A stretch of DNA of 64,000 nucleotides from Leifsonia virtsii (GTDB lineage: Bacteria > Actinomycetota > Actinomycetes > Actinomycetales > Microbacteriaceae): assembly GCF_030433675.1 (NCBI RefSeq), contig NZ_JAROCB010000003.1, positions 62,001 through 126,000 on the forward strand, read 5' to 3'. Positions 1 through 64,000 of the stretch are shown here, one piece after another; the stretch's first letter is position 1; the number at the start of each line of letters is the position of its first letter. The notes below the pieces were generated by a model that had not been told where the DNA came from, did no database searches, and saw only the letters and a program-made list of their open reading frames with translations. The translations under genes and the position numbers were made by a program.

Positions 1-629
1 GCCGCCTGCACAACGTCGCCCTGAACCACAAGACGCACGATAAGCCCTGATGGCCACGCTGACAAAGCCGGCCCGAGAGCAACATGCAACTGATCGAGCT
101 TCAACCCATCGCGGTCCCGGCCCCGATCGGCCATCGAAATGCCACCAGGCATCTCCAAACTCATATCCATATCGCCCATGCCGGCCACGTCATGGTTGTC
201 CATGTCGTGACCAGTCGTGTGCGCGTCGACGTTTTCGTGCGGCTGAACGGTCGAGCTCCAGTCCATGCCATCGGGGTCCATGCCGCGAACGCCAGCACCG
301 ATACTCGCCGCTGCATCAGCCCGTAGGCCCGCGAGACCCCACATTTCCGTACGCGCCTCGTCGAGCTGCCGGGCAACCGCATCCGGCATCGCAACACGAA
401 CCAGCACGCGAGGACTCGGTATCTGGTCCCAGAGGCGGTCGACCACTCCGTTGAAACGGTTTTCACCGCTCCCACACACGACCAGGATGTCGGCGTTCGC
501 TGGGGTGAGGGCTTCACCCCAGCCCCGCCGCCGCAACTCACGCTCCACAGCAAATCGGACCGCCGTCGAGCCGGACGCACCCACAACAAATGCTCGAGGA
601 ATCGCGAGCCGTAACAGACGGCGGGTCAC
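1..629 (-). CDS. NuoB-like / complex I-related protein with Met/His-rich segment (partial, 3' end outside window)
   Basis: A frame opening at GTG 629 stays open to the window edge (209 codons seen). Its start overlaps the stop of the NuoA-like gene by four bases (GTGA), so the two are translationally coupled. The N-terminal part (ILVVCGSGE, VVDRLWDQIPSPRVLVRV) resembles the small hydrogenase/NuoB fold, but only one cysteine is visible where NuoB has four cluster ligands, so a 4Fe-4S N2 cluster is unlikely. It is followed by a segment rich in Met, His and Asp (HDMDNHDVAGMGDMDMS), which looks like a soft-metal-binding stretch. After it comes LDQLHVALGPALSAWPSGL, which recalls the start of a second complex I-type domain. 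Function unproven; a copper-associated electron-transfer or handling role is inference. Confidence 0.5.
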   Translation of the reverse strand, partial: MTRRLLRLAIPRAFVVGASGSTAVRFAVERELRRRGWGEALTPANADILVVCGSGENRFNGVVDRLWDQIPSPRVLVRVAMPDAVARQLDEARTEMWGLAGLRADAAASIGAGVRGMDPDGMDWSSTVQPHENVDAHTTGHDMDNHDVAGMGDMDMSLEMPGGISMADRGRDRDGLKLDQLHVALGPALSAWPSGLIVRLVVQGDVVQA

Positions 630-967
630 GTCCACCGGAAGACGCCCTCGCGCCAGGCGTAAACGACCGCGGTAACCAGCACAGCAAGGAAGGCGAACAT
701 CTCGACCACGGAACCGGCACCCGTCTCACGCACCGCGAGCACCCACGGATACATGAAAACCATCTCCATGTCGAACACCAGAAAGACGATCGCAATCGTG
801 TACCAACGCACGTGGTACCGAGAGACCGCATGCTCCGTCACTGGCATACCCGACAAGAACGGTTCCTGAACCAACACCCGACCCGAGATGCGCACCAGCC
901 GGGATACGCCGTAAAGCGCAACAAGCAGGAGCAGAGCTACGGTAAGCAGCACCAGAACATAGATCAT
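626..967 (-). CDS. NADH-quinone oxidoreductase subunit A-like membrane protein
   Basis: 113 aa, near the usual NuoA length, with three predicted membrane segments. The central HVRWYTIAIVFLVFDMEMVF followed by MYPWVL is the NuoA signature (Arg, then FDxExxFxYPW). The start at 967 is preceded by AAGGAGG at good spacing. NuoA is a proton-channel subunit of complex I; a stand-alone copy on a metal-resistance element, followed by an atypical NuoB-like gene rather than the full nuo operon, suggests a small specialised complex. Only the first two genes lie in the window. The family call is firm; the role here is not known. Confidence 0.72.
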   Translation of the reverse strand: MIYVLVLLTVALLLLVALYGVSRLVRISGRVLVQEPFLSGMPVTEHAVSRYHVRWYTIAIVFLVFDMEMVFMYPWVLAVRETGAGSVVEMFAFLAVLVTAVVYAWREGVFRWT

Positions 968-1025
968 TGCGCCACCTCCTTGTCCAGAATTCCCCCCCAG
1001 ATCGGGAGAAACTGATGCCTACTAG

Positions 1026-1035
1026 GGGTATACCC
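1026..1035. promoter_or_regulatory. Palindrome GGGTATACCC, candidate operator of the nuoA-like operon
   Basis: Perfect 10-bp dyad, flanked by TAG on the left, 59 bp upstream of the nuoA-like start. GC-tract/TATA/GC-tract dyads of this kind are used by CsoR-type copper repressors, but no csoR gene is in the window, so the assignment is only suggestive. Confidence 0.35.
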
Positions 1036-1248
1036 GCCACACTAACAACACCGTGGTGAGTACAACAGGACGCCAGCGAATCTCAGGTGCCGATCTTTGG
1101 CGGCGGGGCGAGTCACGGTTTCGCCCGGACCCGCGTTGCGGTCGTGCAAGGCGCCGTTCTCGTGGAAGGTTTCGACGTCTCCTCCAGGCATGCCCGCTAC
1201 GTAAGCCAACTCCTTCACGCCTCCGACCCGGGGCTTCAAGATCGTGTT

Positions 1249-1281
1249 CCCCGTTGCCCGTTGCCCGTTGCCCGTTGCCCA
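1249..1281 (+). repeat. Tandem 7-bp repeat (CCCGTTG unit, about 4 copies)
   Basis: Four consecutive CCCGTTG units in an untranslated region. Such short arrays arise by slippage and may vary between strains. No function is visible. Confidence 0.8.
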
Positions 1282-1431
1282 CGTGGTCGCGATCGACTCG
1301 AAAGGGGCGAAGCTGGTTGGCCAACCGCTCATCTGCTGTGGCATCATCGCTACACCGCAGTCGGAAGTTAGCAGCAGGGATGGGTCGGATGTGCAGTCGC
1401 CGACCTCAACTCGCCGGAGTACTGTCGTGCC

Positions 1432-1994
1432 ATGCCGGCCACCTCCGTTGTCGATGTAGACGGGAGACGGTTGCGCCTAACTAGCCTGGACAAGGTGCTT
1501 TACCTGGAGACCGGGACCACCAAGGGCGACGTCATCCACTACTACGCGAGCATCGCGGCGGCGTAACTCCCCCACCTAGCCGGCCGGCCCGTGACACGGA
1601 ACCGCTGGCCTGATGGCGTCGGCTTGACTTCGGCGCCGATCGAGGCGTTCTTCGAGAAGGATGTGGGCATGGGCGTCCCGGACTGGGTGTTGCGCCAAAC
1701 CATCCTTCACTCCGGCCGGGAGAAGCGCTATCCGGTGGTCACCGATCGCGCGACACTCGTCTGGGTAGCTCAAACTGCTGCGCTCGAAATCCACGTCCCG
1801 CAATAGCAGTTCAACACGGACCGCCGCCCCACACGGATGCTGCTCGACTTCGATCCGGGCGAAACTACTTCACCCAGCGCGCCGCGTGGGGCTACAGCCC
1901 CAGCGACGAGGAGCAGATCGTGACCGCCGACAAGGCAGCCGACGAGGAAGGAGACGCAGCAACGGTCAGCTCGGACCCTGGCGTAGGTGACTGA
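1432..1994 (+). pseudogene. Decayed LigD-type DNA ligase polymerase (primase) domain
   Basis: From ATG 1432 the frame encodes LTSLDKVLY, VIHYYASIAA, then a TAA stop at 1564. It continues in the same frame with LPHLAGRPVTRNRWPDGVG, FFEKDVGMGVPDWV and YPVVTDRATLVWVAQTAALEIHVPQ, the start of the eukaryotic-type primase/polymerase domain of bacterial NHEJ ligase D. A TAG at 1804 replaces the Trp that normally follows HVPQ. Homology fades at about 1860, near the DLDPGE motif, and the frame then changes into an unrelated C-terminal fragment (AAWGYSPSDEEQ) ending at 1994 that I cannot name. Two in-frame stops plus truncation make this a clear relic; it cannot supply end-joining activity. Confidence 0.8.
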
Positions 1995-2047
1995 CCACGC
2001 CGGACGGAAGCGGGCCCGCGGACCGGGCCCGCTTCTCGCTTGCCCCG

Positions 2048-2350
2048 TCAGGACAGTTCGCGAGTCGTCGCCGCGACCGTCGCCGGCCCGACAACGGGAC
2101 CACCCCGCTGGGCTACCCGGTTGAAGGCGACGAACGGCACACACGCCGTCTCAGCCGTGAGCGCCGCCAGACGGCCGATCGGTGTGCGTGGATCGGCGGC
2201 GATCGCCCATCCATCGACGGCGTACCGGCTAACCGTCTCCACGCACTCCCGCTTCTCCTCGGCCGAGGGGCTCGTCGAGCCGACCACCCCGACCAGTCCG
2301 CCTTGCAGTTCCGGACCCATGTTGCTCGTATCGATGGCGAATACCCGCAT
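2048..2350 (-). CDS. Hypothetical protein
   Basis: About 100 aa beginning MRVFAIDTSNMGPELQGGLV. Composition is ordinary, with no signal peptide or membrane segment. ATG 2350 is preferred over the GTG nine bases upstream because GGGGAG lies eight bases before it. I recognise no family. It stands alone between the LigD relic and the next repeat, so context gives no functional clue. Coding status rests on the ribosome binding site and residue composition. Confidence 0.45.
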   Translation of the reverse strand: MRVFAIDTSNMGPELQGGLVGVVGSTSPSAEEKRECVETVSRYAVDGWAIAADPRTPIGRLAALTAETACVPFVAFNRVAQRGGPVVGPATVAATTRELS

Positions 2351-2516
2351 CTCAATCACTCCCCTGGTTGATCGACCCTTCTATGGGCCGGTGTCAAATT
2401 GGTCTGCCGGGTCGGCCGATCAGTTGGGGGCGTTTGTGCTGTCCTGCTCCTGATCGTTTTTCTTGCCGTTCCGGCACAGAGATCGAGAGCGGGCGGAGGC
2501 AGCGCAGTGCCCGGAG

Positions 2517-2625
2517 GGAGCGGTTGCTAAGCGCAGGGAGCGCAGCGAGTGGAGTCTGCAAATAGCGCGTGGAGGGAACGGAGCTGGTGGAGCTCGCTAT
2601 GATCGGCTGCCGGATCGGAAAGAAA
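2517..2625 (+). repeat. Long imperfect repeat, copy A (inverted partner at 21972-22081)
   Basis: About 110 bp starting GGAGCGGTTGCTAAG and containing GGAGTCTGCAAATAGCG. The same two blocks occur on the opposite strand at 21972-22081, with matching spacing to within a base or two and further similarity downstream (GATCGGC, GCCGGA). The two copies flank the metal-resistance cargo in inverted orientation. A much weaker match may exist around 4485-4555. Nature unknown. Confidence 0.7.
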
Positions 2626-2805
2626 ACCAAGGGGAACAGCACGCCGGAGGCGTTCCATCCGACAAATACGGCGCCGCCTCCGTGCGGCTCCATTTCCTTG
2701 GCCGCTTCGGACACAACGACCGCTGTGCCCAATTCGCCGACCACGCGGATGAGAAGGCATTCAGAGTGCTAGTGGCGACGCTTCACGTGGACCATCCTGT
2801 GGGCA

Positions 2806-3008
2806 TGAGTGGGATAGCCGACAACAACGCGTTCTTGGCCAGAACGGAAGACAGCGGGGGGTCGCTGTTGACGCTGCACTTCTCTCAGGAGGAGCGCATC
2901 GAGATCCTGAGGCTGGCTGCAGCGCTTAAGACGACGCCCGAACAACTGATCCGACAGATCATCCGCAGACATCTTCTTCACGATGTCGCCTGGAACAGAG
3001 GGCACTGA
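2806..3008 (+). CDS. Small protein, possible ribbon-helix-helix type
   Basis: From ATG 2806, about 67 aa. The middle reads LLTLHFSQEERIEILRLAAA then TPEQLIRQIIRRHLL: a short strand followed by two helices, as in ribbon-helix-helix DNA-binding proteins or antitoxins. The frame is open far upstream, but that part looks non-coding and overlaps repeat A. No strong ribosome binding site is seen. It lies just before the IS110 copy, so any partner gene may have been lost. Confidence 0.35.
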
Positions 3009-3036
3009 TCACATCCCTTGGCTGTGAGCGCCGCGG

Positions 3037-4083
3037 TCACGCCATAACCGAGTTCAGGTGACCGAACAGTTGCCGGGCTATGTAGCGCTTCAGGCTGCGT
3101 CGAATCTCGCGTTTGCTCTTGCCTTCGGCCAGCCGCCTGGCCAGATAGTCGCGGGTTGGAGGATCACAACTCAACCGGACCCGGGCGATGACATCCAACG
3201 CCCGGTTCAACTGCCGATCGCCGTGCCGGTTCAAACGATGCCGGGTCGTGTTCCCGCTCGAGGCCTCCAGCGGAGACGCTCCGGCCAGAGCGGCGAACGC
3301 CGCCTCGCTGCGGACACGCCCCTGATGCGAATACGCGGTGACCAGGATGGCGCCGGTGACAGCGCCAACTCCGAGCAACTGCTGCAACCCGGGCGCAAGC
3401 TCCTGAACATGCCCGGCTAACGCCGCTTGATTCTTAGCCAGCTGCGCGGAGAGCGCTAGGACCGAGACCGCCAGCCGACGCGCTTCCTGCCGGATCGTGA
3501 CCATCGCGGCGTCCTCGGCTGAGCGCTGCCGCCAGCCGGCGACCTCCTTCACCTGGGTGTCGGTGAGTGGCTTGCGGACGTCGATGCCGAGGTCGAAGCT
3601 GCGCAGCAGGGCGGCTAGTGCGTTCCGCTCCGCGGTTCGCCGGCTATCCATCGCCTGTCGGGCAACCAGCAACACACGCAGCGCTGCGCGCAGCCCGTCC
3701 GATCGCGGGGTCGTCAGCCGTTCGACGTCGGAGGCAAGCGCGGTCCTGGCCGCGGCGATGGCGTCGATCTCGTCCGACTTGCCGTGGCCAGCGCGAGCGG
3801 CCCGCTTCGGCGGCCGGACATCGCAAACGTCGACGCCAGCGGCGATCAGCGCTCGCCTGAGACCCGAACCATAGGAACTCGCACCCTCGATCGCGACCAG
3901 GACGCGACCTTGAGCGCGCCGCCGAATCCAAGCCAGTGCTCGGCCGAGACCGTTCGCAGTTGTCGGGAACGTCGCCGCGTCGAGGCGGCGTCCGGTCCCT
4001 GATTCCAGCACGGCATAGGTGTGTGTTCGTGCATGCGTGTCGACGCCGACGACGTGGTCATAGTGATCAGCCACGGAGCTCAC
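3037..4083 (-). CDS. IS110-family transposase
   Basis: 348 aa, the full length for the family. N-terminal RuvC-like DEDD domain: GVDTHARTHTYAVL (first Asp), VAIEGASSYG (Glu) and KSDEIDAIAAAR (last acidic pair). C-terminal helix-hairpin-helix domain with LLGVGAVTGAILVTAY, and FAALAGASPLEASSG containing the conserved Ser of this family. IS110 elements move through a circular form guided by a bridge RNA from the non-coding end and lack long terminal inverted repeats, so exact ends cannot be set by eye. It appears intact. Confidence 0.92.
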   Translation of the reverse strand: MSSVADHYDHVVGVDTHARTHTYAVLESGTGRRLDAATFPTTANGLGRALAWIRRRAQGRVLVAIEGASSYGSGLRRALIAAGVDVCDVRPPKRAARAGHGKSDEIDAIAAARTALASDVERLTTPRSDGLRAALRVLLVARQAMDSRRTAERNALAALLRSFDLGIDVRKPLTDTQVKEVAGWRQRSAEDAAMVTIRQEARRLAVSVLALSAQLAKNQAALAGHVQELAPGLQQLLGVGAVTGAILVTAYSHQGRVRSEAAFAALAGASPLEASSGNTTRHRLNRHGDRQLNRALDVIARVRLSCDPPTRDYLARRLAEGKSKREIRRSLKRYIARQLFGHLNSVMA

Positions 4084-4661
4084 TCCGATGGTCCCCTTCC
4101 GGTTGGCGAACAGTGCAGTTCGTCGGTCTGGAAGTGTTTCGAGGCGGAACTCTTATGAGTCACGCAAGCCGGTTCCCCGGCCGCGGACGACCTTCTATCA
4201 AGCCATCGGAACAGACAAACCGACGCCCAGTTCAGCGCGCGGACAGATCGATCGAAAGGCACCCGGGGGGCCATTTTTGTTTTGAGTCACGCGACGTCGA
4301 ACCGGACGTCAGTCTGCCAGCCAGTCCCAGACCAACCGGTCTCATTAGAGTCTTGTTTGCCTTTCCGGCGGGGAGATCAGTGGCGAGTGGGAGGTGCGGA
4401 GTGCCGGGACCGTGGAATACCGGACTAAAGCGAAGCGGAAGGAGGATATGCCGCGAAAGCCCGGCACGGAAGCACCGGGAACGAGCTACGATCGGGCGGC
4501 GGAAAGACACAGAAAGCTCTGGGAACAGCGCCGCCGGAGGCGGCTCCTCCCGTCGTTACCCGAGCGGTATCGCACTGGGGAACGTCCAGTCGATCTCCGA
4601 CGCCCGCGACCCGCGTATCTCCTGCGAGATCGGCTGTCGCGATTTCGAGCAGCCTGCCACT
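4084..4661. other. Region without a supported gene between IS110 and the metal-efflux operon
   Basis: No frame looks coding. Part of it should be the IS110 non-coding end, which would hold the guide (bridge) RNA. The stretch near 4485-4555 shows weak likeness to the right part of repeat A. Nothing else is recognised. Confidence 0.4.
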
Positions 4662-4683
4662 TGATACAGCGAACGCTGTATCA
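4662..4683. promoter_or_regulatory. Perfect palindromic operator before the metal-efflux operon
   Basis: Arms TGATACAGCG and CGCTGTATCA, ten bases each, separated by AA. The site ends seven bases before the ATG at 4691. Its position and symmetry fit an operator for the ArsR-type repressor encoded two genes downstream, giving autoregulation. Confidence 0.65.
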
Positions 4684-4690
4684 TCGCGGT

Positions 4691-5000
4691 ATGTCCCATG
4701 TCGGCCCCCTCAACTCGATTCCAATCGCGTGTACGCTTTCGCCCGATACCGGCCGGGCCCAGGTTGAGCGCTGGCATCGCTTCGATGACCGATTCGCCGT
4801 CAGTCGCACGAGAACCGACGACCGCCTCGTCATGACTACACCCGCAGCGATGACTCGATCGCAGAGCTCAGCGAGCTCGTCGCCGCTGAACAGTCGTGCT
4901 GCGCGTTCGTCACCTGGTCTGTGGAGACCGATGACAACGACCTTCGGCTCGTCGTCACCGGAACGCCGGAGCAGATCGAAGCCCTCGCCCTCACCCACTG
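4691..5000 (+). pseudogene. Small Cys-Cys protein of a metal operon, frameshifted
   Basis: From ATG 4691 one frame encodes an ordered N-terminus (SHVGPLNSIPIACTLSPD, GRAQVERWHRFDDRF, RTRTDDRLV). Near 4848 the sense passes to another frame encoding TRSDDSIAELSELVAAEQ then SCCAFVTWSVETDDNDL and a stop at 5000. Restoring one missing base near 4848 gives a continuous protein of about 100 aa. Small proteins ending in an AAEQSCC(A/S)F-type motif occur beside mercury and other metal regulators in actinobacteria; the vicinal cysteines suggest metal binding. The frameshift is either real inactivation or a sequence error. Confidence 0.55.
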
Positions 5001-5008
5001 AGAGACCC

Positions 5009-5353
5009 ATGACGACCATCGCCCCCGCGGCCACCATCACGCACACCGCCGCCCTGGCCCGCTTCGGCCACGCACTCTCCGACCCCACCCGCGTCGGCAT
5101 CCTGCTCGCTCTGCGTGAAGCGCCGGCCTTTCCGTCCGACCTCGCCAACGCCCTCAGCGTCTCCCGCCAGGTGATGTCGAACCAACTCGCCTGCCTGCGT
5201 GGGTGCGGGCTGGTCGAAGCCATCCCTGAGGGCCGCCGAACCTGGTATCGACTGGCCGACGGCCACATCGCCCCGGCACTGGACGAGCTGCTACGCGTCA
5301 CACTGTTCGTGGAGCCGGGGTGCTGCGCAGGTGAGGACTGCCACTGCGCATGA
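5009..5353 (+). CDS. ArsR-family metal-sensing repressor
   Basis: 114 aa. ALARFGHALSDPTRVGILLA is the ArsR/SmtB start, followed by a winged helix with recognition helix SVSRQVMSNQLACLRGCGLV, and GRRTWYRLADGHIAPALDEL. Cysteines are C-L-R-G-C in the recognition region and a C-terminal CCAGEDCHC cluster; similar placement is used by CmtR-type Cd/Pb sensors. It follows the frameshifted small gene by nine bases and its stop overlaps the start of the transporter gene (ATGA), so sensor and efflux protein are coupled. The palindrome at 4662-4683 is the likely target. Confidence 0.85.
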   Translation: MTTIAPAATITHTAALARFGHALSDPTRVGILLALREAPAFPSDLANALSVSRQVMSNQLACLRGCGLVEAIPEGRRTWYRLADGHIAPALDELLRVTLFVEPGCCAGEDCHCA

Positions 5354-6018
5354 CCGCACCCATCACGCACGAACGATCCCCTATCCTTCAACGGCGCATC
5401 CGCTTGATCGTCGCCGCCACGATCGGCTACAACCTCATCGAGGCCGTCGTGGCCATCGCGGCCGGCAGTGTCGCATCGTCCGGGGCGCTTGTCGCGTTCG
5501 GATTGGACTCGACGATCGAGGTCCTCTCCGCCGCAGCCGTCGCTTGGCAGTTCACCCGGCGTGATCCGGAGCGTTGGGAGAGACCCACTCTCCGAGTGAT
5601 CGCGGTCGCGTTCTTCGCTCTGGCTGCGTACGTCATTGTCAATTCGTTACTGACGCTGTTCGTCCGTGTCGAGGTCCAGCATTCCCCCGTCGGGATAGTG
5701 CTGACAGCACTGAGCGTGATCATCATGCCGTTCCTGTCCTACGCCGAGCGCCGTGCCGGACGCGAGCTCGGCTCCGCGACCGCGGTGGCCGACTCGAAGC
5801 AGACGCTGATCTGCAGCTACCTGTCGGCTGCCGTTCTGATCGGCCTGCTCCTGAACAGCGGGTTCGGCTGGTGGTGGGCCGACTCGCTCGCGGGAGTCGT
5901 CATCGCCGCCTTCGCTCTTCGCGAGGGCGTCGAGGCGTGGCGCGGGGACGCCTGCGCGACCTCCATTGGGATGGTGCTCGAGGACGGCAGCGACGATAGT
6001 TGGCACCGTCAGAGCTGA
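5350..6018 (+). CDS. Cation transporter, cation-diffusion-facilitator-like
   Basis: 222 aa with about six membrane segments. FGLDSTIEVLSAAAVAWQF carries the acidic metal-site residues of the first conserved CDF region, and SATAVADSKQTLICSYLSA the second. A long cytoplasmic C-terminal domain is absent, as in the short CDF-like proteins often paired with ArsR regulators. It probably exports a divalent ion such as Zn, Cd or Co in exchange for protons. Overlap with the preceding ArsR gene indicates one operon. The exact substrate cannot be read from sequence. Confidence 0.82.
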   Translation: MTAPITHERSPILQRRIRLIVAATIGYNLIEAVVAIAAGSVASSGALVAFGLDSTIEVLSAAAVAWQFTRRDPERWERPTLRVIAVAFFALAAYVIVNSLLTLFVRVEVQHSPVGIVLTALSVIIMPFLSYAERRAGRELGSATAVADSKQTLICSYLSAAVLIGLLLNSGFGWWWADSLAGVVIAAFALREGVEAWRGDACATSIGMVLEDGSDDSWHRQS

Positions 6019-6055
6019 CACACAGGAGCGCTCTTGAGACCGCCCTATGCGACGT

Positions 6056-7057
6056 CTAGCTGTATGAGGCCAGGACGTTGTTGACGCGAATTGGCACGAG
6101 CGTGGCCGGCGGCTGACCGTCCGCGGCACCGTGCGGGCGGTGGTAGTTGTAGTGCAGGTTCCAGCGCTCGAGGGCGTTGGCGCGTTCGTCTTCTGAGGTC
6201 CATGTCCGTGCATAGAGGAACTCTTCGGCAAGGATCCGGTTGTACCGCTCGATCTTTCCGTTGTGGCGGGGCGTGTAGGGCGTGATCCGTTGGTGCCGCG
6301 ACCCGGCCAGTGCATCGGCGAACGCTGAGGCGCGGTAACAGGATCCGTTGTCGGTCACGATCCGTTCGATGTGCGTGATGCCATGAGCCGCGAACCATGC
6401 CCGCGCTCGCGCGAGGAACGCAACGGCCGTCGCGGCCTGCTCGTTCGGCAAAGCCTCGGTGTACGCGAGGCGTGAGTAGCCGTCAATCGCTGAGTGGAGG
6501 TAGACGTAGCCGGCTCGCGTGCCGCGGGTTTTCGTCCGCGCGACGGCGCGAGCTTCCGGGCTGTCCTTGCCATGAGCCCGCCATCCGCCGCCATCGGGGA
6601 TTCGGCCGACCTTCTTGACGTCCAGGTGAACCATGTGGCCGGGGCACCGAGCGACAATCTTCCTCGCTTCGCGGTTACTTTCCCCGGTCGGGTCGATGAA
6701 GCGGCGCCGGTTGAGCTGCAGGTCGGTGAGGATGCGACTCACCGTGCGCCGACTGATCTGAATGCCGACCTGTTCGAGCTCGAACGTGATCCGAGCCGCT
6801 GACCACTTGTGCTCGCGCCGCATGCGTTCGACTTCGCGAACAACGACGTTGGGGGTGGCTGTCGGGGATTGCTTAGGCGTCGATGAGCGGTCGAGCAGAC
6901 CGACCTCACCGAACTCACGATGGCGATGGACCCACTTTGACGCGGTAGCGCGGGAGATTCCCATCTCAGCTGCCACGTGAGCGATCGGCCGGGTCTTGCA
7001 ACGCTCGACCAGCCGCCGACGTCCCTCGACTGACAGTGGCGAGTTGCGGTGAGTCAT
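6056..7057 (-). CDS. IS481-family transposase
   Basis: 333 aa. The N-terminal helix-turn-helix (HVAAEMGISRATASKWVHRH) is followed by a second HTH-like region and an integrase core: HLDVKKVGRIPDGGG (Asp), IVTDNGSCYRASAF (Asp) and TPRHNGKIERYNRILAEE (Glu). Length and motifs are complete, so it is probably functional. It lies between the metal-efflux and mercury operons, both of which look intact at that side. I could not define the terminal inverted repeats with confidence. Confidence 0.92.
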   Translation of the reverse strand: MTHRNSPLSVEGRRRLVERCKTRPIAHVAAEMGISRATASKWVHRHREFGEVGLLDRSSTPKQSPTATPNVVVREVERMRREHKWSAARITFELEQVGIQISRRTVSRILTDLQLNRRRFIDPTGESNREARKIVARCPGHMVHLDVKKVGRIPDGGGWRAHGKDSPEARAVARTKTRGTRAGYVYLHSAIDGYSRLAYTEALPNEQAATAVAFLARARAWFAAHGITHIERIVTDNGSCYRASAFADALAGSRHQRITPYTPRHNGKIERYNRILAEEFLYARTWTSEDERANALERWNLHYNYHRPHGAADGQPPATLVPIRVNNVLASYS

Positions 7058-7126
7058 GCACGTCCTTCGAAGAATGTTCCAGTCGAGTCGCTGAGTCCCG
7101 GACCAAGCCCCCCATTCAGCCGTCGG

Positions 7127-8047
7127 CTACTGACCCTCGTGGTCGCCGCCTGACACGCCGAGCCCGACGTTCGTGGTGTCGCAGCAGGCCTCCGGCGATT
7201 CGGAACTGGCTCGACGCCGCCTATGGGCGGCGCCAAGGGCGAGTACTACGAGGAGGGAGATGACCGCGAGCGCCGCGATCGGCGCCGTGTGAGCCTGAAC
7301 CCAGCCGGACAGGGTCGTTGAGAGCCTGGCGACACCGCCGGCACGGCCGGTCGCGACGAGGTTGTTGTCGGCGGTGGCGGCGGGCCACCAGTACCACGCG
7401 AGGTAGACGCCGGTGAGCAGCAAGACGGCGCCGGTGATCCGGGGGCCATAACTCCCGAGGCGTGCGACGTGGCGGGTTAGGCCGGTACCCGCGGCGGTGG
7501 TCGCGAGTGCGAGCAGCAGCAGGATGCTGGCTGAGCCGGCGGCGTAGACACCGAAGACCAGCAGCAGCCCCGCGTAGCTGGCGGTGGCCTGTGCCTGGGC
7601 GATGACAGCAAGGATCACTCCGAAGGTGCACGACAGGGAGGCGAGGGCGTAGCCGATCCCGAAGACCAGCATCCGGGCGGTTGGCGGGAGGCCTTCGGTT
7701 GCTCGGCCGGTGATCCGGGGCAACCGCACGGAGATCGAACGGCCGGCCAGCATCCACAGGCCGAGGAGCACCAGTAGGACGCCTACGGCGAGACCGAGTT
7801 TGGGCGCTGCCTGGATCAGGCCCCGAGCCCCGGCGCTCACCAGCAGGCCCGCAGCTGCGAGGGTGCCGGCGAACCCGATCGCCAGTGCGATTCCGGACCG
7901 CAGGGCCCTCAGCAGCCGCACCGGGACGGGCGAGGCGTCAGCGTCGCCGAGGGTCTGGCTGATCCAGGCCGGCAGCAGCGCGAACCCGCATGGGTTGACC
8001 GGCGCCACCATGCCGGCGGCGAAGGCGAGGCTGAGCAATCCGCCCAT
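7127..8047 (-). CDS. CcdA/DsbD-type transmembrane thiol-disulfide carrier
   Basis: 306 aa with six or more membrane segments. It has the two redox cysteines typical of CcdA: NPCGFALLPAW in the first segment and LASLSCTFGVILAVIAQAQA in the fourth. CcdA moves electrons from cytoplasmic thioredoxin to an extracytoplasmic thioredoxin-like protein. The gene directly upstream (8051-8575) encodes just such a lipoprotein, three bases away, so the two form a reductase pair at the end of the mercury operon. The C-terminal tail ends in a Cys-Cys plus Gly-rich stretch. It could keep an exposed mercury-binding thiol reduced; that role is inferred. Confidence 0.85.
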   Translation of the reverse strand: MGGLLSLAFAAGMVAPVNPCGFALLPAWISQTLGDADASPVPVRLLRALRSGIALAIGFAGTLAAAGLLVSAGARGLIQAAPKLGLAVGVLLVLLGLWMLAGRSISVRLPRITGRATEGLPPTARMLVFGIGYALASLSCTFGVILAVIAQAQATASYAGLLLVFGVYAAGSASILLLLALATTAAGTGLTRHVARLGSYGPRITGAVLLLTGVYLAWYWWPAATADNNLVATGRAGGVARLSTTLSGWVQAHTAPIAALAVISLLVVLALGAAHRRRRASSESPEACCDTTNVGLGVSGGDHEGQ

Positions 8048-8050
8048 GGA

Positions 8051-8575
8051 TCAGGCTCCGGCCTTGACGAGTTCGGCGGTGATCGTCTTCGCGTCGGGCT
8101 CGGTGGCACGGAAGGTCACCTTGCCGTCGCCGTCGATGACGATGAGGGTGGACAGGGCGGCAACGTCGAATCGCTGGGACAAGGCGGCACCCTCGTCTAT
8201 GGCGGCCGGGACGTGTTCGGCGTCGACGTACTCCATGAATCCCTCGATGGTCTCCTTGGACTCGCCGGGGTCCATGTCGACGGCGAGGAAGCTCGCCCCA
8301 GCACCCGACTTCTCGGCAGCGGTGGCGGCCTCGCCGAGGGAGCGGACGCCTTCAACGCATTCGCCGCAGCCGACGGAGAAGAAGAACACCGCGGTCGGCT
8401 TCCCGCTGGCGGGCAGGCTGACCATCTGGCCGTCGATGCTAGTAACCGCCGCTGGCGTGCCCGCATCTGCGGCTGGTGTGGCGTCGGTGTTTCCGCAGGC
8501 GGTCAGAGCCAGGGAGCCTGCAAGCAGGAGGCCGGCGACCGAGAGGGTCGCGCGGCGGGTGCGGGTAAGCGTCAT
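8051..8575 (-). CDS. Thioredoxin-like lipoprotein of the mercury operon
   Basis: 174 aa from ATG 8575. A signal peptide with lipobox LALTAC places the mature protein outside the membrane. FFFSVGCGECVEG is a thioredoxin-type CxxC (CGEC) after a beta strand. AVDMDPGESKETIEGFM and LSTLIVIDGDGKVTFRATEP follow the TlpA/ResA fold order. The start overlaps the stop of the MerF-like gene and CcdA follows at once. It probably receives electrons from CcdA and reduces disulfides or Hg-thiol adducts outside the cell. The link to mercury rests on the operon, not on a direct motif. Confidence 0.8.
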   Translation of the reverse strand: MTLTRTRRATLSVAGLLLAGSLALTACGNTDATPAADAGTPAAVTSIDGQMVSLPASGKPTAVFFFSVGCGECVEGVRSLGEAATAAEKSGAGASFLAVDMDPGESKETIEGFMEYVDAEHVPAAIDEGAALSQRFDVAALSTLIVIDGDGKVTFRATEPDAKTITAELVKAGA

Positions 8576-8871
8576 CGGTTCTGGTCGTCCTTCGTGTCGC
8601 TGGGGTGGGTGGAGTTCACAGGCGGGCAACAGCCATGCCTGGCGTTGTTGCCGCCGCTGCGGCGCCGCGTGGTCGCGAGGACCGCGAGCACCAGGACGGC
8701 GATGCCGGTGCCGATCACCCAGGGGTTGCCGAGGAACCCGCCGACACTGGCCAGCAGACCACCGGCGAGGAGCAAGGGAAGTAGGGCGCAGCAGGCGACC
8801 ATGAGCAGCGCGGCCCCGGCTCCGAGGAGCAGGCCGCTGCCTCCCGGTTGGTCGTCGTGGTTGGACTTCAT
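8572..8871 (-). CDS. MerF-like mercury uptake membrane protein
   Basis: 99 aa with two membrane segments. One cysteine pair lies in the first segment (MVACCALLPLLL, residues 27-28) and a second after the second segment (RHGCCPP, residues 81-82). This matches the plan of MerF, an 81-residue two-helix mercury carrier with cysteine pairs in the same relative places, although the sequence is not close. It lies between merB and the thioredoxin-like gene, overlapping the latter by four bases. It likely brings Hg(II) into the cytoplasm for MerA. No MerP or MerT is present. Confidence 0.65.
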   Translation of the reverse strand: MKSNHDDQPGGSGLLLGAGAALLMVACCALLPLLLAGGLLASVGGFLGNPWVIGTGIAVLVLAVLATTRRRSGGNNARHGCCPPVNSTHPSDTKDDQNR

Positions 8872-8900
8872 CGGAGTGGAGTTCCCTTCGGTGTTCTTGG

Positions 8901-9563
8901 TCAGCAGCGGCAGTGGCCGTCGTCGGCCACTGCCGCGTTGGCCTGGAACTGGTTGAGGAAGCCGGTCGTGAGGTCGGTACCGATCCGATAGGCAACGGCC
9001 ACGGGCACGACCTCGGCGCGGGGGTGCTCGGCCAGCCAGCCCGCGGCGTCCTCATCGGAGGTGAAGTAGTGGACCTGGTTGCAGAAGGAGGACCGGATCG
9101 AGGTGATCTGGTCGGGGTTGACCAGCGACACCACCGCGGTGGCGGGTTCGACGCTGGTGACGCCGGCGACGGGGTTGATGGTGACCCGGATCGGCTCGCC
9201 GCTGGTCGGGGAGACCGACTCCACGCTCGCCGCGCGCTCGAGCAGGGTCGGAAAGATCAGGGTGTCCAGGGCGCACCAGGTGTAGAGCTCCTCACCGGCC
9301 ACGGTGAACCGGTGAGGGGTGGGGCGCAGGGTGAGGCCCTGGCCGATGATGCGGCCCTGGTCGTCGTACTCGGTGTCCGGCACCGCGGCCAGACCCGTGC
9401 GTACGTCGTCGACCGGACGGCCGGCGGCCGCGGCGAACTGCTCGACGGTGACCGGGCCGCCCTCGACGATCAGCCGCAGCAGCGGGATCAATAGGACGGC
9501 GTCAAGGCCGGTCTCTTCGGTGTTGTTGAGTCGTTCGGGCAGTTGCGTCGTGAGCTCCGACAT
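8901..9563 (-). CDS. merB: Organomercurial lyase MerB
   Basis: 220 aa, normal for the family. The catalytic residues are visible: YTWCALDTLIFP gives Cys97 and Asp100, and SSFCNQVHYF gives Cys161, equal to C96, D99 and C159 of the plasmid R831b enzyme. The N-terminal part is the usual winged-helix-like domain. MerB breaks the carbon-mercury bond and passes Hg(II) to MerA, encoded just upstream in the same operon. Presence of merB makes this a broad-spectrum mercury operon. A C-terminal HCRC adds two further cysteines. Confidence 0.97.
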   Translation of the reverse strand: MSELTTQLPERLNNTEETGLDAVLLIPLLRLIVEGGPVTVEQFAAAAGRPVDDVRTGLAAVPDTEYDDQGRIIGQGLTLRPTPHRFTVAGEELYTWCALDTLIFPTLLERAASVESVSPTSGEPIRVTINPVAGVTSVEPATAVVSLVNPDQITSIRSSFCNQVHYFTSDEDAAGWLAEHPRAEVVPVAVAYRIGTDLTTGFLNQFQANAAVADDGHCRC

Positions 9564-9608
9564 GGCGGTACCTTCTTCATGAGTCGGGTGGAGGCTGTCG
9601 GCTGCGGG

Positions 9609-11033
9609 TCACGCGCAGCAGGACAGCTTGGAGATGTCGGTGGTGAAGGCCTTGGCGGCGATCCGGATGCCTTCGGTCATGGTCAGGTAGGGCGCCCATG
9701 CGTCGGCGACCTCGGTGACGGTCTTGCCGAGGATGTGGACACCGGCGGCGGCGAGCTCGCCGGCGTCTTTGGCGACGGCGGTGAGGCCGAGGATCTCGCC
9801 GGTCTCAGCGTTGGCGACGATCTTGATGAAGCCGCGGGTGTCGCGGTTGACCAGCGCCCGGGGCACGTAGTCCAGCGGCAGGACGCGGCAGTCGCAGCGG
9901 ATCCCGGCAGCGAGCACCTGGGCCTCGGTCATCCCGACCGCGCCGATCGCCGGACTGGTGAAGGTCACCCGCGGCAGCCGGCTGTGGTCCACCGACCGCT
10001 CAGCGCCAGCGAACGTGTTCTCAGCGACCATGTTGCCGTGGTGGGCGGCGACGTAGACGAACTCGGGGTGCCCGGTCACGTCGCCGGCTGCCCAGATCCG
10101 GGGGTTGGAGGACTGCAGTTGGTCGGTGACCACGATCTCGCCCGTGTCGCCGGTCTTCACCTCCACCGCATCGAGGTTCAGCCCATCGGTGACCGGTCGG
10201 CGGCCGAGGGCGACGAGGACCTGTTCGGCGTGGAATTCCTGCTCGCCGCCGGAGATGTCAGCGGTGACAACAACCTGGCCCCTGACGTCGTCACGGGCAA
10301 CGTGGGTCGGGACCGCACGGCGGACCACGCGGATGCCCTCGTCGGCGAAGACCTCCTGCAGCGCCTTGGATACCTCCGGCTCCTCCTTCGACGCCAGCCG
10401 GGAACGAACCAGCAGGGTGACCTTCGACCCGAGCCGGGCGAACAGTTGGGCCTGCTCCAAGGCGACGTAGCCGCCGCCGAGCACCAGCAGCGAGTCGGGA
10501 ACCTTGGTCAACTCCATCGCCGTGGTCGAGGTCAGGTAGCCGGCCTCCTCAAGACCGTCGATCGGTGGGGCCCATGCGCTGGCGCCGGTGGCGACCAGGT
10601 AGTGATCAGCGTCGATCGTCTCGACCGCACCGTCAGTCGCGGTGACCTCAAGAACGGGCGCTTCTGGCGTGCCGGCGAACGCAGCGTCGCCGTGGCGGAT
10701 CTGCCAGCCGTAGGCGTCGGCGACGTCGACGTACTTCTCACCCCGAAGTTCCTCGACGAGGTCCTGCTTGCTGCTGATCAGCGCGGGCATGTCCACGTCG
10801 TCCGCTGTGGTGGCGATCCCCGGGAAACGGTTGCCCGCCTCGGCAGCGGTCTGGCGGGCCTCAGCGGCGGCGATGAGCGCCTTCGACGGCACGCAGCCGG
10901 TGTTCACGCACGTGCCGCCGAAAGTGCCGCGCTCGATCATCACCACCGACTTGCCGAGCGTGGTCGCGCGGATGGCGGCGGCGAACGCGGCGCCACCCGA
11001 TCCGATGATCGCAAGGTCGTACCTGGACTGCAT
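9609..11033 (-). CDS. merA: Mercuric reductase MerA
   Basis: 474 aa from ATG 11033. The FAD site is IIGSGGAAFAAAIRA, the redox-active disulfide is GGTCVNTGCVPSK (Cys42 and Cys47), and the C-terminal substrate-capturing pair is LSCCA (Cys472, Cys473). NADPH-binding LLVLGGGYVALEQAQ is also present. The N-terminal heavy-metal-associated domain is missing, as in many actinobacterial MerA proteins. It reduces Hg(II) to volatile Hg(0). First gene of the leftward mer operon, read from the MerR-controlled promoter at about 11084-11107. A start further upstream would run into that operator. Confidence 0.98.
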   Translation of the reverse strand: MQSRYDLAIIGSGGAAFAAAIRATTLGKSVVMIERGTFGGTCVNTGCVPSKALIAAAEARQTAAEAGNRFPGIATTADDVDMPALISSKQDLVEELRGEKYVDVADAYGWQIRHGDAAFAGTPEAPVLEVTATDGAVETIDADHYLVATGASAWAPPIDGLEEAGYLTSTTAMELTKVPDSLLVLGGGYVALEQAQLFARLGSKVTLLVRSRLASKEEPEVSKALQEVFADEGIRVVRRAVPTHVARDDVRGQVVVTADISGGEQEFHAEQVLVALGRRPVTDGLNLDAVEVKTGDTGEIVVTDQLQSSNPRIWAAGDVTGHPEFVYVAAHHGNMVAENTFAGAERSVDHSRLPRVTFTSPAIGAVGMTEAQVLAAGIRCDCRVLPLDYVPRALVNRDTRGFIKIVANAETGEILGLTAVAKDAGELAAAGVHILGKTVTEVADAWAPYLTMTEGIRIAAKAFTTDISKLSCCA

Positions 11034-11083
11034 CCCGATTCCTCCCCTGAGTCTTGAGAATTGCTCTTGATGCAGCCACAATG

Positions 11084-11107
11084 GACCTTCCAGTACGGGG
11101 GAAGGTC
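11084..11107 (-). promoter_or_regulatory. MerR operator/promoter of the mer operon
   Basis: Dyad GACCTTCC ... GGAAGGTC with an eight-base centre containing GTAC, the hallmark of MerR-type operators. On the minus strand it lies between a TTGACC -35 and a weak -10 (CATTGT) at the over-long 19-20 bp spacing that MerR corrects by untwisting DNA. It sits between merA and the divergent merR. Confidence 0.9.
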
Positions 11108-11138
11108 AAGTGCGACCTGTGACACATCGGAGACCCAG

Positions 11139-11528
11139 ATGAGGATCGGCGAACTCGCCGAGGCGGCCGGCACCACCGCCAAGACCCTGCGGTTCTACGA
11201 GGAGCAGGGCCTGCTTCCCGCGGCCGAGCGCACCGCGTCGGGATACCGCGACTACGATCCGGAAGCAGCGACTCGGATCGACTTCATCCACCGCGGCCAG
11301 GCTGCCGGACTTACCCTCGCGCAGATCAAACAGATCCTCGACATCCGCGATGGAGGCGAGATTCCCTGCGGCCACGTCCGGGACCTCCTAGACGTTCGTC
11401 TGAAGGACATTGAGCGCCAGATCTCGGATCTCGTCTCCCTCCGCGACAACGTTGCCGCCCTCCGCGACGCAGCCGCAGAACCCGAACCCGAGACCTGCAA
11501 CGCCGACGAGGTCTGCAGGTACCTGTAG
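11139..11528 (+). CDS. merR: Mercury-responsive regulator MerR
   Basis: 129 aa from ATG 11139. The start MRIGELAEAAGTTAKTLRFY is the MerR winged helix, followed by the long dimerisation helix. The three mercury ligands are present: Cys77 (EIPCGHV), Cys120 and Cys126 (ETCNADEVCRYL), matching the C82/C117/C126 trio of Tn501 MerR. It is transcribed away from merA with the operator between them, so it represses both directions without mercury and activates mer when Hg(II) binds. Confidence 0.95.
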   Translation: MRIGELAEAAGTTAKTLRFYEEQGLLPAAERTASGYRDYDPEAATRIDFIHRGQAAGLTLAQIKQILDIRDGGEIPCGHVRDLLDVRLKDIERQISDLVSLRDNVAALRDAAAEPEPETCNADEVCRYL

Positions 11529-11609
11529 CCAATCCGAGATGACGCGCGCAGAGGCGGAGCCTCCTGCCGCGACCTTCCTACGTGACCACAACGTTATGGC
11601 CAGCAACAT

Positions 11610-12326
11610 CTAGCGCGTAACGCTGGAGTTGGGGGCGAAGACTCGCACAGCTGCCAGCCCGAGGCCTGCCCCAATGAGCTGAGCGCCGATGTACCAGGGC
11701 GCGCTTCCTGGTGCGATGCCGGCGAAGGTGTCGGTGATGGTGCGGCCGATGGTGATGGCGGGGTTGGCGAAGCTGGTGGAGCTGGTGAACCAGTAGGCGG
11801 CTCCGATGTACGCGCCGACTGCTGGGGCGACGATGGCAGCGCGGCCGGTGCGGGCGAGGACGAAGATGACCAGGATCAGCCCGGCGGTTGCGACGACTTC
11901 GGCGAGCAGGTGCGCTGGAGTCGCGCGTTCGGTGCTGCTCCATCGGGCAGCCGGCTGCTCGAACATCAGGTTCGCCAGCACCGCCCCGACAAGGCAGCCG
12001 AGGACCTGCGCGGGGATGTACGACCACAGGCCTCGCCAGGGCCTCCCGCCAGCGGCCGCGTCGACAAGCGAGACGACCGGGTTGAATTGAGCGCCGGAGC
12101 TCGGTGCGAAGACCAGGACGAGCACGGTCAGTCCCAGGGCCGTGGCTAGGGCATTCTCGAGCAGTTGGAGCCCAGTGTCTCCGGGCGAGAGATGCTGAGC
12201 CGCGATCCCAGACCCCACGACCACCGCAGTGAGTCCAGCGCTTCCAACGAACTCGGCCAGCGCCGGACGGAGGACCGCGATAGTTGGGATCCGGATCTGT
12301 TTCGCAGCCTCCGTGGTCGCGCTCAT
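11610..12326 (-). CDS. aqpS: Aquaglyceroporin (AqpS-like) of the arsenic operon
   Basis: 238 aa, six membrane segments plus two half-helices. The two pore motifs are [15 protein letters not shown] (NPV in place of the first NPA) and [13 protein letters not shown] (NPA). The Arg after the second motif, part of the selectivity filter, is present. It is the last gene of a leftward operon with trxB and arsC and overlaps trxB by four bases. In Sinorhizobium an aqpS-arsC pair detoxifies arsenate by reducing it and letting As(III) leave through the channel; the same logic fits here because no arsenite pump is visible. Confidence 0.85.
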
Positions 12327-13285
12327 GCGTTGACTGCCACGGCCTGCTTCACGACCGGGGCACGTCCCGCGAGGTAATGCTGGGCGTCGAGCGCGGCGGC
12401 GCAGCCGGTGCCGGCCGCAGTGATCGCTTGCCGGTAGCGGCGGTCGACGAGGTCGCCGCAGGCGAACACGCCTGGCAGGTTGGTCGCCGTTGTGGGATGG
12501 GCGACCTTGACGTAGCCGTCGGGGTCGAGGTCGATCTGTCCGGCGACGAGGGCGCTCCGGGGGTCGTGGCCGATCGCGACGAACAGTCCGGTGGCATCAA
12601 GAGTCCCGGGTTGCCCGGTAACGGTGTCGCGCAGGGTGAGCCCGTTGAGCTTGTCGTCGCCGTGGGCTTCGTCGATCTGGGTGTTCCAGCGCACGGTGAT
12701 CTTCGGGTTCGCGAGAGCCCGGTCCTGCATGATCTGGGAGGCGCGGAGTTCGTCGCGGCGGTGGATGAGGGTGACGGAGTTGGCGAACCGGGTGAGGAAC
12801 ATAGCCTCTTCCAGTGCGGAGTCGCCACCGCCGGCGACGGCGATGTCCTGGTCGCGGAAGAACGCACCGTCGCAGGTCGCGCACCAGGAGATCCCATATC
12901 CGGAGAGCCGGTCCTCCCCGGCGACGCCGAGCTTGCGATGCGCTGACCCCATCGCGAGGACGACGGCGTGCGCCTGGTAGGTGACGCCGCCTCCGGTGGT
13001 GATTGTCTTGATGTCGCTGGCGAGGTCGACGGCGGTGGCGTCGTCGTAGACGAGGCGGGCGCCGAAGCGTTCGGCCTGCTGGCGCAGGTTTTCCATCAGG
13101 TCGGGGCCTTGGATGCCGTCGATGAATCCGGGGAAGTTCTCGACCTCGGTGGTGTTGACCAGGGCTCCGCCGATCTCGACGGAGCTGGTCAGCACGATCG
13201 GTTCTAGGCCGGCGCGGGCCAGGTAGATCGCGGCGGTGTAGCCGGCGGGGCCGGAGCCGATGACGACGACGTTCTCGACGCTCAC
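12323..13285 (-). CDS. trxB: Thioredoxin reductase
   Basis: 320 aa, full length. FAD motif [20 protein letters not shown], redox centre [11 protein letters not shown] (CATC), NADPH motif [16 protein letters not shown] and C-terminal [23 protein letters not shown]-type FAD closure are all present. The GTG at 13285 is the start: it overlaps the arsC stop by four bases (GTGA). Placed between arsC and aqpS, it likely supplies reducing power for arsenate reduction through thioredoxin or a mycoredoxin-like partner. It is probably an accessory copy besides a chromosomal trxB. Confidence 0.93.
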
Positions 13286-13944
13286 GCGGGCGTCACCTCC
13301 AGACTCTTGAGCAGCTCGCGCACGTGCTGCTCCACCTCGTCGCGGATGCCCCGGACGGTGTCGACGGGCTGGCCCTGCGGATCCTGCAGTTCCCAGTCCT
13401 GGTAGCGCTTGCCAGGGTAAATCGGGCAGGCGTCGCCGCACCCCATCGTCACCACGACGTCGGCGGCCTGGACGACGTCGTCGGTCAGGGGCTTGGGGAA
13501 CTCGCGGCTCATGTCGAGCCCGAGTTCGGTCATCACCTCGACGACGGCCGGGTTCAGTTCGTGGGCGGGCATCGATCCGGCGGAGCGGACGTGGACGCGG
13601 CCGCCGGAGAGTGCCTCGGTGAGGACGGCAGCCATCTGGGAGCGGCCGGAGTTCTGCTCGCAGACGAACAGCACTTCGGGCCAGATCACCGGCAGGGCGC
13701 CCTTGGCCTGCGCGAGCGCGGTCAGCCGTTCGGTCGCGAAGTGGATGGTGCGGGTCGCCAGGTGCGCCTTCACCGTCGCGGTGCGCAGCAAGGCGGTGTA
13801 GGACTCCAGCACGTACCGTTCGACGGTCTCCCGGTTGAAGATGCCCTCGAACTTGGCCGCCAGCTCGTCGGCCAGGCGGCGCAGATACTGTTCCGGGTAG
13901 GCGAGTTCCGGTTGGGCTCGGCGCCCCGTCGCGTCGATGGTCAT
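13282..13944 (-). CDS. arsC: Arsenate reductase ArsC with N-terminal helical extension
   Basis: 220 aa from ATG 13944. Residues 15-85 form a helical extension ([20 protein letters not shown]). The C-terminal part is a low-molecular-weight phosphatase-type ArsC with active loop [16 protein letters not shown] (Cys95 to Arg101), then [20 protein letters not shown] and a [14 protein letters not shown] segment. The same helical region followed by ArsC is seen in the ArsR-ArsC fusion nearby and in corynebacterial ArsC1-type proteins that use mycothiol and mycoredoxin. Five bases separate it from the upstream arsC; the 3' end overlaps trxB. Confidence 0.93.
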
Positions 13945-13949
13945 GGGTC

Positions 13950-14363
13950 TCACACCGCCGCGGGAAGGAGCTCGGCGAGCAGGTTCTCGACGCGCTGCTT
14001 GATATCGTCGCGGATCGGGCGGACCTCCTCGACCGGGCGGCCGGCCGGGTCGGTGAGGTCCCAATCCTCGTAGCGCTTACCGGGGAAGATCGGGCAGGTG
14101 TCGCCGCAGCCCATCGTGATCACCACGTCGGACTCCTTGACGGCCTCGGTGGTGAGGATCTTCGGCTGCTCGCCCGCGATGTCGATGCCCTCCTCGGCCA
14201 TGACCTGGATCGCGACCGGGTTGATCTGGTCTTTCGGCTCGGAGCCGGCGGAGAGGACGTCGACGCGGCCTCCGGAGAGTTCGCGCATGTACCCGGCGGC
14301 CATCTGGGAGCGGCCGGCGTTGTGGATGCAGACGAAGAGGACGGTGGGCTTGGTGTCAGACAT
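13950..14363 (-). CDS. arsC: Arsenate reductase ArsC (single domain)
   Basis: 137 aa from ATG 14363. [20 protein letters not shown] is the P-loop (Cys12, Arg18), followed by [16 protein letters not shown] and [20 protein letters not shown] with the resolving-type cysteines. It is the first gene of the arsC-arsC-trxB-aqpS operon and lies directly downstream of the ArsR-type operator at 14394-14411. It converts arsenate to arsenite. Having three ArsC domains in one cluster (this, 13282-13944 and the fusion) is unusual redundancy and may reflect different electron donors. Confidence 0.95.
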
Positions 14364-14393
14364 GGCGGGGCTCGCTTTCTCTCGTACAGAAAG

Positions 14394-14411
14394 CATAGAT
14401 GCACGTCTATG
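14394..14411. promoter_or_regulatory. ArsR-type operator CATAGA-N6-TCTATG before arsC
   Basis: An 18-bp dyad with six-base arms and a six-base centre, 31 bp before the arsC start. The same arms occur at 15327-15344 over the start of the arsR-arsC fusion, which argues that the fusion protein controls both units. Confidence 0.75.
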
Positions 14412-14417
14412 GTTTTG

Positions 14418-15329
14418 CTAGTCGGTCGCCGGGGTGTTCACGAGCCGTTCAGCATCGATCCGGGTCAGGAGGCCGCGGACGCGTTCCTCGATGTCGTCGC
14501 GGATCGCGCGAACTGCGGCGAGGGGCTGGCCGACGGGGTCGGGGACGTCCCAGTCCAGGTACTCGCGACCCGGGTAGATCGGGCAGGCGTCGCCGCAACC
14601 CATCGTGATCACGTAGTCCGCAGCCCGAACCGCCTCGTCGGTCAACGGCTTGGGGAACTCACCACCGAGCGGGGTGCCGACCTCATCCAGCACGGTCACG
14701 ATCGTCGAGCGGACCGCGTCAGCGGGTTCGGAACCGGCGGTACGGACGCGGACCCGGTCGCCGGCGAGCTGCCGAAGGATCGCCGACGCGAGCTGGGAGC
14801 GGCCGGCGTTCTGCACGCACACGAACAGCACCTCGGGCACCCCGGCCCGCTCGCCGGTGGATCGGAGGAGGGCGTCGAGGCGGGAGACGGCGAACGCGCT
14901 GGTCAGCGATGCCCGGTTCTTGCGGCCGTCGAGGCGGTCGTAGCTGTCCTGGACGTACTGCTCGACGCTCTCCCGGGACAGGACGCCGCGGTAGCGGAGG
15001 GCGAGGTCCTCGATGATCCGATCCGTCGCTGCGCCGTCTTCGGCGGGTCGTTCGTGGCGGACGAGTTCGGCGACCCTGTCTAGCTGATCCGCCGTGATCG
15101 TGTACCAGGCGGTGCGGCCCTCCTGGGTGCGCTCGACCAGGCCCTCCTCGCGTAGCAGCTTCAGGTGATGGGAGACGGTCGGCTGCCGCAGCCCGAGTTT
15201 CTCGGCGAGGCGGGTGACCGAGCCGCGTCCGTCGCGGGCGTCGAGCAGGAGTCGGAGGATGCGCGCCCGCGTGGGATCGCTGATTCGCTTCAAGCTGCGC
15301 AGCGCGTCCGGTTCCGGCACCCCACCCAT
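14418..15329 (-). CDS. ArsR-ArsC fusion protein
   Basis: 303 aa. Residues 8-95 are an ArsR winged helix (SLKRISDPTRARILRLLL; recognition helix QPTVSHHLKLLREEGLV). Residues about 100-160 are the helical region also present in the neighbouring long ArsC. Residues 165-300 are ArsC with loop VLFVCVQNAGRSQLA (Cys171-Arg177) and [12 protein letters not shown]. There is no cysteine at all in the HTH part, so it lacks a normal As(III) site; ligand sensing, if any, must involve the ArsC half. Its own start codon lies inside an operator (15327-15344), and an identical-arm operator precedes the arsC operon downstream. A regulator that also binds or reduces arsenate is the simplest reading. Confidence 0.92.
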   Translation of the reverse strand: MGGVPEPDALRSLKRISDPTRARILRLLLDARDGRGSVTRLAEKLGLRQPTVSHHLKLLREEGLVERTQEGRTAWYTITADQLDRVAELVRHERPAEDGAATDRIIEDLALRYRGVLSRESVEQYVQDSYDRLDGRKNRASLTSAFAVSRLDALLRSTGERAGVPEVLFVCVQNAGRSQLASAILRQLAGDRVRVRTAGSEPADAVRSTIVTVLDEVGTPLGGEFPKPLTDEAVRAADYVITMGCGDACPIYPGREYLDWDVPDPVGQPLAAVRAIRDDIEERVRGLLTRIDAERLVNTPATD

Positions 15330-15344
15330 AGACGCAAGTCTATG
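15327..15344. promoter_or_regulatory. ArsR-type operator overlapping the fusion gene start
   Basis: CATAGAC, then GCAA, then GTCTATG: a perfect dyad whose left end includes the start codon of the arsR-arsC fusion. Binding here would block its transcription or translation start, giving tight autoregulation. Confidence 0.75.
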
Positions 15345-15366
15345 CGCACGCGGTGCCGGAGTGAGA

Positions 15367-16677
15367 TCAGGAGCAGCAGGACGACCCGGACGTCCCGGTG
15401 GAGCACACGCCCGTGGCGGGCAGCACCAGTTGAACGTTCGTCGCGGAGGCGATGTCGCCGGCGAGGTAGGCGGTGATCGAGCGGACCTGCTCGTATCCGG
15501 TGGCGAGCAGGAACGTCGGGGCGCGGCCGTAGGACTTCATCCCGGCCAGGAAGAAGTTCGGCTCCGGCTGCCGCAGCTCGGCGAACCCGTGCGGCTCGAC
15601 CGTGCCGCACGAATGGACGTTCGGGTCGATCAGCGGCGCCAGCCGAGCCGGCGCCTCCACGATGTCATCGAGCTCCAGCCGGATCTCGCGCAGCATGTCC
15701 AGGTTCGGGCGGAACCCGGTCGCGTTGACGACCACGTGGGTGTCATGCTCGACCAGCTCGCCGGCGCGCTGCCCGATCAGCCGGACACCGCCGTCGATGG
15801 GAGCCAGGCGGAGGATCTCGAACCGGTCGAGCTGCTGGATCGCGCCGGTGGCGATCAGCCGGTCGACGCGCTTGCCGATCGCGGTGCGGGCGATCAGTTC
15901 GTCATCCTCGGAGGTCGTGACCCGGATGGCGCTGGCGTTGCGGATCAGCCAGGTGATCTGCGTCTCCGGTACCTCTCGCTTCAGCGCGGCGAGGTTCAGC
16001 AGCGTGTTCGCGGCCGAGTGCCCGGCGCCGACGACGGTGACGCGCTTGCCCGCGAACCGGTCGCGCTCACGGCCGACCGCATCCGGGAGCGCGTGCGAGA
16101 CATGCTCGGCGACCGCTGAGAGCCCGAGCGGGTCGAGACCGGAGGAGGCCAGGCTGTTCGGGGTGAGGTAGGTGCCAGAGGCGTCGATGACGGCACTGGC
16201 GGTGACCTCCTGGACGCCGTCGGCGTCGGTGATGCGCAGCAGGAACGGGGTGTCGGCGCGGCCGGCGCTGCGTGTGCGGTCCATGCCCTCCCGGCTGACC
16301 GCGTCCACGGCGACGCCGTAGCGGATGCGGGAGGCGATCGCGTCCAGCTTCGAAAGCGGCTCGAGATACGCGGTGACGAACTCGCCGCCCGTCGGCAGCC
16401 CCGTGGCCTCCGGAGCGGTCCACCCGGTGGCTTCCAGAAGGCGGCGAGAAGCCGGGTCGACCAGGTGCCGCCACGGCGAGAAGAACCTGATGTGCGCCCA
16501 CTTCTGGATACTCGCTCCAGCGTCGGCGCCGATTTCGTAGACGACGAAGTCGATGCCACGTTCGACGAGGTTCGCTGCCGCGGCCAGTCCGATCGGGCCG
16601 GCGCCGATGATCGCGACAGGCAGCCCGTCGAGACGGCTGCTGCGCGCGGCGGGGGTGGTCAGGTCGACCAGAGTCAT
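15367..16677 (-). CDS. ArsO-like flavin monooxygenase/oxidoreductase of the arsenic cluster
   Basis: 436 aa from ATG 16677, chosen because GGAGG lies five bases before it. The FAD motif is VAIIGAGPIGLAAAANLVER, the second dinucleotide motif is VTVVGAGHSAANTLLNLAAL, and VVVNATGFRPNLDML is typical of flavin-containing monooxygenase-like proteins. Such proteins (ArsO) recur in actinobacterial ars operons with unsettled function. The C-terminus carries CSTGTSGSSCCS, three cysteines that could bind a metalloid. Divergent from arsR (16761) with a shared operator region. Oxidation of an arsenic or thiol compound is plausible but unproven. Confidence 0.72.
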   Translation of the reverse strand: MTLVDLTTPAARSSRLDGLPVAIIGAGPIGLAAAANLVERGIDFVVYEIGADAGASIQKWAHIRFFSPWRHLVDPASRRLLEATGWTAPEATGLPTGGEFVTAYLEPLSKLDAIASRIRYGVAVDAVSREGMDRTRSAGRADTPFLLRITDADGVQEVTASAVIDASGTYLTPNSLASSGLDPLGLSAVAEHVSHALPDAVGRERDRFAGKRVTVVGAGHSAANTLLNLAALKREVPETQITWLIRNASAIRVTTSEDDELIARTAIGKRVDRLIATGAIQQLDRFEILRLAPIDGGVRLIGQRAGELVEHDTHVVVNATGFRPNLDMLREIRLELDDIVEAPARLAPLIDPNVHSCGTVEPHGFAELRQPEPNFFLAGMKSYGRAPTFLLATGYEQVRSITAYLAGDIASATNVQLVLPATGVCSTGTSGSSCCS

Positions 16678-16686
16678 CTCATCCTC

Positions 16687-16741
16687 CATTGATGTTCTTC
16701 GATGCGTTGATCCTGCACCCATCCATCGAAGTTTGTCAATA
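16687..16741. promoter_or_regulatory. Two ArsR-type half-palindromes in the arsO-like/arsR divergent promoter
   Basis: CATTGA-N6-TCGATG (16687-16704) and CATCGA-N6-TCAATA (16724-16741), 37 bp apart. Both keep the six-six-six design of the other two ars operators but with CATYGA in place of CATAGA. They are placed to control both divergent genes and probably bind the stand-alone ArsR. Confidence 0.6.
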
Positions 16742-16760
16742 TTGTCGCTAGGATGGATCC

Positions 16761-17117
16761 ATGAGCACCCTGGAAGCACTCCCCATCACCCCTGTCGGTG
16801 CCTGTTGCACACCGGTCACCAAGGACGTGCTCTCACTCGCGGACGCCGAAGCGATGGCCGTCGCGTTCAAGGCGCTCAGCGATCCCACCCGGCTGCGGCT
16901 GCTCTCGATCGTGGCCGCCTCCGACGGCGACGAAGCCTGCGTCTGCGACCTCACCGAACCGATCGGCCTCAGCCAGCCGACGGTCTCCCACCACCTCAAG
17001 ATCCTGATGGACGCCGGTTACCTCACCCGTTCCAAGCGGGGTACCTGGGCGTACTACAAGCTCGTCCCGGGTAGCCTCGACCGCGTCTCCGCACTCCTGG
17101 CTACCGCGGCGGCATGA
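16761..17117 (+). CDS. arsR: Arsenic-responsive repressor ArsR (Cys15/Cys16 type)
   Basis: 118 aa. Winged helix with FKALSDPTRLRLLSIVAAS and recognition helix LSQPTVSHHLKILMDAGYL. Cysteines are Cys15-Cys16 near the N-terminus (GACCTPV) and ACVCDL at 60-62. In Corynebacterium glutamicum ArsR, As(III) is bound by Cys15, Cys16 and Cys55; the same N-terminal pair at the same positions is striking. Its stop overlaps the following acetyltransferase gene (ATGA). It likely represses itself and the divergent arsO-like gene through the sites at 16687-16741. Confidence 0.93.
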   Translation: MSTLEALPITPVGACCTPVTKDVLSLADAEAMAVAFKALSDPTRLRLLSIVAASDGDEACVCDLTEPIGLSQPTVSHHLKILMDAGYLTRSKRGTWAYYKLVPGSLDRVSALLATAAA

Positions 17118-17605
17118 CCATCCGGGCGCTCAGGCCGGAGGATTGGCCGGAAGTCGAGCGCATCTACGCGGAGGGCATCGCCACAGGCAACGCCACCTTC
17201 GAGTCCGCTCCACCGACCTGGGAGCACTTCGACGCCGGAAAGCTGACGGTCGGCCGATTGGTGGCGGTTGACGACGACGGATTGGCGGGCTGGGCGGCGG
17301 TGTCGCCCGTGTCGAGCCGGGAGGTGTACCGCGGCGTCGTCGAGCACTCGGTCTACGTCGCCGACCGCGCACGCGGTCGCGGACTCGGACGACAACTCCT
17401 GGACGCACTCATCACGGCTTGCGACGCCGCCGACATCTGGACCATCCAGTCCAGCATCTTCCGTGAGAACACTGCCAGCCTCCACCTCCACGACCGCGCC
17501 GGTTTCCGCCAAGTCGGCCACCGTGAACGCATCGCGTTCATGACCTACGGGCCGTGGGCGGGGCAATGGCGAGACACCATCCTCATCGAGCGACGGAAGG
17601 CGTAG
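17114..17605 (+). CDS. GNAT N-acetyltransferase, ArsN/phosphinothricin acetyltransferase-like
   Basis: 163 aa. GNAT fold with YVADRARGRGLGRQLLDALI as the acetyl-CoA loop (RGRGLG), and the N-terminal IRALRPEDWPEVERIYAEGI and GNATFESAPPTW typical of the phosphinothricin acetyltransferase family. ArsN1 proteins of this family in ars operons acetylate the organoarsenical arsinothricin. The gene overlaps arsR by four bases and is therefore arsenic-inducible. A phosphinothricin-like substrate is the alternative; the context favours ArsN. Confidence 0.8.
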   Translation: MTIRALRPEDWPEVERIYAEGIATGNATFESAPPTWEHFDAGKLTVGRLVAVDDDGLAGWAAVSPVSSREVYRGVVEHSVYVADRARGRGLGRQLLDALITACDAADIWTIQSSIFRENTASLHLHDRAGFRQVGHRERIAFMTYGPWAGQWRDTILIERRKA

Positions 17606-17659
17606 CCCGAGGACACCGCCTCCAGGTCTAGCCTGAGCGCGACGAAGGGAGACGCGCTC

Positions 17660-18181
17660 GTGCACATGGCCCCCCTACTCGGACTCGACGTCGCGTCGCT
17701 CTCCCTCGCCTTCCTGGTGCTGCTCGGAATCCACGTCACGACCGCGCTGGTTGCGATCGTCACGGGACTCATCGCGATGTTCAGCCGCAAAGGCTCAGGC
17801 CGGCACATTGTCGCCGGGCGCTTCTACTTCGGTGCGATCCTGGTCGTCTTCACGACCGCCTGCGCGATGTCGGCATTCCGCTGGCCGACCGACGCACCCC
17901 TCGTTGCGGCCGGAGCGGTCGCGGCCGCCGCCGCCACGTATGGCTTCGCTTATCGGCGGCTCCACCGGCCAGGGGATGCACCCCACATCATCGCTATGGG
18001 TATTTCGTACGTAGCCATGCTCACTGCCTTCTACGTCGACAACGGACCCCAACTCCCCGTTTGGCGCCTCCTACCCACCTGGTCGTTCTGGTTCCTTCCC
18101 GCGATCGTCGGGACTCCGCTCATCGTCCGCGCCGTGCTCAAACACCGCAACCACAGGTCACCAGTGACAACCCGCGGGTGA
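17660..18181 (+). CDS. DUF2306-like integral membrane protein linked to the ars operon
   Basis: 173 aa from GTG 17660, with GAAGGGAGA about eight bases upstream. Five membrane segments with several histidines near membrane faces (GIHVTTALVAIVTGLIAMF, GRHIVAGRFYFGAILVVF, DAPHIIAMGISYVAMLTAFY), the pattern of DUF2306-type proteins. It follows the acetyltransferase by 54 bp on the same strand, so it may be co-transcribed. No transport motif is recognised; it has too few segments to be a normal ArsB or Acr3. A metalloid-related membrane function is inference only. Confidence 0.6.
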   Translation: MHMAPLLGLDVASLSLAFLVLLGIHVTTALVAIVTGLIAMFSRKGSGRHIVAGRFYFGAILVVFTTACAMSAFRWPTDAPLVAAGAVAAAAATYGFAYRRLHRPGDAPHIIAMGISYVAMLTAFYVDNGPQLPVWRLLPTWSFWFLPAIVGTPLIVRAVLKHRNHRSPVTTRG

Positions 18182-18223
18182 GAGATCCCGCTCGACATTT
18201 TCGTTTCGCCGGCGGGCTGACGC

Positions 18224-18944
18224 TCAGGTCGTCAAAGGTCGAACCGGCGGGAGGAGTGATCGCGTGCACAGGCAGCGTGACGTCGCCCAGACCGCAAAAG
18301 GCAGACGCACAAGGCTAGCAATGGCGGCCATAGCGACGAGTCCCACCGCGATTGATCCCCCGGATCCGCTCGCCAGTCGCACGGTTAAGGTTGTGAGAAC
18401 GAGCAGATCGGCCGCGACGCAGACCGTCCCCACGGATGCAGCGGCGAGAATCGCGCGTCGCGGTGGTGACGCTGCTAGCCAACGAATGAGCGATCCTGTC
18501 GTGGCGAGCGTGAGAACGCCGGCTGCGACGGGCCATTGCCACAGCGGGCAGGATCGGGATGGCCGCGATCAGCTCACCAGGCTGCGACATCCAGCCGGCA
18601 GGCGCCAGAAGCATCAACCACCAGAAGCCGACCAACGGTCCGGTGATCAGTAGCGACCGGAGCGTTGCACGCGCTTCCGCGATCGCGAGCTCATCAGCGA
18701 AGCCTTCCGCGACTTCCTTCGCCTGCCCCATCTCCGCAACGGCCGCCGCGGCGGCTTCCGAGGCATCAAGGCCAAGCCTCCTGAACTTTCCGATCGCCGA
18801 TTCGAGATCGACGGCGATCTCCTCGACCACCCGCGACTTGACCATGGCGGGTCCACGCAGATAGGAACGCAGCTCAGCCACATACGCCTCGATGACGTCG
18901 CTCTGTTCGCATGACTCCGCGCGAGCGCCGAGAGTCCGTCTCAT
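18224..18944 (-). pseudogene. HAAS-domain membrane protein paired with PadR regulator (frameshifted)
   Basis: From ATG 18944: VIEAYVAELRSYLRGPAM, then DASEAAAAAVAEMGQAKEVA is the HAAS signalling domain (helical, permease-prefix-like), followed by a membrane segment (LLITGPLVGFWWLMLLAPAGW). Near 18525 the sense passes to another frame, where membrane-like sequence continues (GVLTLATTGSLIRWL, VGTVCVAADLLVLTTLTV) to a stop at 18224. One base change would join them into about 240 aa. The start overlaps the padR stop (ATGA). HAAS proteins are normally encoded with a PadR regulator, as here. Confidence 0.65.
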
Positions 18945-19282
18945 GATGCGCCCTCCGACGGACGACTCCCGTGGAGGAGGGCAGTGACGGCATCTGCGAA
19001 TTCCGCCCAGCCCGCCCGTTCGTCGCGGAGCGCGCGCCGACCGGAGGCGGTGAGCTCGTATTCCCGGCGTCGTCTGCCTCCGATGACATGCCAGTGGCTG
19101 CCCACGAGGCCGGCTCGCTCCAGCCGGTGGAGCGCCGGATAGACGGTGCCGGTCGGCAAGTCGAACGTTCCCCCACTGCCGGCACGCAACGCTTCGATGA
19201 TGGCGTACCCGTGGCGCGGTTCGTTCTCGAGCACCGCGAGGAGAAGCCCGTCCAGGTGCCCTTTGAGAGCTTCAGATCTCAC
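18941..19282 (-). CDS. PadR-family transcriptional regulator
   Basis: 113 aa. LKGHLDGLLLAVLENEPRHG and YAIIEALRAGSGGTFDLPTG then VYPALHRLERAGLVGS form the PadR winged helix with its usual GTVYPxLxRLE core; GRRRREYELTASGRRAL is the wing. The C-terminus is short, as in PadR-s1 proteins. It faces a rifamycin-phosphotransferase-like gene with tandem palindromes between, and overlaps the HAAS-domain gene downstream. It likely represses both directions. Confidence 0.92.
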   Translation of the reverse strand: MRSEALKGHLDGLLLAVLENEPRHGYAIIEALRAGSGGTFDLPTGTVYPALHRLERAGLVGSHWHVIGGRRRREYELTASGRRALRDERAGWAEFADAVTALLHGSRPSEGAS

Positions 19283-19353
19283 GACCCCACCACCTCCGGC
19301 GTAGCGACGGGGCGAAGAGAACGCGCTGGTGTTCCGTCCCGGCGAGACTTATA

Positions 19354-19381
19354 GTAGCACTGCTACATGTAGTGTCGCTAC
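19354..19381. promoter_or_regulatory. Tandem 13-bp palindromes between padR and the rph-like gene
   Basis: GTAGCACTGCTAC (19354-19366), two bases, then GTAGTGTCGCTAC (19369-19381). Both have GTAG...CTAC ends and 13-bp length, so two dimers could bind on the same DNA face region. The second ends three bases before the earliest start codon of the rph-like gene. PadR is the obvious candidate. Confidence 0.65.
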
Positions 19382-19384
19382 GTA

Positions 19385-21633
19385 TTGGTGGTGATTCAGT
19401 TGGATGAACAACGAGCACTTCCTGAGCTGTCCGACGCCGCTGCTGACCGGACGCTCTGGGGAAGCAAAGCCGCCAACCTCGCGGTCGCCGCAGCGGCCGG
19501 ATTTCGGGTGCCCCAGGGATTCGTCATCACTGACGACGCGTTAGCGGAGCTCGGCCGGCGCTTCGATGAAGCCGTCGCGGGCGCTGCTGCACACCTCGGA
19601 AACGGCCGCTTCGCGGTGCGTTCATCCGGGTCCGCCGAAGACCTCGCCGACGCGTCCTATGCCGGTCTGTACGAGACCCTGCTCGACGTGGAGATCCCCG
19701 ATCTCGCGAAGGCGATTCGGAGTGTCTTCGCCTCAGCTGCAACCGAGCGGGTTTCCGCGTACGAATCACGGCGGTCCCCTGTGGCCCGATCGCCGATGGC
19801 GGTTCTCGTTCAAACGATGGTTGCCCCGGTCGCAGCGGGAGTCGCCTTCTCCGCGAACCCGTTGACGGGGACCAGAGACGAGGCAGTGGTCAGCGCTGTC
19901 CGCGGCCTAGCTGAACCGCTTGTCTCCGGAGAGGCGACCGCCGAGCAATGGATCGTGAAGCACGGCCACGCCCACCGCGCGCAGAACCAAGATGTCCTCA
20001 GCCCCGCCGAGGCGATTGCGGTTGCGGAGCTCGCGTATCAGGCGGAAGGGGTTTTCGGCTCACCGCAAGACATCGAGTGGGCCATCGATGATGGGGGCCG
20101 GCTGTTCCTCATCCAGGCCCGACCGATGACGGCGCTTCCCGAACCGGTCGACTGGACCCGCCCGGACCGGGACTGTGGTCCAGGAACTTCCGTCTCGGCG
20201 AATGGCTCCCCGAAGCAATGACTCCACTGTTCGCCGAATGGATCATTCCGCGTCTGGAAGCGGGATACCTCGCAGGAATGTGGGCATCAGCACGAGTGAA
20301 AGTCCCGTTCCCCTACGCCACCGTGAATGGCTGGTACTACAACACGACCCCGACACCATCAGCGCCCACGCTCTGGCACGTCCTAATCGAGAGCCGGGGG
20401 CGCGCGCCATGGTTCCTCTACAACGTGCTCGCGCGGGTCTCGAGCAACCCTCCCGCGGCCGATCACGCGACCCTGCGGGGCATGGAGGCCGACTGGCGTG
20501 AGCGGATCCTTCCGACCTATCGAGCTTTCGTGGAAGCGGCCCCAGCTCCCACGACCGTGAGCGAAGCGGAGGAGCTTGTCGACCACATCTGTTCACTCGC
20601 CGGCCAGTACCTCTGGTGGCTCGCGGTCGTAGGAGGGTCCGCCTGGAAGATGGAGGGCGCGCTCTCCACATTCTGGTCGAAACACCTGGCTTCACGCCTC
20701 GACGGGACCGCAGCCGGCGAAGCGGGCGCCGAAGCGTTGCTGCGCGGCCTCACGCGAACCGAAACCACCCCTCCCGCTCATGCGGTCTACTCGTTGGACT
20801 GGTACTTCCCGACAGCCGGAGAACACTCGTCCCCTCAGACGACGGCGCCAGAAAGGGCACCCGATGACCGCGCACGAATCGATGCCCTCCCGCAGAAGCG
20901 ATCCGATGTCGAAGCCGCCGCACGGGCAGCACTGAGTGACCGTCCGCGCCTCGTGGTCAGGTTCGACGCGCTCGTCGAAGTGGCGCAGCGATACGCGATC
21001 CTCCGCGAGGAACAAACCCGCGACCTCACGCTCGGCTGGCCCCTGCTGCGCCAATGCGCTCAGCACATCGGTCATGAACTGACAACTGCCCGAGCGATCG
21101 CGGACCCTGACGATGACTTCTTCCTCACCCACAACGAACTCCGCGACCCGACTACCGATCACCACGAGCACGCGGTCCGCCGACTCGCCGGCTGGGAGAG
21201 GCAACGACGCCTAGATGCGCCGCTCACACTCGGCACGCCACCGCGACTGATCGGGGACCCCATCGCCCGCGCAGTCAATCGAGCCCGAGGCGCGACGCCT
21301 CTTCCTGACGGCGTCATCGTTGGCCACCCCGCCAGCGTCGGACGGGCAACGGGCACGGTTCGGGTCGTCACCGGACCGGAAGACTTTGCCGACTTCCGGT
21401 CCGGGGACATCCTCGTCGCCAAAGCGACCGCACCTGCCTGGACCCAGCTGTTCTCGCTCGCTGCGGCCGTCGTCACCGACGGCGGCACGCTCGCAGCCCA
21501 TGCGTCGCTGATCGCTCGCGAGTACGGCATCCCCGCGGTCGTGGGCACGGGCGACGCAACCGCACGGTTGCGCACCGGGCAAACGGTTACGGTCGATGGC
21601 GGAGCCGGGACCGTCGCACCCGTGCTCGACTGA
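19385..21633 (+). pseudogene. Rifamycin phosphotransferase-like (PEP synthase family) protein, split by a frameshift
   Basis: The first frame (19385-20221; TTG or nearby GTG start) encodes the ATP-grasp domain (WGSKAANLAVAAAAGFRVPQ, FAVRSSGSAEDL, GVAFSANPLTGTRDE, DIEWAIDDGGRLFLIQARPM). The second frame, which continues LWSRNFRLGEWLPEAMTPLF from about 20170 and ends at 21633, encodes the central region and the C-terminal swivelling domain with phospho-histidine site TLAAHASLIAREYGIPAVVG. One missing base near 20165 separates them; joined length about 750 aa. Rph phosphorylates rifamycins; PEP-synthase-like relatives exist, so the substrate is open. PadR-linked control is likely. Confidence 0.75.
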
Positions 21634-21665
21634 CGGATCCGCCACTGAGGAATCCGACGAGCTCC

Positions 21666-21827
21666 TCAACCAGTGACGTCTGTGCGGTCTCCGCGCCAGA
21701 AGAAGGCAATCCAGAAGCCGCAGCGTCGGCACACGTACACGTCATGGCGCTCACCGAGCGCATGAACCTGGCGCCGGAGCCGTTCCCGACCGCAGCAAGA
21801 GCACTCCACCGAGCCATTGGTCGACAT
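21666..21827 (-). CDS. Small zinc-ribbon protein
   Basis: 53 aa from ATG 21827: MSTNGSVECSCCGRERL, later YVCRRCGFWIAFFWRG. Two C-x2-C knuckles separated by about 20 residues form a zinc ribbon. The stop is 33 bp from the end of the rph-like gene on the other strand. A GGAG lies 12 bases before the start, which is rather far. No family name; small zinc ribbons of this kind are common on mobile elements. Confidence 0.45.
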   Translation of the reverse strand: MSTNGSVECSCCGRERLRRQVHALGERHDVYVCRRCGFWIAFFWRGDRTDVTG

Positions 21828-21971
21828 AGTTCACGATAACTCCGCGACATGGCACCCGATACGCAAACAGCGCGACTCGGCAGATGGGCCAGTCGCGCGG
21901 ACGCGCATGGGGGTTTCCGGAACTGAGTTTGGACCTTTTGCGCGGAGCCGACTGTGTCGGCGCGATATGTG

Positions 21972-22081
21972 TGTCTTCTCCCCGCTCCGGCCTGCGATCG
22001 TAACGGCCTCCGGCTGCTCCGCTCCCGACCCTCGCTATTTGCAGACTCCGTCGCTGCGCTCCTCCACTTAGCAACCGCTCC
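21972..22081 (-). repeat. Long imperfect repeat, copy B (inverted relative to 2517-2625)
   Basis: On the minus strand it reads GGAGCGGTTGCTAAG, then GAGCGCAGCGA and GGAGTCTGCAAATAGCG, matching copy A. It lies about 90 bp before the ArdC-like gene, pointing away from it. No gene is evident in the sequence around it. Confidence 0.7.
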
Positions 22082-22167
22082 TGTCGGTCGCTGCTCGACC
22101 TCCACCCGTTCTTGATCTTCGTGCCGGGACGGCGAGAAAGACGAGTGGACAAAGGAGCAAGCGAATC

Positions 22168-23025
22168 ATGAGCAACACGACCATCACCCGAGACGCGGCG
22201 GACCGACAGGCAGAGGCGGAGGCACTGCACGCGTCGATCGTGGAGCAGGTCCAGCAGCTCGCCGACAGCGGCCAGTGGCGGGCATTCCTTGAGTTCGCCC
22301 GCTCATTCCACAACTACAGCCTGAACAACCTTCTGCTGATCCTCGCGCAGAAACCGGACGCGACCATGGTCGCCGGTTTCCGGCAATGGCAGGCCAAAGG
22401 GCGACAGGTCCGCAAGGGTGAGAAGTCAATCAAGATCTTCGGGTATCGCGAGAAAAAGACCGAGACCGCTGCTGACGATGACACCTCGTCCGATGAAGGG
22501 CGTGTCGTCCGGTACTTCCCGACTCTGTCCGTTTTCGACATCGCGCAGACCGACCCGATCGAGGGAGCCGACCCGCTCCCAAGTGATCCCACGCAGCAAC
22601 TCACAGGCGACCAAGACCACGGCCTGATTGCTCCGCTGAGCGATCACCTGGAGTCCCGAGGATGGACGATCAGCCGCGAGCCGTTGACCCGTGCCAGCGG
22701 ATACACCGACCCCAAGACGCTGCGAGTGATCCTCGCGGAAGGCATCAGCGTCGAGCAGTCCGCGAAGACTCTGATTCACGAGACGGCGCACATTGAGCTC
22801 CGCCATATCGACAGCGTCGAGGAGTATCGACAGCACCGCGGCCGCATGGAGGTCGAGGCTGAGTCGGTCGCCTTCGTGGTCGCTGGTCTGTGCGGATTCG
22901 ATACCAGCGCGTACAGCATCGGCTACATCGCCGGATGGAGTGACGAGGATGTCACTGTGATTCGCGACTCGGCCTCCCGCGTCCTCGCGGCGGTTCACAG
23001 CATCGCGGGGATGCTCGACCAGTAA
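22168..23025 (+). CDS. ArdC-like antirestriction protein with zinc metallopeptidase domain
   Basis: 285 aa from ATG 22168 with GGAGCAAG upstream. The N-terminal domain (FLEFARSFHNYSLNNLLLIL, ATMVAGFRQWQAKGRQVRKG) is the ArdC single-strand-DNA-binding fold; the C-terminal half holds a zinc protease motif IHETAHIELRH (HExxH plus a later acidic region MEVEAESVAFVV). ArdC proteins protect incoming conjugative DNA from host restriction and are encoded in the leading region of transfer. Position between cargo and relaxase fits that role. A strong terminator follows at once. Confidence 0.85.
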   Translation: MSNTTITRDAADRQAEAEALHASIVEQVQQLADSGQWRAFLEFARSFHNYSLNNLLLILAQKPDATMVAGFRQWQAKGRQVRKGEKSIKIFGYREKKTETAADDDTSSDEGRVVRYFPTLSVFDIAQTDPIEGADPLPSDPTQQLTGDQDHGLIAPLSDHLESRGWTISREPLTRASGYTDPKTLRVILAEGISVEQSAKTLIHETAHIELRHIDSVEEYRQHRGRMEVEAESVAFVVAGLCGFDTSAYSIGYIAGWSDEDVTVIRDSASRVLAAVHSIAGMLDQ

Positions 23026-23039
23026 TCACGAGCGAGCGA

Positions 23040-23078
23040 AAAGAACCCCGACCCATCTTGAGTGGGTCGGGGTTCTTT
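23040..23078 (+). terminator. Rho-independent terminator after the ArdC-like gene
   Basis: Perfect 16-bp inverted repeat (AAAGAACCCCGACCCA and its complement) with a seven-base loop, ending in TTTC. It starts 14 bp after the stop codon and should end the transcript cleanly. Confidence 0.93.
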
Positions 23079-23198
23079 CACGCTCGGGAGCGGCGCGAGG
23101 CGGGGTCGGAGCAAGAGGCGACAAATGCTGAGCGGGAGAGATGGCCGTGACAAGAAGAGGCGAGACGAAGAGACAAGAAGCAACGAAGGAAACCAAGG
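23079..23198. other. Purine-rich untranslated tract, left part (interrupted by the IS3 element)
   Basis: The + strand is rich in A and G and poor in T, ending in the 18-mer CAACGAAGGAAACCAAGG. The tract resumes after the IS at 24499 with a near-identical 18-mer. No gene is supported. Confidence 0.55.
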
Positions 23199-23238
23199 TG
23201 ATCTTCCCCCGGTTCTTCGGACAGTTTGATGTGTCGTT

Positions 23239-24129
23239 TCAGGCAGCCAGGGTGACTGTCGTCGGGACGATTTTCTCGTAGTCGGCCGGTGAGTGGTAGC
23301 CCAGGGAGGAGTGCCTGCGGCGGGGGTTCTACCAGGCTTCGATCCAGGAGAACATCGCCGTCCCCAGTTGCCGTCTGGTGGCCCAGGGTTGGCTGTCGAG
23401 GAGTTCGATCTGCATCCCGGACCAGAAGGATTCCATCATCGCGTTGTCGTAGCAGTCGCCGACGCTGCCCATGGAGGCGATCAGGCCGGCTTCGTGGACG
23501 CGGGAGGTGAAGGCCCAGGAGGTGTATTGGGAACCATGGTCGGAGTGCATGATCGCCCCGCGGACCCCGAACCGCCTCCAGCGGGCCATCTGCAACGCAT
23601 CCACCACCAGGTCCGCGGTCATCCGGGATCCGATCGACCAGCCGATCGCGAGCCGGCTGTAAGCGTCCAGGACGACGGCGCAGTAGACCTTCCCCTCCGC
23701 GGTGTGGTGCTCGGTGATGTCACCCAGCCAGAGCCGGTTCGGGCCCGGAACGTGGAAGTTGCGGTTGACCTTATCTTCGCTGGTGGCCGGGTTGGCGCGG
23801 AACCGGAACTTGCGTTTGACCGCGCCAGCCCAGCCGCGCTCGCGCATGATCCGCTCCACCCGCTTCCGACCGATCCTGAACCCGTGCCCCATTCGCAGCT
23901 CGGCGTGCATCCTGGGTGACCCGTAGGTGTGGAAGAACGCCCCCTTCTCCGACCGGAGTCGTCCGATCACCGCGGCGATCTCCTCATCCCGGGCCTTGCG
24001 GGCAGAGACATGATGCTTGGCCCAGGTGTAGTAGCCGGAGCGGGAGACCCCTAACAACCGGCTGACCGTCGCGACTTTGAACCGTTTCGGGTTCTCGGTC
24101 GTCAGCTGCTCGATCAGTCGGAAAGATGT
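23239..24129 (-). pseudogene. IS3-family transposase OrfB with nonsense mutation
   Basis: Integrase core of IS3 type: IRHR-like HTH remainder (VATVSRLLGVSRSGYYTWAK), LGDITEHHTAEGKVYCAVVL (Asp), AIMHSDHGSQYTSWAF (Asp) and NAMMESFWSGMQIELL (Glu). The frame is cut by TAG at about 23329, in the Tyr codon of WIEAWYNPRRRHSSLGYHSP. The remaining C-terminal codons follow in the same frame to a stop at 23239. The catalytic triad is kept, but loss of the conserved tail very likely inactivates it. Expression would need a -1 shift from orfA at a CCAAAAC stretch near 24130. Confidence 0.88.
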
Positions 24130-24434
24130 TTTGGGAGCACGTTCTCCTTCGCGAAATACGCTGCCGCGCGTTTCAGGATCTCGTTCTCCGTCTCCAGGCG
24201 GCGCACCTCCCTGCGCAACCGGACCAGCTCGGCCTGCTCATCAGCATCGAGCACCGGCACCACCCCGGCGGCTTTCTCCGCCTGCTCTTTCGCGAAGTCG
24301 TCCTCGGCCACCCACCGATACAACGCGGAGTTCGAGATGCCGAGCTCGCGGGCGACCTGCGACAACGGGCGGTCGCTGATCCGGACTAACTCGATCGCAC
24401 GAACACGGAACTCCCGAGGGAAACGTCTAGCCAT
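24114..24434 (-). CDS. IS3-family transposase OrfA
   Basis: 106 aa from ATG 24434: MARRFPREFRVRAIELVRIS, helix-turn-helix PLSQVARELGISNSALYRWV, then a leucine-zipper-like helix (ELVRLRREVRRLETENEILK) typical of IS3 OrfA. It overlaps the orfB frame and ends just beyond the likely slippage site. It appears intact even though OrfB is not. Confidence 0.92.
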   Translation of the reverse strand: MARRFPREFRVRAIELVRISDRPLSQVARELGISNSALYRWVAEDDFAKEQAEKAAGVVPVLDADEQAELVRLRREVRRLETENEILKRAAAYFAKENVLPKHLSD

Positions 24435-24498
24435 AAAGACCAACCTCCCGAACCAAACAAGGCCGATGATAAGTGACCGAAGAAACGGGGGAACACCA

Positions 24499-24627
24499 CA
24501 ACGAAGGGAACCAAGGCGAAAGAGACCAACGAGAGAACGAGACCAGAAACGAGAGCAGACAAGAGGGACGACAAGCCAAAGGAAAAGAGCGAATGCACGT
24601 AGGCACTCTTCGAGTGTGCGCGCTCCG
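24499..24627 (+). other. Purine-rich leader before the relaxase gene, right part
   Basis: Continues the T-poor, A/G-rich tract found left of the IS3 element, with many GAGA and AAGG runs. It ends in alternating GCGCGC blocks near 24610-24650. No gene is supported on either strand. The position between antirestriction gene and relaxase is where an oriT is expected, but I cannot identify a nick site. Confidence 0.45.
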
Positions 24628-24628
24628 T

Positions 24629-24666
24629 GCGCGCCAGAATGCGCGCGCAACCGGAAGTTCTAAGTG
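24629..24666 (+). promoter_or_regulatory. Bipartite transfer-regulon element, relaxase copy
   Basis: GCGCGC, 16 bases, then CCGGAAGTTCTAAGTG. The same arrangement with the same 16-base gap lies before ssb (30659-30696) and before the T4SS lipoprotein gene (38600-38637). Here it ends 11 bases before the chosen GTG start of the relaxase gene. Confidence 0.8.
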
Positions 24667-24677
24667 TGAGAGGTGGA

Positions 24678-27401
24678 GTGGCGCGTTGGAAGCGCGGGCA
24701 GGCGGCCCAAGGGGTCAAGCAGGCGGTCCGCTACGCCTTCGGTGGCGTCTGCGACGCGACCCTGACGGCCAAGACTGCCGACGGCGCCCTAGCCGCGGCC
24801 GGCTACGCGGACGCGGTGATGACCCGTTACATCGTCGAGAATGGCACCATCCGGGACGACCTGCTCACCCGTTCCCAGCTGAAGAATTGGGTCGACGGCG
24901 TCGACCCTGTCACCAGTGAACGCCGGGGCCGCGATCTGGAGTCTGCGGTCGCGGATCTCATTCTGGATGCGACGATCAATGCACCGAAGTCGTTCTCGAT
25001 CGCGGCGATGTTGGACACGGAGTTGGCGGACGCGTACGAGGATCTGCAGGACCGGCTGCGGGGTCGGATCATCAAGCTCTGGCAGTCCGAGCTCAACGCC
25101 CGCCGAGGGAAGCAAGGTGCCATTCGGGAGGATCTGGCTCGCATCGAAGTCGTCGAGTTGCAGCATGAGCGGTCGCGTTCGCTGGACCCGCACAAGCACC
25201 GCCACCTCTGGCTGAACGTCAAGGTCTTAGGGCTCGATGGGAAGTGGTCGAACGTCGACACTCGCGTGGCCTTGCGCTTCCAGAACGTCGTGAACGCCGA
25301 AGGCGATCTGGCCTCAAGGACCGACCCGACGTGGGTCGCTGCGCTGGCTGCGAAGGGCTTGACCCTGAACTCGGATGGGGAGATCGCGCAACTACAGCAT
25401 CTGGTGCGGCCACTGTCGAAGCGCTCTGCGCAGATCGAAGCGAATAAGGCGACGCATCTGCGTCAGTGGAAGGAGCAGCATTCCGGCGAGGAGCCTTCCG
25501 CCACCCTTCTGACTCAGATTGATCAGTGGGCTTGGGCAGCGGGCCGGCCGAACAAGCCGGGTCAGCTGAACGAGGAGGATTGGGCGTCCGTCGTGATGTC
25601 CGAACTCCACGCGATCGATCCGGAGCTCGGCCGAACGCGGGACGTGAATGCGGCAATGTCAGTAGCCATCGAGGACCTCGACCTGCAGCTGCTTGCGGCC
25701 AAGGCGATCGTTGATGCCGACTCACGGTCGACCGCGACAGGAGGTAGGTTCAGCGACATGGATGTCCGAGCCGGGGCGATCCGGGCGATCGCCGCATCTG
25801 GTGTCATCGCGGACCGGACCGACCTCGTGGACATCGTGGACGAAGTGACTTCCCTCGCCGCGCGGACGTACACGGTGACGCTGCTGTCGGATCCGGACAT
25901 TCCTGCACACATCAAGAGGCGTATGGCGACCTCCACCGCAACTCTCAAGGCCACCGTTGCACATCTGACCGAGTCGCTCGCGGCGCCCGGCGAGGCGCCT
26001 AGTGCTGCGGAAATCGCTGACGTCGCGAAGGCTATTGGTCCCGACCGAACGCTCGATGAGGGACAGGTGGAGGGTGCCGCCTCAATCGCAAGTTCGGATC
26101 GCATCGTGACAATCTCCGGGGCGGCCGGCACGGGCAAGACGACCATGCTCAAGGTGGCAGGTGCGTCGCTCCGCCGTCGGGGTCGCGCCATGATCATCGT
26201 CGCACCGACGAAGAAGGCGTCTGCGGTAGCGGGTCGCGAAACGAAGAGCTCATCGTCGTCCCTTCATCAACTTCTGCATGATCATGGCTGGCGTTGGATC
26301 AACAACGAAGCTGGCGCTGTCGAGTGGTCTTGTTTGAAGATCGGTGACGTTGACCCGACGACGGGACGAACGTACGTGGGACCCTATATGGCGATTCGCC
26401 CCGGCGACCGAATCGTCGTCGACGAAGCTGGGATGCTCGATCTCGAAGCTGCGCGCGCCCTTCTGGATGTCGTCAGCCGAACGGGGGCCGGCGTTGCCCT
26501 TGTAGGCGACCAGCACCAAGCTCTACCAGTCGGTCACTCCGGCGCGATGGCTCTGTTCTGGCGGCGCGCTACTCGACAAGTTGAGCTCACGACGATCCAT
26601 CGATTCGAGGATCCAACGTGGGGAGACCTGAGCCTCAGACTGCGCAGGCCTGATGACAAGGAAGAGGCGCTGCGTACGGCTCAGGAGCTCATAAGCACTG
26701 GGCACGTGGTGCTCGCAAGCAGCGACGCTGATGCCCGCAACGCAATGGTCGGCGCCTGGTTGAGCGCCGCGGACGCACACCGGTCGATTGCGCTCGTAAC
26801 CGCAACACACGCAGAGGCGCAGTCTGTCAGCGAAGAAATCCAGGCTCACCGAATTGCGGCTGGGACAGTCGATACTCGCGAACTGGCGATTGGCCAGAAC
26901 GGCCAGGCAATCTTCGCCGGAGATGTCGTTCAGACCCGTCGAAACGATACCTCGGCGGACGTCCAGAACCGGCAAAACTGGGTAGTGAAGAGCGTCACCG
27001 ATCGGCATGTACTGCTGGCGGCAGCCAGCGATTCGACCGATCTCAGACGGATAACTCACGAGTACGCCGGATCGCATCTCCACCTGGCGTATGCAACGAC
27101 CGTTTACGGCGTGCAAGGTGAAACGACGGACCTATCGGTGGTTGGCCCCGACGTCGATGCCTCCGGCCTCTACGTTGGGCTGACGAGGGGCAAGGCGCAC
27201 AACATGGCGGTCGTTGTTGCTCCGACCGAAGCATCCGCTCGGACCAAACTTGTCGAAACCATGCAACGTGGATCCCTAGAGGAGACCATGGATAAATCGC
27301 GTGCAGCTGCTCGAAGGGAATTCAACCGGGCCGCTCGGCAGGTCGTGGGCACGGTCGCGAGTGAATCCCCCACGAGTGCCAACGGCCCTGGTTTGGGGTG
27401 A
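24678..27401 (+). CDS. MobF-type conjugative relaxase-helicase
   Basis: About 907 aa from GTG 24678, preferred because GAGAGG precedes it and the regulatory element ends just upstream. The N-terminal TrwC relaxase domain has LKNWVDGVDPVTSERRG, INAPKSFSIAAMLD and the metal-binding histidines LDPHKHRHLWLNVKV (about 170-180). The C-terminal half is an SF1 helicase: Walker A VTISGAAGTGKTTML (about 480), Walker B IVVDEAGMLD, ALVGDQHQALPVG and TTIHRFEDPTWGDLS, with YATTVYGVQGETTD near the end. It nicks oriT, stays bound to the 5' end and unwinds DNA for transfer. Convergent with the next gene. Confidence 0.93.
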   Translation: MARWKRGQAAQGVKQAVRYAFGGVCDATLTAKTADGALAAAGYADAVMTRYIVENGTIRDDLLTRSQLKNWVDGVDPVTSERRGRDLESAVADLILDATINAPKSFSIAAMLDTELADAYEDLQDRLRGRIIKLWQSELNARRGKQGAIREDLARIEVVELQHERSRSLDPHKHRHLWLNVKVLGLDGKWSNVDTRVALRFQNVVNAEGDLASRTDPTWVAALAAKGLTLNSDGEIAQLQHLVRPLSKRSAQIEANKATHLRQWKEQHSGEEPSATLLTQIDQWAWAAGRPNKPGQLNEEDWASVVMSELHAIDPELGRTRDVNAAMSVAIEDLDLQLLAAKAIVDADSRSTATGGRFSDMDVRAGAIRAIAASGVIADRTDLVDIVDEVTSLAARTYTVTLLSDPDIPAHIKRRMATSTATLKATVAHLTESLAAPGEAPSAAEIADVAKAIGPDRTLDEGQVEGAASIASSDRIVTISGAAGTGKTTMLKVAGASLRRRGRAMIIVAPTKKASAVAGRETKSSSSSLHQLLHDHGWRWINNEAGAVEWSCLKIGDVDPTTGRTYVGPYMAIRPGDRIVVDEAGMLDLEAARALLDVVSRTGAGVALVGDQHQALPVGHSGAMALFWRRATRQVELTTIHRFEDPTWGDLSLRLRRPDDKEEALRTAQELISTGHVVLASSDADARNAMVGAWLSAADAHRSIALVTATHAEAQSVSEEIQAHRIAAGTVDTRELAIGQNGQAIFAGDVVQTRRNDTSADVQNRQNWVVKSVTDRHVLLAAASDSTDLRRITHEYAGSHLHLAYATTVYGVQGETTDLSVVGPDVDASGLYVGLTRGKAHNMAVVVAPTEASARTKLVETMQRGSLEETMDKSRAAARREFNRAARQVVGTVASESPTSANGPGLG

Positions 27402-27409
27402 TGTTGCCG

Positions 27410-27811
27410 CTACACCACAGCAAGACCGCTTGCGACTAGACGGCGGCCTAGAGCATTCGCACCGTCGAGATCGCCGCCACGCGCGTCAAACCGTAGCAAC
27501 CCGACTGCTAGGGCGTCCGCGCGGTCCTGCACCGTCGGGAAAACGCCGCCGGCAACAAAAACCAACGCTTGGCGTCCGTCGTTCGCGCAAGTGGTTGCTG
27601 CTCTCTCTACCAGTTCGGCGTCGAGATTTCCGCGACGACTCGCGACCCACGCGAGCCAGCGGGAGCTGTACAAGTCACAGACTTCGCTTGCTGGCCCCTG
27701 CGACAACACTGTGTCGACCGCGCCGAGGTAGCGCATCCACTCTCGGCAGAGTTCTGCCGCTTCACGTCCGGTAGCGCCCCACTGTCGCGGTTGTGGTCGA
27801 TCAACGTTCAT
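27410..27811 (-). CDS. Putative restriction-endonuclease-fold protein
   Basis: 133 aa from ATG 27811. The N-terminus EAAELCREWMRYLGAVDTV resembles the first helix of Mrr-like endonuclease folds, then VCDLYSSRWLAWVASRRGNL and GRQALVFVAGGVFPTVQDRA, DALAVGLLRFDARGGDLDGA. The typical catalytic D...ExK is not clear: Asp is present in VCDLYSS, but the QxK/ExK step is missing, so it may be inactive or serve another DNA-related job. Tail to tail with the relaxase gene, nine bases apart. Family call is tentative. Confidence 0.4.
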   Translation of the reverse strand: MNVDRPQPRQWGATGREAAELCREWMRYLGAVDTVLSQGPASEVCDLYSSRWLAWVASRRGNLDAELVERAATTCANDGRQALVFVAGGVFPTVQDRADALAVGLLRFDARGGDLDGANALGRRLVASGLAVV

Positions 27812-27947
27812 CTCACCAGTGTCCTGCAGGCCCGCGACGACCGCTCGTGATTCTAGAGAATCGCTCCTCAACTCTTTGCAGACCGTTCCGCAGTCCCATC
27901 TGCACGCTTCAACGCCTGCGCTCACCAACCTGTGCCAAGCTCGGGTT

Positions 27948-28181
27948 GTGGGTGAGCAGCAGCAAAGCAAGCCGCGTAGTTGGGTAGGAAGCTGGGCGCG
28001 CAGCGAAGAGTTCTGGCGCGGTGTGACGAGCAAGATGCTGGCGGGATTCATCGTGCTTTTGGTCGGCGCCTTCTTCGCAGCGGTGGCCGGGTTGATCGAT
28101 TGGTCGATCGTGGGCATCGTAGTGCTGGGAATCATCGTGCTGATCGGGACGGCACTCTTGGCGCTCGCGGTCGGCGTGTGA
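27948..28181 (+). CDS. Small membrane protein
   Basis: 77 aa from GTG 27948. The N-terminal soluble part (EQQQSKPRSWVGSWARSEEF) is followed by two tightly spaced membrane segments (MLAGFIVLLVGAFFAAVAGL and VGIVVLGIIVLIGTALLALA). No known family. It lies alone between two leftward genes. Coding is supported by the hydrophobic pattern; the start codon is uncertain and no strong ribosome binding site was seen. Confidence 0.45.
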   Translation: MGEQQQSKPRSWVGSWARSEEFWRGVTSKMLAGFIVLLVGAFFAAVAGLIDWSIVGIVVLGIIVLIGTALLALAVGV

Positions 28182-28318
28182 ATTCGTCCGCTTCGAGCAA
28201 GGGCTCACTGGAGCGTGCGGCTGCTACTTGAGCTTGCAATGGATGCGCTAGTTGGCCTGCCCATCTTGGGCTATGTGTGGCTGCTGTCCCTGTTCATTCG
28301 CTCGCACTAAAACACGGC

Positions 28319-28810
28319 CTACGCCGCATCCAGACTCAGACGCACCTCTCGCGAGCGGAGCATGGCGAACGTATTGCAATACGGAACTCCCAAAGCACGG
28401 CACGCGTTGGGGATGAGGATCCGCTTCTTTGCCTCAGCCTGGTACCCCTCATGAGTTACAACCGTGTGGCCGTGAGCCGCTGCATGCGCAACCAGGTAGT
28501 AGTCAGCCACGCTGAGAAATTCGTCGACCGCTGCCTGGGTGAACTGTCCGGAGCTAGCCCACTTCGACAGCTCCGCAAGCTTCACCGCGGTGAGAGCGTC
28601 AGCCGAGGCAAACATGCCCGGGTGGGTCCGGACCCATTGCGCGAGCTCGTCCGCGCCGTCCGTGAGCTCGTCCTTCACCTCGTCGATGCTCCCAATCGCG
28701 CCTGCCGCCGCGTCAGCCTCAAGCCATTCCCAAAAACCCGGTGCTAGATCGAACGCGTAGTACCGATTCTTCGCTTCGATGAACACGTTGGTGTCGAGGA
28801 GGTACATCAC
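28319..28810 (-). CDS. PIN-like toxin, DUF4411 type
   Basis: 163 aa. MMYLLDTNVFIEAKNRYYAF is the PIN start with the first catalytic Asp; SIDEVKDEL, VADYYLVAHAAAHGHTVVTH and NACRALGVPYCNTFAMLR supply the later acidic residues and the DUF4411 C-terminal motif. The protein is a likely RNase toxin. Its start overlaps the stop of the ImmA/XRE-type gene by four bases, the standard order (antitoxin first) for this toxin-antitoxin family. It probably stabilises the ICE in the host. Confidence 0.88.
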   Translation of the reverse strand: MMYLLDTNVFIEAKNRYYAFDLAPGFWEWLEADAAAGAIGSIDEVKDELTDGADELAQWVRTHPGMFASADALTAVKLAELSKWASSGQFTQAAVDEFLSVADYYLVAHAAAHGHTVVTHEGYQAEAKKRILIPNACRALGVPYCNTFAMLRSREVRLSLDAA

Positions 28811-29964
28811 GCCACCCCTAATTCATCGGCAAGCTTGCCGAAAGTCTCGGGCTTCGTCGTTCCGAGAAGACGATAGGCGTCCCCATAAGCCGTGCCTCCG
28901 CTTCGAGCGTCTGCGACGACCGCACGCGCAAATCGGCGCCCAAGCCGCAGGGGCTGAACCTTATAGAAGTTTCCCCCGCCCGGCCCATCCTTGACTCGAC
29001 GGGCAAGCTCCCGCACTCGATCCAGCTCCTCTCGGTACCGTGGCCGGTACTCATCCCAACTGATCAGATCAACGTCGAAGAGCCGGCGAAGAACCACGAG
29101 AGTACTTACTCGGTACAGGGCAGCCAAGCGCTCCAATTCAGAGGTACTGGCCTCTCCGGCGTATGCGTTCTTCAGTGTCGCGCGGGGAACTAGAACCTCG
29201 GCAGCGACTTGATTGCACCAACGCTCGTGCGCGTCGCGATCTGGCCTGGCCACTCCGGCGTCAGAAAGCGCGGACTCTCCTGCCGCAATATGCGCCAGCT
29301 CATGCACGATCGTGAATATCTGAGCCGCTTTCGTATCGGCCGCGTTGACGAAGATGAGTGGGGCATAGTCGTCTACGAGTGCAAAGCCGCCGAACTCTTC
29401 CGGATCTAGTGCACGATGCGTGTCGGCGCCAACGATGCCGTTGACAGACACCAGGACGCCTGCTTCTTCGATCAGATCGATGAGCTGCCTGAACGCTGCC
29501 TCCCAGCTTCGAAACGCGCTGCGTCGCTCAAGACCGAAGCCGATTACGTTACGAATGCGTTCGGCTACGGGCTCAACAGGGTCCCCGATAGCAGCGAAGC
29601 CGACTAGGGGAACTCGATCGAAACCGTGCGCAATGGCGAAGTCGCGGTACCAGGCCTGACGACGTTGACACGCATAAATGGTGTCTCGAAGATCTGTAGA
29701 AAGCTCGTCCCGATGCTCATCGCCCCGCGTTCGAAAATCAGGGATCGGAACGGTTTCCTCCGGTGGGCTTTCCAGCATTAGATAACCGAAAGGAACGTGA
29801 GCAGCGTTCGCGAAGGACTGCAACTGCTTTAGAGTCGGCGCCGGATCAGCAGCCAGCCAATCTTCGAAGCGAGGAAACCGGCCGTGGACAATTTCTTCGC
29901 TCCAGCCGGCACGATCGACCGCCCATCGGAGCACCTCCGGGCTCACGGGGATGCGAACAGTCAT
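28807..29964 (-). CDS. ImmA/IrrE metallopeptidase-type antitoxin partner
   Basis: 385 aa from ATG 29964. The N-terminus is a degenerate XRE-like helix-turn-helix (LRWAVDRAGWSEEIVHGRFP, LKQLQSFANAAHVPFGYLML). The middle contains the zinc protease motif FTIVHELAHIAAGESAL (HELAH), and later WCNQVAAEVLVP, the ImmA/IrrE signature. Proteins of this architecture pair with DUF4411 PIN toxins and probably act as antitoxin and regulator. Overlap with the toxin gene supports one operon. Confidence 0.88.
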   Translation of the reverse strand: MTVRIPVSPEVLRWAVDRAGWSEEIVHGRFPRFEDWLAADPAPTLKQLQSFANAAHVPFGYLMLESPPEETVPIPDFRTRGDEHRDELSTDLRDTIYACQRRQAWYRDFAIAHGFDRVPLVGFAAIGDPVEPVAERIRNVIGFGLERRSAFRSWEAAFRQLIDLIEEAGVLVSVNGIVGADTHRALDPEEFGGFALVDDYAPLIFVNAADTKAAQIFTIVHELAHIAAGESALSDAGVARPDRDAHERWCNQVAAEVLVPRATLKNAYAGEASTSELERLAALYRVSTLVVLRRLFDVDLISWDEYRPRYREELDRVRELARRVKDGPGGGNFYKVQPLRLGRRFARAVVADARSGGTAYGDAYRLLGTTKPETFGKLADELGVA

Positions 29965-30123
29965 CACAGCCCCTCCAGTCACCAACTGATCCCTATCGTA
30001 GGCGGCTCGCATTTCCGCTCAAGCACTATTTGCCTCATCTGGGCACCTGAAATCCTAGGGCGTACCACCGTCGTCAGAACGCTGGTGCGAGTCCCCTCTT
30101 GTGGGGCAGCAAGCCGTGCGGCA

Positions 30124-30162
30124 AGGGCGGGCGAGGTCGATCGTTACACCCTCGCCCGCCCT
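30124..30162 (-). terminator. Hairpin terminator after ssb
   Basis: 13-bp perfect arms (AGGGCGGGCGAGG and complement) around a 13-base loop, starting five bases after the ssb stop on the minus strand. No T-run follows, so it may terminate weakly or act with Rho. Confidence 0.6.
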
Positions 30163-30166
30163 CCTG

Positions 30167-30613
30167 TCATGCGATTCCAATGCCCGCCGGGCCGCTCGCA
30201 CCTGCGACCGGCCCGGACGCGGATGCGGATGCGTCCAGGCCGTCAGCTTTTGGGCCGCGACGGGTCACCTCCGCTGTCGTGTAGCGGAGCGACGGCCCGA
30301 CGCTGTCGGCGACGACTTCTGTGGCGGCTCGGGGTTCGCCGGTAGCCTGGTCGGTCCAGTGGCGGAACTCGAGGTTGCCGTTGACGATGACGGTGTCGCC
30401 CTTGGCGAGGCTGGCACGGACGTTCTCGGCGGTCCGGCCGAAGACGGTGGTGCGGTGGTACTGGGTGTCGCCGTCGACCCACTTGCCGTCTTCGAGCTTG
30501 CGGTCGGTGACGGCGACGGTGAACTTGGCGAACTTGGTGCCGTTCTGGGATTCGCCGTAGTCGGGGTCGGCGACGAGGTTGCCTTCGATGCTGATCGGGA
30601 CTCGAGTGCTCAT
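30167..30613 (-). CDS. ssb: Single-stranded DNA-binding protein
   Basis: 148 aa from ATG 30613, with GGAAAGGAAAAGG upstream. OB-fold motifs: ISIEGNLVADPDYGES, KFAKFTVAVTDRKL, YHRTTVFGRTAENVRASLAK and GDTVIVNGNLEFRHW. The C-terminal tail is Gly/Ala/Ser-rich and ends GPAGIGIA instead of the acidic DDDIPF tip, so it probably does not recruit host replication proteins. It is controlled by the bipartite element at 30659-30696 and likely coats transferred strands in the recipient. Confidence 0.93.
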   Translation of the reverse strand: MSTRVPISIEGNLVADPDYGESQNGTKFAKFTVAVTDRKLEDGKWVDGDTQYHRTTVFGRTAENVRASLAKGDTVIVNGNLEFRHWTDQATGEPRAATEVVADSVGPSLRYTTAEVTRRGPKADGLDASASASGPVAGASGPAGIGIA

Positions 30614-30658
30614 CGTTCCTTTTCCTTTCCTTTCGCGCCCCGTTGGTCGGGTCGCTCT

Positions 30659-30696
30659 CACCTAGAACTTCCGGTCCGAGGTCGGAAAATGCGCGC
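30659..30696 (-). promoter_or_regulatory. Bipartite transfer-regulon element, ssb copy
   Basis: On the minus strand GCGCGC, 16 bases, CCGGAAGTTCTAGGTG. It ends 45 bases before the ssb start. The G for A at position 13 is the only change from the other two copies in the 16-mer. Confidence 0.8.
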
Positions 30697-30725
30697 TGGG
30701 CGCGCGCAAATCGCCTCGCCGACGC

Positions 30726-31196
30726 TCACTCATGGGCGTGGCTTTGGCGGATCCAGTCGGCCCACTCCGCAGGGACGGCATTGCCGCCGGCTTGTGGGAG
30801 TTCCGTATGCCCGTTGTGGCATTCGCCGTTGTACCAAGACGCAAGCCGCGGGATGGCGACCGCGAGGCGCTCGTGCCAGCCGATGGGTCCGTAGCCGGCG
30901 TCGAGGCTGTCGAACGAGACGAGCCATGCGGTGTGGAGGGCGGAGAGTTCTTCGACGAGGGCCCCGTGTTTGTACCAGCAGGGCGGGATCTTGCGGGTGG
31001 GGAGGTTGTACCGGCGGGTGAACCAGATCACCCAGCCGCGTAAGTTGGTCCAGACCTCTGCCGCATCTGCGTCGTCGAGGGTGCGCCAGTTGATGACCCG
31101 GATTCCGAGCATGCCGGGACTTTGCCGAGGAGGCTGGTCCTCCCATCGCTCGGCGAGTGAGGCGACGAGGTCTTCGAGGGGGGTGTCGTCGGTCAT
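30726..31196 (-). CDS. DUF4913-type conjugation-associated protein
   Basis: 156 aa. VWTNLRGWVIWFTRRYNLPT, then IPPCWYKHGALVEELSALHT and YGPIGWHERLAVAIPRLASW follow the DUF4913 pattern seen in actinobacterial conjugative elements. No membrane segment or enzyme motif. Its start overlaps the HNH gene by four bases, so it is the last gene of the long T4SS operon. Function unknown. Confidence 0.75.
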   Translation of the reverse strand: MTDDTPLEDLVASLAERWEDQPPRQSPGMLGIRVINWRTLDDADAAEVWTNLRGWVIWFTRRYNLPTRKIPPCWYKHGALVEELSALHTAWLVSFDSLDAGYGPIGWHERLAVAIPRLASWYNGECHNGHTELPQAGGNAVPAEWADWIRQSHAHE

Positions 31197-31597
31197 TGCT
31201 GTTCCAGTGCGGATTCGATGTAGTGGGCGATCTTGGCCTGCAGCCGGGCGATCGCTTGGACGGAAGCGGTGCGGCGCGAGACGAACCCCGAGAGGGCGCG
31301 GTCGCGGTCGATCAGCTGGTGCACGTACTCATGGCAACGCGGGTGCAGGGCCGTCAGGTCCTCATGCCGCTCGTGGGCGGTCCAGCCGTGCGGGGTTTGG
31401 GTGACACCGCGGTAGTCGAGGTGGTGCAGCTCGAGGCTGCGGGCGCTGCCAGCGCCGAGGCAGAGGGCGCAGCGGATGGTGCCGTTGCGCGACCCTTCCT
31501 CGAGGAACCAGCAGTCGCGGCGGGCGAACCAGGCTCCAGAGTGCAGATAGTTGGTCCGGTAGGTGTTGTCCCGGGCGGGACGGCGACGGTTGGACAT
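31193..31597 (-). CDS. HNH-type protein in the transfer operon
   Basis: 134 aa. A CxxC (RCALCLG), then LELHHLDYRG (His-His), and LTALHPRCHEYVHQLIDRDR form an HNH zinc-finger nuclease-like core. It overlaps the coupling-protein gene at one end and the DUF4913 gene at the other. An HNH nuclease within a transfer operon might act on DNA during mobilisation or in the recipient; alternatively it is a non-catalytic zinc domain. Family call good, role unknown. Confidence 0.72.
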   Translation of the reverse strand: MSNRRRPARDNTYRTNYLHSGAWFARRDCWFLEEGSRNGTIRCALCLGAGSARSLELHHLDYRGVTQTPHGWTAHERHEDLTALHPRCHEYVHQLIDRDRALSGFVSRRTASVQAIARLQAKIAHYIESALEQQ

Positions 31598-33402
31598 CAG
31601 TTTCCCTCTCCCGCTGATCCTCGGCGATCGAGCGCGGCTTGGTACTGTTCGGCGAACACGGCCTGCTGGTCGAGCTCGGTGAGCTTCTTCCCGTCGCTGA
31701 CCTGTCGGGCGTCGTCGCGGTCGGTCCAGCCGCGCAGGTCGAGGAGGATGCCGCGCCGGTTGCGATACGCGAGCAGTCCGACGGTCTCGGGCATGCGGCG
31801 GATCTCGTCGATCGTCATGACCGGGACCTTTTCGTTCTGCACGTTCGTGGACGATCCGTTGTCGTTGTAGGAGTGCCCGGTGTTCCGGATCCGCCGGGTC
31901 CCGAGAAGGGATTCGATGTCGCGGAGGTGGTCGACGTCGGATGCGCCACCGAGGAGGAGCTTGGCGGTGGCGGCCGACCAGATCGTGTCGGCCTCGGACC
32001 GCGACCAGGCGGTCTCGGCCTGCGAGAGGGCCTGGAGGACGACGATGGTGGAGATGCCGATGCCGCCGCCGTCCGCCATAATGCGCGGCAGTGCGGGCCA
32101 GGAGAACATGTTCGCGATCTCGTCCAGGATCAGCGCGAGCGGGAGATCCAGCCGCGACCCGGGTGAGGCAAGGGCTTTCCGTCGTGCGGTCTCGACGATG
32201 TCGTCGAGGACCGCGCCGAGGAACCCACCAACCGAGCCAGCGCCAGCGCCGGTGCCGACCAGGTAGAGGCTGTTAGAGCCGGCGAGGAACGCGTCGGGGT
32301 CGAACTGTTCCCCCGGCCCGGGTGTCATCGCCTTCCGGATCGACGGGATGGAGAGAGGGCGGAGCGCGCCGAAGACGCCGAACCAGGAGTTCGCCAGGAG
32401 CTTCTCATCGCCGTTGATGATCGCGTCCAAGTCTTCCGACCAGCCGGGCGACCCCTGGCTTGCGAGCACGCTCACGGCTTCGCGCGCGAGCCGCGGGTTG
32501 GAACCCCACCGCGCCAACGCATCGGCGCCACGTTCGGATACTGCTGCAGCGTGGAGCAGGCGGGAGAGCACCGAGGAGGACACTTGCGCCCATTCCTGAT
32601 TGGTCTTCGACGCACCAAGGGCGGTGCCGGCGATGATCGCCTGCCCGCGCTGGTCCGCTACGAGGGGGTCCTCGCACCCGGCGACCGGGGAGATCCGCAG
32701 CGCCGAGCGGACACCGGTGAGCTCCTGGGGATCAAACACGGTGATCTCGCCGACGCGGGCGCGCTCGCGCATGGTGGCGGAAAGGTTGTCGTTGCGGGTC
32801 GAGGTAGTGATGAGGGGGCCGTCCCAGTCGAGGATGGCGTTGATGATGAACCGGTAGCCCTTGCCGGAGCGTGGTGCGCCTTCGACGACGATTGAGTCCT
32901 CGATCGACACGTAGACGTCCTGCCCGTGCGCACTGCCCACCTTCCACCCGGCGGCAGATGGCTCCGGGTTCACCAACGATGGGCGCAGGTTCTTGGCGCG
33001 GAGGAGGGCGGTGCGGGCGGAGGTGTGTTTGCGGACCTCGCCAGGTTTGGCAACGCCGTCGCGGCCGCGGAGTTCGTGGATGAAATGCCGATCCGACTGG
33101 CGGTACCGAAGCCACCAGACCATAACCGCCGCCACGAGGCTCAGAAGAATTAAGACCGCGAGGATGTCGAGGACTCGGATCAGGGTCACGGGTGCCATGC
33201 ATCCGGCAGCGAGTGCGAATCCGCTGGGGTCGCCGCCAATGGCCAGTTGGAGGCCGGCAAAGACGCTTCCGGGCTGGCCGCCGGCGCCGCAGGTGGCGGT
33301 GATGGTAGCGCTGGCGATGCCGGTGGTGAGGGCGCCGGCGGCGACGATGGCGAAGAGACAGTAGAGCGCGAGCTGAGTCCACGAAGAGCCGTGAGTTCTC
33401 AT
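31597..33402 (-). CDS. Type IV coupling protein (VirD4/TraG-like)
   Basis: 601 aa. Two N-terminal membrane segments (LALYCLFAIVAAGALTTGIA and VLDILAVLILLSLVAAVMVW), then an ATPase core with Walker A VEGAPRSGKGYRFI and Walker B LPLALILDEIANMFSW, and ISTIVVLQALSQAETAW typical of coupling proteins. It links the relaxase-DNA complex to the secretion channel. Overlaps the VirB4-like gene upstream by four bases. Confidence 0.93.
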   Translation of the reverse strand: MRTHGSSWTQLALYCLFAIVAAGALTTGIASATITATCGAGGQPGSVFAGLQLAIGGDPSGFALAAGCMAPVTLIRVLDILAVLILLSLVAAVMVWWLRYRQSDRHFIHELRGRDGVAKPGEVRKHTSARTALLRAKNLRPSLVNPEPSAAGWKVGSAHGQDVYVSIEDSIVVEGAPRSGKGYRFIINAILDWDGPLITTSTRNDNLSATMRERARVGEITVFDPQELTGVRSALRISPVAGCEDPLVADQRGQAIIAGTALGASKTNQEWAQVSSSVLSRLLHAAAVSERGADALARWGSNPRLAREAVSVLASQGSPGWSEDLDAIINGDEKLLANSWFGVFGALRPLSIPSIRKAMTPGPGEQFDPDAFLAGSNSLYLVGTGAGAGSVGGFLGAVLDDIVETARRKALASPGSRLDLPLALILDEIANMFSWPALPRIMADGGGIGISTIVVLQALSQAETAWSRSEADTIWSAATAKLLLGGASDVDHLRDIESLLGTRRIRNTGHSYNDNGSSTNVQNEKVPVMTIDEIRRMPETVGLLAYRNRRGILLDLRGWTDRDDARQVSDGKKLTELDQQAVFAEQYQAALDRRGSAGEGN

Positions 33403-34847
33403 GCTCGTTCACCGCCCATGGCGTCGGTGCGGAAGATGCCGAGTTCATAATCGGTGCAGATGTTGCGCACCTTCGCGACCCGGTCCTGCCCGATCTGCCA
33501 CAGCCCTTCGCCCTTGTGCAGCTTGCGGACGAGGTCGGCTTGGGTGTCGTTCCAGCCCAGGATCTCCCGCGACCGGGCGATCTCGCCCGAGTGCTGCGCG
33601 TAGGAGATGCGGGTCTCGCAGTCCGCGAGAAGTCCGAGCGCACGCGAGTGCAGAGCGCTGTTGCGATCACCCAATGCATCGAGGTCCGCGACCCGGTGCA
33701 GCAGGTACCAGTTGGAGGTGCCAAGGTGGCGTGCGACCTTCTCGTCCTCGACCCTGTCGGCGAGACCATCACCACCGGAGACATCGTTGAGGAGCTCGAC
33801 CGCCGCCTCTTCGTGGATGATGACTCGGGCTTGCCGGTTCGCACCCAGGCTGGAGCGGCGGATCCAGTTCGCGGTCGCGAGCCGGGCCAGTGCCTGCGCT
33901 TCCGGTGATGCGCCTTTCAGTGCGGAGGTGTCGACGACCATCATCGGGGCGTCAGCGTCAAAGCGGACGGTGGACGGTCCGTCGAAGAACCCGGTCAGGT
34001 CACCGGACACCATCCGGCGCAACGAGTGCGCGAGCCGATGGCCGGCGTCCGCAACCTCAACCGGCAGCGCCTCATCGGGGTCCACCAGACGGCTGTAGAC
34101 GTGCGTGATGGTGACGGTCGACTGACCGCGCAGTGCGTCGAGGGCGACGTCGAGGGCGGTGTGCTCGACCGGTTCCAGGTTCCCGCCTTCGCGGAGGCGG
34201 CGGATGATCGTCTTCACCGTCGCCCGCCGGTACTGGAGGACGTTCTGGTTCCAGTCCTCATCCGAAAACGACAGGTCGCGTGGCCCCTCATCGAGCAGGT
34301 TGATCCGGGCGGCCTTACCGGGACCGACGGAGATGGAGGTACCGCCGACGTACGCGGCGACGCGCACCCACTCCCCGTTCGGGTCGTGCGGGACCGCGAC
34401 CTTCCGGCCCAGCCGGGCGAGCCGGGACGACCAGGACTTCGCGAGCATCGACTTGCCCGTCCCCTTCACCCCGAGGATGGCGACGGAGTGCGAGCGGACG
34501 GCCTCGGCAGAATAGGCGTCCCAGGGGTCGAAGCAGAACGGCGCCCGGGAGAGCAGGTTCTCGCCGATATACGCACCGGTGAGGATGTCCCCGGTCTCAG
34601 CCAGGAACGGATACGCGCCCCCGAGGACTTTCGAGCTGCATCGGTGTGCGGGCGGGGTGGCGCGCAGTGGGCCACGCAGATTGTGCGGCTGCTTCCACCC
34701 CCACGCCGGCATCTTCGACGCCGGCAACTCCGCACTCTGCAGCTTCCAGGACGAGCTCTTCTCCGGGTCGGCGCTCCGGCCATGACGGCCGTTGGCGCCG
34801 GGCTTCTCATTGGCGGGGATGCGGCCGATGACCGTGTTCGGCTTCAT
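33399..34847 (-). CDS. VirB4-like T4SS ATPase (C-terminal half of a split VirB4)
   Basis: 482 aa from ATG 34847. Walker A is SVAILGVKGTGKSMLAKSWS; Walker B-type DAPMMVVDTSALKG and ARVIIHEEAAVELL follow. It lacks the N-terminal VirB4 domain, which appears to be supplied by the neighbouring SCO6880-family protein. It would power assembly or substrate movement of the secretion channel. Only four bases separate it from the upstream gene. Confidence 0.82.
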   Translation of the reverse strand: MKPNTVIGRIPANEKPGANGRHGRSADPEKSSSWKLQSAELPASKMPAWGWKQPHNLRGPLRATPPAHRCSSKVLGGAYPFLAETGDILTGAYIGENLLSRAPFCFDPWDAYSAEAVRSHSVAILGVKGTGKSMLAKSWSSRLARLGRKVAVPHDPNGEWVRVAAYVGGTSISVGPGKAARINLLDEGPRDLSFSDEDWNQNVLQYRRATVKTIIRRLREGGNLEPVEHTALDVALDALRGQSTVTITHVYSRLVDPDEALPVEVADAGHRLAHSLRRMVSGDLTGFFDGPSTVRFDADAPMMVVDTSALKGASPEAQALARLATANWIRRSSLGANRQARVIIHEEAAVELLNDVSGGDGLADRVEDEKVARHLGTSNWYLLHRVADLDALGDRNSALHSRALGLLADCETRISYAQHSGEIARSREILGWNDTQADLVRKLHKGEGLWQIGQDRVAKVRNICTDYELGIFRTDAMGGERA

Positions 34848-34851
34848 GGTT

Positions 34852-36384
34852 TCACTCCCCTTCCAGCGGTACTGGCAGGGCGCCGGTGACGAATCCGGCG
34901 GCTTGCTGCCCGGACATGGAGGCCAGCACCAGCCGTGCCGGGTGGGAGGCCTGCTCGATGTCCGTGCGGGCTTTCGCCAGCGCGTCTTTCGATTCGGCGG
35001 AGATGGTGACGAAACCGCGGTACTGAACGTCGCCGAAACCGTCGACGAGGTCGTGCTCGCGCACCGCGAGGTCCTCCTCCTCACGCAGGTGGGTGAGTGG
35101 TACACGGGAAGACAGCTTCATTCGGATCGTGGCGGCGGTTTCCATGTCGGACTGGGCCCGATTCAGCTGGGCCAGCGCCTTGTGCGTCGCCACCGGCCGC
35201 ACCTGCAGGGTGATCACCCGGGTCGCGTCCCCGGCATAGAGGAGCGGCTCGAGGAACCCGGTACGGACGTCGGTGCGGGGCCATTCGGCAACCCAGAACG
35301 TCTGATGCCAGGACTCATCCACCCGCAGCGCATCCCAGCCCTCGTCGATCCCCATCACCGGCGACGGCGCGGACACAACGCTCGAGTCCTGCTCACGCCG
35401 TGTGGCCGCGGCCACAGGGTCGGCGGACAGAGCGTTCAGCTGGTCAAGCTCATCCGAGGTCAGCCAGCCTGCGGGCGTGAGTCGGGCGTGCTCCATCGAG
35501 GTCTCGATCCCCGCCACCCGCTCCTTGAGCACAGCGGCGAGCCCGGTCAGGCCCTTGCCGGCGTCGCGGATGGCGCCGTTGAGGGCGGCGGTGTCGAAGG
35601 TGAGGGTGATGTAATTGGTAAACCCCATCGACCGCTTCGACGCCGCCTGCGTCAACGCCCAATACTCGCCGCGCAACTCTGCGGTGACTTGCGGGTCGTG
35701 CTCGTTCTCGCGAACGACCAGATAGTCGCGGAGCTCGTTCGAGGAGGCCCGGTCGACGCGGATCCGGATGGTGGTTTCCCGGACGCCGGGCAAATTCTCC
35801 AGGGAGCTGAGCCATTCCACGAACCCGTCGTACGCGGCCTCCTGAGTGCCCTTGTCGCGCAGCGCCCACGCCTTCGACCCCACCTTGACGGTGACTGAGG
35901 CGAGCCGGCCGCGGGCGTTGTAGATGAACCCGCCAGCACCGGGGATCTGCACGATCTGCACATCCCCCAGCGCACCCGGAAGCAGAAACTTGGAGGTCAC
36001 GACCGGGGTCGCCGCAGCGACCTGGGCGTGGCCGACGTTGAGGGAGGCGACGGTGACCCGGAACCAGACGTCGCGGCGGAACACGGTCTGCCCGGCCATA
36101 CTCCGCAACAGGTAGCGGACGGCTTGGGCGACGATCACGATGACCGGTTCGCGGCGGTAGGTGGCGAGGGCAAAGAACACGACGACGGCGACGATCGGCA
36201 GCATCACCCAGATGGCGTTGCTGTCGATGAAGAGGGTGGAGAGCAGGATCGCGACAGCGGCGCCGATCACAACCAGCTGCAGGAAGGTCAGTCCCAGGAA
36301 GATCCCGCGGCGTTCCCGGGCGGCAAAGCGCACCCGGGGTGCGCCTTCTTCGGTGATGATCTGGTCGGCGGTGAGGGTGGTCAT
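34852..36384 (-). CDS. SCO6880-family T4SS protein (PrgI-like membrane part plus VirB4 N-terminal-like part)
   Basis: 510 aa. Two membrane segments near the N-terminus (LGLTFLQLVVIGAAVAILLS, IWVMLPIVAVVVFFALATYR) as in PrgI/VirB3, followed by a soluble domain with YWALTQAASKRSMGFTNYIT and RTDVRTGFLEPLLYAGDATR. This is the SCO6880 plan. Together with the ATPase encoded just downstream it reconstitutes a VirB3-VirB4 unit in two pieces, the rule in actinobacterial elements of this type. Confidence 0.85.
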   Translation of the reverse strand: MTTLTADQIITEEGAPRVRFAARERRGIFLGLTFLQLVVIGAAVAILLSTLFIDSNAIWVMLPIVAVVVFFALATYRREPVIVIVAQAVRYLLRSMAGQTVFRRDVWFRVTVASLNVGHAQVAAATPVVTSKFLLPGALGDVQIVQIPGAGGFIYNARGRLASVTVKVGSKAWALRDKGTQEAAYDGFVEWLSSLENLPGVRETTIRIRVDRASSNELRDYLVVRENEHDPQVTAELRGEYWALTQAASKRSMGFTNYITLTFDTAALNGAIRDAGKGLTGLAAVLKERVAGIETSMEHARLTPAGWLTSDELDQLNALSADPVAAATRREQDSSVVSAPSPVMGIDEGWDALRVDESWHQTFWVAEWPRTDVRTGFLEPLLYAGDATRVITLQVRPVATHKALAQLNRAQSDMETAATIRMKLSSRVPLTHLREEEDLAVREHDLVDGFGDVQYRGFVTISAESKDALAKARTDIEQASHPARLVLASMSGQQAAGFVTGALPVPLEGE

Positions 36385-36387
36385 CAG

Positions 36388-37437
36388 TTATCTCCCAACC
36401 TTGATGACCCGTGCCGCGGTGCGGACGGGTGCGGAAGCGGTGCTCGCGCGCGAGAACTGGTCCCGGACGGAGAAGCGATGGTGGAGGGCGGTGCCGACCT
36501 CGGCTCCCGCGAAGGAGACGAGTTTCGTCGCCCACAACGGGCTGAACGAGGCAGCGATCACCGCGCCGGCCGCGACGAGAATGACCCCGATGCTCACGGA
36601 CGTCTTCGTCAGCTCCACCGCTAGGAGCACGACGCCTGCCGCGAGCGGTTTGGCAATCAGCAGGCCGACGGAGAGGTTCATCCAGCGTTGTGCCCACGCG
36701 GTGAGCTTGGGTTGGCCAATCATCATCAACCCGACCGGGGCCATCGCGGCCAGGGCGAGGAGCCCGAACTCCCGGATCGACATAGCGATGAACAAGAACA
36801 GGGAGGCGATCATCATCAACCCCACGACCAGGAGTGCGATGACGTAATCGCCGACGGCGGCCGGGCCGTGCGCGCCTTGGGCCGCCATCGTGAAGATGAC
36901 GCCGCCCTCGGTGAACTTCGCGCTGTGCATGACCGCGTTGGCCGCCTGCCCGGGAACGTCGAGCAGGCCGACCACCCGGAGGAGGCCTTTGCCGAGGTCG
37001 CCGCCTTGGGCGACGGTGGTGAGGCTGCTGGTGATGTCGTCGGTGATCCCGGAAGCCTTCTGCATCCCCCACACGCAAATCGCGCTAAACGGGATGGCGA
37101 GGGCGGCGCCGGCGGCAGTGCGGCCGATCCGGGACCAGTCCTGCAAGATCATCGCGATCCCGATCTGGACGAGCGCGACGATCAGGATGACCGGCGCGGT
37201 GACGGCGATCCAGAACAGGAACTGCGAGTGCGCGATGTTCCAACTGCCTTGGTCAATGTTCGTGTTGAAGGACCCGGCGATCATCGTGGCGATGAAGTCG
37301 CCGAGGTTCTTGATCGTGGACCCCATGAACTGCGCGATCGTCTGGGAGGCTTGGCAACCGAAATCGGAGAGGAAGCATCCGTAGTTCGGTGCAAACGGGT
37401 CAGGCGGGGCGGCGGCGATGTCGATCATGAGGATCAC
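36388..37437 (-). CDS. VirB6/TrbL-like channel membrane protein
   Basis: 349 aa from GTG 37437, which overlaps the preceding stop (GTGA). Six or more membrane segments including FLFWIAVTAPVILIVALVQI, YVIALLVVGLMMIASLFLFI, LLALAAMAPVGLMMIG and IGVILVAAGAVIAASFSPLW; the WAQRWMNLSVGLLIAKPLAA segment is typical of TrbL/VirB6 proteins. N-terminal cysteines (YGCFLSDFGCQ) are on the outer side. It forms the inner-membrane core of the channel. Confidence 0.82.
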   Translation of the reverse strand: MILMIDIAAAPPDPFAPNYGCFLSDFGCQASQTIAQFMGSTIKNLGDFIATMIAGSFNTNIDQGSWNIAHSQFLFWIAVTAPVILIVALVQIGIAMILQDWSRIGRTAAGAALAIPFSAICVWGMQKASGITDDITSSLTTVAQGGDLGKGLLRVVGLLDVPGQAANAVMHSAKFTEGGVIFTMAAQGAHGPAAVGDYVIALLVVGLMMIASLFLFIAMSIREFGLLALAAMAPVGLMMIGQPKLTAWAQRWMNLSVGLLIAKPLAAGVVLLAVELTKTSVSIGVILVAAGAVIAASFSPLWATKLVSFAGAEVGTALHHRFSVRDQFSRASTASAPVRTAARVIKVGR

Positions 37438-37757
37438 GCCACGTGGAGCGACTGGCCCCAGTTGATCAGCCCCGCGATACTGCCGGCCACGGCGACGCCG
37501 GCGACGCAGCTGAGCAGGCCGATGATGCCAGCCTTCTGCACGCGCCCGTTGCTGGAGACGTGGCCGACGACGATGAACCCGGCGGCGATCAGCCCACCGA
37601 TGATGGCCAAGATCAGCACGATCGCGAACACAACGTTGGCGATCGCCTGCAACGCTCCGACGCCGGGACCAGAGAAGTCCGGGCTCGGGTTGGGGATGGC
37701 CGCCACGGTGATGGTGCGTGCGTGGACGGTCACGAGGGATTCGTTGAGGGTGTTCAT
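37434..37757 (-). CDS. DUF6112-type small membrane protein, possible VirB2-like pilin
   Basis: 107 aa. After an N-terminal soluble part come two long hydrophobic segments (VVFAIVLILAIIGGLIAAGF and AGIIGLLSCVAGVAVAGSIA) separated by a short polar loop (VVGHVSSNGRVQK). This is the layout of VirB2/TrbC-type pilins and of DUF6112 proteins in actinobacterial T4SS loci. It overlaps both neighbours by four bases. Confidence 0.75.
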   Translation of the reverse strand: MNTLNESLVTVHARTITVAAIPNPSPDFSGPGVGALQAIANVVFAIVLILAIIGGLIAAGFIVVGHVSSNGRVQKAGIIGLLSCVAGVAVAGSIAGLINWGQSLHVA

Positions 37758-37909
37758 GATTCTTGGTTCCTTTCCGTGAGGTCGGTCGATGGTTCGGGCT
37801 CTGTGGTCTCGCTCATCCGCCGGGCCGCCAGCAGCCCGGATCCGAGGATCCCGAGCAGCGCGATGCCGACGATGAGCAGGAGACGAAGCAGATTGAGGAT
37901 GAGGTCCAT
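37754..37909 (-). CDS. Very small membrane protein of the T4SS operon
   Basis: 51 aa from ATG 37909: MDLILNLLRLLLIVGIALLG then ILGSGLLAARRMSETTEP. One membrane segment and an acidic, Thr-rich tail. It starts five bases after the lipoprotein stop and its own stop overlaps the next start, so it is clearly part of the operon. No family recognised. Confidence 0.68.
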   Translation of the reverse strand: MDLILNLLRLLLIVGIALLGILGSGLLAARRMSETTEPEPSTDLTERNQES

Positions 37910-37914
37910 GACGG

Positions 37915-38568
37915 TCACTCCCCGCTCGCGTCCGAAGCGCTCGTTGCCGAGGTCGGCAGCGGGACGACCAACTGCAGCGGCTGTCCTTCGGAGGGCACGT
38001 CGACAGTGAGAATCAGTCGGTCGACCCCAGCGGGGAGGTACCAAGCGGCGCCGAAGGAACGCTGCTTATCGTTCGGGATCGTCCAATCGGACTTCTTCCC
38101 GAACAGGCCGGATGGGAGCCAAGGCAAACCAGCCGCCTTCGCTGCCGCCGGCCCATCGGCCGTGTCTAGGACCGCCGGCTCGGGACGGCCGTCGAACTGG
38201 GTGCCCTTCAGCGTGGTGCCGGTGACGTCCTGGTAGGTCTGGCCACCCTGGGAGGGCTTCCACTCGCCGATCATCGTGATCTTCATGAACACGACCGGTG
38301 TTCCGACCGTGAAGAGTTCCTGCGGGGAGTTCGGGAGGGTGCACCGGCAGCCGTGCGCCGACTTGAAGGTGCGGCCGGGGAAGACCTGGACGTAGACGGT
38401 GTCGACGATCCCGTCGGCGGCGGGGGTCGCAACGTTCGACGCGGTCGGTGTCGGCTTGGTCGGCGCGACGGTAGTGAACGACGGGTTTCTGGCGGGGGCT
38501 GCGGCGGCGCAGCCGGCAAGTGCCAGGGACGGGAGGAGGGCAGCGAGTGCGATCAGCTTCTTGTTCAT
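37915..38568 (-). CDS. T4SS-associated lipoprotein
   Basis: 217 aa. MNKKLIALAALLPSLALAGC is a lipoprotein signal with lipobox LAGC at position 20. The mature part begins with a Thr/Pro-rich linker, then a mainly beta-predicted domain with a Cys pair (AHGCRCTLPNSP) and KITMIGEWKPSQGGQTYQDV. It may hold the channel at the cell surface in place of VirB7. First gene after the bipartite element, so it starts a transfer transcript. No family name. Confidence 0.72.
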   Translation of the reverse strand: MNKKLIALAALLPSLALAGCAAAAPARNPSFTTVAPTKPTPTASNVATPAADGIVDTVYVQVFPGRTFKSAHGCRCTLPNSPQELFTVGTPVVFMKITMIGEWKPSQGGQTYQDVTGTTLKGTQFDGRPEPAVLDTADGPAAAKAAGLPWLPSGLFGKKSDWTIPNDKQRSFGAAWYLPAGVDRLILTVDVPSEGQPLQLVVPLPTSATSASDASGE

Positions 38569-38599
38569 CTCAGTTCACCTCGGTTTCGTATGCGCCCTT

Positions 38600-38637
38600 C
38601 ACTTAGAACTTCCGGCTCGGAGCGATTTGTGGCGCGC
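38600..38637 (-). promoter_or_regulatory. Bipartite transfer-regulon element, T4SS copy
   Basis: On the minus strand GCGCGC, 16 bases, CCGGAAGTTCTAAGTG, ending 31 bases before the lipoprotein start. It is the third copy and marks an internal promoter in front of the main T4SS genes. Confidence 0.8.
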
Positions 38638-38656
38638 ATCTTGGAGACTCGTTTGG

Positions 38657-39757
38657 TCAGGGCACCTGAATGTGCTGGTGGTTGCAGGTATCAGGGAAAT
38701 CGCTGGTGAGGTTCGTAAGGACACCGAGCGTCACGCGGGCGCGGGACCGGCAGTCGCTTTGACCGATCGATGACCCGTGCGGGGCGTACGGGTCCAGGGC
38801 ATGGATTAGCTGAACCGAGAGAGTGTCCGCGCCGGTCAGTGATTGGCCGTTGATCGCGTAGAAGTCGACGGCCTTGCCCTTCCAGTGCGCGGACGCGGTT
38901 CCCGCCCCTGGGGTCATGCCGGTGCAGCGCCGGTTTAGATCGCTGACCCCGACCTGCTGGAAGGACTGGACGGCCACGACGATCAGCTGGAGGATGTGCG
39001 GGTCGATCGTGCAGTCCGGCGTCGCAGTACCGTCAGCCATGTTGACGACCTGCTGCTGGTAGCGGGGCTCGAGGAAGTTCAGCTTCTTCGCCTGGATCGC
39101 GCCGACCAGGACCGCGGCGGCCGCGCGAGCGTCCGCCGGTACCTGACACGCTCCGGCGCTTGCTCCCGTCAGGGCGGCGAGGACCTGCTCGGCGGGAGTC
39201 CAGAACGGGGCGTAGTGGTTCGGGTCGGCGTTGATTTGGACCGCGTGGGCGACCAGGGTTGGCGCGAGGGTCTGCCAATCCGGGACGTGAAGCATGCGGG
39301 TGTAAAAGGCGGCGGCAGCGGTCGCCGGGTTCATCCGCTCCGCTGGGGTGCCGTAACCGGCGCCCTGTTGGAAGACGCCGATCGTGGTGTTGTCCACCGC
39401 GTCGCCATGGTCCAGGTTGCGGAGGCCGGACTCACCGATCGCGACCATCAGCGCGAGTGTCTGCCCGTGCGGGGGCACGATCATCTGCTGGCCGACGGTG
39501 ATGATCGTCGCGGCGATCTTCAACTGCTGCGGCCCGTACCCGTCCACATTCTGACCCGCCTCGACCGAGGGCGAGGATCCACCACACACTCCCCCGCCGC
39601 CGAATCCGTTGGTTCCCATCGCGAGAACCAAGCTGACCGGCACGGCGACAAGCGTGACGGGGACGACCAAGACGATGATGGCCGCGACGATCAGCAGGTT
39701 CCGCGTCGTTTTCGGATGCGTCACGGCATGAGCGGCCGCCGCGCCCGCACTGATCAT
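38657..39757 (-). CDS. VirB1-like cell-wall hydrolase with lytic transglycosylase-like and peptidase-like parts
   Basis: 366 aa. One N-terminal membrane segment (LLIVAAIIVLVVPVTLVAVP), then a transglycosylase-like region (MVAIGESGLRNLDHGD with the candidate Glu, TTIGVFQQGAGYGTPAERMN). The C-terminal part has ASAHWKGKAVDFYAI and DTCNHQHIQVP, which resemble the SxHxxGxAVDF and HxH metal motifs of M15 peptidases. Two wall-cutting activities in one protein would suit the thick Gram-positive wall. Its start overlaps the upstream sigma-like gene by four bases. The second activity is inferred from motifs. Confidence 0.75.
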   Translation of the reverse strand: MISAGAAAAHAVTHPKTTRNLLIVAAIIVLVVPVTLVAVPVSLVLAMGTNGFGGGGVCGGSSPSVEAGQNVDGYGPQQLKIAATIITVGQQMIVPPHGQTLALMVAIGESGLRNLDHGDAVDNTTIGVFQQGAGYGTPAERMNPATAAAAFYTRMLHVPDWQTLAPTLVAHAVQINADPNHYAPFWTPAEQVLAALTGASAGACQVPADARAAAAVLVGAIQAKKLNFLEPRYQQQVVNMADGTATPDCTIDPHILQLIVVAVQSFQQVGVSDLNRRCTGMTPGAGTASAHWKGKAVDFYAINGQSLTGADTLSVQLIHALDPYAPHGSSIGQSDCRSRARVTLGVLTNLTSDFPDTCNHQHIQVP

Positions 39758-40503
39758 GCCGCCACCTCCAGCTCGAGGACGTCCCGAGCGATCATCAGCA
39801 ATCGCTTGGCGGTCGCGATTCGGGCTCGCGCCGATCCGGGATGGATGTGGAGAGTGGCTGCGATGGTGTCTGCGTCGTCGCCGATCATCTCGGCGACTTC
39901 CCGAAAACCGCCGGTCTCGGGCACGCAGGACACGATCACCGAACCGGTCATTGGCAGTCCCGCGTCCGCCGCTGCAAGGGCGGCGAGCACGGTTCGTGCG
40001 GTCTGGCAGACTCGCTCACGGATCGTGCGGACACCGCGCTTGGACAGCTGGTGGGCTTCTGCCACCCGCTCGGCGTCGCCGTCGGCCAGGCTCAGGTCGC
40101 TCATCACGTGCCAGTCGGATGCGCCGACGTAATCGGCAACCAGCACCATCCACCGGTGCGCGTCAAAGCGGCGAATCATCGCCTCGAGCGGGTCGATGTC
40201 CGACTCGGACTCCACGTCCGCGTCGACAGTGACATCGTCCGTCGGGCCGTACTTCCGCTCGATCTGCCGGAGCACGACGTGACGGGTGATCCCGAACACG
40301 AACGCGTGCGGCGATCCACGCTCCGGGTCATACGTGGAGGATCGGTGCCAGACCGTCTCCCGGGCGATCTGCAGAACGGCGTCGACCTCATTCGGCCAGC
40401 CGCGCAGTTGAAAGCGAACGTACGGCCGCAACGTGTCGACTTCACGGAGCAACTCCGTGAGAAAAGCATCCGCCCGCGAGCGGACTTGGGTTCCTCCAGC
40501 CAC
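39754..40503 (-). CDS. Sigma-70-family-like (ECF-type) factor in the transfer locus
   Basis: 249 aa. EVDAVLQIARETVWHRSSTY then ERGSPHAFVFGITRHVVLRQ is region 2 (core-binding and -10 recognition). DGDAERVAEAHQLSKRGVRT, and later FREVAEMIGDDADTIAATLH with SARARIATAKRLLM, look like region 4 helix-turn-helix. It is the first gene of the T4SS operon. Two HTH-like stretches after region 2 make it longer than a plain ECF factor. It may drive the three promoters carrying the bipartite element; that is inference. Confidence 0.65.
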   Translation of the reverse strand: MAGGTQVRSRADAFLTELLREVDTLRPYVRFQLRGWPNEVDAVLQIARETVWHRSSTYDPERGSPHAFVFGITRHVVLRQIERKYGPTDDVTVDADVESESDIDPLEAMIRRFDAHRWMVLVADYVGASDWHVMSDLSLADGDAERVAEAHQLSKRGVRTIRERVCQTARTVLAALAAADAGLPMTGSVIVSCVPETGGFREVAEMIGDDADTIAATLHIHPGSARARIATAKRLLMIARDVLELEVAA

Positions 40504-40981
40504 GAGATCACAACCTTCCTTGCATGGAAGTGGCTACTGCGAAGGACCGGGTTCGAGCCGGCGACGGCTCGTCAGAACAGGGCTATGTCAGCGCGCATGG
40601 GCGCGCAGGAGCCCTCCTTGGATTAGGAAGGTTGGATGTTCCGAGCTGCGCCGGGGATATGGGCTCCGGGGCGGCGCGCCCGGATTCGAGGGTGGAGTGG
40701 CGGCTTCGACTCTGAAGTTGGGGAATCTCAGCCACGATGCCTCACCGCCGCCCTGACTCGCTTAGCGAGGCCAGCGTTACGGTGAAGAGGGTAAGAATCA
40801 GCCGCTCCATTTGGTGCCGCACGCTACCCCCGAACAGGGGTCGCGCTTGGGCGGCACGCCGAGGTGAACCAGCTGTTCTACTGACAGCTCTCGCACCGCA
40901 GATCATCCATCGGATCCACCGGGACGAGATATCCGTCCACGAAGTCCTGAATGACGCCGGGAGGCTCTGTCGGGGGTTCGG
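40504..40981. other. Non-coding region between the excisionase-like and sigma-like genes
   Basis: No frame is convincing. An inverted repeat CTTCC-N6-GGAAG sits about 10-25 bp upstream of the sigma-like gene (near 40513-40528) and might be an operator. GGTTCGAGCC near 40552 resembles a T-loop but no tRNA can be folded. Confidence 0.45.
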
Positions 40982-41179
40982 CTACGCGTACGCTCCGGTC
41001 CTCGTCTGCGCGCTCGCTTCCAGCCATGCCAACACCTCCGCCCGCTTGTAAAGCACGGTGCGTGGGGTCGGCTTATAGAAGCGCGGGCCCTTACCGTGAT
41101 ACCGGAGTTGGGCGAGCGCTGCGATCGACAGCCCGGTGATCTCAACCACCTCAGCGGGCTGAATGAACTCTCCTGTCAT
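40982..41179 (-). CDS. AlpA/excisionase-type HTH protein
   Basis: 65 aa from ATG 41179 with GGAGGAGATGAG just upstream. FIQPAEVVEITGLSIAALAQ, then LRYHGKGPRFYK and TVLYKRAEVLAWLEASAQTR is the MerR-like winged helix of Xis/AlpA proteins. Located beside the integrase and XRE regulator, it is the likely recombination directionality factor of the ICE. Confidence 0.82.
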   Translation of the reverse strand: MTGEFIQPAEVVEITGLSIAALAQLRYHGKGPRFYKPTPRTVLYKRAEVLAWLEASAQTRTGAYA

Positions 41180-41281
41180 CTCATCTCCTCCGTTTCGACA
41201 ACTCAGGAGTGCTGCAATTGTTGAAACGACCATAGCAAGAAATCCGTGACTTGACAACAGAAGTGGCGATAGGCTGTCGAA

Positions 41282-41863
41282 ATGGCAGACTTTCGATCGG
41301 AGACCAGCATCGGCGCGCGCATCAGACTGGCGCGACGTGAACGTGGATTTCGAACGACCAGCGACCTGGCAGCGGCGATTCCCGGTGGGAACATCACCCC
41401 CGCGATCCTGGAGAACATCGAATCCGGCCGGAAGGCCGACATCAGCGTCAGCCAGCTCTTGAATATCGCACGGGGCCTCGATGTGCCGATCAGTATGCTG
41501 CTCTCGCCAATCGGGCGGCCCAACGACAAACTCGACCTGCAAAATCTCGGCGAAGACTTCGACGGAATGACCGTGGCCGAATTCGATTGCTGGCTTTCAG
41601 CGACCCCCTCGAGTTCGTATCGGCCCCGATTGGCCGCCGAACGCGTGGACATCTCCGTCCTGAACTCGCTTCGCGAACTCGGGACCCTTCGACGTGAGTT
41701 CGACCGCCTCCGGATCGTTCGCGACGTCGGAGCGGCGTCCGGAGTCTCTGATCTCACCTTCGACTCAAGCGTCGAGGCGCGCCTGGAGCTGGTCGAGCAC
41801 GAGCTGGAGCGCGTCGCAGCGCTTCTCACCTCGGCGGGCATCGAAGAGGTGGCAGCACCCTAA
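41282..41863 (+). CDS. XRE-family regulator of the ICE integration module
   Basis: 193 aa. The HTH is IGARIRLARRERGFRTTSDL then PAILENIESGRKADISVSQL and LNIARGLDVPISMLL. The C-terminal half is helical and unlike other families (LRELGTLRREFDRLRIV). No ribosome binding site precedes ATG 41282, so a leaderless message is possible; TTGACA lies 26-31 bases upstream. It ends 13 bases before the integrase start and is divergent from the excisionase-like gene, so it probably controls excision. Confidence 0.85.
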   Translation: MADFRSETSIGARIRLARRERGFRTTSDLAAAIPGGNITPAILENIESGRKADISVSQLLNIARGLDVPISMLLSPIGRPNDKLDLQNLGEDFDGMTVAEFDCWLSATPSSSYRPRLAAERVDISVLNSLRELGTLRREFDRLRIVRDVGAASGVSDLTFDSSVEARLELVEHELERVAALLTSAGIEEVAAP

Positions 41864-41876
41864 AGAGGAGGGCGAG

Positions 41877-43025
41877 ATGGGCAGCGTTCTGTCGTATGAA
41901 TCTGCCGGTGGTCGACGCTATCGCGTCATGTACCGCACCCCTGATCACCGTCAGACCACGAAGCGCGGATTCAAGACGAAGCGAGAAGCCGAGCTCTACT
42001 TAGCCACGGTCGAGACGAACAAGGCACGCGGCGAGTACATCGATGCAAGTGCGGCGAGGGTGACGATCGCATCCCTCGGCGATGAGTGGCTAGCCAACCA
42101 GACTCACCTCAAACCGTCCTCGCTCCGACCGCTCGAGATCGCGTGGCGACTCCAGGTCGAGCCGCGTTGGGGACGCGTCCCTGTCGGTGATGTACGACAC
42201 TCGGATGTCCAGGCCTGGGTTACGTCTTTGAGCGCAGAAAGGTCCGCTACGACCGTCTTGCGCGCGTTCGGTGTGCTTGCCGGAATCCTGGACATCGCCG
42301 TGAAGGACCGGCGCGTGCCTGTCAACGTAGCCCGCGGATCGCGATTACCCCGCAAGGTTCCTCGCGCTCACCGGTACCTCACCCATCAACAGGTTCACGA
42401 CCTCGCCTATGCCAGCGGCAAACACGAAGCTCTCGTCCTCCTACTTGCCTACACCGGCCTTCGCTGGGGCGAAGTCATCGCCCTCCGCGTGCGCGACGTC
42501 GACTTCACTCGTCGCCGACTCGCCGTCTCGGAAAACGCGGTAGAGGTCGGTCCCGCCACCATCGTCGGAACCCCGAAGAGCCACAAGCGCAGGTCGGTAC
42601 CGTTCCCGGCATTCCTCATCGACGCGCTGGCCAGCGCAGCCGCAGGCAAGGAGCCGAACGACCTGCTGTTTTCCGGCCGGTTCGGTGAGCACATGAAGCG
42701 AGCCACACGGGGTCAACGGACATGGTTCAAGAGCGCACTCGACAGGGCCGGCCTTGACCCGATGACCGTCCATGACCTGCGGCACACCGCCGCCAGCCTC
42801 GCCGTGAGCGCGGGAGCCAACGTAAAGGCGGTCCAAAGGATGCTCGGCCACGCCTCAGCCGCGATGACGCTGGACGTTTACGCGGACCTCTTCGACGACG
42901 ACCTGGACGCGGTAGCTGAAGCTCTGGACGGCGCAGCCAGACGTTCTGTGGCACGACCGCATCTCGCTGAGCGTCAGTCCTCAGTGGTGAGCAGACCAGT
43001 AAGCGCCGCCAACGTACTTGGCTAG
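41877..43025 (+). CDS. Tyrosine recombinase (ICE integrase)
   Basis: 382 aa from ATG 41877 with GAGGAGGG upstream. N-terminal arm-binding domain (SYESAGGRRYRVMYRTPDHR, GFKTKREAELYLATVE), core-binding SAM-like domain, and catalytic residues: Arg in LAYTGLRWGEVIAL, His-x-x-Arg in VHDLRHTAASLAV, His in MLGHASAAMTL and the Tyr nucleophile in DVYADLFDDD. It ends 345 bp from the tRNA-Ser 3' end, its probable attachment site. Confidence 0.95.
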   Translation: MGSVLSYESAGGRRYRVMYRTPDHRQTTKRGFKTKREAELYLATVETNKARGEYIDASAARVTIASLGDEWLANQTHLKPSSLRPLEIAWRLQVEPRWGRVPVGDVRHSDVQAWVTSLSAERSATTVLRAFGVLAGILDIAVKDRRVPVNVARGSRLPRKVPRAHRYLTHQQVHDLAYASGKHEALVLLLAYTGLRWGEVIALRVRDVDFTRRRLAVSENAVEVGPATIVGTPKSHKRRSVPFPAFLIDALASAAAGKEPNDLLFSGRFGEHMKRATRGQRTWFKSALDRAGLDPMTVHDLRHTAASLAVSAGANVKAVQRMLGHASAAMTLDVYADLFDDDLDAVAEALDGAARRSVARPHLAERQSSVVSRPVSAANVLG

Positions 43026-43187
43026 CTTGCCCAATCCTTTGACGCCGGCCCCTAGGACAAGGACAGCGAGCACGAAAACGAACCACGGGTAGGCGATTAC
43101 GTCTGCCACGATCGCGTTCCAGATCATGACGATCGCTTCCCACCGGGCAGCGCGCCACGTATCGAGAAGCCAACCGACATCGATCAT
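42981..43187 (-). CDS. Possible small membrane protein overlapping the integrase end
   Basis: 68 aa from ATG 43187: MIDVGWLLDTWRAARWEAIV then MIWNAIVADVIAYPWFVFVL and AVLVLGAGVKGLGKLAKYVG. Two hydrophobic stretches and a basic end look protein-like, but the gene would overlap the integrase 3' end by 45 bases on the opposite strand and has no clear ribosome binding site. The start could lie further upstream, up to 43265. Confidence 0.3.
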   Translation of the reverse strand: MIDVGWLLDTWRAARWEAIVMIWNAIVADVIAYPWFVFVLAVLVLGAGVKGLGKLAKYVGGAYWSAHH

Positions 43188-43276
43188 GTCCACATTGAAG
43201 CGGTAGCCGCTGACAATCGGCATTTGCGACGGCCGCGATCGCAGAAAGAGGCCCCGGATCACCAACTCGCGGCGGC

Positions 43277-43298
43277 GTTTGTTGTCAGTTTGTTGTCA
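43277..43298 (+). repeat. Tandem 11-bp direct repeat (GTTTGTTGTCA twice), candidate integrase arm sites
   Basis: Two perfect adjacent copies about 70-90 bp from the tRNA 3' end. The core TGTTGTCA recurs inverted at about 41252-41259 before the XRE gene. Position fits arm-type binding sites near the ICE right end. Confidence 0.6.
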
Positions 43299-43328
43299 AA
43301 TCGAGCGCCGCAGGTCTGGCAGCAAAGA

Positions 43329-43357
43329 CTCGATCCCAGTGATTTACTGGGATCGAG
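43329..43357. repeat. 12-bp perfect inverted repeat next to the attachment site
   Basis: CTCGATCCCAGT, five-base loop GATTT, ACTGGGATCGAG. It lies 12 bp beyond the tRNA 3' end on the ICE side. It could be a binding site for recombination proteins or a weak terminator for the tRNA transcript; there is no T-run. Confidence 0.8.
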
Positions 43358-43369
43358 GCGCCCGTTCCT

Positions 43370-43457
43370 TGGCGGAGGGCGTGGGATTCGAACCCACGAG
43401 ACATTTCTGCCCACCAGTTTTCAAGACTGGCTCCATCGGCCGCTCGGACAGCCCTCC
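43370..43457 (-). tRNA. tRNA-Ser (UGA)
   Basis: 88 bases with encoded CCA. Acceptor GGAGGGC pairs with GCCCTCC; anticodon stem-loop AGTCTTGAAAACT gives anticodon TGA; a long variable arm as in serine tRNAs; T-loop GGTTCGAATCC. The 3' end faces the integrase, marking it as the ICE attachment site; the tRNA remains complete. Confidence 0.97.
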
Positions 43458-43507
43458 TGGCGCCGGCGCGAGCCGGCGTCGACCGATTCTAGCGAACCGG
43501 AGTGGTG

Positions 43508-44791
43508 TCAGCCCTCGAACGGCTTCGAGCAGGTGTACTGGGCCGCGGTCTGGCCGTGCACGTCCGACGGCAGCTCGACAGCCCCCGAACCGCCGGCGGT
43601 CGAGCCGGAACCCGAGCCGTCCGCCGGGGCCTGCGTCGCCGGGGCCTGCGTGGCAGGGGCCTGCGTCGCGGGAGCCTGCCCGGTCGGCGCGTTCGGGTCG
43701 GCCTGCGAGCCGACGCCGGTGTCGCCGGTCACGACGACGGGCTGGTCGTTCTGGAGGGCGCTCGTCAGCTGGTCGGCCGCATCCACCGTCGGGGCGACCC
43801 CGTTGTCCACGTAGTGGTTGGGATACTGCACGAAGACGACCTTGCTGATGTCGATGTTCTTCAGCGCCATCGCCATGGAGACGATCGTGGTCGGGTTGTT
43901 CAGGCTGTCCGAGAGCGTGATGTTGCTCGTGGCCGCCTTGGCGAGGCCGTACAGCTTCACCGGGTTGCTCAGCACGTCGGCGCTCTTGATCGTGCGGACG
44001 AGCGACGACAGGAACACCTGCTGGTTGCTGATGCGGCCGAGGTCGGAGCCGTCGCCGACGCCGTGGCGGGTGCGGAGGAACGCGAGCGCCTGCGAGCCCT
44101 GCAGCACGTTCTGGCCGGCCTTCACGTCCAGGCCCGTGTACGGGTCCTTGATGTCGCCTGCGACACAGACCGGCACGCCGCCGACGGCGTTCGACATCTC
44201 GATCACGCCGTCGAACTGGATCACACCCGCGTACGGGATGTCGAGCCCGGTCAGCTTCTCCACCGTCAGCACGGTGCAGGCCAGGCCGCCGTAGCTCAGC
44301 GAGTTGTTGATCTTCTGGCGGCTCATCGCGTCGAAGCTGCCGCCCTTGGGGTCGGGGCACGACGGGATGGACACGAACATGTCGCGGGGGAAGCTGACGA
44401 CCGTGGCGTTCTTGTGGTCCGCGGAGACGTGCAGCAGCATCGTGACGTCGTTGAGGTTCTCCTCCCGGTCACCGTACGCGGCGTTGCCCCCGCCGCTGTC
44501 GCTGCCGGCGAGCAGGACGTTGAAGGCCCCGTTCATCGCGCCGACGCCCGGCGTGGTCTCGTTGCCCTTCGCGTCGACGAGCTTGACCGACTTCTTCACG
44601 CTGCTGACCACATCCACCGCGGCGTAGGCGGCCAGGGAGACGCCGGTGACGCCGATCACGGCGATCACGGCGACGAAGATCTTGAGGAGGAAGGAGAGGG
44701 GGTGCTGCTGCTTGAGTCTTCCGTGCCGGACCGCTGGTCCTGCCGCCTTCTCCTGCGCTCGCGCTTGCGCGCGGGTGTGCATCTCGCTCAT
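43508..44791 (-). CDS. LytR-CpsA-Psr family protein
   Basis: 427 aa. Cytoplasmic N-terminus, one membrane segment (FLLKIFVAVIAVIGVTGVSL), then the LCP catalytic domain: FNVLLAGSDSG, LNDVTMLLHVSADH, VVSFPRDMFVSIP, KINNSLSYGG, and ALAFLRTRHGVGDGSDLGRI with the conserved Arg residues. These enzymes attach polymers such as arabinogalactan or teichoic-acid-like glycans to peptidoglycan. The C-terminal tail contains PATQA repeats (DNA repeat 43623-43682). First chromosomal gene beyond the ICE. Confidence 0.94.
   Translation of the reverse strand: MSEMHTRAQARAQEKAAGPAVRHGRLKQQHPLSFLLKIFVAVIAVIGVTGVSLAAYAAVDVVSSVKKSVKLVDAKGNETTPGVGAMNGAFNVLLAGSDSGGGNAAYGDREENLNDVTMLLHVSADHKNATVVSFPRDMFVSIPSCPDPKGGSFDAMSRQKINNSLSYGGLACTVLTVEKLTGLDIPYAGVIQFDGVIEMSNAVGGVPVCVAGDIKDPYTGLDVKAGQNVLQGSQALAFLRTRHGVGDGSDLGRISNQQVFLSSLVRTIKSADVLSNPVKLYGLAKAATSNITLSDSLNNPTTIVSMAMALKNIDISKVVFVQYPNHYVDNGVAPTVDAADQLTSALQNDQPVVVTGDTGVGSQADPNAPTGQAPATQAPATQAPATQAPADGSGSGSTAGGSGAVELPSDVHGQTAAQYTCSKPFEG
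43623..43682 (-). repeat. 15-bp coding tandem repeat (PATQA) in the LCP gene
   Basis: Four units close to GCCGGGGCCTGCGTC, encoding the Pro-Ala-Thr-Gln-Ala linker near the C-terminus. The last unit has diverged. Copy number may vary between strains. Confidence 0.85.
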
Positions 44792-44909
44792 TCACTTCCT
44801 TCCGGAATCGGTCGTGCACGGGGAGCGGCGCGTACAGAAATGCAGCACACGCCGTCTTAAAGCCTTGCACGGCAGGCTGGCAATGCTCTGGAAGGCGCGC
44901 GTCGGTCGC

Positions 44910-45713
44910 TCAGAGGGCGTCGAGGACGTGCGCGAGACCGTCCTCGACCACGGGGGCGGTCGACCGCGTCGCCACGGCCTTCACCTCGTCGGGGGCCTGC
45001 CCCATCGCGACGCCGAGGCCCTCGGCGGAGGCCCACGTCAGCAGCTCGATGTCGTTGCGGCCGTCGCCGACCGCGACCACGTTCGACCGCGGGATGTCGA
45101 GCGCGTGACGCACCCGCTCCATCGCCGTGGCCTTGCTGACGCCGTCGGGCGAGATGTCGAGCCACGCCGTCCAGCCGATCGCGTAGCTGACGCGCTGCAG
45201 GCCCATCCGGTCGACGATCGAGAGGAACTCCTCCGTGTCGTGCTCGGGCGAGACCACGACGACGCGGGTCGCGGGATGCTGCAGCAGCTCCTCGAACGGC
45301 ACCTGCTCGGCGTTCACCAGCTCCCAGTCGGTCATGCCCTCGGTGTACCGGCGGAAACCGGTCGGTCCTTCGACCATGAAGCTGCCGCTCGGGAGGTGCG
45401 GGCGGATCGTCTCCAGGACCTCGGTCGGGTCGAACACCTCGATGAACTCGCGCCGGTAGCCGCCCTCGACGGTGTCGTCGCGGCGCATGGTGAGCGCGCC
45501 GTTAGCGCACACCACGAACTCGCTGGTGAGACCGAACTTCTCGTGGATGGGCCGCGCCGTCTCCCAGCTGCGGCCGGTCGCCAGCATGACCTCGTGCCCG
45601 GCGTCGCGCACGCGGTCGACGGCGGCCCGGACGGCGGCGCCGACGGTCTCGTCCTCATGGATGAGGGTTCCGTCGACGTCGAGCGTGATCAGCAGGCGGG
45701 AGTCGTCGCTCAC
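44910..45713 (-). CDS. HAD-superfamily hydrolase, Cof type
   Basis: 267 aa. [20 protein letters not shown] is motif I (DVDGT), [18 protein letters not shown] gives motif II, and [20 protein letters not shown] motif III/IV with a C2B-type cap between. Cof-like phosphatases act on sugar phosphates, flavin precursors or similar small molecules. Its start overlaps the serS stop by four bases. Confidence 0.92.
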
Positions 45714-46975
45714 GAACGCGCCGGCTCCAGCAGCTCAAGGCCGCCGAGGTACGGCCGCAGCGCCTCGGGCACGCGCACGGAGCCGTCCTCCTGCTGGTGC
45801 GTCTCGAGGATCGCGACGAGCCAGCGCGTGGTCGCCAGCGTCCCGTTGAGGGTCGCGACCGGAGCGGTCTTGCCGCTCTCGGTGCGGTACCGGATGTCGA
45901 GGCGGCGGGCCTGGAACGTCGTGCAGTTCGAGGTCGAGGTGAGCTCGCGGTAGCGGCCCTGGGTCGGGATCCACGCCTCCACGTCGTACTTGCGGGCGGC
46001 GCTGGAGCCGAGGTCGCCGGCGGCGGTGTCGATGACGCGGTAGCTGAGGCCGAGCGCCTGCATCATCTCCTCCTGCCAGCCGAGCAGCCGCTCGTGCTCC
46101 GCCTCGGCCTCCTCCGGCCGTGTGTAGACGAACATCTCCAGCTTGTCGAACTGGTGCACGCGGATGATGCCGCGGGTGTCCTTGCCCGCGGAGCCGGCCT
46201 CGCGGCGGTAGCAGGTCGACCATCCTGCGTAGCGCAGCGGCTGGTCGATGTCGATGATCTCGTCGGCGTGGTAGCCGGCGAGCGCCACCTCGCTCGTCCC
46301 GGTCAGGTAGAGGTCGTCGTTCTCGAGGTGGTACACCTCGTCGGCGTGCGCGCCGAGGAAGCCCGTGCCCTGCATGATCTCGGGCTTCACCAGCGTCGGC
46401 GTGATCATCGGGATGAAGTCGTTCTGCACGGCCTTGTCGAGCGCCATGTTCATCAGCGCCAGCTCGAGCCGCGCGCCGATCCCGCGCAGGTACGAGAAGC
46501 GCGCGCCCGCGACCTTGGCTCCCCGGGCCATGTCGATGGCGCCGAGCAGCTCGCCCAGCTCCAGGTGGTCGCGCGCCTCGAAGTCGAAGCTCGGGATGTC
46601 GCCGACGGTCTTGAGCACGACGAAGTCGTCCTCCCCGCCCGCCGGGACGCCCTCGACGATCGGGTTGCCGATGCTGCGGATCAGCTTCTCGAAGCGGGCG
46701 TCGGCGTCGTTCGCGGCCTGCTGCGCCTCCTTGACGCGGCCGGCGAGCTGCTGCGCCTGGGCGACGAGCTCCTTCTTCTGCTCCTTCGGCGCCTTCGCGA
46801 CCTCCTTGCCGAACGCGTTCTGCTCGGCCCGCAGCTCCTCGAACGCGGTGATGGCCGCGCGCCGCTCGATGTCGGCCTGGATGGCCTCGTCGACGAGCTG
46901 GACGGAGCCGCCGCGCGCCTCCTGGGAGCGCCGGACGACATCGGGGTTCTCGCGGAGGAGCACGGGATCGATCAC
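45710..46975 (-). CDS. serS: Seryl-tRNA synthetase
   Basis: 421 aa. The N-terminal coiled-coil arm (about 30-100) holds the tRNA long arm. Class II motifs: [19 protein letters not shown] (motif 1 region), [20 protein letters not shown] (motif 2), and [17 protein letters not shown] with [16 protein letters not shown] (motif 3). It charges serine tRNAs, including the one interrupted by the ICE 2.3 kb away. Complete and essential. Confidence 0.98.
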
Positions 46976-47010
46976 CTGACCAGCTTATCGACCGATGCGC
47001 AACAGGTAGC

Positions 47011-48036
47011 GTGAGCAGGGTGAACGGACGGGGTGGGGACGAGCGCACGGTCGTCGCGGTGGTCTACAACCCGGTGCGGGTCGATGTCGTGCGCGTCAGG
47101 GCGGCGGTGGAGGCTGCGGCCGCCGCGGCCGAGGCCGAGCGGCATCCCGAGGGCATCGAGCTGCTGTGGCTAGAGACGACGCCGGAGGACGGCGGCCAGG
47201 CGCAGGTGCGCGCGGCCCTCGACCGCGGCGCCTCGCTGGTGCTCGCGGCGGGCGGCGACGGAACGGTCAGGTCGGTGGCAGAGGCGCTGCGCGACAGCGA
47301 CGCGGCCCTCGGCCTCATCCCGGCGGGCACGGGCAACCTGCTCGCGCGCAACCTCGGCGTGCCGTTCACGAGCGTGGAGAGCGCCTGCGCGGTGGCGTTC
47401 GCCGGCGAGACGCGGCGCATCGACCTCGGGATCGCGACCGCGCATCGGCCCGATGGCGACGCGACCGAGCACGCCTTCCTCGTCATGGCCGGTGTCGGCA
47501 TCGACGCGGCCATGATCGCCGGCGCCCGGCCGGAGCTGAAGCGCCGGTTCGGCTGGCTCGCCTATGTGGACGCCGCGTTCCGTGCGCTGCCGAAGTCGAG
47601 CAAGGTGCGCATCCGGTTCCGCCTCGACGGCGGGCACGAGCGCTCGGCGCATGTGAGCACCATCCTGATCGCCAACTGCGGCGCGCTGCCGGGCAACATG
47701 GAGCTCATCCCGGACGCCGCGATCGATGACGGCCTGCTCGATGTCGCCATTCTGCAGCCGGCGACCGTGTTCGGCTGGCTGGCGATCTGGCGCAAGATGA
47801 CCTGGGAGAACCGGGTGCTGCGCAAGTCCGCCCTCGGCCGCCGCATCATCCGCTTCACCGACCGCGCCGTGCGCACCCGGCTCAGCTACCTCCGCGGCGC
47901 AGCGGTGCAGCTGGCGGTGGATGCGCCAGAGCCGTTCGAGCTCGACGGCGACGCGTTCGGCGAGATCGTGGCGCTCGACCTCCGGGTGGACGAGCGCGCC
48001 CTGCTGGTGCGGGTGCCCGCCCTGCCCGAGCGCTAG
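47011..48036 (+). CDS. Diacylglycerol kinase-type lipid kinase
   Basis: 341 aa (GTG at 47011 or 47023). VVYNPVRVD, LVLAAGGDGTVRSVAEAL (GGDGT) and GLIPAGTGNLLARNLGVP (GTGN) are the DagK catalytic motifs; AFLVMAGVGIDAAMIAGA and ANCGALPGNMELIPDAAI follow. It phosphorylates diacylglycerol or a related lipid. Divergent from serS, with only a short promoter region between; converges on the next gene with a four-base overlap. Confidence 0.92.
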   Translation: MSRVNGRGGDERTVVAVVYNPVRVDVVRVRAAVEAAAAAAEAERHPEGIELLWLETTPEDGGQAQVRAALDRGASLVLAAGGDGTVRSVAEALRDSDAALGLIPAGTGNLLARNLGVPFTSVESACAVAFAGETRRIDLGIATAHRPDGDATEHAFLVMAGVGIDAAMIAGARPELKRRFGWLAYVDAAFRALPKSSKVRIRFRLDGGHERSAHVSTILIANCGALPGNMELIPDAAIDDGLLDVAILQPATVFGWLAIWRKMTWENRVLRKSALGRRIIRFTDRAVRTRLSYLRGAAVQLAVDAPEPFELDGDAFGEIVALDLRVDERALLVRVPALPER

Positions 48037-48623
48037 TCGACCTCGTCGCGGGCGCGCGGCTGCTGCGGGGAGCGGCGTCCCGCCAGAAGGGTGAGGAACA
48101 GCAGCCCGACGAGGGTCAGGAGGCCGACCGTGATGAGCGGGCCGGCGAGCATCCACCCGAGCTGCGCGAAGACGAGAGCGGTCACGTCGGTGCTCGGGGT
48201 GGGGCCGTTGTACGAGGAGGTCACCGAGACGGCGTAGAGGACGATGCCGAGCACGACGAAGCCCGCGCCGACCAGCCAGAGGGCCAGCATGACGGGGTTG
48301 CGGCGCGGGTTCGGGTCGAGCCTGTCCAGCACGCCGGGCCCGGCCACGATCGTCGTCGCGGCAGGCTGGGGCGGGAGGTCGAGGTCGTCGAGGGGCGCGG
48401 CGGCGCGTTCCGGGATCGGCGCGAACTCGGGTTCGGCGACCTCGTCGGGGGCCGCGGGCAGCACGGAGGACGGCCTCCGGTACGCGGAGTCCGGCGCGTC
48501 GGGACGCACCCTCGTCTGGGTGCGCTCGCCCGGCCGCGGCTGGTATCCGCGCTGGAACGCGGGATCGAACCGCGGGTCGAAACCGCCGGTCCGATTCTCG
48601 CCGTCATGCTCCTCGGCGACCAT
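48033..48623 (-). CDS. Hypothetical two-segment membrane protein
   Basis: 196 aa. A long, charged and Pro-rich N-terminal region (about 1-105) is followed by two membrane segments (PVMLALWLVGAGFVVLGIVL and LAGPLITVGLLTLVGLLFLT). No enzyme motif. Similar proteins accompany housekeeping genes in Microbacteriaceae, but I cannot assign a family. Upstream neighbour is pheA on the same strand, 30 bp away. Confidence 0.75.
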   Translation of the reverse strand: MVAEEHDGENRTGGFDPRFDPAFQRGYQPRPGERTQTRVRPDAPDSAYRRPSSVLPAAPDEVAEPEFAPIPERAAAPLDDLDLPPQPAATTIVAGPGVLDRLDPNPRRNPVMLALWLVGAGFVVLGIVLYAVSVTSSYNGPTPSTDVTALVFAQLGWMLAGPLITVGLLTLVGLLFLTLLAGRRSPQQPRARDEVD

Positions 48624-48653
48624 GATGACCTCCCGACTGTCCTTGAGCGCAGC

Positions 48654-49631
48654 CTACGCCGACGGCGCTTCGTCGGTCAGGGAGGCGAGCCATTCGCGGG
48701 CCTCGGTGAACACCTCGTCGCGGTAGCGCTGGTCGAACTCGATGCGCATGCCGTCCGCCCGCGGGTAGGACCCGAGGAACATCACCGACGGGCTGAAACG
48801 GCGGAGGCCGAGCAGCGCGTCGGCCACGCGCTCGTCGCGGATGTGGCCGTCGGCGTCGATCACGAACCGGTACCGGCCGAGGGCGTCGCCGACCGGGCGG
48901 GACTCGATCAGGCTCAGGTTGATCCCCCGGGTGGAGAACTGCTCGAGCAGGTCGAGCAGGCTGCCGGGGCGGTCGTCGGGGAGCTCGGCGATCAGGCTGG
49001 TCTTGTCGGCCCCGGTCGGCTCGGGGACGCTGCGCGTGGTGCTGACGAGGACGAACCGGGTCACGGCGTTCGGGTTGTCCCCGATGTTGTCGGCGAGCAC
49101 GACCACGTCGTGGTGGTCGACGATGCCGGGAGGGGCGACCGCCGCATCCGCCGCGCTTCCCTCGAACAGGGACGCGGCGGCGGCGACGTTGCTGGAGGCG
49201 GGCAGGTGTCCGTGCTCCGGCAGGTTGCGATCGAGCCACTGGTGGCACTGGGCGTAGGCGACCGGATGCGCGTTCACCGTGCGCACGTCGGCGAGCGTGG
49301 TGCCGGGCCGGGCGACGAGGACGAAGTTCACCGGCACGAGGTACTCGCCGATGATGCGGAGGCCCGGGATGGTCGCGAGCGCGTCCTGGGCGACCGAGAC
49401 CCCGCCCTCGATGGAGTTCTCGATGGCGATCATGGCGGCGACACTGCGCCCCTCCACCACGTCGGCGAGCGCCTCGCCGAGGTTGTTGACGGCCCGCCAC
49501 TGCTTGCCGCGCGCCTCGGGCACCTGCTTGAGCGCCGCCTCCGTGAACGTGCCGGACGGTCCGAGGAAGCTGTACACGTCGTCGAGGGAGGCGGGCAGCT
49601 CGGCGGGCGCGCCGGCGGGGTCGGAGGACAT
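48654..49631 (-). CDS. pheA: Prephenate dehydratase
   Basis: 325 aa. VYSFLGPSGTFTEAALKQVP is the start of the catalytic domain, AMIAIENSIEGGVSVAQDAL and TRFVLVSTTRSV (TRF motif) complete it. The C-terminal ACT domain has TSLIAELPDDRPGSLLDLLE and INLSLIESRPVGDALGRYRF (ESRP motif) for phenylalanine feedback. It converts prephenate to phenylpyruvate. No chorismate mutase domain, as usual in actinobacteria. Confidence 0.97.
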   Translation of the reverse strand: MSSDPAGAPAELPASLDDVYSFLGPSGTFTEAALKQVPEARGKQWRAVNNLGEALADVVEGRSVAAMIAIENSIEGGVSVAQDALATIPGLRIIGEYLVPVNFVLVARPGTTLADVRTVNAHPVAYAQCHQWLDRNLPEHGHLPASSNVAAAASLFEGSAADAAVAPPGIVDHHDVVVLADNIGDNPNAVTRFVLVSTTRSVPEPTGADKTSLIAELPDDRPGSLLDLLEQFSTRGINLSLIESRPVGDALGRYRFVIDADGHIRDERVADALLGLRRFSPSVMFLGSYPRADGMRIEFDQRYRDEVFTEAREWLASLTDEAPSA

Positions 49632-49783
49632 GCCGCTCAGCTTAGCGAGCCGCCTCCCACCCCTTCCGCGCGCGACTGCGGCCCTGCGTCACGTCTGCGG
49701 CCGCTCGCGCACCTGCAGACGTTCCAGGAGGGCGCAGTCGCCTGCATCTCCCGGCGACCGGCCTGCCGTGGAAGAGTAGGAAC

Positions 49784-51403
49784 ATGGACGAACGAGCCGG
49801 AACCCCTGCCCAGCCTTCCGACCTGATCGACGTCGACGCCCTACGGCGCGCGTACTACGAGCTGAAGCCGGATGTCAGCATCCCGGAGCAGCGCGTGGTG
49901 TTCGGCACCTCCGGCCATCGCGGGTCGTCGCTCGACACGGCCTTCAACGAGGACCACATCGCCGCGACCACCCAGGCGATCGTCGAGTACCGCAACAGCC
50001 AGGGCATCACCGGGCCGCTGTTCATCGGCGCCGACACGCACCTGCTGAGCGAGTTCGCCACCACCACCGCGCTCGCGGTGCTCGTCGGCAACGAGGTGCG
50101 GGTGCTCGTCGACGAGTTCGACGACTGGGTGCCCACGCCCGCGGTCTCCCACGCGATCATCCGGTACAACCGCCAGGGCCATGACGACCAGGCGGACGGC
50201 ATCGTCGTCACCCCGAGCCACAACCCGCCGCGCGACGGCGGCTTCAAGTACAACCCGCCGCACGGTGGCCCGGCCGACACGGACGCCACCAGCTGGATCG
50301 CCAAGCGCGCCAACGAGATCATCGCGAACGGCATGAAGGACGTGCGGATGGCGGAGCCCTCCGGCGTCGAGACCCACGACTTCCGCGGGCACTACGTCGA
50401 CGACCTCGAGAACATCATCGACGTGAAGGCGATCAAGGACAGCGGGATCAAGATCGGCGCCGACCCGCTGGGTGGCGCCAGCGTCCACTACTGGCAGGCC
50501 ATCGCGGAGCGCTACGACCTCGACCTCACGGTCGTGAACCCGGAGGTCGACCCGGCCTGGAGCTTCATGACGCTCGACTGGGACGGCAAGATCCGGATGG
50601 ACCCGTCCAGCCCCTCGGCGATGGCGTCGGTGGTCGCCCGCCGCGCCGACTTCGACATCCTCACCGGCAACGACGCGGACTCCGACCGGCACGGCATCGT
50701 CACCCCCGACGGCGGGCTGATGAACCCCAACCACTACCTGGCCGTCGCGATCGACTACCTGTTCCGCACGCGCACCGAGTGGCGGAAGGACGCCGCGGTC
50801 GGCAAGACCCTGGTGTCGTCGTCGATCATCGACCGCGTCGCGGAGTCGCTCGGCCGACGGCTGTGGGAGGTCCCGGTCGGCTTCAAGTGGTTCGTGCCGG
50901 GCCTCATCGACGGGACGGTCGGGTTCGGCGGCGAGGAGAGCGCCGGCGCGTCGTTCCTGCGCTTCGACGGGACGGCGTGGACGACCGACAAGGACGGCAT
51001 CCTGCTCGCCCTGCTGGCCAGCGAGATCCGGGCCGTCACCGGCAAGTCGCCGTCGGAGCTGTACCGCGAGCTCACCGAGCGCTTCGGCGACCCCGTGTAC
51101 CAGCGGGTGGACGCGCCGGCGACGCCCGAGCAGAAGGCCGCGCTGTCGAAGCTCGACGGCGACGCGATCACCGCCACGGAACTGGCCGGCGAGCCGATCA
51201 CCGCGAAGCTGAGCCGGGCGCCGGGCAACGACGCCCCGCTGGGCGGCGTGAAGGTGCAGACCGAGAAGGCCTGGTTCGCAGCCCGCCCCTCCGGCACCGA
51301 GAACGTCTACAAGATCTACGCAGAGTCGTTCGAGGGCGAGGAGAACCTGCGCGAGGTGCAGGAGGAGGCCAAGAAGATCGTCGGCGACGCGCTCGGCGGC
51401 TGA
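49784..51403 (+). CDS. pgm: Phosphoglucomutase (alpha-D-glucose phosphate-specific)
   Basis: 539 aa. FGTSGHRGSSLDTAFNEDHI near the N-terminus, GIVVTPSHNPPRDGGFKYNP with the phosphoserine, metal loop TGNDADSDRHGIVTPDGG, and the sugar-binding FGGEESAGASFLR with C-terminal phosphate-binding ARPSGTENVYKIYAE. It interconverts glucose 1- and 6-phosphate. Complete; faces the anti-sigma-type gene with one base between stops. Confidence 0.97.
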   Translation: MDERAGTPAQPSDLIDVDALRRAYYELKPDVSIPEQRVVFGTSGHRGSSLDTAFNEDHIAATTQAIVEYRNSQGITGPLFIGADTHLLSEFATTTALAVLVGNEVRVLVDEFDDWVPTPAVSHAIIRYNRQGHDDQADGIVVTPSHNPPRDGGFKYNPPHGGPADTDATSWIAKRANEIIANGMKDVRMAEPSGVETHDFRGHYVDDLENIIDVKAIKDSGIKIGADPLGGASVHYWQAIAERYDLDLTVVNPEVDPAWSFMTLDWDGKIRMDPSSPSAMASVVARRADFDILTGNDADSDRHGIVTPDGGLMNPNHYLAVAIDYLFRTRTEWRKDAAVGKTLVSSSIIDRVAESLGRRLWEVPVGFKWFVPGLIDGTVGFGGEESAGASFLRFDGTAWTTDKDGILLALLASEIRAVTGKSPSELYRELTERFGDPVYQRVDAPATPEQKAALSKLDGDAITATELAGEPITAKLSRAPGNDAPLGGVKVQTEKAWFAARPSGTENVYKIYAESFEGEENLREVQEEAKKIVGDALGG

Positions 51404-51404
51404 G

Positions 51405-51830
51405 TCAGCGGCTCGATGCGGCCCGGGAGACCAGCGTCCACCGGTTGCCGTGGGGCAGCGGCTCGTGCACGAACTCATCCACGAGCAGCCCGATGAGCGC
51501 GAGCCCTCTGCCCGACTCGCCGAAGTCGTCGGGATCCGGCATCGTCGCGCCCGACACGTCCACGTCGGCCGGCGCCGCGTCATCGGTCACCTCGGCGCGG
51601 AGCCCGTCGTCGGTGTGGCCGAGTTCCAGCTGCACACGCGCACGCGTTCCCTCGGAACCGTGCTGGATCACGTTGGTGACCACCTCGACGACCGCCAGCT
51701 CGAACGCACTGCGCCTGTCCTCCGCCAGGTCGGGACGCCGCACCGCCAGCTCCTCGAAGAGCAGGTGGACGCGATCGATCGCCTCCGCGTCGGCCGGCGC
51801 GAGGAACTCCGCGCGGAACCCGTCAGTCAC
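51405..51830 (-). CDS. Anti-sigma-type ATP-binding protein (RsbW-like HATPase)
   Basis: 141 aa. SAFELAVVEVVTNVIQHGSE is the N-box, LRAEVTDDAAPADV the D-box, and FGESGRGLALIGLLVDEF the G-box of GHKL serine kinases in partner-switching systems. Its start overlaps the STAS gene by eight bases. It would phosphorylate the STAS partner and hold an effector; no sigma factor gene is adjacent, so the effector may be something else. Confidence 0.9.
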   Translation of the reverse strand: MTDGFRAEFLAPADAEAIDRVHLLFEELAVRRPDLAEDRRSAFELAVVEVVTNVIQHGSEGTRARVQLELGHTDDGLRAEVTDDAAPADVDVSGATMPDPDDFGESGRGLALIGLLVDEFVHEPLPHGNRWTLVSRAASSR

Positions 51831-52155
51831 GGTAGGCGTCGTCGGGGCCGGGGTACACGCGGAGGATGCGGTCCAGGTTGGTGAGCCGCAGCACGCCGGC
51901 GACCTGCTCGGACGCCGCCACCAGCCGCAGGTCGCCGCCGGCGGTGCGTGCGGTCTTGAGGCCGCTGACGAGGGCGCCGAGGCCCGACGAGTCGATGAAC
52001 TCGACCCGGCTGAGGTCCAGCGCGAGCCTGGTGTGCCCCTCGTCCACGACGCGTTGGACCTCGCGGCGCACGGCCGTCGCGGTCACGAGGTTGATGCGGC
52101 CCTCGGCCGCCAGGACGGCGACGCCGTCGGGCCGGATGCTGGTGTCGATGTTCAT
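51823..52155 (-). CDS. STAS-domain anti-anti-sigma-type protein
   Basis: 110 aa from ATG 52155. IRPDGVAVLAAEGRINLVTA, LALDLSRVEFIDSSGLGALV with the phosphorylatable Ser in DSSGLG, and LRLVAASEQVAGVLRLTNLD are the SpoIIAA/RsbV fold. It overlaps the glycosyltransferase gene by four bases upstream and the ATPase gene by eight downstream. It is the expected target of the SpoIIE-type phosphatase encoded at 54021-55205. Confidence 0.92.
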   Translation of the reverse strand: MNIDTSIRPDGVAVLAAEGRINLVTATAVRREVQRVVDEGHTRLALDLSRVEFIDSSGLGALVSGLKTARTAGGDLRLVAASEQVAGVLRLTNLDRILRVYPGPDDAYRD

Positions 52156-54024
52156 CGGAACGGGGTGTCCTTCCTGGCCGCGTGGGCAACCGGTCCGCGG
52201 TACAGCGCCGCGCGCGGGATGATGCTGAGCACGACCAGGTCGTAGATCACCCAGACGGTGTTCACCAGGGTGCCGACGCCGTCCGCCGTTCCGGCGACGA
52301 CACGCAGGACACCGACGATCGCCGCGACGACGAGGACGACCATGGCGGTCAACTGCGGCCAGATCTGCCGCCACGGGATCGGGGCCCGGCCCTCGCGCTC
52401 CTTCGGCGTCACCACGAAGCCGAGCGGTCGCTTGAACCAGACATTCGCCGCCGCGGTCCAGCACGCCCGAATCCACAGCGGGAAGAGGGCGAGCGAGTAC
52501 TGCTGCCCGCGCCAGGTCCGAAGCCCGCGGGCGGCGACGAGGAACATCAGCTGGCTCAGCACGAAGTAGGGGATGAAGCGGGCGAAGAAGTCCACGCTCC
52601 ACGCCGTCACGGGCATCACGCCGGTCAGCAGGTAGATCACCGGCGCCGCGAGGTACACGACCGAGGCGAAGCCGGAGAGGTAGCTCCACATCGTCGCGAA
52701 GTACATCAACCGCTGGCCGCCGGAGAGACCGCGCTTGAGCAGCGGATTGTCCTTCAGCATCACCTGGAGCGTGCCCTGCGCCCAGCGCAGCCGCTGCCCG
52801 AGCATCGTCCCCAGGTCTTCCGGCGCGAGGCCGGTCGCGAGCAGCTCGTGATGGTAGACGCTGCGCCAGCCACCGGCGTGGAGCTGCATCGCCGTCGCCA
52901 TGTCCTCGGTCACCGAGATGGTGGCCATCGGCATGACGGGCTGCGCCTGACCGGGCCGGTCGACGGCGAGGGTGTCGGCGATCCGCTGCACGGACTCGAT
53001 GGCCGCGAGCGGCGAGAGGTCGCGCTCGGCCAGCCGTTCCAGGGCGACCTCGTCCACGACGAAGGCCCCCAGTTCGGAGTCCGCTTCCACCGGAAGGGCG
53101 GCGATGGCCCGCAGGTCCTCTTCCATGGCCGCGATGTCGCCGCGAACGGCGCTTCGGGAGAGCTCGTCGACCTCCCGCTGCAAGCGGTAGGTCACCTCCC
53201 CGACGCTCTCGCCGGCCCGGAGCCGGGCGGACGCCTCCTCGACCCTGGCCCTCACCTGCCCGATCACCCCGGGCGTGGCGGCGTCTGCCCTCGCGGCCCG
53301 CTGCGCTCTGGCGAGCATCCGCTCGGAGGCGCGCAGTGAGAGCCGCACGGTCCGTTCGACGTCTCGCACGTATCCGACCCTGCTGGATCGGGCCGTAGAA
53401 CAGGGGCGCCTGGTTCCCGAGCGGGTCGGCTTCGTCCACGTTGGAGAAGAACTGCGGGGTCTGAACGAGCGCGACCCCCGGATCGGCGAAGTAGCCGAGG
53501 GTCCGGTCGAGGATGAGCGGGTCGGGGATCTGGTCGGCGTCCAGGATCAGCAGGAACTCTCCCTCGGTGAGGAAGAGCGCGTTGTTGAGGTTGCCCGCCT
53601 TTGCGTGCCGCGGCTTGTCGACCCAGTCCTCCGTGCGGGTGACGTAGCCCAGGCCTTCGCGCGCGGCGGCCGCGCGCATCTCCGGCCGGTCGCCGTCGTC
53701 CAGCACCCAGGTGCTGTGCGGATACCGGATCGCCTTCGCGGCCCGGGCGGTGGTCATCACGAGGTCGACGGGTTCGTCGTACGTGGTGATGAAGACGTCG
53801 GCGGTGCCCTCCGGCGGCGCCTCCGGGCCGCTCCTGACCTTGACCCGCCACATGGTGAGGGCGAAGAAGAAGGTGTCGATCACGCTGTAGGTCTCGGCGA
53901 CGACGAGCGGGACGGCGATCCACCACGCGGACCAGTTCACGGAATCGAGCCACCGCCAGACGACGTAGTCGACACCCGCGAGGACCGCGAGGAGGCAGAC
54001 GACCCGGAGCAGGACCCGGCTCAT
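52152..54024 (-). pseudogene. Cellulose-synthase-like glycosyltransferase, reading frame disrupted
   Basis: The N-terminal frame (ATG 54024 to about 53377) has two membrane segments, ADVFITTYDEP, TWVLDDGDRPEM and LLILDADQIPDP (D and DxD), ending FYGPIQQG. The C-terminal frame (from about 53376 to 52152) begins YVRDVERTVRLSLR, has a long helical insert, ISVTEDMATAMQLHAGGWRS (TED), MLGQRLRWAQGTLQV (QxxRW) and several membrane segments. At the junction the family's conserved Gly/Asn/Arg stretch (about 25-30 codons) is missing and the frame shifts. All catalytic motifs survive on the two halves, but an intact protein cannot be made unless this is a sequence error. Overlaps both neighbours. Confidence 0.75.
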
Positions 54025-55205
54025 CGGTCACTCCTGCGCACGACGACGGCGGTCGAGTCGTCGATCGGCACGCCTGCGCGGGCGACGCTGAGGATGCGGG
54101 AGACGGCGCCCCCCGGCGTCGCATTGCCCCGAACGATCGCCTCGACGACCGGGAAGGCGCGGTCCCCGCCGATCGCGTCCAGGATGCCGTCGCTGATGCA
54201 GACGAGGGAGTCGCCAGGGCCGAGCCGGACCGTGTCCGGGGTCCGCGGCTCCGGGGTCGGGAGGCCCAGCGGCAGGGCGGCGCTGGGGAGCCGGTCGAGG
54301 CCGCCGTGCGCGCGGACGACCATGGCGAGGCCGTGCCCGGCGTCAACGTACTCGATCTCGCCATCGCGGTGCACGCGAGCATGGAACAGGGTGACGAACG
54401 TCGCGAGCTGGTCGAGATCCTCCTCCACCAGCCGGGAGGCCGCCTCGACGGAGTCCGAGAGGTCGGCGAAGTCCATGGCGCTGCGGAGGGCGGTACGCAC
54501 CGAGGCGCCGACGATCGCCGCGGCCATCCCCTTGCCCATGACATCGCCCATCGTCACGCAGAAGTCGTCGCCGACGTCGTACCAGTCGTAGAAGTCCCCG
54601 GAGACGCCCCGGGAGGGGTCGCAGCCGGCGGCGACGTCGAAGCCGGGCGCTCGCGGCTTCCGCCGGGGCAGAAGGCCCTTCTGGGCGATCGCCGCGCGGT
54701 CGAGCTCGTCGTCGCGGTTCAGCTCGTCCTCCACCCAGCTCGCCAGATCGCGGAGGACGCGCTCCTGCTGAAGGGTCAGCGTGTGCGGGACCGTGTCGAG
54801 CACGCACAGGGTGCCCACCGCCTCGCCCCCGGGAGCGTGCAACGGCTCACCCGCGTAGAACCGGAGATGCGGGTCGCCGACGACGAACGGGTTGTCGGCG
54901 AACCGGTCGTCGACCGACGCGTCATCGACGATGAGGGCGGCGTCCTGTCTGACGGTGACGTCGCAGAACGCTTTCTCCCGGGGAGCCTCGGAGGTCAGGC
55001 CGATGTGCGACTTGCGCCACTGCCGGTCCCTGTCGAGGAGCGTGATGCTCACCATCGGCACCCCGAACAGCTGCTGAGCGAGGCGCGTGATGCGGTCGAA
55101 GCGGGCCTCCGGCCCCGAATCGAGAACCCCCAGACCGCTCAGGGCGCGCTGCCGCGCGGCCTCCGCCTGCTGAACCGTGTCCGCTTCCACGACCATGGTC
55201 CCCAC
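54021..55205 (-). CDS. GAF-domain SpoIIE-type protein phosphatase
   Basis: 394 aa. Residues about 25-175 are a GAF domain (FDRITRLAQQLFGVPMVSIT, FYAGEPLHAPGGEAVGTLCV). Residues about 200-394 are a PP2C/SpoIIE phosphatase: GVSGDFYDWYDVGDDFCVTM, GDVMGKGMAAAIVGA, YVDAGHGLAMVV, LVCISDGILDAIG and DDSTAVVVRR carry the metal-binding Asp residues. A start at ATG 55196 is also possible. It would dephosphorylate the STAS partner in response to a small signal. First gene of the four-gene operon, overlapping the glycosyltransferase start. Confidence 0.93.
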   Translation of the reverse strand: MGTMVVEADTVQQAEAARQRALSGLGVLDSGPEARFDRITRLAQQLFGVPMVSITLLDRDRQWRKSHIGLTSEAPREKAFCDVTVRQDAALIVDDASVDDRFADNPFVVGDPHLRFYAGEPLHAPGGEAVGTLCVLDTVPHTLTLQQERVLRDLASWVEDELNRDDELDRAAIAQKGLLPRRKPRAPGFDVAAGCDPSRGVSGDFYDWYDVGDDFCVTMGDVMGKGMAAAIVGASVRTALRSAMDFADLSDSVEAASRLVEEDLDQLATFVTLFHARVHRDGEIEYVDAGHGLAMVVRAHGGLDRLPSAALPLGLPTPEPRTPDTVRLGPGDSLVCISDGILDAIGGDRAFPVVEAIVRGNATPGGAVSRILSVARAGVPIDDSTAVVVRRSDR

Positions 55206-55235
55206 TGTACTGACGGGTCTACCCGAGTCCAGTGG

Positions 55236-56060
55236 CTAGTGGTATTCGGTTCCGCCCGGGCAGCCGAAGAACTCCTCGAGTGTCGTCACGCCCGCCCGGT
55301 GCAGCTCGGTCGCGAGCGGCACGCCGACGAAGCGGAAGTGCCACGGCTCGAACGCGAAGCCGGTCACGGGCACCTTGTCGGCCGGATAGCGCAGCAGGAA
55401 CCCGAAGCGCCAGGCGTTCGCGGCGAGCCACCGGCCCTGGGCGGTGTCGGCGAAGCACGCGGCCAGCGAGCAGTTCGCCGGGACGGCGCTGATGTCGACC
55501 GCGTACCCGGTCTGGTGCTCGCTGTGTCCGGGCCGGGCGGTGTCCGTGTCGGCGTAGGCCTGGCCGTTGTGCGCGACATCGTCGTCGTAGACGCGCGTCT
55601 GCGACTCGTACGAGCGATAGGCGCTCTGCACGGAGAAGTCGAGCCCGGCCTCCGCCTTGCCCGCGTGGAACATGTCGACGACCGCGGCCGCCGTCGCCTG
55701 CCGCATCGGCTGGTCGTTCAGGTTCGGGACGTCGGGGTAGGTGAGGTCGGCCGGCACGTAGTCGAGCGGGTTCAGTCCGCGGCTCTTGTTGACCACGACC
55801 CACGGGCTGGCCGGGTCGTCGATCGACTGCGCTGTCTTGTCGAAGCCGAGCACCGACGGGGTCGGGACGGTGGACGGCGTCGGCCGCGGAGGGCGGGGAG
55901 TCGGCGTCATGCGGTGCGGGGTGCTCCTGTGGCTCGTCGGGCCTGCACTCACGGCCCCGGTCGCGCACGCGGACAGCGCGAACACCGCGACCAGCGCGGC
56001 CGCCGTCAGGGCAGCGCGCGTCGACAGAACCCGCCGTGTGCGGGCGCCCCCCGGACTCAC
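55236..56060 (-). CDS. D-alanyl-D-alanine carboxypeptidase, VanY-like lipoprotein
   Basis: 274 aa. Signal peptide with lipobox FALSAC, a Pro/Thr-rich linker, then an M15B domain: QSAYRSYESQTRVYDDDVAH, GHSEHQTGYAVDISAVP (zinc His and Asp) and FEPWHFRFVGVPLA (second His). It trims D-Ala from peptidoglycan stems. Signal and linker place it on the outer surface. Confidence 0.93.
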   Translation of the reverse strand: MSPGGARTRRVLSTRAALTAAALVAVFALSACATGAVSAGPTSHRSTPHRMTPTPRPPRPTPSTVPTPSVLGFDKTAQSIDDPASPWVVVNKSRGLNPLDYVPADLTYPDVPNLNDQPMRQATAAAVVDMFHAGKAEAGLDFSVQSAYRSYESQTRVYDDDVAHNGQAYADTDTARPGHSEHQTGYAVDISAVPANCSLAACFADTAQGRWLAANAWRFGFLLRYPADKVPVTGFAFEPWHFRFVGVPLATELHRAGVTTLEEFFGCPGGTEYH

Positions 56061-56079
56061 GGCATGAGCATAACCGAAG

Positions 56080-56991
56080 TTACTTCGACAGGCTCCAGAA
56101 GTGGCCGGTCGCGCCCGGGTGGTCGACGGTGATGGCCTCGTCGAGGTCGCGGTAGTCGCTGTCCTCGTTGTGTCCGACCATCTTGATCTTGATCTGCCCG
56201 TTCACGTTCTGCACCGCGGACACGATCTGGACGTGGTCGAGCGAGTCGTTGTTGTTCCAGTCGAACATCACGATGTCGCCGACCTTGATCTTGTCGCGCT
56301 GGTCGAAGGAGTACTCGGTGAGGCCGAGGCTCGCCGCGTTCTCGCGGAAGTACTGGTCCATCGACGGGACGTAGCCCCACGCCGGGCTCCAGTCCTCCGC
56401 CGCGTCGTGGTTGTACCAGTCGGCGTTCATCTGCCAGCCGCGGGCGATCAGCGTCTGGCTGACGAAGTTGGCGCAGTCGCCGCCGACGGGGTTGAGGTCG
56501 CCGTACTGGGCCGTGTTGTAGTTCTTCCAGTAGGTCAGCGCGTAGGCGAGCTGCTTGTCGACCGGCGTCTGCACCTGGTAGTCGTACGTGGTCGAGCCCG
56601 CGGTGGTCACCGGCTTGCCGCTCTTGTCCGTCACCGTGACGGGAACGCTCCCGGCCTGGAAGTTGGCGGCCGCGGGCACGCTGACGACGACCTTGTCGTT
56701 GGAGGCCTGGGTGACGGTGGCGGGCTGGCCGCCGATCTGGACGGCGCCGACCTTGCCGAGGTTGGTGCCGGTCAGGGTGACGGTGCCGCCGGAGACGCTC
56801 CCTGCCGCGGGCTGGATCGACGAGACGACCGACGAGGTCGCGGTCGGCGAGGGCGCCGCCGCCTGGGCGACGGCCTTGGTGACGGGCGACGGCTCGCCCG
56901 CGCAGGCCGTGAAGGCGAGGGCGGCGGTGGCCGCGACGGCGGTGAGCGCCAGGGTGCGGCGCGTGCGACGTGAGGGGCTGAGAGAACTCAT
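56080..56991 (-). CDS. Exported protein with IPT/TIG and putative amidase (Amidase_6-like) domains
   Basis: 303 aa from ATG 56991 (GAAGGTTGT upstream). Lipoprotein-like signal (ALAFTAC). Residues about 55-140 form an IPT/TIG immunoglobulin-like domain (SIQPAAGSVSGGTVTLTGTN). The C-terminal domain has GGDCANFVSQTLIARGW and KVGDIVMFDWNNNDSLDHVQ, with Cys and His of the NlpC/P60-like amidase fold. It probably binds or cleaves cell-wall material. 20 bp from the VanY-like gene and on the same strand. Confidence 0.85.
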   Translation of the reverse strand: MSSLSPSRRTRRTLALTAVAATAALAFTACAGEPSPVTKAVAQAAAPSPTATSSVVSSIQPAAGSVSGGTVTLTGTNLGKVGAVQIGGQPATVTQASNDKVVVSVPAAANFQAGSVPVTVTDKSGKPVTTAGSTTYDYQVQTPVDKQLAYALTYWKNYNTAQYGDLNPVGGDCANFVSQTLIARGWQMNADWYNHDAAEDWSPAWGYVPSMDQYFRENAASLGLTEYSFDQRDKIKVGDIVMFDWNNNDSLDHVQIVSAVQNVNGQIKIKMVGHNEDSDYRDLDEAITVDHPGATGHFWSLSK

Positions 56992-57295
56992 ACAACCTTC
57001 GGAGCGGATTCGGAGGCGGTCGGTCGGGGATGTTTCCACCGTACGCTCACAACTTATGCGTGACCTGGATGGGGGCCAGTCTCGTTCGTTTTGCACCCCA
57101 TCGACAGGCAGTGGGCCGCGGACCGCGCGGGGTGTTCGCCCCTGGCGAACGCCGGAGCCTTCCCGTGGTCGCGCGCGTTGTGAGCCTGCAGGCAGTGGGT
57201 GTAACTTTGCACTCTCCGCAAAATTCTTTGCCCCACACCGGTGTGACGCTCCGCGTGCCGGGCGTCCCTTCACCCGACTCTCGACCCGGAGACAG
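56992..57295. other. Divergent intergenic region between amidase and MFS genes
   Basis: About 300 bp without a gene. It holds a strong hairpin at 57131-57153 and short direct CTTTGC repeats near 57211-57236. It must contain the promoters of both divergent genes. I considered a riboswitch on the amidase side but saw no convincing consensus. Confidence 0.5.
57131..57153. repeat. Inverted repeat (10-bp arms) in the amidase/MFS intergenic region
   Basis: GGTGTTCGCC, CCT, GGCGAACGCC: nine of ten pairs are Watson-Crick and one is G-T. It may be an operator for the transporter gene 143 bp downstream. Confidence 0.7.
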
Positions 57296-59464
57296 ATGTC
57301 CAGTCAGACCAGCGCGGCGACCGCCGCTCCCAAACCGATCATGTCGCATCGCGAGATCCTCTTCGTGATCTTCGGCCTCATGGCCGGCATGTTCCTCTCC
57401 GCCCTCGACCAGACCGTGGTCGGAACGGCCATCCGCACCATCGGCGACGACCTGCACGGCCTCAGCCAGCAGGCCTGGGTCACCACCGGCTACCTGATCC
57501 TGTCGACGATCTCGACCCCGATCTACGGCAAGCTCTCCGACATCTTCGGCCGGCGTCCGCTGTTCATCATCGCGATCGTCATCTTCATCGTCGGCTCGAT
57601 CCTCGCCTCCTTCTCGACCTCGATGCTCGAGCTGGCGGCGTTCCGCGCCATCCAGGGCCTGGGTGCCGGCGGTCTGATGTCGATGCCGCTGGCGATCATG
57701 GGCGACATGCTCGCCCCGCGCGAGCGCGCCAAGTACCAGGGCTACTTCCTCGCCGTCTTCGGCATCTCCAGCCTGATCGGCCCGCTGGTCGGCGGCCTGT
57801 TCGCCGGCGCCGACCAGATCCTGTGGATCGCCGGCTGGCGCTGGGTGTTCCTGATCAACGTCCCGATCGGCATCATCGCCCTCGCGATGGTGCTCCGCTT
57901 CCTGCACCTGCCGAAGCGGTCACGCGGATCCGCCCGCATCGACTGGTGGGGCGCCGCGGGCGTCATCGTCGCGCTCGTCCCGCTGCTCCTGGTGGCCGAG
58001 CAGGGTCGCGACTGGGGCTGGGACAGCCCGGCGGCGATCGCCTGCTACGTGATCGGCGGCATCGGCATCGTCGCGTTCATCATCATCGAGATCGCGATGA
58101 AGGACGACGCGCTCATCCCGATCAAGCTGTTCCGCTCCAGCACCTTCTCGATGGCCACCGTCATCGGCGTGCTGGTCGGCTTCGGGATGTTCGGCGCCAT
58201 GCTGACCCTCCCGCTCTACCTGCAGATCGTGCTCGGGTCCTCGCCGACCGTCTCCGGCCTCCAGCTGCTGCCGATGATCCTCGGCCTGATGGTGTCCTCC
58301 ATCGTCTCGGGCCAGATCATCGCGCGTACCGGCCGCTACCGGCAGTTCCCGATCATCGGCACCGCGATGCTCGCCGGCGGGTTCTACTACCTGACGTTCC
58401 TGAAGTACGGCGACTCGTACTGGTTCATCGCGGGCGCGATGCTGCTCATCGGTCTCGGCCTCGGCCAGCTCATGCAGACGCTGACGATCGCCAGCCAGAA
58501 CTCGGTGGGCCTGCGCGACATGGGCGTGGCGACCAGTGCGTCCACGTTCTTCCGCCAGATCGGTGGAACGCTGGGCACGGCCGTGCTGCTGTCGCTGCTC
58601 TTCACGGTGTTCCCGACGAACATCAAGAGCTCGCTGACGGACACCCCGACGCTGACGGCGGCCCTGGACGCGGCCTTCACCCCGTCGGTCGCGAGCGCTC
58701 CGGAGAATAAGCAGATCATGGAGCAGAGCTACACCAAGATCGTCGACGAGACGACGAAGGCCACCCAGGCCGGTCTGCAAGCGGGTGTGACGAAGGCGCA
58801 GGATGCAGCCAAGGCCGCGGTCGCCCAGGGCGTCGCCTCCGGCGCGATCCCGCCGCAGGCGCAGGCCGCCGCCGAGGCGCAGGCCGTCGCGACGGCCACG
58901 CAGAAGGCGGGCGCCGCGATCGAGCAGAAGGCGCCGTACGCCACGGTCGCGGCCGACGGCACCGTCACGCTCGACTTCTCCGACGCGGCTGCCCGGTCGC
59001 AGTTCGTCGACTCGATCGTTCCGAAGATCCAGGACACGCTGAAGAAGCAGACGGCCTCCAGCGACAGCTCGGCGACCAACGACACGTCGTTCCTGAACGG
59101 CGCCGACCCGCGGCTGTCGAAGCCGTTCCTGGTGGCGTTCAACGCGTCGGCCGTGCAGGTCTACTGGGTCGCGATGATCGTGGTCCTGATCGCGTTCGTC
59201 CTGTCGCTGTTCTTCCGGACCCCGCCGCTGCGCGCCAAGTCGGCGCTGCAGGAGGCGGCGGACGACGCGGCCGCGGCCGAAGCGGCCAAGGACGCCGAGC
59301 GCGAGCCGGTCGGCGCGTACGCGTCGGTTTCGGAGGACGACGACGAGGAGTACGACACGGGCATCCTGGCGACCCGCGCGGCGAACGAGTTCGGCGCGCT
59401 CGTCGAGCCGGGTGTCGACACCGCCTCCACGCGGGCCCAGCACCCGCGGCCGGCGACCGACTGA
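57296..59464 (+). CDS. MFS multidrug transporter, DHA2 (14-segment) family
   Basis: 722 aa from ATG 57296. [20 protein letters not shown] is motif D1 and [20 protein letters not shown] motif A of DHA2 drug:H+ antiporters. QSAYTK-like region apart, a large outside loop (about 480-620) rich in Ala and Gln separates the last two membrane segments, which end with [21 protein letters not shown] long acidic cytoplasmic tail follows (SEDDDEEYD). Substrate unknown. Length above the usual 500 aa is due to loop and tail. Confidence 0.92.
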
Positions 59465-59479
59465 CCCACCTCACCGAGA

Positions 59480-59515
59480 GAACGGCCGTCACCTCACCGG
59501 AGGTGGCGGCCGTTC
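59480..59515 (+). terminator. Hairpin terminator after the MFS gene
   Basis: About 16-bp stem (GAACGGCCGTCACCTC with GAGGTGGCGGCCGTTC, one G-T pair), 15 bp after the stop codon. No T-run, as is common in high-GC genomes. Confidence 0.75.
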
Positions 59516-59534
59516 CGCGTCCAGGCGAAGGGGA

Positions 59535-59574
59535 CGCGACACGCCGTCATCCCCCGGCGTGACGGCGTGTCGCG
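59535..59574. repeat. Long perfect inverted repeat (15-bp arms)
   Basis: CGCGACACGCCGTCA, ten-base loop, TGACGGCGTGTCGCG. It lies between the MFS terminator and the sugar-operon promoter. Could be a second terminator or a boundary against read-through from the left. Confidence 0.85.
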
Positions 59575-59652
59575 CCCGACGGAGTCTACGGGCGCACGCG
59601 CTTCGGACAAAACACCGGAACGGCGCGGATGAGAGCGCGACCACGAATGGAC

Positions 59653-59682
59653 TTGACACGAGCCGCGGCGGCGTTCTAGATT
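59653..59682 (+). promoter_or_regulatory. Promoter of the sugar ABC operon
   Basis: TTGACA (-35), 18 bases, TAGATT (-10). The LacI-type operators start 12 bases after the -10, so repressor binding would block transcription. Confidence 0.7.
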
Positions 59683-59693
59683 CTCCTGCAACG

Positions 59694-59734
59694 CGTGAGA
59701 GCGCTCTCACGCACATCGCATGAGAGCGCTCTCA
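59694..59734. promoter_or_regulatory. Two LacI-type operators (TGAGAGCGCTCTCA)
   Basis: Perfect palindromes at 59694-59711 (18 bp with CG-CG ends) and 59721-59734, centres 25 bp apart. The core resembles the TGGGAGCGCTCCCA site of CebR, the cellobiose repressor of Streptomyces. The regulator gene is outside the window. Confidence 0.88.
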
Positions 59735-59777
59735 GCGCGCACCAGGCGCACAGACCCACGCACAAAGGAGTGAACCC

Positions 59778-61100
59778 GTGAAACTCTCACGACGCACGAG
59801 GATCGCTGCGGCCGTCGCCGGCGCAGCATCCTTCGCCCTGATCGCAGCAGGCTGCTCATCGAGCGGCGGCAGCGGTTCCAGCTCGGACCCGATCACGCTG
59901 ACCGTCACCACGTTCGGCACGATGGGCTTCGACAAGCTCTACTCGCAGTACGAGAAGGAGCACCCGAACATCAAGATCAAGGCCACCAACATCGACACCG
60001 GTGACAACGCGCTCACCGACTGGCAGACCAAGCAGGCGGCCGGCAGCGGCCTCCCGGACGTCCAGGCCGTCGAAGAGGGCTGGCTCTCCAAGGTCATGCA
60101 GGTCTCCGACCAGTTCAACGACCTCAAGGACTACGGCGCGAACGACATCAAGAGCCGCTGGGTCGACTGGAAGCTGAAGCAGGCCACCGACAAGAACGGC
60201 CGCATCATCGGCTACGGCACCGACATCGGCCCGGAGGGCCTCTGCTACAACGGCAAGCTGTTCGCCGCGGCGGGCCTCCCGAGCGACCGCGACTCGGTCG
60301 CGAAGCTGTTCGGCGGCGACAAGGCCACCTGGGACGACTTCTTCAAGGTCGGCGAGCAGTACCACGCCGCCACCGGCAAGGCCTGGTACGACCAGTCCGG
60401 CTTCATCTGGAACGCCATGGTGAACCAGCAGCCGGAGGGCTACTACACCAAGGACGGCAAGCTCAACATCAAGGACAACAGCGACCTCAAGGCGCTGTGG
60501 TCGAAGCTGGCCGCAGGCGCTGCGGCGGGCCTCTCCTCCAACCAGACCCAGTGGGACTGGGGCAAGGGCAAGGCGTTCACCGACGGCTCGTTCGCCACGT
60601 TCGTCTGCCCGGGCTGGATGCTCGGTGTCGTCAAGGGCCAGGTCGAGGCGGGCGGCGGAAACGCGGCGACCGGCTGGGACTTCGCCAACGTGTTCCCGGG
60701 CGGCGCGGCCAACTGGGGCGGATCGTTCTTGACGGTGCCGAAGCAGTCGAAGCACCCGAAGGAGGCCGCGGCCCTCGCCGCGTGGCTGACCACCGCGAAG
60801 TCGCAGGTCCAGACCTTCCAGGCGGCCGGCACCTTCCCGTCCGTCACCGAGGCGCAGACCGACCCCGGCGTGACCGGTGAGAGCGACCTGACGAAGTTCT
60901 TCAACAACGCGCCCATCGGCCAGATCCTCGGGGAGCGCGCGAAGGGCGTCGTCGCCCAGTACAAGGGACCGGACGACTCGGTCATCCAGTCGCAGGTCTT
61001 CGGCCCGTCCGTCCAGGAGCTCGACTCCAAGAAGGCGAACGGCGACCAGGCGTGGGACAACGCCATGAAGCTGCTCGACCAGCTCGTGGTCAACAAGTAA
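59778..61100 (+). CDS. Sugar ABC transporter substrate-binding lipoprotein (CebE-like)
   Basis: 440 aa from GTG 59778 with AAAGGAGTG upstream. Lipobox LIAAGC (Cys26). Family 1 binding-protein fold: LYSQYEKEHPNIKIKATNID, LPDVQAVEEGW, IIGYGTDIGPEGLCYNGKLF and AAALAAWLTTAKSQVQTF. Likely binds a beta-glucoside such as cellobiose, because the operon ends in a family 1 glycosidase and the operators resemble CebR sites. Followed by a stem-loop and then two permease genes. Confidence 0.92.
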   Translation: MKLSRRTRIAAAVAGAASFALIAAGCSSSGGSGSSSDPITLTVTTFGTMGFDKLYSQYEKEHPNIKIKATNIDTGDNALTDWQTKQAAGSGLPDVQAVEEGWLSKVMQVSDQFNDLKDYGANDIKSRWVDWKLKQATDKNGRIIGYGTDIGPEGLCYNGKLFAAAGLPSDRDSVAKLFGGDKATWDDFFKVGEQYHAATGKAWYDQSGFIWNAMVNQQPEGYYTKDGKLNIKDNSDLKALWSKLAAGAAAGLSSNQTQWDWGKGKAFTDGSFATFVCPGWMLGVVKGQVEAGGGNAATGWDFANVFPGGAANWGGSFLTVPKQSKHPKEAAALAAWLTTAKSQVQTFQAAGTFPSVTEAQTDPGVTGESDLTKFFNNAPIGQILGERAKGVVAQYKGPDDSVIQSQVFGPSVQELDSKKANGDQAWDNAMKLLDQLVVNK

Positions 61101-61115
61101 CCCGAACCGAACACC

Positions 61116-61152
61116 CGGGCCCCCGCTGCGCTCCGCGCGCGGCGGGGGCCCG
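61116..61152 (+). promoter_or_regulatory. Intercistronic stem-loop after the binding-protein gene
   Basis: Arms CGGGCCCCCGC and GCGGGGGCCCG, 11 bp perfect, 16 bases after the stop and 19 before the next gene. Such hairpins stabilise the binding-protein message and reduce expression of the permeases. Confidence 0.75.
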
Positions 61153-61170
61153 AATCACGGGAGATCCGCA

Positions 61171-62235
61171 ATGACCACCACCGCCACCCGCGACGCCGCA
61201 CCCGCCGCGTCCGCCACGTCGCGCGGGCGCTCCGGCCGCGGCGACCTCAGCTTCAAGCAGCGGCTCAGCCGCTTCGACGTGAAGGCGTCGCCGTACTTCT
61301 ACGTCGCGCCCTTCTTCATCCTGTTCGGGCTCGTCGGCCTGTTCCCGCTCATCTATACGTTCGTCGTCTCGCTGAACAACTGGAACCTGCTCACCGGTCC
61401 AGGTGAGTGGGTCGGCTTCAAGAACTACGCGGCGGAACTGAGCGACCCGTTCTTCTGGAACTCGCTGTTCAACACGATCAGCATCTTCCTGCTCTCCGCC
61501 ATCCCGCAGCTGATCGCCGCCGTCTTCATCGCGGCCATCCTCGACCAGAACATCCGGGCCAAGACCTTCTGGCGGATGAGCGTGCTGCTCCCCTACGTCG
61601 TCACCCCGGTCGCCGTCACGCTGATCTTCTCGAGTGCGTTCGACGAGAAGTACGGGCTGATCAACAACATCCTGCAGGCCATCGGCCTCGACCCCGTGAT
61701 GTGGAAGACCCAGACGTTCCCGTCGCACGTCGCCATCGCGTCCATGGTCAACTGGCGCTGGACCGGGTACAACGCGCTCATCCTGCTGGCCGCCATGCAG
61801 GCGGTGCCGCGCGACATCCACGAGTCGGCCGCCCTCGACGGGGCCGGGTCGTTCCGCCGCTTCTTCTCGATCACCTTGCCGAGCATCCGGCCGACCATGA
61901 TCTTCGTCATCATCACGGCGACCATCGGCGGCCTCCAGATCTTCACGGAGCCGAAGCTGTTCAACCCGTCGAGCGCCGTGCCCGGCGGTCCGCAGCGGCA
62001 GTACCAGACGACCGTGCTCTACCTGTGGGACATGGCCTTCAACCGGCAGAACTTCGGCAAGGCCGCCGCCATCGCGTGGCTGCTGTTCCTGCTGATCGTG
62101 GTGTTCGGCGTGCTCAACTTCCTGATCTCGCGCCGCATCGCCTCCACCGAGACCCGCCTGCATCGAAGGAGAACCGCGAAACGCCTGCAGGCGTCGCGCA
62201 TCCTGGCCGCCGCGAGCGAGGAGAAGAACGTATGA
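61171..62235 (+). CDS. Sugar ABC transporter permease (MalF/CebF type)
   Basis: 354 aa. Six membrane segments starting PYFYVAPFFILFGLVGLFPL; the EAA-type loop is IHESAALDGAGSFRRFFSIT then LPSIRP. The start overlaps nothing; the stop overlaps the next permease start by four bases. It forms the channel with the next protein. No ATPase is encoded, so a shared ATPase such as MsiK is expected. Confidence 0.94.
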   Translation: MTTTATRDAAPAASATSRGRSGRGDLSFKQRLSRFDVKASPYFYVAPFFILFGLVGLFPLIYTFVVSLNNWNLLTGPGEWVGFKNYAAELSDPFFWNSLFNTISIFLLSAIPQLIAAVFIAAILDQNIRAKTFWRMSVLLPYVVTPVAVTLIFSSAFDEKYGLINNILQAIGLDPVMWKTQTFPSHVAIASMVNWRWTGYNALILLAAMQAVPRDIHESAALDGAGSFRRFFSITLPSIRPTMIFVIITATIGGLQIFTEPKLFNPSSAVPGGPQRQYQTTVLYLWDMAFNRQNFGKAAAIAWLLFLLIVVFGVLNFLISRRIASTETRLHRRRTAKRLQASRILAAASEEKNV

Positions 62236-63119
62236 CCGCCACCACCACCCGACCCGCTCGCACCGAGCGCACCACGCGTGCGCCGAAGCGGAAGGCGCTC
62301 GGCATCGACCGTCGCCCCGGCTTCCTCACCTACGGGATCCTGCTCGCCCTGTTCATCGGCGGCGCCTACCCGCTGTGGTGGTCGTTCGTCGCCGGCTCCT
62401 CGAACAGCACCGTGCTCACCTCCACCTGGCCGCCGCTGCTGCCGGGCGGGCAGTTCTGGACGAACGTCGGCCAGGTGCTCGACACCGTCCCGTTCTGGCT
62501 GGCGCTCGGCAACTCGATCATCGTCGCGTCGGTCATCACCGTCTCGGTCGTCGCGTTCTCGACGCTGGCGGGCTACGCGTTCGCGAAGCTGCGCTTCCGC
62601 GGCCGCGAGGGCCTGATGGTCTTCGTGGTGGCGACCCTCGCCGTCCCGACGCAGCTCGGCATCATCCCGCTGTTCATGGTGATGAAGCAGTTCGGCTGGA
62701 CCGGGACGCTCGGAGCGGTCATCGTGCCGACCCTCGTCACGGCGTTCGGCGTGTTCTTCATGCGCCAGTACCTCGTCGACGTCATCCCGGAGGAGCTGAT
62801 CGAGGCGGCCCGCGTGGACGGCGCCAACATGATCCGCACGTTCTGGCACGTCGGTGTCCCGGCCGCGCGGCCGGCCATGGCGATCCTGGGCCTCTTCACC
62901 TTCATGACCGCGTGGACGGACTACCTCTGGCCGCTGCTCGTGGCGCCGCAGAACCCGACGCTGCAGGTGGCGCTGAGCCAGCTGCAGTCGGCGAAGTACG
63001 TCGACTACTCGATCGTGCTCGCGGGCGCCGTGCTCGCCACCATCCCCCTGTTGATCCTCTTCGTGCTCGCCGGCCGGCAGCTGGTCTCCGGCATCATGGC
63101 CGGCGCGGTGAAAGGCTGA
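62232..63119 (+). CDS. Sugar ABC transporter permease (MalG/CebG type)
   Basis: 295 aa from ATG 62232. Six membrane segments with SIIVASVITVSVVAFSTLAG and YAFAKLRFRGREGLM, and EAA loop PEELIEAARVDGANMIRTFW then HVGVPAARP. Partner of the MalF-type protein; their genes overlap. The glycosidase gene follows two bases later. Confidence 0.95.
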   Translation: MTATTTRPARTERTTRAPKRKALGIDRRPGFLTYGILLALFIGGAYPLWWSFVAGSSNSTVLTSTWPPLLPGGQFWTNVGQVLDTVPFWLALGNSIIVASVITVSVVAFSTLAGYAFAKLRFRGREGLMVFVVATLAVPTQLGIIPLFMVMKQFGWTGTLGAVIVPTLVTAFGVFFMRQYLVDVIPEELIEAARVDGANMIRTFWHVGVPAARPAMAILGLFTFMTAWTDYLWPLLVAPQNPTLQVALSQLQSAKYVDYSIVLAGAVLATIPLLILFVLAGRQLVSGIMAGAVKG

Positions 63120-63121
63120 GA

Positions 63122-64000
63122 ATGAACCGCACCTGGCCCGCCGGCTTCCTCTGGGGGTCGGCCACCGCCGCCGCGCAGATCGAGGGCGCCGCCCACGAGG
63201 ACGGCAAGGAGGACTCGATCTGGGACGCGTTCGCGCGGGTCCCCGGCGCGATCGCCGGAGGGGACACCCCCGAGGTGGCGGTCGACCACTACCACCGGAT
63301 GCCGGAGGACGTCGCGCTGATGGCGTCGCTCGGCCTGCAGTCGTACCGCTTCTCGACCTCGTGGGCCCGGGTGAAGCCGGGCGACCGCACGGTGAACCGC
63401 GCGGGCCTGGCCTTCTACGACCGGCTGGTCGACGAGCTGCTCGGCGCGGGCATCCTGCCCTGGCTGACCCTGTACCACTGGGACCTGCCGCAGGCGCTCG
63501 AGGAGAAGGGCGGATGGGCGAACCGGGACACCGCGTACCGCTTCCGCGACTACGCGGTCGCCGTCTACGACGCCCTCGGCGACCGGGTGGACCACTGGAC
63601 GACGTTCAACGAGCCGCTGTGCTCGTCGCTCATCGGCTACGCCGGCGGCGAGCATGCCCCCGGACGGCAGGAGCCGCGGGCGGCGCTCGCGGCTCTGCAC
63701 CACCAGCACCTGGCGCACGGGCTGGCCGCCGCCGAACTGCGCACGATGGCGACCGCCGCCGGCCGGGCGGAGTCGCTGCGGCTGGGCATCACGCTCAACC
63801 TGACCACCGCCGTGCCGAACGACCCGGCCGACCCCGTCGACCGGGAGGCCGCGCGCCGCATCGACGGGCTGTGGAATCGCATGTACCTCGAGCCGCTGCT
63901 GCTCGGCGCCTACCCGGCCGACGTGCTGGAGGACGTGCGCGAGCACCGGTTCGAGGAGCTCGTGCACGACGGCGACCTGGCGACGATCGCGCAGCCGCTC
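63122..64000 (+). CDS. Family 1 beta-glucosidase (partial, runs off the window)
   Basis: 293 codons seen from ATG 63122. WPAGFLWGSATAAAQIEGAA is the GH1 start, then LMASLGLQSYRFSTSWARVK, WLTLYHWDLPQALEEKGGW and DHWTTFNEPLCSSLIGYAGG with the acid/base Glu of the TFNEP motif. The nucleophile (TENG) lies beyond the window. It likely hydrolyses the beta-glucoside taken up by the ABC system in the same operon. Confidence 0.95.
   Translation, partial: MNRTWPAGFLWGSATAAAQIEGAAHEDGKEDSIWDAFARVPGAIAGGDTPEVAVDHYHRMPEDVALMASLGLQSYRFSTSWARVKPGDRTVNRAGLAFYDRLVDELLGAGILPWLTLYHWDLPQALEEKGGWANRDTAYRFRDYAVAVYDALGDRVDHWTTFNEPLCSSLIGYAGGEHAPGRQEPRAALAALHHQHLAHGLAAAELRTMATAAGRAESLRLGITLNLTTAVPNDPADPVDREAARRIDGLWNRMYLEPLLLGAYPADVLEDVREHRFEELVHDGDLATIAQPL

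Follow-up and report, generated by a model that had tools for sequence, protein, structure and literature searches.

Textbook ars operons are induced by arsenite, the product of the reductase, so arsenate has to be reduced before arsenic can be detected. Within the window, a stretch of 64,000 nucleotides of Leifsonia virtsii, a gene on the minus strand (14418..15329) encodes a 303-residue protein in which an ArsR repressor is joined to an arsenate reductase. Which half of this protein receives the arsenic signal, and is that signal arsenite or arsenate?

The open reading frame is intact and begins with ATG. Pfam assigns HTH_5 to residues 18-66, Phosphatase-like_N, a three-helix bundle, to residues 103-154, and LMWPc to residues 167-288. 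The initial annotation had described an ArsR-ArsC fusion; both halves are present, but the protein is a three-part rather than a two-part fusion, with the bundle in between. The AlphaFold2 monomer model has a mean pLDDT of 86.3 and a pTM of 0.65. The winged-helix ArsR half (residues ~10-92; 15054..15302, minus strand) was delimited by Pfam HTH_5/HTH_20, the alignment, and the model. It scores 51.2 bits against PF01022 (cut-off 22) and 76.4 bits against NF033788 (cut-off 55), and Foldseek finds its fold similar to those of SqrR and HlyU. The linker (residues ~96-157; 14859..15044, minus strand) matches PF21234 Phosphatase-like_N with 38.5 bits (cut-off 27), and its modeled helices span residues 96-112, 119-132, and 139-157. 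The LMW-phosphatase-type arsenate reductase half (residues ~166-298; 14436..14834, minus strand) was recognized by LMWPc (79.2 bits), Foldseek, and cysteine spacing, and has C171 in a CX5R motif together with C245 and C249. Naming this predicted reductase by NCBIfam was ruled out, as it scores under the cut-off of the ArsC models (64.9 vs 157.6), like the two unfused ArsC proteins of the window. The closest PDB chain by both sequence and fold is 3t38 (Foldseek TMt 0.88-0.91), Cg_ArsC1' of Corynebacterium glutamicum, which combines a three-helix bundle with the LMWP fold but lacks a DNA-binding half. The cysteine spacing of the fusion (74 and 4; C-(73)-C-(3)-C) equals that of C88/C162/C166 of Cg_ArsC1', residues stated to be catalytic (PMC6514093). 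Judged by its sequence, the frame is an ArsR-ArsC (ArsRC) fusion with a reductase half of the thioredoxin-dependent Cg_ArsC1' type and of predicted activity.

Residues 1-170 contain no cysteine, and C171, C245, and C249 are the only cysteines of the protein. The initial annotation was thus right that the DNA-binding part is cysteine-free and that the cysteines are confined to the ArsC half. Three types of As(III)-sensing ArsR were compared, with a CxC motif, an N-terminal CC, or a CC-X6-C triad. The DNA-binding half of the fusion offers no cysteine for such a site, and the positions aligned with CxC are S and T, as S37-V38-T39 aligns with the C-V-C of the canonical ArsR in the window. In a single protein this absence is not surprising, and we rejected it as such: at a cysteine frequency of 0.97% (predicted genes of 18 related loci), 163 residues are free of cysteine with a probability of ~0.20. 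The evidential weight lies in the family pattern.

Among 199 genomes of the family to which the window belongs, 33 match the fusion at E<=1e-60. The 29 full-length fusions used as loci are L001 and L009-L036; the full-length G086 and G099 were omitted, and L037 is without the HTH. At least 572 relatives were confirmed in a wider contig collection, and the best 80 were used as loci; the viral contigs searched yielded no relative of the fusion. In the main Microbacteriaceae family, 43 of 46 members have no cysteine before the reductase domain, the exceptions having one (L036 and L048) or two (L054); where the operator ATG described below was absent, the protein was taken to begin 12 residues ahead of the HTH match. 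C171, C245, and C249 are invariant in 20 aligned main-type fusions. Standalone ArsR frames in the best-80 loci, taken at E<1e-16 to an HMM made from the Cys-less fusions, show the opposite pattern, with CxC in 41 of 50, CVG in one, and neither in eight. Cysteine-based As(III) sensing, which the initial annotation took as the rule for ArsR proteins, is too general a premise, since arsenate-responding ArsRs have been reported or proposed (PMC5658604 and PMC9601151). We also surveyed the fusions for HTH cysteines. The 76 three-part fusion frames, from two overlapping sets, comprise 54 without cysteine at the CxC positions (three of them split-locus partners with a degenerate HTH), 21 with CxC, and one with a single cysteine. 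Fusions whose HTH part does have As-binding cysteines, proposed by the initial annotation as the counterexample to look for, do exist; they form a separate clade found mostly with ACR3, and the reading for the Cys-less fusions is not refuted by them. They also have cysteine at all three reductase positions. Their existence means that fusion alone does not imply sensing by ArsC. One further CxC-type fusion, on Microbacterium plasmid L178 (~3300-4400), is unannotated, with HTH and reductase in different frames.

The fusion gene starts within an operator. Operator 1 (15327..15344; CATAGACGCAAGTCTATG on the plus strand) is a perfect CATAGA-N6-TCTATG palindrome kept in relatives; read on the minus strand, its last ATG is the one with which the fusion starts. 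Operator 2 (14394..14411; CATAGATGCACGTCTATG), equally perfect, lies ahead of the arsC operon. Both placements had been given in the initial annotation and are confirmed. A pattern search found an operator-like site with two mismatches, CATTGATGTTCTTCGATG (16687..16704), which from its position is probably the operator of a separate CxC ArsR. At up to two mismatches, the shuffled window gave a mean of 0.35 sites. At up to one mismatch, operators 1 and 2 are the only sites in the 4.2-Mb genome, and a reversed control pattern had no site in the whole genome. Positions 3-8 of the operator read TAGACT, a putative -10 element (15337..15342, minus strand) that would put the ATG at +1. In the 43 relatives with an operator and an in-frame ATG, T8 is present in 40, and the A11 expected from symmetry in only one. 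The pattern suggests that the fusion mRNA is probably leaderless, with the -10 element inside the operator and the ATG as +1.

The arrangement recurs in the main family. In 39 of 46 loci, the 160 bp upstream of the HTH contain an operator matching at least 11 of 12 positions (25 perfect), and in 43 of 46 members the last ATG of an operator matching at least 9/12 is in frame. A second operator lies 873-926 bp past the HTH start, just ahead of the next gene, in 12 of 17 Cys-less loci of the 80-locus set. Overall, Cys-less fusion loci have 28 sites of at least 11/12 in 184,705 bases (0.1 in shuffles), and control loci have five in 520,974 bases, two of these in CxC-fusion loci. The CxC fusions have no operator at their own start (best match 5-8 of 12, n=20); in four of these 20 loci, a 10-11/12 site is located upstream, at 1.4-2.5 kb from the fusion. 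The operator type is thus common to both clades, and we dropped the idea that it marks Cys-less fusions alone, as it has counterparts in CxC-fusion loci and near genes that are not fused.

Behind operator 2, four genes follow on the minus strand: an LMWP-type arsC (13950..14396; alternative start at 14363, MSDTKPT), an unfused three-helix-bundle ArsC of the Cg_ArsC1' type (13282..13944), a thioredoxin reductase gene, trxB (12323..13288; TIGR01292, 375.5 bits, cut-off 343.45), and a MIP/aquaporin-family channel (11610..12326; PF00230) that is a candidate arsenite exit. The two reductases were assigned by reading frame and Pfam. The operon has the composition of an AqpS-type operon, with a reductase and a MIP channel and without ACR3. 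Arsenate reduction and exit through an aquaglyceroporin, AqpS, are likewise combined in the ars operon of Sinorhizobium meliloti, a member of another phylum (PMC6205960). PF01758, the ACR3 family, was not found anywhere in this genome by a search that was positive in 12 of 14 known control genomes. The genome holds a 391-codon frame of the ArsB/CitMHS family (C2:1130227-1131354), which scores above the Pfam ArsB cut-off, higher as CitMHS, and below the NCBIfam ArsB cut-offs. On the other side of the fusion, a separate ArsR (16761..17117, plus strand; reading frame, Pfam, NCBIfam) has an N-terminal C15C16 and C60-V-C62 and is likely the As(III) sensor of a neighboring unit. Divergent from it is an FAD-dependent monooxygenase-like protein (15367..16779, minus strand; Pyr_redox_3), which reaches 49.8 bits against the ArsO model NF040505 (cut-off 425).

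The surroundings form a mercury/arsenic resistance island, in which merB (8901-9563) and merA (9609-11081), together with a MerR regulator (11148-11528), adjoin the ars genes. The window also has an IS481-type transposase (6056-7057) and a protein (4394-5350) that contains an ArsR-type HTH close to the C terminus (residues 230-275). A second ars cluster of the same genome (G000:C4 ~290.9-291.9 kb; L150 ~4880-5862) contains an unfused ArsC and, in divergent orientation, a CxC ArsR.

Two trees place the Cys-less fusions apart from the CxC fusions. In the tree of the three-helix bundle and reductase (115 different rows, quick method), 46 Cys-less Microbacteriaceae fusions and eight split loci form one clade (99*), and 19 CxC fusions, three Promicromonospora fusions, and L060 form another (100*); the CxC fusion L056 pairs elsewhere with L059, which lacks CxC. 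The HTH tree has 118 rows in only 87 columns. One side of its 99* branch holds the 46 Cys-less HTHs and eight split ArsRs, and the other side holds 39 standalone CxC ArsRs, 20 CxC fusions, and five others. The idea of a post-fusion loss of CxC in the main Cys-less family is not supported by these trees, in which the family is not nested inside a CxC group. The Promicromonospora fusions (L066, L068, and L089) are placed by the trees within the CxC fusion clade (100*, 99*), as lineages that lost CxC after fusion; L060 and L059, on long branches, are weaker cases of such a loss.

The eight standalone ArsRs without cysteine all come from split loci (L040, L057, L058, L064, L075, L077, L082, and L093). 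In 8/8, the gene directly after a Cys-less ArsR of ~110 residues encodes a degenerate ArsR-like domain, a three-helix bundle, and ArsC, as in L040:8586-10109, where a Cys-free ArsR precedes the ArsC-partner gene. Three of the eight degenerate domains reach the HTH profile at E 1e-3. Among the 50 rows listed by Foldseek for the ArsC partner, only ArsC/LMWP-like or unrelated chains occur. From the three HMM hits, the alignment, and the order of predicted elements in a monomer model (pLDDT 76.2), the N-terminal domain of the partner looks like an ArsR-like domain. The split loci look like tandem pairs in which DNA binding and sensing may be divided between two genes.

Cys-less DNA-binding halves also occur in shorter fusions. 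When plasmids were searched with a short HTH-LMWP fusion, 50 records matched, and the 22 taken from the 40 matches listed comprise nine short actinobacterial fusions, 11 Rhodobacterales fusions, and two pairs of unfused ArsR and ArsC. In the short actinobacterial fusions (L158 and L169-L176), both the HTH cysteines and the third ArsC cysteine are absent in 9/9, and five of the best-80 loci have the same pattern; a three-cysteine arsenite site is thus not evident in this type. Their neighbors are MIP in five, pst phosphate-transport genes in three, and neither in one. The Rhodobacterales fusions (L155-L157, L160-L165, L167, and L168) are followed in 11/11 by the genes for an ArsJ-associated GAPDH and arsJ. 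At the end of the ArsR half, six of them have a CC-X6-C triad, like that of the Paracoccus denitrificans ArsR that binds As(III) (PMC9137774), and five lack it, three of these with single or scattered cysteines. The triad was probably lost among these fusions, as the five triad-less sequences group beside a triad member (92/88, not starred, midpoint root). ACR3 adjoins two of the six triad-bearing loci. A link between the GAPDH-ArsJ context and cysteine loss was dropped: the six triad-bearing fusions share the context, which consequently does not discriminate.

CxC and Cys-less fusions differ in the candidate arsenic exits beside them. In flanks that reach 5 kb, or less where a contig ends, 15 of 20 CxC-fusion loci have ACR3 and none has MIP; of 22 Cys-less loci, none has ACR3 and 14 have MIP. 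The Fisher values, 1.6e-7 for ACR3 and 6.8e-6 for MIP, ignore shared ancestry. The plasmid CxC fusions L177 and L179 have ACR3 directly upstream. In the 29 family genomes with a Cys-less fusion, MIP lies within 5 kb in 18 and within 600 bp in 12, and SBF/ACR3 (PF01758) lies within 5 kb in none, the nearest being 5,411 bp away. In some of the 22 Cys-less loci compared above, MIP adjoins a separate CxC ArsR rather than the fusion. Split loci have ACR3 in 3/8 and MIP in 2/8, which gives no clear preference. Genes for a PstS-like phosphate-binding protein are present in the flanks of L046, L047, L051, L055, and the split loci L057, L058, L077, and L093. According to a review, AqpS confers resistance to internally made arsenite and sensitivity to external arsenite (PMC6205960). 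With such a channel, a regulator responding to external arsenite would be harmful and arsenate induction useful. MIP may not be the sole exit, as a PF01758 match occurs somewhere in 21 of the 29 genomes (MIP in 29/29), and the genome of the window has its ArsB/CitMHS-family protein.

We propose that the fusion represses its own gene and receives the arsenic signal through the arsenate reductase half, and we put the probability of this reading at about 0.55. Cys-less DNA-binding halves recur where ArsC is fused to them or is their partner, which suggests that the signal enters by the ArsC half; arsenate turnover at C171 would be the most likely form of gating. Without arsenic, the ArsR halves would dimerize on operators 1 and 2 and repress. 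Occupancy of operator 1 would cover the fusion's own -10 element and start codon, and occupancy of operator 2 would control arsC, the three-helix-bundle arsC, trxB, and the MIP channel. Arsenate entering via phosphate transporters would dock in the CX5R loop of the ArsC half, where C171 would attack it. The arsenylated state or a disulfide state (C171-C245 or C245-C249) would then alter the three-helix bundle and free the operators, and the induced reductases would make arsenite that leaves through the MIP channel. That the reductase domain is the sensor, as the initial annotation suggested, is partly supported by the comparison: Cys-less ArsR halves coupled to ArsC occur in several lineages, with loss in Promicromonospora and probable loss in Rhodobacterales, and the aligned main-type fusions keep the three reductase cysteines. 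To the two signals it offered, arsenate and the redox or arsenylated state of the enzyme, As(III) held by the ArsC cysteines has to be added as a third candidate. A counterpoint is that a separate CxC ArsR, present in the window and within 5 kb of 8/17 Cys-less fusions of the best-80 set, may supply arsenite sensing in trans.

The fusion could sense As(III) after all, by capturing the product on C171, C245, and C249. The invariance of these residues and their presence in CxC fusions would fit such a site, and in a Paracoccus ArsRC fusion the ArsR half is reported to bind the As(III) that the fused ArsC produces (PMC9479143). Unfused ArsC, however, uses the same cysteines for catalysis, the short HTH-LMWP fusions combine a Cys-less HTH half with two of the three, and many Cys-less fusions adjoin MIP rather than a pump, so that we consider product capture unlikely. 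Less probable again is a fusion blind to arsenic, a bifunctional reductase and autorepressor relieved by another, As(III)-bound ArsR or by changes in amount. The CxC ArsR at 16761-17117 and those near 8/17 Cys-less loci could play this part, as related ArsRs can share similar operators and the L115 locus has an 11/12 site near a standalone CxC ArsR. But no CxC ArsR was found within the flanks of 9/17 Cys-less loci, the site near the CxC ArsR of the window is two bases off the operators of the fusion, and the split DNA-binding and ArsC genes remain adjacent in 8/8.

A general thiol-redox switch, in which an oxidant-made C171-C245 or C245-C249 disulfide frees the DNA and arsenic is one trigger among others, appears the least probable of these alternatives. 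The SqrR/HlyU-like fold of the HTH half, the trxB gene in the operon, and the reported redox response of the ars ArsR of Paracoccus denitrificans (PMC9137774) are consistent with it. Operator 2, on the other hand, heads an arsenic set of reductases and channel, and apart from operators 1 and 2 the genome has no site with one mismatch or fewer.

The ArsR-ArsC fusion per se is already published. Firrincieli et al. 2019 (PMC6514093) described such fusions in the actinobacterial clusters C4 and C7, which contain the same kind of protein and probably take in the present clades; the parts of that article available to us say nothing about whether the HTH half has cysteines, nor about the operator or a contrast between MIP and ACR3. 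Fusions of L. ferriphilum, Microbacterium, and Sinorhizobium appear in Ben Fekih et al. 2018 (PMC6205960), in whose available text we found no analysis of their mechanism or cysteines, and that of L. ferriphilum also in PMC4443643. The Paracoccus ArsRC fusion (Chen et al. 2022, Environ Microbiol 24:1977, via PMC9479143) resembles the present fusion in having ArsR and ArsC in one protein and in tying arsenate sensing to reduction, but is alphaproteobacterial and is described as binding As(III) in its ArsR half. The CC-X6-C triad is absent from the two Paracoccus fusions analyzed here, L155 and L157. TtSmtB of Thermus thermophilus, a reported arsenate-sensing member of the ArsR family (PMC5658604), and the ArsR of the V. 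cholerae var operon, for which arsenate sensing was proposed (PMC9601151), both have an incomplete As(III) site, and unlike the present fusion neither is fused to a reductase. In the literature searched, with subscription papers mostly outside its scope, Cys-less ArsR-ArsC fusions, the split form, and the ACR3/MIP contrast are not described.

More tentatively, and at somewhat less than even odds, the Cys-less proteins may represent a class of arsenate-gated repressors, trigger enzymes whose signal is the catalytic state of the fused or partnered reductase. The Cys-less state would have arisen in the Microbacteriaceae clade, Promicromonospora, Rhodobacterales, and the short actinobacterial type, and the split loci would encode heterodimers in which a Cys-less ArsR binds DNA and an ArsR-like adaptor, itself non-binding, carries ArsC. 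The matched pairs that the comparison provides, CxC and Cys-less fusions as well as split and fused forms, make the sensing question directly testable. If the proposal is true, a repressor gated by its own reductase would read arsenate directly and would be a natural arsenate-specific biosensor part; it would also account for the different sensor of operons whose export route is a channel instead of a pump.
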